This document shows, one piece after another, positions 1 through 26,904 of a stretch of DNA of 26,904 nucleotides. This stretch comes from Clostridium sp. AM58-1XD (GTDB lineage Bacteria > Bacillota > Clostridia > Lachnospirales > Lachnospiraceae), in NCBI RefSeq assembly GCF_003464085.1, contig NZ_QSDR01000046.1, forward strand, positions 1 through 26,904, read 5' to 3'. The translations under genes were made by a program, and so were the position numbers. The notes under the pieces were generated by a model. That model saw only the letters and a list, made by a program, of their open reading frames with translations, ran no database searches and had not been told where the DNA came from. Numbering within the stretch: the first letter of the stretch is position 1; each line of letters begins with the position of its first letter.

Positions 1-474
1 AATCACCCAGTAGGGCCGGGAAGGCCCCTGAATTCCCCTGAGGACCCTGCAAGCCCTGCAGACCTTGTGGTCCGGCTGGTCCACGCTCTCCCGCCGGGCC
101 GGGAAGGCCCCTGAATTCCCCTGAGGACCCTGCAAGCCCTGCAGACCTTGTGGTCCGGCTGGTCCACGCTCTCCCGCCGGGCCGGTCGGGCCTGCGGGCC
201 CCTGAATCCCCTGGGGACCGGCGGCTCCCACTTGACCGGTCGGGCCCTGAGGGCCCTCGGGACCGGTGGGTCCGGCGATTCCCTGATATCCCTGAGGCCC
301 AGGAGGTCCCTGAACTCCTCGTGGTCCGGCCGGACCCTGTTCTCCCCGAGGACCGGCCGGACCCTGAATTCCCTGTGGGCCAGGAGGTCCCTGACATACG
401 CTGCAACAGCACGGGCACCCGCAGCCAACCGGCTTGCGGAGGTCATTTGCATTTCCTTCTCCGTATTGATTCAT
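1..474 (-). CDS. Collagen-like Gly-X-Y repeat protein, 3' end beyond window
   Basis: The ATG at 474-472 follows an AGAGGT ribosome-binding site. The first 27 or so residues include a Cys-rich stretch ([10 protein letters not shown]), then a long run of Gly-X-Y triplets ([18 protein letters not shown] and similar) typical of bacterial collagen-like surface or spore-surface proteins. Triplets run unbroken from about residue 29 to residue 122. An 83-bp unit then occurs twice (13-178), and because 83 is not a multiple of 3 the Gly-X-Y register is lost inside the first copy met by the ribosome. The start frame stays open to the window edge but reads as Arg-rich non-collagen sequence; Gly-X-Y is resumed only in another frame. 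The gene has no partner: upstream is a long structured intergenic region. Surface or exosporium location is inferred from the family. I saw no signal peptide. Confidence 0.75.
13..185. repeat. 83-bp tandem repeat, two copies plus 7 bp
   Basis: Bases 13-95 and 96-178 are identical, and 179-185 (GGGCCGG) begins a third copy that then diverges. The unit encodes 27 Gly-X-Y-type codons (81 nt) plus 2 nt, so each copy shifts the reading frame of the collagen-like gene. It may be a real contingency repeat or an assembly or indel artefact. Confidence 0.9.
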
Positions 475-475
475 A

Positions 476-514
476 TCATACCTCTAAGATTTTCATGTTA
501 CTACTAAGGTATGA
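476..514 (-). promoter_or_regulatory. Hairpin overlapping the ribosome-binding site of the collagen-like gene
   Basis: TCATACCT (476-483) and AGGTATGA (507-514) are perfect 8-bp inverted repeats separated by 23 nt. In the minus-strand transcript the downstream arm contains the AGGT of the ribosome-binding site just before the ATG at 474. Folding would therefore bury the site. A regulatory role is inference. Confidence 0.4.
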
Positions 515-760
515 CGTGCCCTTTCGTCTGGTGTTCCGCCACATGCCAATTTCCGTTCGCCTCAGCGACATAAATCCGTTCACGCGAGTGCGCCTGCCCG
601 ATCATGCGGGCCACGCTGTCCATAGCGAAGCGCTTTTTACTTTTCAGGAATCAAACGTTTTAACGCTTTATAAGAACAATGTCTTTCTTACCGCCGCAGG
701 GCGACCCTGCCCGGAGGGCTTTTTTGTTACATTGGATAGTTCGGAGAACTTTCCTAGTGT
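515..760. other. Intergenic region with palindromes, no convincing gene
   Basis: No protein gene with a believable start is visible here. Small inverted repeats include GCCCG/CGGGC (596-600/607-611), GCAGGG/CCCTGC (696-701/705-710) and a near-palindrome around GTTCGGAGAAC (739-749). Two 15-nt segments (557-571 and 687-701) recur in the same order in the comM leader at 6722-6736 and 6742-6756, so this may be a diverged or interrupted copy of a dispersed intergenic element. Confidence 0.5.
705..725 (+). terminator. Weak plus-strand terminator-like hairpin
   Basis: A short GCCC-GGA-GGGC hairpin (709-719) is followed directly by six T residues (720-725) on the plus strand. No plus-strand gene precedes it, so if it functions it ends an unrecognised transcript. 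Confidence 0.35.
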
Positions 761-808
761 AATAAAAAAACGCCCCGGCTTAAGAGGATAAATGACTCAT
801 GCCGGGGC
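761..808 (-). terminator. Rho-independent terminator after codY
   Basis: On the minus strand GCCCCGGC (808-801) pairs with GCCGGGGC (779-772) and is followed by a seven-T tract (770-764). It lies about 90 nt past the codY stop. A second hairpin, GCCGAA/TTCGGC (815-820/834-839), sits just before it. Confidence 0.85.
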
Positions 809-899
809 TGTTCAGCCGAATGATCGAACCTCGTTCGGCCGTTTCTTTATATGCGATTTACTTCACAAGTTATTCTATTACCTGTATGACAGTCTGTCT

Positions 900-1679
900 T
901 TACTTTCCTGTCATTTTAATATTCCTCAGTTCATCAAATACAACATCATTGAGTACCTTAATATATGTGCCCTTCATTCCTGATGAACGCGATTCAATTA
1001 CGCCGGCACTCTCGAATTTCCTCAGCGCATTGACAATAACGGAACGGGTAATGCCTACACGGTCTGCAATCTTGCTCGCCACCAGAATTCCCTCGTTGCC
1101 ATCCAATTCCTCGAAGATATGAGTGATTGCCTCCAATTCTGAGAAAGAGAGGGTGCTGATCGCTGATTTCACAATCTGTATTTTTCTCGTTTCTTCTGCA
1201 TTCTCCTCATTGACGGAACGCATCATTTCAAGTCCGACTACCGTTGTGCCGTATTCGCAAAGAATGATGTCATCAATATCGTACTGGCTGTCGGCCTTGT
1301 ATATAAATAGCGTTCCAAGACGTTCGCCTGCAATATCGATCGGTGTGATTATTGCCTGATATTTTTTAACGTTCTCCTCTGCAAAGCCTAGAGTTGCAAG
1401 ATTCACATTTTCCTTGGTTGACAGAATATTTAAAAGGCGCTCATTCAGCATGGTGTCTACATAACCGCCGACCTGATCAGCAATCAGCTCTTCTATCTCT
1501 TCTACACCTTCCCAAATGCTGACTCCAAGGACTTTGCCTTTCTTGCTGATAACCAAGATATTGGACAGCAGAATTTCACTAAGAACCTTACAAATATCAT
1601 TAAACACGACCTTATGCGAATTGTTGTTATGCAATAACTTATTAATTTTCCGGGTTTTATCCAACAATTGTACACTCAT
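900..1679 (-). CDS. codY: GTP- and branched-chain-amino-acid-sensing global repressor CodY
   Basis: The 259-residue product matches CodY in length and sequence. It has an N-terminal GAF-type ligand domain (about residues 1-150; start MSVQLLDKTRKINKLL) and a C-terminal winged helix-turn-helix whose recognition segment ASKIADRVGITRSVIVNALR lies near residue 205. CodY represses nitrogen, amino-acid and stationary-phase genes when GTP and Ile/Leu/Val are plentiful. AGGAGG lies 8 nt before the ATG. The gene follows topA on the same strand, as in the smf-topA-...-codY cluster of other Firmicutes, but here directly after topA with a 157-nt gap holding its own likely promoter and CodY-box-like sequences. 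A strong terminator follows. Confidence 0.97.
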   Translation of the reverse strand: MSVQLLDKTRKINKLLHNNNSHKVVFNDICKVLSEILLSNILVISKKGKVLGVSIWEGVEEIEELIADQVGGYVDTMLNERLLNILSTKENVNLATLGFAEENVKKYQAIITPIDIAGERLGTLFIYKADSQYDIDDIILCEYGTTVVGLEMMRSVNEENAEETRKIQIVKSAISTLSFSELEAITHIFEELDGNEGILVASKIADRVGITRSVIVNALRKFESAGVIESRSSGMKGTYIKVLNDVVFDELRNIKMTGK

Positions 1680-1723
1680 TTCCGAAACCTCCTCGCCTAT
1701 TTATCATCATCGTACGAAATACA

Positions 1724-1729
1724 ATTATA
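1724..1729 (-). promoter_or_regulatory. Probable -10 element of codY
   Basis: A perfect TATAAT on the minus strand about 45 nt upstream of the codY ATG. No clear -35 lies at the standard distance, so the promoter assignment is tentative. Confidence 0.45.
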
Positions 1730-1768
1730 CTTAAGGTTAGCATATCACGATTGTGCGTTAATAACAAG

Positions 1769-1803
1769 AGTTTTTCGAAAATTTTTGAATTTTTTAGAAA
1801 TTT
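1769..1803. promoter_or_regulatory. Two CodY-box-like sequences upstream of codY
   Basis: Against the CodY consensus AATTTTCWGAAAATT, bases 1769-1783 (AGTTTTTCGAAAATT) and 1789-1803 (ATTTTTTAGAAATTT) each show 12 of 15 matches, in tandem, 40-80 nt upstream of the -10 candidate. The stretch is very A/T rich, so chance matches are possible. Confidence 0.35.
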
Positions 1804-1836
1804 CCCAAAAAATATTCTATCTTAATTTAACAGGCC

Positions 1837-3929
1837 TTATTTTTCCTTGGATTCGCTCTCTTTTTTATTCATACTGTGGCCGCAGTGTTCGTTTGCGCAC
1901 AGAAGTTTATTTCCTTTTTCCACCATATAGTGGCCGCATTCCGGACATTTCACCTCTGAAGGCTTCTGCCATGACATAAATTCGCATTCCGGATTATTTG
2001 AACATCCAAAATACTTTCTTCCTTTTTTCGTTTTCTTAATGACCACTTCCCCGTCACACAGAGGACATTTCATCCCGATCTTTTCAAGATACGGTTTCGT
2101 ATTCTTGCATTCTGGGAATCCAGGACACGCCAGGAACTTTCCGTGTGGTCCATATTTAATAACCATGTTGCGTCCGCAAAGCTCGCAGATTTCATCCGTC
2201 ACTTCATCTGCGATCGTAACGCTCTCCAGCTCTTTCTCGGCTTTTTCCACAGCTTCTTTCAAATCCGGATAAAAATTCCGTACAACAGTCTTCCACTGTA
2301 CCGAACCATCACCGACCTTGTCGAGAAGGTATTCCAGATTGGCAGTAAATGCCGTATCTACAATACTAGGGAAGCTAAATTTCATCATCCGGTTTACCAC
2401 CTCGCCGATCTCCGTCACATAGAGGTTTCTGTTCTCTTTTGCCACATAACGCCTGGCAATAATCGTGGTAATCGTAGGAGCATACGTACTCGGACGTCCG
2501 ATTCCCTGTTCTTCAAGCGCCTTAACAAGAGAAGCCTCCGTATAGTGTGCCGGCGGCTGAGTAAAATGCTGGCTGGATTCCAGTTTTTCCAGCGCAAGCT
2601 CGTCGCCCTTCTCCAGACTTCCAAGCAATACGTTTGTCTCTTCCTTGTCGTCCTCCTGGACATAGACAGACATAAAGCCGTCAAAGGCCAGCTTTGAAGC
2701 AGCCAGTGTAAAAAAGTAATCTCCGGCTCCAATCTTTACCGATGTCGTCTCATATACGGCCGGCTGCATGCGGCTGGCTGTAAACCGTTTCCAGATCAGC
2801 TGATATAGCGGAACAGATCCCTGCTGAGAGATTCCTTAATAATAACGGGAGACAGTGTAATATCGGTAGGGCGAATGGCTTCATGGGCATCCTGAATCTT
2901 TACGCTGCTCTTCTTCGTCTTTTCCTCTCCTGCCACATACTGACTTCCGTAATTTGCAGCAATATATTCTTTTGCCGCCGCATCCGCTTCGTCAGCAACT
3001 CGCGTAGAATCCGTACGCAGGTAGGTGATAAGGCCGACTGTTCCATGCCCCTTTATATCCACGCCTTCATACAGCTGCTGAGCCAGACGCATGGTCTTCT
3101 GTGTGGAATAATTGAGAACTTTCGAAGCCTCCTGCTGAAGAGTACTCGTCGTAAAGGGAATCGGAGCCTTCTTTGTCCGTTCTCCCTTCTTAACATCCTC
3201 TACCACATATGAAGCGCCCTCAAGGCCCTTCAGAATCACTTCCAATTCTTCTTTATTATGAATTGCCAGTTTCTCAGCCCTGCTTCCATAGAACTTTGCC
3301 GTGAGCGGAGTTTTCTTTCCGCTGCACTTTAACTTTGCTTCCAGGTTCCAGTATTCATCCGGAATAAAAGCGTTGATTTCATCTTCCCTGTCGCAAATCA
3401 TACGGAGAGCTACCGACTGAACACGGCCTGCACTCAGTCCTCTTTTTACCTTTTTCCACAAAATCGGGCTGATGCTGTATCCAACCATTCTGTCCAGAAT
3501 TCTTCTTGTCTGCTGTGCATCGACAAGATTCATATCGATCTCCCGCGGGGACTTTAGGGAAGATTTCACCGCATTTTTCGTAATTTCATTAAAACTGATT
3601 CGATATACTTTCTTATCCTTGACTTCATCCAGTTTCAGCGCTTTCATTAAATGCCATGAAATCGCTTCCCCTTCTCGGTCAGGGTCAGTTGCCAGATATA
3701 TTTTATCCGCTTTCTTCGCTTCTTTACGAAGTTTTGCCAGGATGTCTCCCTTGCCGCGTATTGTAATATATTTAGGTTCAAAATCATTTTCCGCATCGAC
3801 TCCCATCTGGCTCTTTGGTAAATCTCTTACGTGTCCGTTCGATGCGTCTACTACATAATTGGATCCTAAAAATTTCTTAATTGTCTTTACCTTTGCCGGG
3901 GATTCCACAATTACTAAACAATTTGCCAT
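1837..3929 (-). CDS. topA: DNA topoisomerase I, with one apparent frameshift
   Basis: Type IA topoisomerase that relaxes negative supercoils. The TOPRIM domain is at the start (E9 in VIVESPAKVKT, then the acidic motif DPDREGE near residue 82) and the active-site tyrosine is Y303 in ITYLRTDSTR. The C-terminus has three zinc-ribbon repeats (CELCG..., CPLCDG..., CPECGH...). The frame breaks near 2808-2810: the upstream part ends LSRDLFRYIS-stop, while the next frame continues YQLIWKRFTASRMQPAVYE, so one missing base (probably in a CC or GG run) accounts for it. Repaired length is 697 residues, normal for the family. The ATG starts 1 nt after the dprA stop, implying coupled expression. As topA is essential, the break is probably a sequencing error. 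Confidence 0.93.
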
Positions 3930-3930
3930 T

Positions 3931-5034
3931 TTAACCTCTCACTTGCAGCTTTTTTTCATAGTACTGTCCGAACGCCTGGGTGACGTAGCCCTTTTTTTCC
4001 AATTCATAAAGAGCCCGCATACATTCTCCAACAGAAATCCCGCTTTCGGCTACAACCGCCTCCAAAGATTTTGGTTGTAAATCGAGGCAACTATACACCA
4101 TTTTTTCAGTCTTTGCAAGTCCCTTTCCGTTTTTTTCATGAACTCTTAACATTTTATTGTGCTGAATCTGCAAATAATCCAGGATATCACCAGGGTCATT
4201 TACAACTCCAGCTCCATTCTGAATCAGGCGGTTGCAGCCTGCGCTCAGCTCGTCGGTTATGCGGCCAGGGACGGCAAAAACCTCTCTTCCCTGCTCTAAC
4301 GCCAGCTCTGCCGTTATGAGAGAACCGCTCTTTTCTGCCGCTTCTACCACCAATACTGCGTCAGACAACCCGCTGATGATTCTGTTCCTCATGGGAAAAT
4401 GACCGGCCGTCGGAGCCAGGCGGGGAATGTACTCCGAGATCAGCCCTCCGTTTTTCGGTATTTCCGTATATAGCTCATAGTGTTCTCTGGGATAGCAGAT
4501 ATCGATTCCGCAGCCTAAGACGGCATACGTCCCTTTTCCCGCTTTAAGCGCTCCCCGGTGTCCCGCCCCGTCAATTCCATATGCCATACCGCTGATAATC
4601 TGTACGCCGGATTCAGCCAGCGCCTCTGCAAATTCATGCGCAATCGCCCTTCCGTAATCGCTGCAGTTTCTTGCTCCGATCACCGCAACTGACGGCATAT
4701 CGTCATTTGGAATCGCGCCTTTTACGAACAGCGCAGCCGGATAATTATAAATTTCCTTCAGCTTCTTCGGATATCCCTTTTCCCAAGCACTAATAAACTG
4801 TATTCCTCTGTCTCTCAGACTATGATATTCCTCCCTCATCTGCTGAAGATGATTTTTACGATCCATAATCTTTCGCAAAAGAGGGCGGCGGACAATACCT
4901 GCTGCGTTCCATTCCTTTTCTTCTATATTATAGGCGTTCTCCAGACTTCCAAATGTCTCTGCGATCTTTCTTATTGTAACCGCTCCAACACCATCTATGC
5001 TGCACAGCCAGTAGAGATATTCTTTTTCATTCAT
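3931..5034 (-). CDS. dprA: DNA-processing protein DprA (Smf)
   Basis: DprA binds incoming single-stranded DNA and loads RecA during natural transformation; it is also widespread in non-competent bacteria. The 367-residue protein has an N-terminal HhH/SAM-like region, a Rossmann-like core starting at VAVIGARNCSDYGRA with GMAYGIDGAGH and GGLISEYIP motifs, and a C-terminal winged-helix domain (about residues 300-360). I chose the ATG at 5034 (MNEKEYLYWLC) because it follows GGAAGGAGTGG and matches the usual family N-terminus; the frame stays open upstream but inside comM. The start overlaps the comM stop by 8 nt, and topA follows after 1 nt. Confidence 0.95.
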   Translation of the reverse strand: MNEKEYLYWLCSIDGVGAVTIRKIAETFGSLENAYNIEEKEWNAAGIVRRPLLRKIMDRKNHLQQMREEYHSLRDRGIQFISAWEKGYPKKLKEIYNYPAALFVKGAIPNDDMPSVAVIGARNCSDYGRAIAHEFAEALAESGVQIISGMAYGIDGAGHRGALKAGKGTYAVLGCGIDICYPREHYELYTEIPKNGGLISEYIPRLAPTAGHFPMRNRIISGLSDAVLVVEAAEKSGSLITAELALEQGREVFAVPGRITDELSAGCNRLIQNGAGVVNDPGDILDYLQIQHNKMLRVHEKNGKGLAKTEKMVYSCLDLQPKSLEAVVAESGISVGECMRALYELEKKGYVTQAFGQYYEKKLQVRG

Positions 5035-6568
5035 GATCCCCACTCCTTCCCCAATACTTCTCCTCCAGGCTTCTGTATCCCGCCGCTTCGCACAGATGAG
5101 ACAGTCCGATTCTTTCTGTTCCATCCAGGTCTGCAATTGTCCTCGCTACTTTTAAAATCTTGTCGCAGCTCCTGGCACTCATCCTGAGCGCATAAAACTG
5201 TTCTTTCAGGAACGTTTCTTCCTCCTTCCCCAGCAAACAGTAATTCTGAATTTCCCTTCTCCTCATCTCACTGTTAAAATATATCCCTGTGCCTGTAAAC
5301 CGCTCTCTCTGTATATTCCTTGCCGTTTCCACACGTTTTCTGATTTCCCCCGAGGATTCATTCCTGCGGCTCTGCCTTGCCATCTCATAAGTAACAGGTG
5401 CGGCCTCTACACAGATATCCAGCCTGTCTAATAAAGGACCGGATATTTTCGACAAATACTTTTTAATTTTATCCGGACTGCATCGGCACCGCCTTCGATC
5501 CGGAAAATAGCCGCAGGGGCACGGATTCATAGCTGCCGCGACCATTGTATCGGCAGGAAATTCCCACGATCCTCTCAGCCTGGATATGGTGATCTTCCGA
5601 TCTTCCATGGGCTGCCTTAAAAGTTCCAGCACCTCGGACGAAAACTCCGGAAGCTCATCTAAAAACAACACTCCCCTGGAAGCCAGAGAAATCTCCCCTG
5701 GTTTCGGTACTCTTCCTCCTCCGGCCATAGCCTGGCGTGTAATCGAATGATGAGGACTGCGGAACGGCCTTGCGGTAAGCAGTGCCTCTCCTTTTGGCAG
5801 AAGGCCGCATACGCTGTATACCTTTGTAATTTCCATACTTTCCTCCCTGGAAAGCGGAGGCATAATCGATGGAATGCGCTTTGCAATCATGCTCTTGCCC
5901 GTTCCGGCCGGGCCTATGTATAGGATATTGTGCATACCTGAAACGGCTATTTCAGTCGCTCTTCTCATAACCGACTGGCCGTTGACCTCGGAAAAATCCT
6001 GAGGATAGTCACGTTCCCGCCAGCTCTGTTCCACTTCTGCCTCCTCCTGAATTGACTCCGGATGATTCAGCAGTTCCACCAGCTCTTTCAGGCAGGATAC
6101 TCCGATGATCCGTATATTTCCTGCTGCCTTTGCCTCCTTTACATTTTCTTTTGGAAAAAAGCACACGGACAGACCTGCTTTACCTGCCGCCAAAGCCATG
6201 GATAAACTCCCGTGAATTTCCTTTACCTCTCCGTCCAGCCCCAGTTCACCGGCAATCACAACATCCTTCAAACGATCCTGCCGAATGGTGCCGAACGCCG
6301 CCAAAACTGCTACTGCAATTGGAAGATCATATGCTGTGCCGTCTTTTCTGATATCTGCTGGAGATAAATTTATAGTAATTTTACGCGCATTTAACTGAAA
6401 GCCCGAGTTTTTCAGCGCTGTCTGCACCCTGTCTCTGGCTTCTCTTACTTCTGCCGCCAGGTATCCGACCATTGAAAATCCAGGCAGTCCGTTGCCTACA
6501 TCGGCCTCTACCCCTACCAGATATCCTTCAATGCCCATAATACCTGCACTATTCACTTTACTGAACAA
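5027..6568 (-). CDS. comM: ComM/YifB-family Mg-chelatase-like AAA+ ATPase
   Basis: A 513-residue AAA+ protein of the YifB/ComM family. ComM of other bacteria is a hexameric helicase promoting branch migration in transformation. The N-terminal Lon-protease-like fold (FSKVNSAGIMGIEGYLV) is followed by Walker A GPAGTGKSMIAKR near residue 220, the Mg-chelatase motif FLDELPEF, and a Cys cluster (CPCGYFPDRRRCRC). No ATG fits. I take TTG at 6568 as the start because AAAGGAG lies 9 nt before it and FSKV is the family's usual second position. It heads a translationally coupled comM-dprA-topA unit and has a 200-nt structured leader. Confidence 0.9.
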   Translation of the reverse strand: MFSKVNSAGIMGIEGYLVGVEADVGNGLPGFSMVGYLAAEVREARDRVQTALKNSGFQLNARKITINLSPADIRKDGTAYDLPIAVAVLAAFGTIRQDRLKDVVIAGELGLDGEVKEIHGSLSMALAAGKAGLSVCFFPKENVKEAKAAGNIRIIGVSCLKELVELLNHPESIQEEAEVEQSWRERDYPQDFSEVNGQSVMRRATEIAVSGMHNILYIGPAGTGKSMIAKRIPSIMPPLSREESMEITKVYSVCGLLPKGEALLTARPFRSPHHSITRQAMAGGGRVPKPGEISLASRGVLFLDELPEFSSEVLELLRQPMEDRKITISRLRGSWEFPADTMVAAAMNPCPCGYFPDRRRCRCSPDKIKKYLSKISGPLLDRLDICVEAAPVTYEMARQSRRNESSGEIRKRVETARNIQRERFTGTGIYFNSEMRRREIQNYCLLGKEEETFLKEQFYALRMSARSCDKILKVARTIADLDGTERIGLSHLCEAAGYRSLEEKYWGRSGDHE

Positions 6569-6607
6569 CGAATAATGCTCCTTTCTGCCGTAAGGCTCAT
6601 GTAACAA

Positions 6608-6613
6608 ATTATA
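6608..6613 (-). promoter_or_regulatory. Possible proximal -10 element for comM
   Basis: TATAAT on the minus strand 40 nt before the TTG start. No good -35 at 17 nt. It would bypass the structured leader if active. Confidence 0.35.
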
Positions 6614-6659
6614 CTGGATTTTTGTACAGATACGTACATAAAAAGAAGTGAAATAGAGG

Positions 6660-6754
6660 GCCGCAGCGTGAAAATTCACAGTCTGCACCCTCACCTGAAT
6701 GGAAAAATGCGCTGCGGCGGGTCGCTTCAGCGACATCATTCCTTACCGCCGCAG
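6660..6754 (-). promoter_or_regulatory. Structured comM leader with alternative stems and terminator-like hairpin
   Basis: On the minus strand CCGCCGCAG complement arms (6754-6746 and 6720-6712, 9 bp) enclose an inner hairpin GTCGCT/AGCGAC (6721-6734), and T5 (6707-6703) follows. This resembles a rho-independent terminator about 80 nt after the distal promoter. The 3' arm can instead pair, also over 9 bp, with 6660-6668 (GCCGCAGCG against CGCTGCGGC at 6710-6718). The alternatives suggest an attenuator, a small RNA or a dispersed palindromic repeat. Confidence 0.45.
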
Positions 6755-6787
6755 GGTAGATTACATGATCACGTGATCTTTCCTGTT

Positions 6788-6816
6788 ATTATAACCGCTC
6801 CTGAAAAAACAATCAA
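6788..6816 (-). promoter_or_regulatory. Strong sigma-A-type promoter for the comM leader
   Basis: Minus-strand TTGATT (6816-6811), 17-nt spacer, perfect TATAAT (6793-6788). Transcription would begin near 6781 and run into the structured leader of comM. It sits directly beyond the 3' end of the hydrolase gene. Confidence 0.75.
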
Positions 6817-6819
6817 TCC

Positions 6820-7782
6820 TTACTTTTTATTTCCTATACGCTCATTGATCCACATGGAGATATCATGGTATACATGCTCTCTGTTTCTTTCATTGAGCAG
6901 TTCATGGCGGCATTCCGGATACAGACGGATATTGACATCAGTAAGCCCCAGCCTGCATAGCTTTCTGTATACACGGCGGACACCTCTTCCTCTGGCACCT
7001 ACAGGGTCCTCCCTGCCCGACAGAATAAGAACCGGCAGATTCTTCGGAATTCTTTTAAGCCAGAAGCTGCTTTTTAAATCCAGCATCGTTTTAAAGAAAT
7101 CCTTATATGCCTGGCAAGTAAAGTGAAAACTGCACATCGGGTCTTCCTGATATTCCCTGACCTTCTTCTCGTCACTTGTCAGCCAGTCACTTGGACAGCC
7201 TACTGGCTTGAACTTTCTGTCGAAATCTCCAAGCACGAGATTATGCAGAAAATAGCTGCGGTAACGCCATCCTTTCCACCTTCCGATCACTCCTACTGCC
7301 GCCCTTCCGGCCAGAAGGATAAACAGCGGCTCGTCCCCCGTGCCCATAAGGATCGCCCCGTCCGCCTCATCTCCATATACCGTCAAATATTTTCTGAGAA
7401 AAAATGATCCCATACTGTGTCCCAAAAAGATGTATGGAAGGTTCGGATAGATTCTTCCGGCGGCTCTCCGGACGCGGTGTATATCACGGACCATAAAAAC
7501 GTCCCCTGACTTCTCCGCAAAAAAGCCATAATCTTCCCTTCTGCTGGTCTTCCCATGCCCAAGGTGGTCATGTCCCACAACGGCAATTCCCTGAGCAGCC
7601 ATCGTTCTTGCAAATTCATCGTATCTTCCGATGTGTTCAATCATACCATGAGAAATCTGAAGGACAGCACGCACCTCTCCATGAGGTTTCCACATGATTA
7701 CGTGCAGTTCTGACCTTCCATCGCTGGATGGCAGGCCGCAATCCGTCCTTACTACTTTCTGCTTTTCATTCTCACCATTCAT
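6820..7782 (-). CDS. Alpha/beta hydrolase, monoacylglycerol-lipase / lysophospholipase-like
   Basis: A 320-residue serine hydrolase of the Hydrolase_4 (PldB/MGL-like) type. The nucleophile elbow GHSMGS places Ser123, and the likely triad partners are Asp259 (SGREDPVG) and His293 (CRHELLNE). The oxyanion region HGMIEHIGRYDEFA and GHDHLGHGKT are standard for monoacylglycerol lipases. I saw no signal peptide, so it is probably cytoplasmic. The ATG at 7782 follows GAGGTG by 8 nt. It lies 21 nt after the DUF4130 gene on the same strand and is probably co-transcribed with the LexA-controlled pair, though a metabolic link is not evident. The exact substrate cannot be told from the sequence. Confidence 0.85.
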   Translation of the reverse strand: MNGENEKQKVVRTDCGLPSSDGRSELHVIMWKPHGEVRAVLQISHGMIEHIGRYDEFARTMAAQGIAVVGHDHLGHGKTSRREDYGFFAEKSGDVFMVRDIHRVRRAAGRIYPNLPYIFLGHSMGSFFLRKYLTVYGDEADGAILMGTGDEPLFILLAGRAAVGVIGRWKGWRYRSYFLHNLVLGDFDRKFKPVGCPSDWLTSDEKKVREYQEDPMCSFHFTCQAYKDFFKTMLDLKSSFWLKRIPKNLPVLILSGREDPVGARGRGVRRVYRKLCRLGLTDVNIRLYPECRHELLNERNREHVYHDISMWINERIGNKK

Positions 7783-7803
7783 ATCTTATACACCTCAATT
7801 GAA

Positions 7804-8568
7804 TTACTGGAATTCTGTCATATACTCCCTGTAGCGCAGCGGAAGAAAATTCCTCTGGCATACAGGATTCGTCCGTTCTTTTACGGCTATACTATGAAAG
7901 AAGCTTTTCCACAAATCCTCGTAGATATCCTTCTCTGAGGCTTTTTTTATTTTTTCTTTCCACTGGCTTCCTTCCGTCCTCACCACCATCCAGCCTTTTC
8001 CCGCCTGATGAACTGCCGCCTTTTCCCTGTTCTCGTCGTACAGAATCCAGTTTTCACCGGAAAGCCTGTCGGAAAAATGTCTTGCCAGAAGGATCAGAAC
8101 GTCGTTTTTCGGCCCGATCGTGCTCACCAGAATACCGCCTTCCATCTGTGAAAAGCGGACGAATCCTTTCAGAAGGTGCGCCTCATTCCTCAGATGGCGG
8201 CACATCTCAAATACATCGAAAACAGCTGGAATCTGCAGCATGTCCACAATCCCGGCTTTATAATGAAATCCATAAATCAGGAAACGATAAATCTTATCGG
8301 CGCGGTCGCTTTTCATGCTCAGAGACGCTTCATATACTACGGCATACGCTTCTTCCGATATCCGTTCCCTAATGGCCCTGGTCACTTTCTCTGCCTTTTC
8401 TTTCGTCACCTCTGCCTTCCTGTATTCACAGAAAAGCTCCGGCTGCCATGACTTCTCCGATTCCAGTCTGACCTGGCTGTGACCAAGACGGCTCATCCAG
8501 ACATCGTAAACGCCGCACAAAATCTCTTCAAATTCTTCTCCGCACAAATACACCGTCATCGGTCCCAT
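7804..8568 (-). CDS. DUF4130 (TIGR03915-type) probable DNA-metabolism protein
   Basis: A 254-residue protein with the hallmark central segment HLRNEAHLLKGFVRF (near residue 130), then a WILYDENREKAAVH stretch and a C-terminal FLPLRYREYMTEF. This family is nearly always encoded beside a radical SAM protein of the TIGR03916 type, and in other bacteria the same domain is fused to a UdgX-type uracil-DNA-binding domain, which is the basis for 'DNA metabolism'. No catalytic motif is recognised. The start ATG at 8568 lies only 6 nt beyond the radical SAM stop, after AGGAAAGG. The biochemical activity of the family is not established as far as I know. Confidence 0.85.
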   Translation of the reverse strand: MGPMTVYLCGEEFEEILCGVYDVWMSRLGHSQVRLESEKSWQPELFCEYRKAEVTKEKAEKVTRAIRERISEEAYAVVYEASLSMKSDRADKIYRFLIYGFHYKAGIVDMLQIPAVFDVFEMCRHLRNEAHLLKGFVRFSQMEGGILVSTIGPKNDVLILLARHFSDRLSGENWILYDENREKAAVHQAGKGWMVVRTEGSQWKEKIKKASEKDIYEDLWKSFFHSIAVKERTNPVCQRNFLPLRYREYMTEFQ

Positions 8569-8574
8569 CCTTTC

Positions 8575-9921
8575 CTACATGCTTCCAAGGGCAGCCATAT
8601 GGTAATCGTCCGCCGCTGGGGGAACGGTCATATGGTAATCGTCAAACAGAGACAGCTGGCGGTAGATATCATGATGCTCCATATCCCAGACCTTCCTCCT
8701 CTCATCTCCAATCAGGTGGGATGTAATTACATCCTGGTCAATCCTGACCGGAAACATCATGCGCCCGCCGCATGTAATAAAATAAGCTGCACGTTTCAGT
8801 ACGACTCCCATCTTCTTCAGATCACCAAAATCCAGAGAGGAACTCTTTCTTGCTGCGATGATTCTCCTGACGGACTTCACACCCATCCCTGGTACGCGGA
8901 GCAATGTATAATAGTCGGCCGAATTCACCTCTATGGGAAAATGTTCCAGATGAGAGACGGCCCAGTCGCACTTGGGGTCCAGAAGTACGTTAAAATTCGG
9001 TTTCTTTTCAGAAAGCAGTTCTCCTGCCTGAAATCCATAATACCGCAGCAGCCAGTCGGCCTGATACAGACGATGCTCCCGAAGAAGGGGCGGACCGCCA
9101 GGCAGGGCAGGTAGAAGGCTGTCGTCATTCACCCTGACAAAAGCGGAATAGAACACTCTCTTCAGCCCATAATTTTTATAAAGCGCCTCCGCTACTGAAA
9201 TCATCTGATAGTCGTTCTCCGGAGTAGCTCCGACGATCATCTGAGTGCTCTGACCTGCCGGCACAAAGGACGGATTCCTCCTGTAAAGCATAAGCTCGTG
9301 ACGGCCTGCTTCGATTCCCCTCTGAATCTGACGCATGGGCGCCAAAATCTTCTCTCTTGTCTTTGCCGGAGCCAGCGTTCTCAGCCCGTCTGCAGTGGGG
9401 AGCTCCAGATTCACGCTCATTCGGTCCGCAAGGAGGCCTGCCTTGTGGATAAGGGCCGGATCTGCTCCTGGAATCGCCTTTACATGAATATATCCCCTGA
9501 ACTGGTACTCGTGGCGCAGTTTCCAAAGAGCCTGACAGATCAATTCCATCGTATAGTCAGGACTGTATAAAATTCCGGAACTCAAAAAAAGGCCTTCAAT
9601 ATAATTACGCCTGTAAAATTCCATCGTCAGAGTACATACCTCTTCCGGCGTAAACGCTGTCCGGACCACATCATTAGAACAGCGGTTAATGCAGTACCTG
9701 CAATCATGAATGCACTGGTTCGTAAAGAGAATTTTAAGAAGCGAAATGCATCGGCCGTCAGCCGCAAAGCTGTGGCAGATTCCACATGCCGTCGCATTGC
9801 CGGTCGTTCCCGTCTTCCCTCTTCTGTCCACGCCGCTGGAGGTGCAGGCCACATCGTACTTGGCTGCATCCGATAAAATCTCCAGTTTTTCTTTTATACT
9901 CAGTTGTTCCTGTATTAACAT
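8575..9921 (-). CDS. Putative DNA modification/repair radical SAM protein (TIGR03916-type)
   Basis: A 448-residue radical SAM enzyme. The [4Fe-4S] motif is C70-x3-C74-x2-C77 (CIHDCRYC), preceded by further cysteines (CGICHSFAADGRC) near residues 46-58. A C-terminal helix-hairpin-helix DNA-binding motif, VPGMGVKSVRRIIAARKS, lies around residue 335. This pairing of radical SAM and HhH domains marks the family linked to DUF4130/UDG proteins. The start is ATG 9921 after AGGTGAT; a TTG one codon upstream is less likely. The last 22 residues contain an in-frame 11-codon duplication (DDYHM twice). LexA-like boxes lie upstream, so SOS control is likely. Substrate and reaction are unknown. Confidence 0.9.
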   Translation of the reverse strand: MLIQEQLSIKEKLEILSDAAKYDVACTSSGVDRRGKTGTTGNATACGICHSFAADGRCISLLKILFTNQCIHDCRYCINRCSNDVVRTAFTPEEVCTLTMEFYRRNYIEGLFLSSGILYSPDYTMELICQALWKLRHEYQFRGYIHVKAIPGADPALIHKAGLLADRMSVNLELPTADGLRTLAPAKTREKILAPMRQIQRGIEAGRHELMLYRRNPSFVPAGQSTQMIVGATPENDYQMISVAEALYKNYGLKRVFYSAFVRVNDDSLLPALPGGPPLLREHRLYQADWLLRYYGFQAGELLSEKKPNFNVLLDPKCDWAVSHLEHFPIEVNSADYYTLLRVPGMGVKSVRRIIAARKSSSLDFGDLKKMGVVLKRAAYFITCGGRMMFPVRIDQDVITSHLIGDERRKVWDMEHHDIYRQLSLFDDYHMTVPPAADDYHMAALGSM

Positions 9922-9942
9922 CAATCATCACCTGCCATCATC

Positions 9943-9956
9943 AGAACGTTTGTTCT
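9943..9956 (-). promoter_or_regulatory. LexA (SOS) box 1
   Basis: On the minus strand AGAACAAACGTTCT fits the Bacillus/Clostridium LexA consensus CGAACRNRYGTTYG at 12 of 14 positions, failing only at the outer bases. It lies just downstream of the -10 element, where a repressor would block initiation. Confidence 0.8.
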
Positions 9957-9961
9957 ATTTC

Positions 9962-9990
9962 ATACTACCACACATGTATTCTGTCCGCAA
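9962..9990 (-). promoter_or_regulatory. Promoter of the radical SAM / DUF4130 operon
   Basis: Minus-strand TTGCGG (-35, near 9990-9985), 17-nt spacer, TAGTAT (-10, near 9967-9962). It is bracketed by the two LexA-like boxes. Confidence 0.55.
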
Positions 9991-10000
9991 GTGTTTTTTT

Positions 10001-10014
10001 CGAAAATATGTTCG
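10001..10014 (-). promoter_or_regulatory. LexA (SOS) box 2
   Basis: On the minus strand CGAACATATTTTCG matches CGAACRNRYGTTYG at 13 of 14 positions. It lies about 10 nt upstream of the -35 element, between the LysR gene end and the operon promoter. Confidence 0.75.
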
Positions 10015-10017
10015 ATG

Positions 10018-10905
10018 TTAATAAGTCTTCGAAAGACCGGATTTATTCTTCAGCCGTTCCACAAGCCACTTAAGGGGGCTAGTCAGTTCTTTTTCCCTGT
10101 GCCAGGCAATACTGATCTCGTTAAAAATCTCAAGGCCTTCCACATGAATCTTTTTCAGCTCTCCCGCCTCTTCTTCCCTCTTTACGAGAATATCCGGCAG
10201 CAGAGCGATACCGAAACCGCTTCTGGCCGCCTGGATCAGCGCCTGAGAATTCACACTTTCCATTGCCGGCACAGCTTCAAAACCTGCCGCGGCCATGGCA
10301 TAATCGAACGAGTCTCTGATTGCGCTCCCCTTTTCTCGTAAAAGCAGCCTGCTCTCAGAGAGTTCTCCCGTCGTCATGCTGCACTTTTTTCCCATCTCAG
10401 GGACGGCAAAAGCCGATATGTGGTAACCGGAAAATACGACATACTCTAGCTGGCGGCTCTTCACCTTCCCCTCCAGAAGCCCCACATCCGCCTGGCAGTC
10501 CAGCAGCTTCTGTTCCACGTCTGAGGTACGTTCCACCTCGATTTTAACAGGAGTATTCTTCCATCGTTCTGAAAAATCCCTCAATAGTTCCGGCAGCCAG
10601 AAATTAGCTGCGGTAATCGCCGTACCAATGGTCACCGGACTGAATTCCTCTGATTCAGAGAATCCTTCAGACAGCTCTTCAAATAATTCAAGAAGCTGTT
10701 TTGTCTTTCCCAAAAACCGTTTTCCTGTCTCATTGAGGTAAAGGCGCCTGGAAATCCTGTCAAACAGCCGGCACCCTGTTTCCTCCTCCAGTTCAGCAAT
10801 CACATGGGATACGGCCGGCTGAGTCATGTAAAGCTTTTCAGCCGCCCTGGTCACGTTTTTTTCCGTGCATACGACTTCAAATATCTGAAGCTGCCGTATA
10901 TTCAT
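10018..10905 (-). CDS. LysR-family transcriptional regulator
   Basis: A 295-residue LysR-type regulator. The N-terminal winged helix-turn-helix (MNIRQLQIFEVVCTEKNVTR, AAEKLYMTQPAVSHVIAELE, residues 1-60) is followed by a periplasmic-binding-protein-like effector domain (about residues 90-290; SGFGIALLPDILV near residue 235). It resembles the CysL/CysB-like branch, but the effector cannot be named. It is divergent from the chromate-transporter pair across 138 nt, the usual layout for a LysR regulator controlling its neighbour. GGAGGAG precedes the ATG. There is no terminator before the radical SAM operon, so some read-through is possible. Confidence 0.9.
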   Translation of the reverse strand: MNIRQLQIFEVVCTEKNVTRAAEKLYMTQPAVSHVIAELEEETGCRLFDRISRRLYLNETGKRFLGKTKQLLELFEELSEGFSESEEFSPVTIGTAITAANFWLPELLRDFSERWKNTPVKIEVERTSDVEQKLLDCQADVGLLEGKVKSRQLEYVVFSGYHISAFAVPEMGKKCSMTTGELSESRLLLREKGSAIRDSFDYAMAAAGFEAVPAMESVNSQALIQAARSGFGIALLPDILVKREEEAGELKKIHVEGLEIFNEISIAWHREKELTSPLKWLVERLKNKSGLSKTY

Positions 10906-10953
10906 TGTTCTCCTCCTGACCCATTTCTGCTTTCATCAATTTCATTACTAACA

Positions 10954-10968
10954 ACTTATGTTTTCTAT
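10954..10968. promoter_or_regulatory. Candidate LysR operator between lysR and chromate genes
   Basis: TTATGTTTTCTATAA is an interrupted palindrome with the T-N11-A core favoured by LysR regulators, midway between the divergent genes and just upstream of the -35 of the transporter promoter. The region is A/T rich, so this is tentative. Confidence 0.35.
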
Positions 10969-10981
10969 AAAATAATAACAT

Positions 10982-11010
10982 TTTACTCATTATCTTTCAA
11001 GGTTTATAAT
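10982..11010 (+). promoter_or_regulatory. Promoter of the chromate transporter pair
   Basis: Plus-strand TTTACT (10982-10987), 17-nt spacer, perfect TATAAT (11005-11010), 33 nt before the ATG at 11044. Confidence 0.6.
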
Positions 11011-11043
11011 AAAAGAAACAGTTATTCAGAAAGGATTCCGACG

Positions 11044-11622
11044 ATGAATGCAAAAACTTCTTTTTCCGGCCTTTTATGGCTCTTTAAAATCAATCTCTTT
11101 ATCAGTGCGTTTACCTTTGGCGGCGGCTATGTCGTCATCCCCATGATACGTAAATATTTTGTTCTTGAGAAATCATATTTTTCAGAGGATGAACTGCTCG
11201 ACATGGCCTCTGTCGCCCAGTCCTCGCCCGGCGCAATTGCCATTAATCTGGCCGTACTTGCCGGCTACCGGACTTTTGGATTTCCCGGAGCGGTCGTAAG
11301 CGGGATTTCATCCGTACTGCCCCCTCTTGTAATTCTGGGAGCCGTTTCTTCCTGCTATCACGTATTTACATCATTTCCTCTAGTTCTGGCTCTTCTGCGG
11401 GGCATGGAAGCCTCTGTGGGCGCTTTGATCGTAGATGTGGTTCTGGACATGGGGCAGACACTGGTAAATGAAAAGCAGCCGTTTTTTACGCTGATCGCGC
11501 CGGCTGCCTTTTTCGCTAACTTTTTCTTTCATATTCCCGTTATGTATATTCTTTTTGCAAGTATTGTCCTCTGCCTGGGCAAAGTATATATCTCACGGAA
11601 GCAAACGGAGGTCTCACAATGA
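11044..11622 (+). CDS. Chromate transporter, first subunit (CHR family, short form)
   Basis: A 192-residue membrane protein of the short-chain CHR family, in which two single-domain proteins encoded by adjacent genes form the transporter. The family signature FTFGGGYVVIPMIRKYF lies near residue 25 and SVAQSSPGAIAINLAVLAGYR near residue 60, with about five or six hydrophobic segments. Chromate export is the named family function, but in Clostridia the true substrate is often untested. The ATG at 11044 follows AGAAAGGA by 8 nt; the frame is open upstream through the promoter, which is not coding. The stop overlaps the next start by 4 nt (ATGA). Confidence 0.9.
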   Translation: MNAKTSFSGLLWLFKINLFISAFTFGGGYVVIPMIRKYFVLEKSYFSEDELLDMASVAQSSPGAIAINLAVLAGYRTFGFPGAVVSGISSVLPPLVILGAVSSCYHVFTSFPLVLALLRGMEASVGALIVDVVLDMGQTLVNEKQPFFTLIAPAAFFANFFFHIPVMYILFASIVLCLGKVYISRKQTEVSQ

Positions 11623-12184
11623 TCTGGCTCACACTTTTAACCAGTTTTCTTCATATTGGATTCTTCAGTATTGGAGGCGGCTATGCAACCATTCCTCTGA
11701 TAAAGGAACAGGTCGTCGATTTCCATCACTGGCTCACCATCCAGGAATTTACCGATATTATCACAATCTCTCAGATGACGCCCGGGCTCTGGCAGTCAAC
11801 ACCTCCACGTTTACCGGCCTGCGTATCATGGGAATCCCCGGTGCCGTGCTGGCCACATTCGGATGTACGATATCCGGCTTTGTAATCTCTCTCTGCCTGT
11901 ACCTCTTTTTCTCAAAATACAGCGGCGTATCCAGCGTTTCTTCCGCACTGAAAGGCCTGAGAGCGGCATCCATCGGCCTGATCGCGGCTTCTGCAGGTAC
12001 AATCCTGACTATGGCGCTCACCGGGGGAATACAGCTGTTTTCTTTCTGGATCCCCATTGACTTAAAAGCTGTCCTGCTCTTTGCCGCTTCTCTGTTTCTC
12101 CTGCGGAAAATCCATATGAATCCAATTCTTGTCATGGCTGCAAGCGGCGCGGCCGGCGCAGTTCTGTACGGCGGCCTGTTCTAA
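11619..12184 (+). CDS. Chromate transporter, second subunit, with one apparent frameshift
   Basis: Partner of the preceding gene in the short-form CHR pair. It opens MIWLTLLTSFLHIGFFSIGG with the family's GGGYATIPLIKEQVV motif. At about 11788, after ISQMTPG, the frame breaks: the downstream frame continues LAVNTSTFTGLRIMGIPGAV, as expected for the family. A missing C in GGGCCTCTG would restore a 188-residue protein with hydrophobic segments through the end. The gene is translationally coupled to the first subunit. No clear terminator follows; it converges on the GGDEF remnant. Confidence 0.85.
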
Positions 12185-12212
12185 ATTGGTCTGCCCGCCG
12201 TCCCATATGGAT

Positions 12213-12506
12213 CTATAAAACAAACCGGTCTCTTCCGCCTTCTTTGGCGCGGTACAGCTTTTCATCAGCCCGGCGGACCATATTATAATAGAGAGACTGA
12301 TCCGGATTTTCATAATACTCCCCTCCAACGCTGATGGAAAGCTTCATATCCGGCAAATCGGGAAAACGAATTTCCCGTACCCCTTTTACGATTGCTTCCA
12401 GCTTCTCAGAAAAACGTTCCTTTGTCACATCATTATAAAGAATGATAAATTCATCGCCGCCATGACGGATGACGCAGTCTCCGTTGGCGCTCTTACAGTT
12501 GTCCTG
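12213..12506 (-). pseudogene. C-terminal remnant of a GGDEF diguanylate cyclase
   Basis: About 97 codons encode the second half of a GGDEF domain: the catalytic signature RHGGDEFIILYND, then KLSISVGGEYY and RRADEKLYRAKEGGRDRF, ending at a natural stop. The 5' part of the domain and any sensor are absent, and an in-frame TAG (12507-12509) precedes the remnant, so it has no start of its own. A GTG at 12428 could begin a 71-residue peptide but excludes the GGDEF motif. An intact enzyme would make cyclic di-GMP. The breakpoint abuts a strong plus-strand promoter. Confidence 0.85.
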
Positions 12507-12523
12507 CTATGACTGATCTTAAC

Positions 12524-12552
12524 TTGACATCCCTTTTTGTCCTCCATATAAC
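12524..12552 (+). promoter_or_regulatory. Strong orphan promoter facing the 3' end of sigK (antisense)
   Basis: Plus-strand TTGACA (12524-12529), exactly 17 nt, then TATAAC (12547-12552), 11 of 12 consensus bases. No plus-strand gene lies downstream: transcription would start near 12559, pass through the sigK terminator hairpin and enter sigK in antisense. Confidence 0.65.
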
Positions 12553-12602
12553 TTTAAAAATGCCGTCTGAAAGTCAAGTCGAAGCTCAACTTCCAGACGG
12601 CA
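12553..12602 (-). terminator. Terminator after sigK, possibly bidirectional
   Basis: TGCCGTCTG (12561-12569) and CAGACGGCA (12594-12602) form a 9-bp stem with further imperfect pairing inside. The minus strand then has TTTTT (12560-12556); the plus strand has CTTTTC, a weaker tail. Confidence 0.85.
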
Positions 12603-12621
12603 CTTTTCATACTGCATACCG

Positions 12622-13254
12622 CTACCTGCTGCTCTTATCAAATTCCGTCCTCATCTTTTCAATGGCCTTCTTTTCTATTCGGCTCACATAAGAACGGGAT
12701 ATTCCCAGTTTTTTCGCGATCTCCCGCTGTGTCTCTTCCTTTCTGCCGAACAGGCCGTAACGCATGCTGATTACCTGCTTTTCATTGTCTTTCAGGCAGT
12801 TTTCATATGCCTCGTATAATTCCTTTACATCCTGGGTCAGAATGATGGAGTCCAGAACTTCCTTGTTCTCCATCTCAATTACGTCTACCAGGCTGACCGT
12901 CTCACCGTCCTTATCGACACCGATCGGTTCAAACAGCGACACTTCCCTGGAATATTTCTTGCTGCTGCGCAGAAGCATGAGAATCTCATTCTCCACGCAT
13001 TTGGCCGCATAAGTCGCCAGCCTGGAACCTTTATCCACACGAAACGTATTTACCGCCTTAATGAGGCCTATGGTTCCAACAGACAGCAGATCTTCCATTT
13101 CATAATCCGTTCCCTGATATTTCTTCACCACATGCGCCACAAGGCGCATATTTCTCTCGATAAGCACGTCCCTTGCCGACTGGTCACCCTCTTTGCAGCG
13201 TTCCAGATATTCTCTCTCTTCACCTGCAGTCAACGGTTTTGGAAAAGTCTTCAA
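12622..13254 (-). CDS. sigK: Sporulation sigma factor, SigK-like, without pro-sequence
   Basis: A 210-residue sigma-70-family protein. Region 2 (IERNMRLVAHVVKKYQ, then DLLSVGTIGLIKAVNTF) and region 4 (QREIAKKLGISRSYVSRIEK) resemble SigK more than SigE, as does the middle segment SLFEPIGVDKDGE. SigK directs late mother-cell genes for spore coat and release. The start is TTG 13254 after AAAGGTGG (6-nt spacing), and an in-frame TAA lies 12 nt upstream. The protein therefore lacks the roughly 20-residue inhibitory pro-peptide of Bacillus SigK, as is reported for Clostridioides difficile. The gene is continuous, with no skin element. It follows gatB by 77 nt. Confidence 0.85.
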   Translation of the reverse strand: MKTFPKPLTAGEEREYLERCKEGDQSARDVLIERNMRLVAHVVKKYQGTDYEMEDLLSVGTIGLIKAVNTFRVDKGSRLATYAAKCVENEILMLLRSSKKYSREVSLFEPIGVDKDGETVSLVDVIEMENKEVLDSIILTQDVKELYEAYENCLKDNEKQVISMRYGLFGRKEETQREIAKKLGISRSYVSRIEKKAIEKMRTEFDKSSR

Positions 13255-13331
13255 AGAAAGCCACCTTTAAGCTATTTAATTCATCTTATGCCCGGGACAA
13301 AATGAAAGTGCTTTTCCATGGAAGAGGAATT

Positions 13332-14775
13332 TTATCTGTTTTTTCGCGCCTCCAGTTTTTCTCTGATAATTTTCTGTGCGGACTGGGGATTGGCTTTTCC
13401 CTTCATCTCTTTCATAAGCCGTCCAACGAAAAAGCCCATAACCTTGTCTTTCCCGTTTAAATATTCTTCTACTGAATTTGGATTTGCTATAATCAGCTTC
13501 TCAGCTGCCTCAGCCAGAAGGCTGTCGTCGTTTACGGCTGTCAGATTGTGTTCCTCCATGTATGCCAGAGGTTCCACATCCTCATCGAATATTTTCTCAA
13601 AGATCGCTTTCGCCGTCCTGTCGTTCACCTTTCCTTCCTCTGCAGCCCTGATCAGATCAGCCAGATGTTCTGGAGTGAAGTCCACCTGGCCCGGTTCCCT
13701 GTTCCGTTCTTTTAAAAGTCTCATGGTCTCTCCCATAATCCAGTTAGCTGCTTTTTTTGCGTTGCCGCAGAATTCTGCCGTCTCCTCAAATATGTCCGCC
13801 AGATTTCTAAAACCTGTGATAACGAGGGCATCCTCTTCCCTCAGCCATATTCCTTCTGAAATCTGGCGGCCCGCTCTCTTCTTAGTTCCGGCTGCATGGA
13901 CCGGATTCTGCCGATCCATTCGTCGCTGACGACTACAGGCGGCAGGTCCGGGTCCGGAAAATACCGGTAGTCCTTCGCATCCTCTTTCGAGCGCATGGCA
14001 TGAGAAGACTCTTTGTTATCGTCCCATCTCCTCGTTTCCTGGACGACGGTTCTGCCTTCCTCCAGCAATTCGATCTGGCGTTCCCGCTCTCCTTCTATTG
14101 CATGGGAAATGGCTTTAAAGGAATTCAGATTCTTCATTTCCGTCCTGGTGCCGAGCGCTGCGCTCCCAGACTCTCTTACCGACAGGTTGACATCGGCTCT
14201 CATGGATCCTTCCTGCAGGCGGCAATCCGATACGCCAGATACTGAATTGTGGTTCTCAGCGTTTCCAGAAATGTAAGGACCTCTTCCTCATTCCTCATAT
14301 CCGGTTCCGTTACGATTTCTATAAGGGGTACGCCGCTTCTGTTATAGTCCACAAGGGAACAGTCTTCCCATTCGTCATGGATCAGCTTGCCGGCGTCTTC
14401 CTCCATGTGTATTTCATGGATCCTCACCCTTTTCTTACCGGAAGAAGTTTCAATTTCGATCCACCCGTCATGGCAGATCGGGAGGTAAAGCTGGGAAATC
14501 TGATAGTTCTGAGGATTATCCGGATAAAAATAGTTTTTTCTGTCAAATTTGCACCGCCGGTTAACACTGCAGTTCATAGCCAGGCCCGCTGCCAGGGCAA
14601 ATTCCACAACCTTTTTATTAAGCACGGGCAAAGCTCCCGGCATCCCGGTACAGACGGGGCATGTATGGGTATTCGGCGCTGCGCCGAAGGCGGTAGAACA
14701 GCCACAGAAAATCTTTGTCCTAGTAGCCAATTCCACATGAACTTCCAGCCCGATCACTGTCTCATACTGTTTCAT
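13332..14775 (-). CDS. gatB: Asp/Glu-tRNA amidotransferase subunit B, with two apparent frameshifts
   Basis: GatB binds misacylated tRNA and activates its Asp or Glu side chain with ATP. The N-terminus [13 protein letters not shown], the metal-binding cysteines (CGCSTAF, CPVC) and [13 protein letters not shown] are diagnostic, and the C-terminal YqeY-like tail ends the protein. Two single-base losses split it. Near 14235 [13 protein letters not shown] replaces [18 protein letters not shown], and near 13844 QKEYG-stop precedes [12 protein letters not shown] in another frame. Each needs one G restored to a GG (CTGGGCGTA; TATGGGCTG). The repaired length is 481 residues, normal for GatB. The start overlaps the gatA stop by 4 nt. 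Sequencing error is more likely than loss, since this subunit should be essential here. Confidence 0.93.
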
Positions 14776-16247
14776 CCCTGTTTTACCTCCTTTTCATAAG
14801 CCATCTCCCATTTTCCTCTGAGCAGTTCGTAATTATAAGCGGCGCGGATGATCTTCTTTTCCCCAAAGCTGTCCCCGATCAGCTGAAGGCCGACGGGAAG
14901 ACCTTTCGAATCCATGCCGCAGGGGACGCTCAGAGCCGGAAGGCCAGCCAGGTTGACGGCGACCGTATAGATATCTCCCAGGTACATCTGAAGGGGATCT
15001 TTCAGGCTCTCACCCAGTTTTGGAGCCGTCGAAGGCGCTGTCGGACCCAGGATCACATCGTACTTCTCAAACGCGTGGTCAAAGGATTGTTTGATCATGC
15101 CCTTTACCTTGAGCGCTTTCAGGTAATAGGCGTCATAATACCCGGAACTCAACACAAATGATCCCAGCATGATCCTTCTCTTTACTTCTTCTCCAAATCC
15201 TTCCGAACGGCTCCTTTTATACATACCATGAAGGCCCTCGTATTCGGCCGCCCGATAACCGTATTTTACTCCGTCAAACCGCTCCAGATTGGAACTGGCC
15301 TCAGCGGAAGCGATGACATAATATGCAGGAATCGCGTAATCGGCCAGACCCAGATCAAAGAATTCCACGCTGGCGCCTGCCATGGAAAACAGTCTCATGG
15401 CCTCGACCATGGCCTCCTTCACTTCCTTTTCCAGCCCTGCCGCCAGATATTCTTTCGGAACGCCGATTTTCATGCCTGCAATGCTGTCCGTAAGGGCTTC
15501 TGTAAAATCGGTGTCTCCGCGCTTTATGGATGTGCTGTCCTTTTCGTCATAAGATGCGATTACCTCCAGGACCGCCGCACAGTCGGATACATTTTTTCCG
15601 ATCGGTCCGATCTGATCCAGAGACGATCCGTACGCAATCAGCCCGAACCGCGAAACCGTTCCGTAAGTCGGTTTCAATCCCGTTACGCCGCAGTATGAAG
15701 AAGGCTGCCTGATCGACCCTCCTGTATCGGATCCCAGAGCAAAAAAGGCTTCTCCGCAGGCGACCGCAGCACAGGAACCGCCGGAAGAGCCTCCCGGTAC
15801 ATGGTTCAGATTCCATGGATTTTTTGTAGCACCGAATGATGACGTCTCCGTCGTACTTCCCATGGCAAACTCATCCATGTTCGTCTTGCCGATCAGTATG
15901 GCTCCTGACGCCTCCAGCCGTTTAACGGCTTCTGCTTCATAGGCGGGAATAAAATTTTCCAGGATTCTTGAAGAGCAGGTCGTCCTGATCCCTTTTGTGC
16001 AGATGTTATCCTTAACGGCAACCGGCACGCCGGCCAGCGGCCCGCGGTATCTGCCTTCTCGGATTCCGGATTCCACTTCCCTTATTCTGCCCTTTAATCC
16101 TGTATCCTGAATCGTCACAAAAGCATTCATCTGTTTTTCCTTCTTTTTGATCTGATCCGTACAAGATTTTACAGCTTCCCGCACGCCGATTTCTCCTGAT
16201 TTTATTTTCTTTCCCAGCTGGACAGCCGACAATTCCATAATATCCAT
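14772..16247 (-). CDS. gatA: Asp/Glu-tRNA amidotransferase subunit A
   Basis: GatA is the glutaminase that feeds ammonia to GatB. The 491-residue protein has the amidase-signature core: [11 protein letters not shown] (catalytic Lys), the Gly/Ser-rich [18 protein letters not shown], and [13 protein letters not shown] carrying the nucleophile Ser. The ATG at 16247 ([15 protein letters not shown]) is chosen because AAAGGAGG precedes it by 7 nt. The longer open frame upstream runs through gatC. It is intact throughout, in contrast to its two partner subunits, and sits inside aspS-gatC-gatA-gatB. Confidence 0.97.
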
Positions 16248-16273
16248 ATCAAGTCCTCCTTTTCCCGCTTTTT

Positions 16274-16566
16274 TCATTCTACTGTCTTCGGAACCACATA
16301 CTGTCCGTCCTCGTTTTCGGCGCATTGGCAAGCATCTCCTCGCGCCGTTCTTCATTTGTCACCTCGTCCTCGCGGAACACATTGCAGAGTGGAAATACGT
16401 GGGTCATCGGCTCCTCGCTTTCCGTATCCAGCTCGTTCAGCTTGTCGATATAGTCCAGCATCTTCTCCATGTCCTGTGCTGCCTTTTCCTTTTCTGATTC
16501 AGTCAGCTCCAGCTGCGCCAGAATTCCTATATATTCCATCATTTCATCATTCAATTTTCCCTGCAT
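16274..16566 (-). CDS. gatC: Asp/Glu-tRNA amidotransferase subunit C, with one apparent frameshift
   Basis: GatC is the small belt subunit that holds GatA and GatB together. The first 85 residues match the family (MEYIGILAQLELTESEKEK, DMEKMLDYIDKLNELDT, then the PLCNVFREDEV motif). As read, the end is TRTDSMWFRRQ-stop at 16279. Adding one G near 16312 (ACGGAGGAC) gives EDGQYVVPKTVE and a stop at 16274, the standard GatC tail, for 97 residues. The start ATG at 16566 follows AAGGAGG. It is 10 nt downstream of aspS. The given span is the repaired one. Confidence 0.93.
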
Positions 16567-16576
16567 AACGTCCTCC

Positions 16577-17905
16577 TTATGGTCTCAGTCTGTTCATATC
16601 TCTTGGGAAAAGAGAGGCTTCTCTCACGTTTTCTTCTCCCAGCAGATTCATTGTCAGTCTCTCTAGGCCGATTCCCAGACCCCCGTGAGGCGGCATGCCG
16701 TACTTAAACGCATCCAGGTACGTTTCCAGCCCTTCTTCCGTCATGCCCTTTGCGGCAATCTTTTCCATCAGCTTTGAATATTCGTGGATTCTCTGTCCCC
16801 CTGTCGTAATCTCCATCCCGTGGAGCAGCAGGTCGAAGCTCAGGGTATATCGGGTATCTTCCGGATCATCCATAGCATAGAACGGTCTTTTCTTCGATGG
16901 GTAATGGGTGATGAATACGAAATCCGCGCCGTATTCTTCTTTAAAATATTTTCCGATCAGCTGCTCTTCCTCCGGCTCCAGATCGAAAGGCGTCCGGATG
17001 TTCCTGCCGTATGTTTCCGATACCAGTTTTTTCGCTTCATCAAACCGGACGGCCGGAATTTTATCTGTCCTCGGCAGTGTAACCTTTAATATATCCAGTT
17101 CCTTTTTATAATCTCTGTTCAAAAGCTCCATGATATGCCGGAGAGCGCCGGTCTCCATAGCCATAATATCTTCAAAACTGTCGATATAGCCCATCTCAAA
17201 ATCCAGGCTGACATATTCATTCAGATGGCGTTTCGTATTGTGTTTTTCTGCCCGGAATACCGGACCGGTCTCAAATACACGATCGAATACGCCTACCATG
17301 ATCTGTTTATATAACTGAGGGCTCTGCGCCAGAACGGCCGGCTTATGGAAGTAACTGAGTTTGAATATGTTTGCTCCCCCTTCTGCGCTTTTGGCGCCGA
17401 TCTTCGGCGTATGGATTTCCGTAAATTCTCTGGTATAGAGAAAGTCCCTGAACCCTCTTACAATTCCTTCCTGTATCTTGAATCGAGCTCTCTCCCTCAC
17501 ATTTCTCAGGGACAGCGGCCGCATATCCAGCCTCGCTTCCAGAGATGCATTCAGCTTCCATTTATCAACCGCTAAAGGAAGCGGCTCGTTTGGTTCGGAA
17601 AGGATTTCTGCCTTCAGAAGCCTGATTTCCAGGCCGTGAGGCGCCCGCGCTTCTTTTTTCAGGATTCCTTCTGCTCTGACCGCCGCCCCCTCTCTGATGG
17701 AACGGATATCAGCCTCCCCTTTTCCTTCCTCATAAACCGTCTGAACGAGTCCGTCGCGCCTTCTTATGATGACAAATGAGATTTCTCCCATACGGCGGAT
17801 GCTGTGTATCATGCCTGCTGTGCAGACAGTTGATCCTTCCTCACAGCAGGCCAGCTCTGCAATTCCCAAATCCTTCCGTTCTCTTTCCCCTGTTAAATAC
17901 TTCAT
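16577..17905 (-). CDS. aspS: Archaeal-type, probably non-discriminating aspartyl-tRNA synthetase
   Basis: A class II synthetase of 442 residues. An OB-fold anticodon-binding domain (residues 1-110) is followed by the catalytic domain with motif 2 (VFRAEKHNTKRHLNEYVSLD) and motif 3 (GGLGIGLERLTMNLLG). It lacks the GAD insertion of the roughly 590-residue bacterial AspRS, so it is the short archaeal/AspS2 type. Such enzymes commonly charge both tRNA(Asp) and tRNA(Asn) with Asp, and GatCAB then makes Asn-tRNA(Asn). Its position directly before gatCAB fits this. I chose the ATG at 17905, 7 nt after AGGAGG; the ATG 3 nt upstream is possible. Upstream open sequence is the T-box leader. Confidence 0.93.
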   Translation of the reverse strand: MKYLTGERERKDLGIAELACCEEGSTVCTAGMIHSIRRMGEISFVIIRRRDGLVQTVYEEGKGEADIRSIREGAAVRAEGILKKEARAPHGLEIRLLKAEILSEPNEPLPLAVDKWKLNASLEARLDMRPLSLRNVRERARFKIQEGIVRGFRDFLYTREFTEIHTPKIGAKSAEGGANIFKLSYFHKPAVLAQSPQLYKQIMVGVFDRVFETGPVFRAEKHNTKRHLNEYVSLDFEMGYIDSFEDIMAMETGALRHIMELLNRDYKKELDILKVTLPRTDKIPAVRFDEAKKLVSETYGRNIRTPFDLEPEEEQLIGKYFKEEYGADFVFITHYPSKKRPFYAMDDPEDTRYTLSFDLLLHGMEITTGGQRIHEYSKLMEKIAAKGMTEEGLETYLDAFKYGMPPHGGLGIGLERLTMNLLGEENVREASLFPRDMNRLRP

Positions 17906-17957
17906 CATGTTTCCTCCTGGTTTATACCTCTTCGACTGGGATACTCCGGAACTTATT

Positions 17958-18015
17958 GAAAACAAAAATCCCGTCCCGGAAGTATCCATAACAACAGATA
18001 TTTCCGGGACGGGAT
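17958..18015 (-). terminator. T-box terminator hairpin
   Basis: A perfect 14-bp stem with a 20-nt loop followed by a T-rich tract on the minus strand, 50 nt before aspS. It competes with the T-box antiterminator. Confidence 0.92.
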
Positions 18016-18244
18016 TGCTCCCGCGGTACCACCCGCGATTGTACACACAGCCATTCGGCCTGTTCTGCACCACTCTCATCTATTTAACGCATAAGTTACG
18101 TTCTGCCCTACTGATCCGTTCAGGCAGACAGCTCCGGAGTGTTCCCATTCCTTCCTTTCACCTGCCGGGCTCTCAATCGGTGGCGCCGGCTCCCTGTCTG
18201 GCTAGTTGGCAAGGCGAGTCTCCTTCTCAGCTTTTCTAACAGTT
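17958..18244 (-). ncRNA. T-box leader riboswitch controlling aspS-gatCAB
   Basis: The T-box sequence GGGTGGTACCGCGG is at 18034-18021 (minus strand), with the TGGT that pairs with the tRNA acceptor end. The transcription terminator follows: ATCCCGTCCCGGAA (18015-18002) pairs perfectly with TTCCGGGACGGGAT (17981-17968), ending in TTTTTGTTTTC. Upstream, GAGAG, GGTGAAAGG and CACTCCGGAGC elements mark stem I. The probable specifier is GAAC at 18144-18141, readable as AAC (Asn) or, one base earlier, GAA (Glu). Uncharged tRNA would favour read-through into aspS. Confidence 0.92.
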
Positions 18245-18258
18245 ACGATTTTCCTGCA

Positions 18259-18287
18259 ATTAAACTACAAATTTTTAATTCTGTCAA
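18259..18287 (-). promoter_or_regulatory. Promoter of the T-box / aspS-gatCAB operon
   Basis: Minus-strand TTGACA (18287-18282), 17-nt spacer, TTTAAT (18264-18259), 11 of 12 consensus bases. The -35 lies inside the last codons of dapL and the dapL stop falls in the spacer. Confidence 0.8.
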
Positions 18288-19478
18288 GAGCTTTTTGAGT
18301 ATTTTCATAATTTCCAAAAGCTGTCAGACGAAAATACCCTTCTCCGGCCGGGCCAAATCCTGATCCCGGCGTTCCTACAACATGAGCCTTTTCCAGAAGC
18401 TCGTCAAAGAATTCCCATGAAGTCATTCCTCCCGGAGTCTTCATCCAGATATACGGAGAATTCACGCCTCCGTATGCCGTAAAGCCTGCTTCTGTCAGTC
18501 CTTTAAGAATCATTCCGGCATTCCTCATGTAATAATCGATCTGGCTCTGTATCTGCCGCTCTCCTTCCGGGCTGTAAACGGCTTCTCCTGCTTTCTGGAT
18601 GATATACGGCGCCCCATTGTATTTTGTACACTGCCTCCTGTTCCATAAATCCCTCAGAGATACGCCTCCCCGTTTCAGTGCCTTTGGAACCACAGTGTAA
18701 GCCAGCCTCATCCCGGTAAATCCCGCCTTCTTCGAATAGCTTCTAAGCTCTATGGCGCATTCTTTTGCTCCGCTGCATTCATAAATACTGTGAGGAACAG
18801 ATGGGTCTGTAATATAAGCTTCATATGCTGCGTCATAAATGATGACGGAGCCGTTTTTATTCGCATAGTCCACCCATTCCTGAAGCGCTTTTCTTGTGAT
18901 TGCTTCTCCTGTCGGATTATTCGGGAAGCACAGGTAAATCACGTCTGGTGTTTCTTTTGGAAATTCCGGTACAAATCCATTTTCTTCCGTACATGGCATA
19001 TAAATCAGGCCTTCGTATCTTCCCGTTTCCGTATGGAAGCTTCCGCTCCTCCCGGCCATGATATTGCTGTCCACATAGACCGGATAGACTGGATCGCAAA
19101 CGGCAATCCTGCTGTCTTTACCGAACAGTTCCTGGGTGTTTCCGGAATCACATTTCGCACCGTCGGAAATAAATATTTCTTCCGGCTCTATGGAACATCC
19201 CCTTGCTTTAAAATCCTTTTCAGAAATGATATTTCTCAGGAAATCATACCCCTGTTCCGGGGCGTATCCGTGAAATGTTTCGGCATTTCCCATCTCTCTA
19301 CAGCCCGGTGAAGGGCTTCGATCACTGCCGGTGCGAGAGGCTGCGTCACATCTCCGATCCCCAGTCGGATCACGTCCGCATCCCGGTTTTCCAGCTGGTA
19401 AGCGTTTACCTTTTTTGCTATGGTGCTGAAAAGATAGCTGCCCTGCAGTTTTAAATAGTTGTCATTTATCTCAAACAT
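18265..19478 (-). CDS. dapL: LL-diaminopimelate aminotransferase, with one apparent frameshift
   Basis: A PLP enzyme that converts tetrahydrodipicolinate directly to LL-diaminopimelate for lysine and peptidoglycan synthesis. The start [20 protein letters not shown] and [11 protein letters not shown] match DapL. Other motifs are [35 protein letters not shown], the cofactor-region YDAAYEAYI, and the PLP lysine in [16 protein letters not shown]. After IEALHRAVE the frame breaks near 19288. One G added (GAGGAGATG) restores [13 protein letters not shown] and a 404-residue protein, the usual length. The start ATG 19478 follows AAGGAG and lies 21 nt after the ANTAR gene, so the two are probably co-transcribed. 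Confidence 0.93.
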
Positions 19479-19499
19479 GTCTGTTGTCTCCTTTTTTTC

Positions 19500-20051
19500 T
19501 TATCCTTCGCCGGCCAGCAAAAGTCGAATCATTTCGGCCGTCTCTGAAAAAGTTCTGCCTGTGTCCATGCTCTGCTTCTGAAGATAGCGATGCGCCTCTT
19601 CTTCCGACAGGTGATTCCGTTCCATCAGAAGGTGCTTGGCATCTTCTATGATTTTCTGCTCTTTTGCACTCCTGTGCTGGGCCTTTATAGCCCTCGTCTT
19701 CCGGCATCTGTGCTTTCCGGCTTCCATCATCCGAATGGTGCTGACCAGATCGTATGCATGAACGGGCGTTTCCACTGCCATGGTCCCTGGCGGACTGCTC
19801 TCAATAACCTGGCCGGAAGCAATGAGAAGCAGTTCCGCATAGGCTGGCAGGTACCTCTTAAGCTCCGTAAAATGCATATCTGTAAGTCGGTACCCGCAGA
19901 TGACGAGCCATGCGCCGGTACTGTTCACTTCCTGAAGGGCTTTCGCCCCGGTGCTGCATACGGTCATGCCCTCAAATCCATACCTTATCAGGACATCCTG
20001 TATGCGTTTTCCGATTTCCACTTTTGAAAATACAATGATTATTCGGCTCAT
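19500..20051 (-). CDS. ANTAR-domain regulator with degenerate receiver
   Basis: A 183-residue protein with an N-terminal receiver-like fold (about residues 1-115) and a C-terminal ANTAR RNA-binding domain (about 125-180; KIIEDAKHLLMERNHLSEEE, AHRYLQKQSMD). ANTAR proteins act as antiterminators by binding paired hexaloop hairpins in leader RNAs, and in Clostridia they are often next to glutamine synthetase. The receiver lacks the normal acidic pair (residues 8-9 are Phe-Ser) and the phosphoacceptor (residues 51-54 are ICGY), so activation is unlikely to be by phosphorylation. AGGAG precedes the ATG by 7 nt. It lies between a glnA remnant and dapL. Its RNA target was not found in the window. 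Confidence 0.85.
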   Translation of the reverse strand: MSRIIIVFSKVEIGKRIQDVLIRYGFEGMTVCSTGAKALQEVNSTGAWLVICGYRLTDMHFTELKRYLPAYAELLLIASGQVIESSPPGTMAVETPVHAYDLVSTIRMMEAGKHRCRKTRAIKAQHRSAKEQKIIEDAKHLLMERNHLSEEEAHRYLQKQSMDTGRTFSETAEMIRLLLAGEG

Positions 20052-20089
20052 CCCGTGTCTCCTGCTGCCTCCCGAACGGTTTCATCACT

Positions 20090-20445
20090 CTATATCCTGT
20101 AAAGGTACTCCGAGACCTCCCATTCCGTTACCTTTGAAGCATAGGCGCGTCACTCTTTTTGTTTTGCCGCGCAGTACGCGCTGCAGAAATCGTTTCCCAG
20201 AATCCGCTGAACAAATGAATCTACCCGGAAGGCTTCCATCGCCTTGTGAAGATTGTCGGGAAATATGTCAAAAGATCCTTCCATATCTTTCGGCTCTGTT
20301 TTATGGCGGATTCCATCCAGACCGGCAGCCAGGCGCAAGGCTGCCGTCACATAAGGATCAGAGGCTGTATTTTCCCCTGCCGGGGCCTCCACAAAAGGAT
20401 GCGGAAGGTATCCAGATCCGGTTTCAGAAAAATCGCCTCTCCCAC
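20090..20445 (-). pseudogene. glnA: Rearranged remnant of glutamine synthetase
   Basis: Two glnA-derived pieces are joined. The first (about 20445-20392) encodes FLKPDLDTFRILLWRPRQG, normally about residue 80-100 of GlnA. The second (about 20397-20153), in another frame, encodes APAGENTASDPYVTAALRLA and AGLDGIRHK, then VQRILGNDFCSAY, from the C-terminal third. More than 200 residues between them are missing, including most active-site residues. The C-terminal part also has an in-frame TGA (20152-20150) where family alignments expect TGG (Trp), before the tail RAYASKVTEWEVSEYLYRI. The remnant lies just after gltD and before the ANTAR gene, a natural nitrogen-assimilation position. A functional glnA must be elsewhere. 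Confidence 0.85.
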
Positions 20446-20516
20446 AGGGTATGATTCTCGATCTCCATTTCCCGACAGCGCAAAGGGTTCGTCGAAATTT
20501 CTTTGTTCCTTCCAGA

Positions 20517-21999
20517 TTACAGATTCGTGTATCCCATCAGCGATTCATCTACGGCTCTGGCCGCTTCCCGACCTTCTCTGATCGCCCATACGACGAGCGA
20601 CTGACCGCGTCTCATATCGCCTGCCGCAAAGACTTTATCCACATTTGTTTTGTATGTTTTATCGTCCGCTGCCGCATTCGTCCGCCCGTTTAACGCGACT
20701 CCAAATGCATCAGCCGTACATTTCTGCGCCCCTAGAAAACCGGCTGCAATGAAAACCAGGTCTGCGGCGACGGTCTTTTCGGAACCTTCTACGGGAACCA
20801 TTTGGATCCGTCCCGTTTTCGTCCTTTTCCGGTCTCAGTGAAACAGTTTTTGCTCCGCAGACATTTCCTTCTTTATCTGATATGAAACCGGTAACCGTCG
20901 TCTGGTATATTCTGGGATCGCGGCCGAATACAGCTGTCGATTCCTCCTGACCATAATCTGTTTTCAGAATTCTGGGCCATTGCGGCCATGGATTATTCTC
21001 CGTCCGTTTCTCCGGTGGTTTCGGCATCATTTCCAACTGGACTACGCTCTTAGCTCCCAGGCGGATGGATGTCCCGACGCAGTCGTTCCCTGTATCGCCG
21101 CCTCCGATGACGAGTACGTTCTTATCTTTTGCATCGATGTATTTTTTATCCTTCATATTCGAATCCAAAAGGCTTTTTGTTACGGAAGACAGAAAATCAA
21201 CCGCGAAATAAATTCCTTTTGCCTCTCTTCCTGGCGCCTTGATGTCCCTTGGGTTAGACGCTCCGCAGGCGAGGATTATGCTGTCATATTCCTTAAGCAG
21301 CTTATCTGCCTTTGTCTTTGTGGAAATGTCTGTTCCCGTCATAAATCTCACGCCCTCTTCTTCCATCAACCGGATTCTTCTGTCAATAATGGATTTATCC
21401 AGCTTCATGTTGGGAATTCCATACCTTAAAAGGCCGCCAATTCTATCGCTTCTTTCAAAAACAGTCACCATATGGCCTCTTCTGTTCAGCTGCATAGCTG
21501 CGGCGAGTCCGCTCGGTCCGCTGCCGACAACGGCCACCCTTTTTCCCGTCCTCACCTTTGGCGGTTTCGCCTGGACAAATCCTTCCAGGAAAGCGTTTTC
21601 TATAATTGCACACTCATTTTCCTTCGTGGTAACCGGATCGCCGTCTAAGCCGCATGTACATGCAGCTTCACAGAGGGCCGGACACACTCTGCCTGTAAAC
21701 TCCGGAAAACAGTTCGTCTTCGCCAGCCGTTCATATGCCTGGCGCCAGTTACCCATATAAACGAGATCGTTGAACTCCGGAACCAAGTTATTCAGAGGGC
21801 AGCCGGAGACCATGCCTCCGATCATCATTCCGGACTGGCAGAAAGGGACTCCGCACGCCATGCATCTGGCTCCCTGAAGCTGCTGTTTTTCTCTTGTAAG
21901 CGGCAGATGGAATTCATTAAAATTGGAAATTCTCTGTTCAGGCGGAAAAATACTCCCTGTTTCCCTCTGATATTCTAAGAATCCTGTGGCTTTTCCCAT
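20517..21999 (-). CDS. gltD: Glutamate synthase small subunit, with one apparent frameshift
   Basis: GltD passes electrons from NADPH through FAD and Fe-S clusters to GltB. The N-terminal cluster cysteines are C46, C49 and C54 (CMACGVPFC), with more in CPLNN and [13 protein letters not shown]. The FAD site [17 protein letters not shown] is near residue 148 and the NADPH site [12 protein letters not shown] near 284; the end is [20 protein letters not shown]. At 20812-20814 an extra base (GGG for GG) shifts the frame after EKDENG. Removing it gives [12 protein letters not shown] and a 493-residue protein of normal length. The start follows GGAGGATCAAGG and overlaps the end of gltB by 25 nt. This is the only +1 among the intragenic indels. 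Confidence 0.94.
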
Positions 22000-24900
22000 A
22001 ATCCTTGATCCTCCTGTCTTTTGCTTCCCGTACTGATATAAAACGCCTCGATTTGGGCTTCACCGCCGCTCAGTCCCTTTTCCTCCAGCTGTGTGGAAAG
22101 AAGCAGCATCTTCTTATAATCGTTCGGTATAATCTTTTTGAACTTCGGAAGGTATCCGCCGAAATCATCAAGAATTCGCCCTCCTTTTTCCGATCCCGTC
22201 GCTTTTACATGTGCTTCAATCATATCCTTCAATTCTTTCTCGTCATATTTTGTATCTACCTTCTCAATGGAAACCATCTCTTTATTCATATGACGGTAAA
22301 GCCTGTTGTCCTCATCCAGCACATAGGCGATTCCTCCGCTCATACCGGCTGCAAAATTATTTCCGACAGGTCCCAGGATAACAGCCCTGCCCCCTGTCAT
22401 ATACTCACATCCGTGATCGCCCACGCCTTCTACTACTGCCCGAGCCCCAGAATTGCGGACGCAGAAACGTTCTCCCGCGACGCCGTTAATAAAGGCTTCT
22501 CCACCGGTAGCTCCATACAGCGCTACATTGCCTATGATGATATTTTCTTCGGCAGGCCTCATAAAACCGTCCGGCGGGCATACGGCCAGTTTGCCTCCGG
22601 AAAGCCCTTTACCGAAGTAATCGTTGCTGTCCCCTTTTAATTTGAGGGTCAATCCGGTAGGGATGAACGCTCCGAAGCTCTGTCCTCCCGCGCCTTCACA
22701 CTCTATAGTAATCGTATCGTCTGGCAGCCCGTTCTTATGGCATCTGGTGATCTCGGAGCCAAGAATTGTACCGAATGCCCGGTCCATATTGCCGGTCCGC
22801 ACGCGAATCGTTTTCCGTTCTCCTTTTTCTACGGCGTCTTTTAACTTTTTCAACAAAACCTTTTCATCCAGCGTATTCTCCAGCTTGAAATCATATGCTT
22901 TTTTCGCATTAAACGTAACTTTGCCGCCCGCCTTGGGGTGAAAGAGGATCTGGGTAAAATCCAATTTTCCAGCCCTCGGGTCTTCCGTTTTCCTCACCTT
23001 TAACAGATCGGTCCTTCCCACCATTTCATCGATCGTGCGGATTCCTAGACGAGCCATGTACTCCCTCATTTCCTGAGCTATGAAATACATAAAATTCATC
23101 ACATATTCCGGTTTCCCCTTAAATCTCTTCCGCAGTTCCGGATTCTGGGTAGCGATTCCCATCGGGCACGTATCCAGATTGCACACTCTCATCATGACAC
23201 ATCCCAACGCGACAAGAGGAGCTGTCGCAAATCCATATTCCTCCGCTCCCAGTAAAGTTGCGATTACCACGTCCCGTCCGCTCATCAGCTTACCGTCTGC
23301 TTCGATCATAACCCGTTCTCTCAGGCCGTTTTTAATCAGCGTCTGGTGGGTTTCCGCCACGCCAAGTTCCCACGGCAGGCCTGCGTTGTGAATGGAACTT
23401 CCCGGCGCTGCCCCCGTTCCGCCGTCATATCCGGAAATCAGAATGACTTGAGCGCCGGCTTTGGCAACGCCGGCCGCTACGGTGCCTACTCCGGTTTCCG
23501 ATACCAGCTTCACGGAAATCCTGGCATATTTATTGGCGTTTTTCAGATCGTAGATCAGCTGCGCCAAATCTTCGATGGAATAAATATCGTGATGAGGCGG
23601 CGGGGAAATCAGGCTCACGCCCGGGGTCGAATGCCTCGTCCTGGCAATCCACGGATAGACCTTGCCTGCCGGAAGGTGGCCTCCTTCGCCCGGTTTTGCC
23701 CCCTGCGCCATCTTAATCTGTATTTCTTTCGCAGATACAAGATACCGGCTGGTGACTCCGAACCTTCCGGACGCCACCTGTTTGATCGCCGAACACCTGC
23801 TGTTCTCTGTCCCTTCCGAATCCAGCCGTTCTTCGCTCTCTCCGCCTTCGCCTGTATTGGATTTTCCATGGATACTGTTCATGGCGGCGGCCAGAGCTTC
23901 ATGAGCTTCTTCAGAAATGGAGCCGTAGGACATGGCTCCCGTCTTAAACCGTTTTACGATGGATTCCACCTTCTCCACCTCATCGATGGAAATTCCCTGG
24001 TCGGGATAGTCGAATTCCAGCAACGTCCTTAAATTTCCGCATTCTTCTTTGTCCGCCAACGCCGTATATTCCTTGAACATCCCGTAATCCCCCGTCCTGG
24101 CGGACTGCTGGAGCAGATGGATGGTCTGCGGATTATAGCGGTGCGCTTCTCCCTGACTCCTCATTTTGTGGCTTCCCATACTGGTAAACGTAAAATCCAC
24201 ATCGAGCCCCAGGGGATCGAAGGCGCCTGAATGGATCTCATCCACTTCCTTCGCTATGTCATCCAGCGTGATCCCTCCCACCCTGCTGACTGTATTCGTA
24301 AAATACTGATCTATTACATCTTCAGAAATTCCGACCGCTTCGAATATCTGTGATCCCTGATAAGATTGAATCGCGGAAATTCCCATTTTAGACGCTATTT
24401 TGACGATTCCATGAAGAACGGCGCAGTCATAATCATCCACAGCCGCGTAATAGTCCTTATCCAGCATCCGGTTCTCGATCAGCTCCCGGATCGTATCATG
24501 AGCCAGGTAAGGGTTGACCGCACACGCGCCATATCCCAGCAGGACTGCGTAATGATGGACATCTCTCGGCTCTCCCGATTCCAGTATAATCGCCATGGAT
24601 GTGCGTTTCTTCGTCTTCACCAGATGCTGATGCACAGCGGAAACCGCCAGTAGAGAAGGCATCGGCACATGATTTTCATCCACTCCCCTGTCGGAGAGAA
24701 CCAGTATATTGGCTCCGTCCCGGTAAACTTTATCCACCTCCACGAACAGGTGGTCCAAAGCCCGTTTTAGCTTCATACTCTTATAATATATGATCGGAAC
24801 AACGGCGACCCGGAAACCTTTCACTTTCATATTCTTTATCTTAAGCATATCCGTATTCGTAAGAATTGGATGATTGATCTTCAGAACCTGGCAGTTCTCC

Positions 24901-26564
24901 GGTTTTTCCTGAAGTAGATTGCCCTCTTTTCCCACATAGACGGTAGTGCTTGTAACAATTTCCTCACGGATGGCGTCGATCGGAGGATTTGTCACCTGAG
25001 CAAACAGCTGCTTGAAATAATTGAACAGCGGCTGGTGTTTTTTTGAAAGGACTGCCAACGGCGTATCCACCCCCATCGCGCTGATTCCCTCTGCGCCGTT
25101 AAGCGCCATATCCCTTACGGATGTCCTGTATTCTTCATACGTATATCCAAAGGCCTTCTGCATTCTGGAAAGAGGTTCTCCGCTGTATTCTTCCACTCCT
25201 TTATTTGGGATTTTGATATCGGCCAGGGAAATCAGGCTGCTGTCCAGCCATTCGCCGTATGGCTGTTTCTTCGCATAAAAATCTTTCAGCTCTTCGTCGT
25301 TCCAGATGCGTCCTTCCTTCGTATCCACAAGGAGCATCTTGCCCGGATGAAGGCGTTCCTTCAGCAGAATCCGTTCTGCCGGAATATCCAGGACGCCTAC
25401 TTCGGAAGACAGAATCATGTATCCGTCGTCTGTAATATAGTATCTGGATGGTCTCAGTCCGTTTCTGTCCAGAACGGCGCCCATAACGTCTCCATCGGAA
25501 AAGAGAATGGACGCAGGGCCATCCCATGGCTCCATCATCGTGGCATAATATTGATAGAAGTCTCTTTTATCCTGGCTCATGGCTTTATTGTTCGCCCATG
25601 GTTCAGGAATTGTCACCATAACGGCCAGAGGAAGATCCATGCCGTTCATAACCATGAATTCCAAAGCGTTATCCAGCATGGCTGAATCCGATCCTTTTGC
25701 ATTGATTACAGGCAATATTTTGTGAAGCTCATTCTTGAGGCACGGAGAATCCATCGTCTCTTCTCTGGCCAACATTTTATCTGCGTTTCCGCGGATCGTA
25801 TTGATCTCTCCGTTATGAACGATAAACCGGTTTGGATGGGCCCTGTCCCAGCTCGGCTCCGTATTGGTACTGAACCTGGAATGGACGATGGCGATTGCCG
25901 ATTCATACGCCTGATCCTGAAGATCCAGGAAGAATGTGCGCAGCTGCCCTACAAGAAACATTCCTTTATATACGATAGTGCGGCTGGAAAGTGAAACGAC
26001 ATATGTATCGTCGTTGCTCTGTTCAAAGACGCGGCGTACAATGAAAAGCCTCCTGTCAAAGTCCAGGCCAGTCTCCACGCCTTCCGGTTTTTTCACAAAC
26101 GCCTGCATGATATACGGCATGCACTCCCTCGCCTTATGCCCCAGTACTTCCGGAACAGTGGGAACCGATCTCCAGCCCAGAAACTCCATTCCTTCCTTTT
26201 CTATAATTACCTCAAACATTTTCTTCGCCTGGCTTCGTTTTAATTCATTTTGAGGGAAAAAGAACATTCCAGCCCCATATTCCCCTTCTGAGCCTAAAAA
26301 GACGCCGAGGTCACGACAGACTCTGGAGAAGAAACCATGCGATATCTGCAATAGGATTCCTACTCCGTCTCCTGTCTTTCCCTCGGCGTCTTTGCCGGCC
26401 CTGTGTTCCAGGTTTTCTACTATTTTTAAAGCGTTCTCCACCGTCCGATGGCTTTTCTTTCCTTTTATGTTTACCACTGCGCCGATTCCGCAGTTGTCAT
26501 GTTCAAATTCCGTCCGGTACAGCCCAGTCTCGGAGCCTTGTATATCCGGGATTTTTTTTCTCAT
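21975..26564 (-). CDS. gltB: Glutamate synthase large subunit
   Basis: GltB converts 2-oxoglutarate and glutamine to two glutamates. The 1529-residue protein has the full layout. The class II glutaminase domain has nucleophile Cys25 (EHDNCGIGAVV) after a short removable propeptide. The central domain and FMN/2-oxoglutarate synthase domain follow (GEGGESEERL; GAKPGEGGHLPAGKVYPWIA). The 3Fe-4S cysteines are CVMMRVCNLDTC near residue 1120, and the C-terminal GXGXG beta-helix includes GAGGQSFGAFI and GLSGGK. The ATG at 26564 (MRKKIPDIQG) is chosen because AGAGGAGG precedes it; the open frame continues 15 codons upstream. It is intact and is first in gltB-gltD. Confidence 0.97.
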   Translation of the reverse strand: MRKKIPDIQGSETGLYRTEFEHDNCGIGAVVNIKGKKSHRTVENALKIVENLEHRAGKDAEGKTGDGVGILLQISHGFFSRVCRDLGVFLGSEGEYGAGMFFFPQNELKRSQAKKMFEVIIEKEGMEFLGWRSVPTVPEVLGHKARECMPYIMQAFVKKPEGVETGLDFDRRLFIVRRVFEQSNDDTYVVSLSSRTIVYKGMFLVGQLRTFFLDLQDQAYESAIAIVHSRFSTNTEPSWDRAHPNRFIVHNGEINTIRGNADKMLAREETMDSPCLKNELHKILPVINAKGSDSAMLDNALEFMVMNGMDLPLAVMVTIPEPWANNKAMSQDKRDFYQYYATMMEPWDGPASILFSDGDVMGAVLDRNGLRPSRYYITDDGYMILSSEVGVLDIPAERILLKERLHPGKMLLVDTKEGRIWNDEELKDFYAKKQPYGEWLDSSLISLADIKIPNKGVEEYSGEPLSRMQKAFGYTYEEYRTSVRDMALNGAEGISAMGVDTPLAVLSKKHQPLFNYFKQLFAQVTNPPIDAIREEIVTSTTVYVGKEGNLLQEKPENCQVLKINHPILTNTDMLKIKNMKVKGFRVAVVPIIYYKSMKLKRALDHLFVEVDKVYRDGANILVLSDRGVDENHVPMPSLLAVSAVHQHLVKTKKRTSMAIILESGEPRDVHHYAVLLGYGACAVNPYLAHDTIRELIENRMLDKDYYAAVDDYDCAVLHGIVKIASKMGISAIQSYQGSQIFEAVGISEDVIDQYFTNTVSRVGGITLDDIAKEVDEIHSGAFDPLGLDVDFTFTSMGSHKMRSQGEAHRYNPQTIHLLQQSARTGDYGMFKEYTALADKEECGNLRTLLEFDYPDQGISIDEVEKVESIVKRFKTGAMSYGSISEEAHEALAAAMNSIHGKSNTGEGGESEERLDSEGTENSRCSAIKQVASGRFGVTSRYLVSAKEIQIKMAQGAKPGEGGHLPAGKVYPWIARTRHSTPGVSLISPPPHHDIYSIEDLAQLIYDLKNANKYARISVKLVSETGVGTVAAGVAKAGAQVILISGYDGGTGAAPGSSIHNAGLPWELGVAETHQTLIKNGLRERVMIEADGKLMSGRDVVIATLLGAEEYGFATAPLVALGCVMMRVCNLDTCPMGIATQNPELRKRFKGKPEYVMNFMYFIAQEMREYMARLGIRTIDEMVGRTDLLKVRKTEDPRAGKLDFTQILFHPKAGGKVTFNAKKAYDFKLENTLDEKVLLKKLKDAVEKGERKTIRVRTGNMDRAFGTILGSEITRCHKNGLPDDTITIECEGAGGQSFGAFIPTGLTLKLKGDSNDYFGKGLSGGKLAVCPPDGFMRPAEENIIIGNVALYGATGGEAFINGVAGERFCVRNSGARAVVEGVGDHGCEYMTGGRAVILGPVGNNFAAGMSGGIAYVLDEDNRLYRHMNKEMVSIEKVDTKYDEKELKDMIEAHVKATGSEKGGRILDDFGGYLPKFKKIIPNDYKKMLLLSTQLEEKGLSGGEAQIEAFYISTGSKRQEDQGLWEKPQDS

Positions 26565-26704
26565 AGAGACCTCCTCTTTCTTTACCTTATTTCCTGAACG
26601 CAGCAGCAAGCCGGTTCGTTCTGCTCCACCGCTTTTTATCCAATTCTATGTATTAATTATCTTATGTAATAATTATCTATAGAAAACATGTCCCTTAAAA
26701 AGCG
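26565..26704 (-). promoter_or_regulatory. gltB upstream region
   Basis: About 140 nt between the upstream terminator and the gltB start. A very A/T-rich stretch (26640-26690) must contain the promoter, but no hexamer pair with good spacing stands out; GATAAT near 26660 is the best -10. I found no convincing CodY box or ANTAR hairpin pair. Confidence 0.4.
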
Positions 26705-26754
26705 AAAAAAGTGCCGAAACAACAGGCTCCTTTGCCCTCATTTCTTGCACTTTT
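26705..26754 (-). terminator. Terminator upstream of gltB
   Basis: On the minus strand AAAAGTGC (26754-26747) pairs with GCACTTTT (26714-26707), with an inner AGGGC/GCCT pairing, and T6 follows (26710-26705). It most likely ends the gene or element to the right, making gltB the first gene of its transcript. Confidence 0.7.
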
Positions 26755-26766
26755 GCAGAATTTTGC

Positions 26767-26904
26767 AGTTCCGCGCTTTCACGGCGCGTCACTATTTTTT
26801 ATTGCGCTCGGCCCTCGCTCCATAAAAACGCGCGGGAACCGCCTTGACCTTATGGTCAAGCCGTAGCAAATAGTTCCGCGCTTTCACGGCGCGTCACTAT
26901 TTTT
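26767..26904. repeat. Direct repeat of a 33-bp palindromic element, 105-bp spacing
   Basis: Bases 26767-26799 and 26872-26904 are identical. Each contains the inverted repeat CGCGC-N7-GCGCG followed by TCACTATTTTT; the second copy is further framed by AAATAGT/ACTATTT. Between them lies a perfect hairpin CTTGACC-TTAT-GGTCAAG (26843-26860). No reading frame is convincing. The second copy is cut by the window edge, so the 105-bp unit may continue. Confidence 0.85.

Follow-up and report, generated by a model that had tools for sequence, protein, structure and literature searches.

The window, a contig of 26,904 bases from Clostridium sp. AM58-1XD, carries a radical SAM gene and a DUF4130 gene that together form a well-supported SOS-type operon of a known yet uncharacterised family. 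Judging from sequence, we consider it probable that this is a damage-induced, LexA-repressed repair operon whose radical SAM enzyme would be recruited to the replication clamp and act on damaged nucleotides. On the minus strand, a LysR gene (10018–10905) is followed by a 93-bp gap and then by the two genes of the pair:

8575–9924, minus strand: radical SAM protein, TIGR03916/COG4277, 449 residues from a TTG at 9924; 681 bits, cut-off 343.5
7804–8568, minus strand: DUF4130/TIGR03915 partner, 254 residues; TIGR03915 257 bits, cut-off 112

The radical SAM protein belongs to TIGR03916 (rSAM_link_UDG, COG4277), as indicated by its NCBIfam match above the cut-off and by a CX3CX2C motif at C71, C75, and C78; its true start may be the ATG at 9921 rather than the TTG. 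The partner passes both the NCBIfam and the Pfam models (DUF4130, 172 bits, cut-off 27) and adjoins the TIGR03916 gene. The pair is widespread: of 199 genomes sampled from the phylum, 45 exceed the family cut-off, 158 plasmid records contain a member, and the family search also gave a match in Caulobacter.

The original prediction placed two LexA boxes around a TTGCGG-17-TAGTAT promoter ahead of the radical SAM gene, and all three elements are present there:

10001–10014, minus strand: upstream LexA-type box CGAACATATTTTCG, 1 mismatch to CGAAC-N4-GTTCG; 17.5 bits with the position weight matrix (PWM) from lexA promoters
9985–9990, minus strand: -35 element TTGCGG; TTG[CA] kept in 36 of 36 sequences of like layout
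9962–9970, minus strand: extended -10 element TGG-TAGTAT; TGn precedes the -10 in 33 of the 36 sequences of like layout
9943–9956, minus strand: downstream LexA-type box AGAACAAACGTTCT, 2 mismatches to CGAAC-N4-GTTCG; 15.0 bits with the same PWM

The PWM was built from lexA promoters only, and its threshold of 9.1 bits corresponds to 1e-4 per position. The upstream box is separated from the LysR stop codon by 3 bp and from the -35 element, which it precedes, by 10 bp; the promoter (9962–9990, with TGn preceding the -10) lies between both boxes, and the downstream box would cover the expected transcription start, which is a classical position for a repressor. By themselves, the boxes are not above chance (the window holds 6 sites with at most two mismatches, versus 10.4 expected from shuffling), and the promoter is absent from a simple sigma-70 scan (at least 9 of 12 positions), for which its hexamers are too weak. 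We accept the promoter because its layout is conserved between the boxes in relatives, and on sequence comparison it is likewise conservation, rather than window statistics, that makes the boxes convincing.

Conservation was assessed in two sets of loci. Set A comprised the best 80 of 586 relatives found in species genomes; it is biased to close kin, and most, though not all, of its members carry titles of Lachnospiraceae or of genera in that family. Set B comprised 46 loci (45 genomes above the family cut-off, and G049 just below it) drawn from 199 genomes sampled evenly across the phylum of G001; G001 is itself in set B, and its locus is the same as L002 of the relatives. The plain pattern CGAAC-N4-GTTCG, with at most two mismatches, had a site in 80 of 80 upstream regions (79 loci and the window, the upstream region of L047 being too short), compared with a mean of 8.6 of 80 for permuted half-site controls (maximum 39 of 80, with AGCAC). 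To avoid circularity, palindrome discovery was carried out on 30 lexA promoters, taken from the genomes of four relatives and the family of one of them. The best de novo palindrome was CGAACATATGTTCG, which occurred in 29 of the 30 promoters, comprised 135 sites, and was the point of convergence of 39 of 150 random starts. With the threshold of the lexA-only PWM set at 1e-4 per position on the coding DNA of the radical SAM enzymes themselves, sites were found upstream of the TIGR03916 gene in all 78 close relatives (two or more sites in 73 of them) and in 37 of 45 set B loci across the phylum, whereas base-shuffled upstream regions gave 1–4 of 78 and 0–4 of 45. These counts leave out L047 and L052 (set A) and L112 (set B), which have short upstream regions, and three lexA loci (L130, L140, and L152) were dropped for a frame at the contig edge. 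Eight set B loci had no PWM site upstream (L101, L108, L114, L118, L121, L162, L170, and L174). The absence of LexA boxes from homologous loci, which would have spoken against the original prediction, is therefore not what we found.

The arrangement of the boxes is conserved as well. Among the 81 distances from one box to the next in set A plus the window, 22 are 24–26 bp and 37 are 55–61 bp. All 36 sequences in which the last two boxes are spaced 54–62 bp apart (the window and 35 of the 78 relatives scanned) have a promoter of the form TTG[CA]nn-N16-18-TAnnnT between those boxes, as against 0.5 in shuffled sequences. Boxes, some with two mismatches, are also present in records of further clostridia (Pusillibacter, Lachnospira, and Acetoanaerobium) and in one phage-labelled faecal scaffold.

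Several minor features of these upstream regions were observed. On a Pusillibacter faecalis plasmid, three LexA-type boxes are separated from the radical SAM gene by a 42-residue open reading frame without an NCBIfam match (L090:3882-4010). An asymmetric box, CGAACRTATGTGCT, recurs in L072, L073, L074, and L079, about 66–69 bp upstream of the match start, and in L072 and L128 the end of a box of this type runs into the -10 element. AGCAC was the sole strongly enriched half-site among the permuted controls (12 and 39 of 80). Of the 45 genomes in which lexA was sought, two carry it on the contig of the radical SAM gene and roughly 3 kb away from it (G042:C1 and G175:C110).

Outside Bacillota, the pair is preceded by sites of other types. 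Betaproteobacteria also use the motif CTGT-N8-ACAG, and an exact copy lies upstream of the pair in both of two Caballeronia records; this is the E. coli-type LexA motif (PMC4234289). In Alphaproteobacteria, for which the LexA motif is given as GTTC-N7-GTTC (PMC8565304), the exact direct repeat GAAC-N7-GAAC occurs no more than 200 bp upstream in 13 of 13 genera, and no more than 50 bp upstream in 12, the genera having been hand-picked, with one record each, from the 158 plasmid records (Sulfitobacter, for example, was left out). The background is one exact match in 78,966 bases, or 0.0025 expected per locus. In Gemmatirosa, Acinetobacter, Bacteroides, Fusobacterium, and Phocaeicola, the matches were only loose or absent. 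Gemmatirosa has a loose match, with one mismatch to the alphaproteobacterial repeat; two Acinetobacter records, Bacteroides, and Fusobacterium have two mismatches to CTAA-N5-TTAG; Bacteroides also has CGAAC-N4-GTTCG with two mismatches at -268; a long UmuDAb-like palindrome is found with about four mismatches in several of these records; and Phocaeicola has no match, even a loose one, to the motifs scanned. A record labelled Acinetobacter phage MD-2021a (L123, 240 kb) and an Acinetobacter plasmid record (L122) have a common glyS-glyQ-radical SAM-DUF4130-HPP neighbourhood, which looks chromosomal.

The agreement of three groups of bacteria, each with a different LexA motif, strongly supports LexA control of the pair. 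Such control is in itself a separate line of evidence that damaged DNA is what the pair acts on, as the original prediction argued. The evidence for LexA consists of sequence, and a different regulator with a GAAC-N4-GTTC-like motif could in principle own the Bacillota boxes, but this is scarcely credible, as 29 of 30 lexA promoters contain this very motif, and the sites in Alpha- and Betaproteobacteria match the LexA motifs known there.

It had also been claimed that only gene neighbourhood and fusions tied the family to DNA metabolism, and this understates what is in print. Evidence of SOS regulation has been presented in Bacteroidetes for the two-gene system COG1573-COG4277, described as a UDG-based repair system (PMC8565304), and that paper cites earlier reports of its SOS control in Verrucomicrobia (Erill 2016) and Alphaproteobacteria (da Rocha 2008). 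In 2013, DUF4130 was predicted to be a mutagenesis-related enzyme and was assigned to an SOS gene network that also contains UDG and SplB-like radical SAM proteins (PMC3765255). The COG1573-COG4277 operon joins a UDG/DUF4130-type partner to a member of the same radical SAM family, but the partner in the window has no UDG match and the Bacillota LexA box is used (the Bacteroides record studied here also lacks UDG), and the portions of PMC8565304 drawn on here mention neither a clamp peptide nor extra cysteines. The main text of the C. difficile LexA regulon paper mentions neither radical SAM nor DUF4130. In open-licence PMC full text, PMC8565304 and PMC3765255 were the only papers we found on the family; no role of the radical SAM protein and nothing on UdgX together with radical SAM came up, and in the same literature we did not find LexA control of a UDG-less Bacillota pair, the C-terminal clamp-type peptide, the three extra cysteines, or a DHH-like DUF4130 model. 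SOS control as such is thus known.

Alignment of the radical SAM protein with its relatives defined four features:

9748–9846, minus strand: stretch with the extra conserved C27, C50, and C59 (and H51); all three cysteines in 148 of 150 aligned relatives
9691–9714, minus strand: radical SAM cluster motif CX3CX2C; 150 of 150 aligned relatives
8845–8907, minus strand: helix-hairpin-helix (HhH)-type segment (RVPGMG), from the alignment
8644–8658, minus strand: QLSLF (residues 423–427), beta-clamp-binding-type peptide; consensus match in a low-confidence tail

Support for the HhH comes from an HHH_3 match just above the cut-off in one relative (P0241) and from weak profile matches to ComEA and RuvA (E values of 0.0017 and of 0.03 upward). 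Of the two exceptions for the extra cysteines, L174 lacks C50, and L127, a divergent member on a Gemmatirosa plasmid, lacks all three; L127 keeps CX3CX2C and a clamp-type QLSLW. The stretch possibly holds an auxiliary cluster. The fold lists for the radical SAM core are led by lipoyl synthases (LipA/LIAS) and HydE, which are about tied and have sequence identities of 12%–17%; the likeness is that of the radical SAM core fold, and the window pair differs in having the HhH, the DUF4130 partner, and LexA boxes. Lipoyl synthase has three cysteines, arranged CX4CX5C, for its auxiliary cluster, and these precede its radical SAM motif. The spacing of C27, C50, and C59 is unlike CX4CX5C, and the region is poorly modelled.

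The place of lipoyl synthases at the top of the fold list, and the three N-terminal cysteines ahead of CX3CX2C in lipoyl-synthase fashion, would suit an enzyme that modifies DNA bases at the fork for signalling or protection (by sulfur insertion, for example) rather than one that repairs lesions. We regard this as improbable: damage-linked control suits repair better, the core is generic (MqnE, HydG, ThiH, NosL, and PFL-activase are in the fold list along with HydE), and the divergent member dispenses with all three cysteines. SplB is a known radical SAM enzyme that acts on DNA, and reversal of photolesions in its manner is a highly improbable activity for the window enzyme; many of the relatives are apparently gut bacteria, by their titles, and exposure to UV is low in the gut. 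There was no SplB row in the NCBIfam matches or among the 50 fold rows listed, of which the latter absence weighs little. The enzymes associated with DUF4130 were termed SplB-like in 2013 (PMC3765255), and spore photoproduct lyase (SplB, COG1533) is also a DNA-repair enzyme that is SOS-regulated in several species (PMC8565304). The window enzyme, in contrast, belongs to another COG and has the HhH, three extra cysteines, the clamp-type peptide, and the DUF4130 partner.

The clamp-type peptide was absent from the earlier account of the locus. The alignment has an invariant glutamine within an otherwise variable C-terminal tail (YRQLSLFDD in the window), and the position of Gln423 is glutamine in 149 of 150 aligned proteins. 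The beta-clamp consensus at a C-terminal end is QLxLF, to which QLSLF conforms in full (PMC4549789). Within the C-terminal 75 residues, exact QLxLF is present in 44 of 80 proteins of set A, 16 of 46 of set B, 9 of 24 from other records, and 1 of the 120 proteins from the database (which are matches of one Caballeronia query and at least 75% identical to it), compared with 0.12, 0.13, 0.05, and 0.10 in shuffled tails; the strict form QL[SD]LF occurred in 39, 11, 7, and 0, respectively. The narrower clamp pattern that was used at first matched 77 of 80 (set A), 13 of 24 (other records), and 99 of 120 (database proteins). A wider penta-/hexapeptide pattern, chosen after the misses of the narrower one had been inspected, matched 77 of 80, 37 of 46, 23 of 24, and 120 of 120, versus 6.1, 3.3, 1.6, and 9.6 in shuffled tails, and in the first three sets it matched 12 of 623 windows in the body of the protein. 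The 13 proteins of those sets without the wide pattern had QLSFF (7), QPSLF (2), QLSFL, QLSFI, or PMSLF (1 each), or, in L162, none of these. The AlphaFold pLDDT is below 50 at residues 415–436, as would be expected of a free docking peptide, and we infer that QLSLF docks the radical SAM enzyme on DnaN. The mutasome factor ImuB, which belongs to a damage-inducible cassette, is likewise predicted to act via the beta clamp (PMC10421592, PMC11791113), but ImuB is a polymerase-type protein and the window protein a radical SAM enzyme.

The DUF4130 partner is present in 78 of 80 relatives' loci. The window's partner matches TIGR03915 and DUF4130 only and lacks the UDG domain (TIGR03914), and no UDG match was found in the Pusillibacter, Bacteroides, or Acinetobacter partners; those of Phaeobacter, Azospirillum, and Caballeronia do match UDG/TIGR03914. 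By this comparison, UDG is an optional part of the pair. This bears on the view that the system is one of UDG-centred base excision repair in which the radical SAM protein is an accessory, a view in line with the partners that match UDG and with the published description of COG1573-COG4277 as a UDG-based repair system (PMC8565304). We hold it to be unlikely, since the pair persists without UDG, as do the LexA boxes in Bacillota, and since the radical SAM protein is more strongly conserved than DUF4130 (median best-hit identity to the window of 68% versus 38%). That a UDG-less version exists points to the radical enzyme, rather than a glycosylase, as the core of the system.

The model of DUF4130 resembles DHH-DHHA1 folds of the RecJ/Cdc45/NrnA type, with modest scores, but DUF4130 is shorter, and no Asp or His reaches 90% conservation in residues 1–128, so that its N-terminal half has no conserved metal site. 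The residues invariant in 14 diverse members are R138, F139, P153, F165, R168, R232, P243, and E252, and a sequence-based search found no solved relative. DUF4130 is most likely not a metal phosphoesterase but a scaffold of reduced DHH/Cdc45-like fold that binds nucleic acid or protein.

In the damage-induced, clamp-recruited repair operon that we favour, LexA would occupy the two conserved boxes bracketing the promoter. Cleavage of LexA, triggered by RecA, relieves repression. The radical SAM enzyme, once made, would dock on the replication clamp (DnaN) via its C-terminal QLSLF and contact DNA via the HhH, and its 5'-deoxyadenosyl radical would be used on damaged nucleotides at the fork or behind it, perhaps with help from another Fe-S or metal site formed by C27/C50/C59. 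DUF4130 would serve as a scaffold in the pair, and the UdgX domain on the partner in Alpha- and Betaproteobacteria may be an optional module for recognition of uracil or abasic sites. The radical-based lesion repair or base modification that the original prediction offered is a putative chemistry for the pair. LexA-type control under three motif types and the conserved clamp-type peptide take the family from "putative DNA modification/repair" to a specific model, damage-induced and clamp-recruited radical chemistry on DNA, with a directly testable function. More tentatively, the pair may be a replication-coupled machine in which a damage-induced, clamp-riding radical SAM enzyme has a lipoyl-synthase-like second Fe-S site, DUF4130 is a Cdc45-like pseudo-DHH scaffold, and UdgX is optional; if so, it might repair a class of lesions or insert sulfur into damaged bases, and it would be, to our knowledge, the first radical SAM enzyme to act on DNA at the replisome.

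No terminator-like site was found in 6700–10300. The hydrolase and LysR neighbours were considered as parts of the system and rejected; each is present in 5 of 80 loci, with one LysR match at 22% identity. At the left edge of the window (3–791), overlapping open frames rich in Gly, Pro, and Arg occur on both strands and possibly represent a collagen-like repeat.
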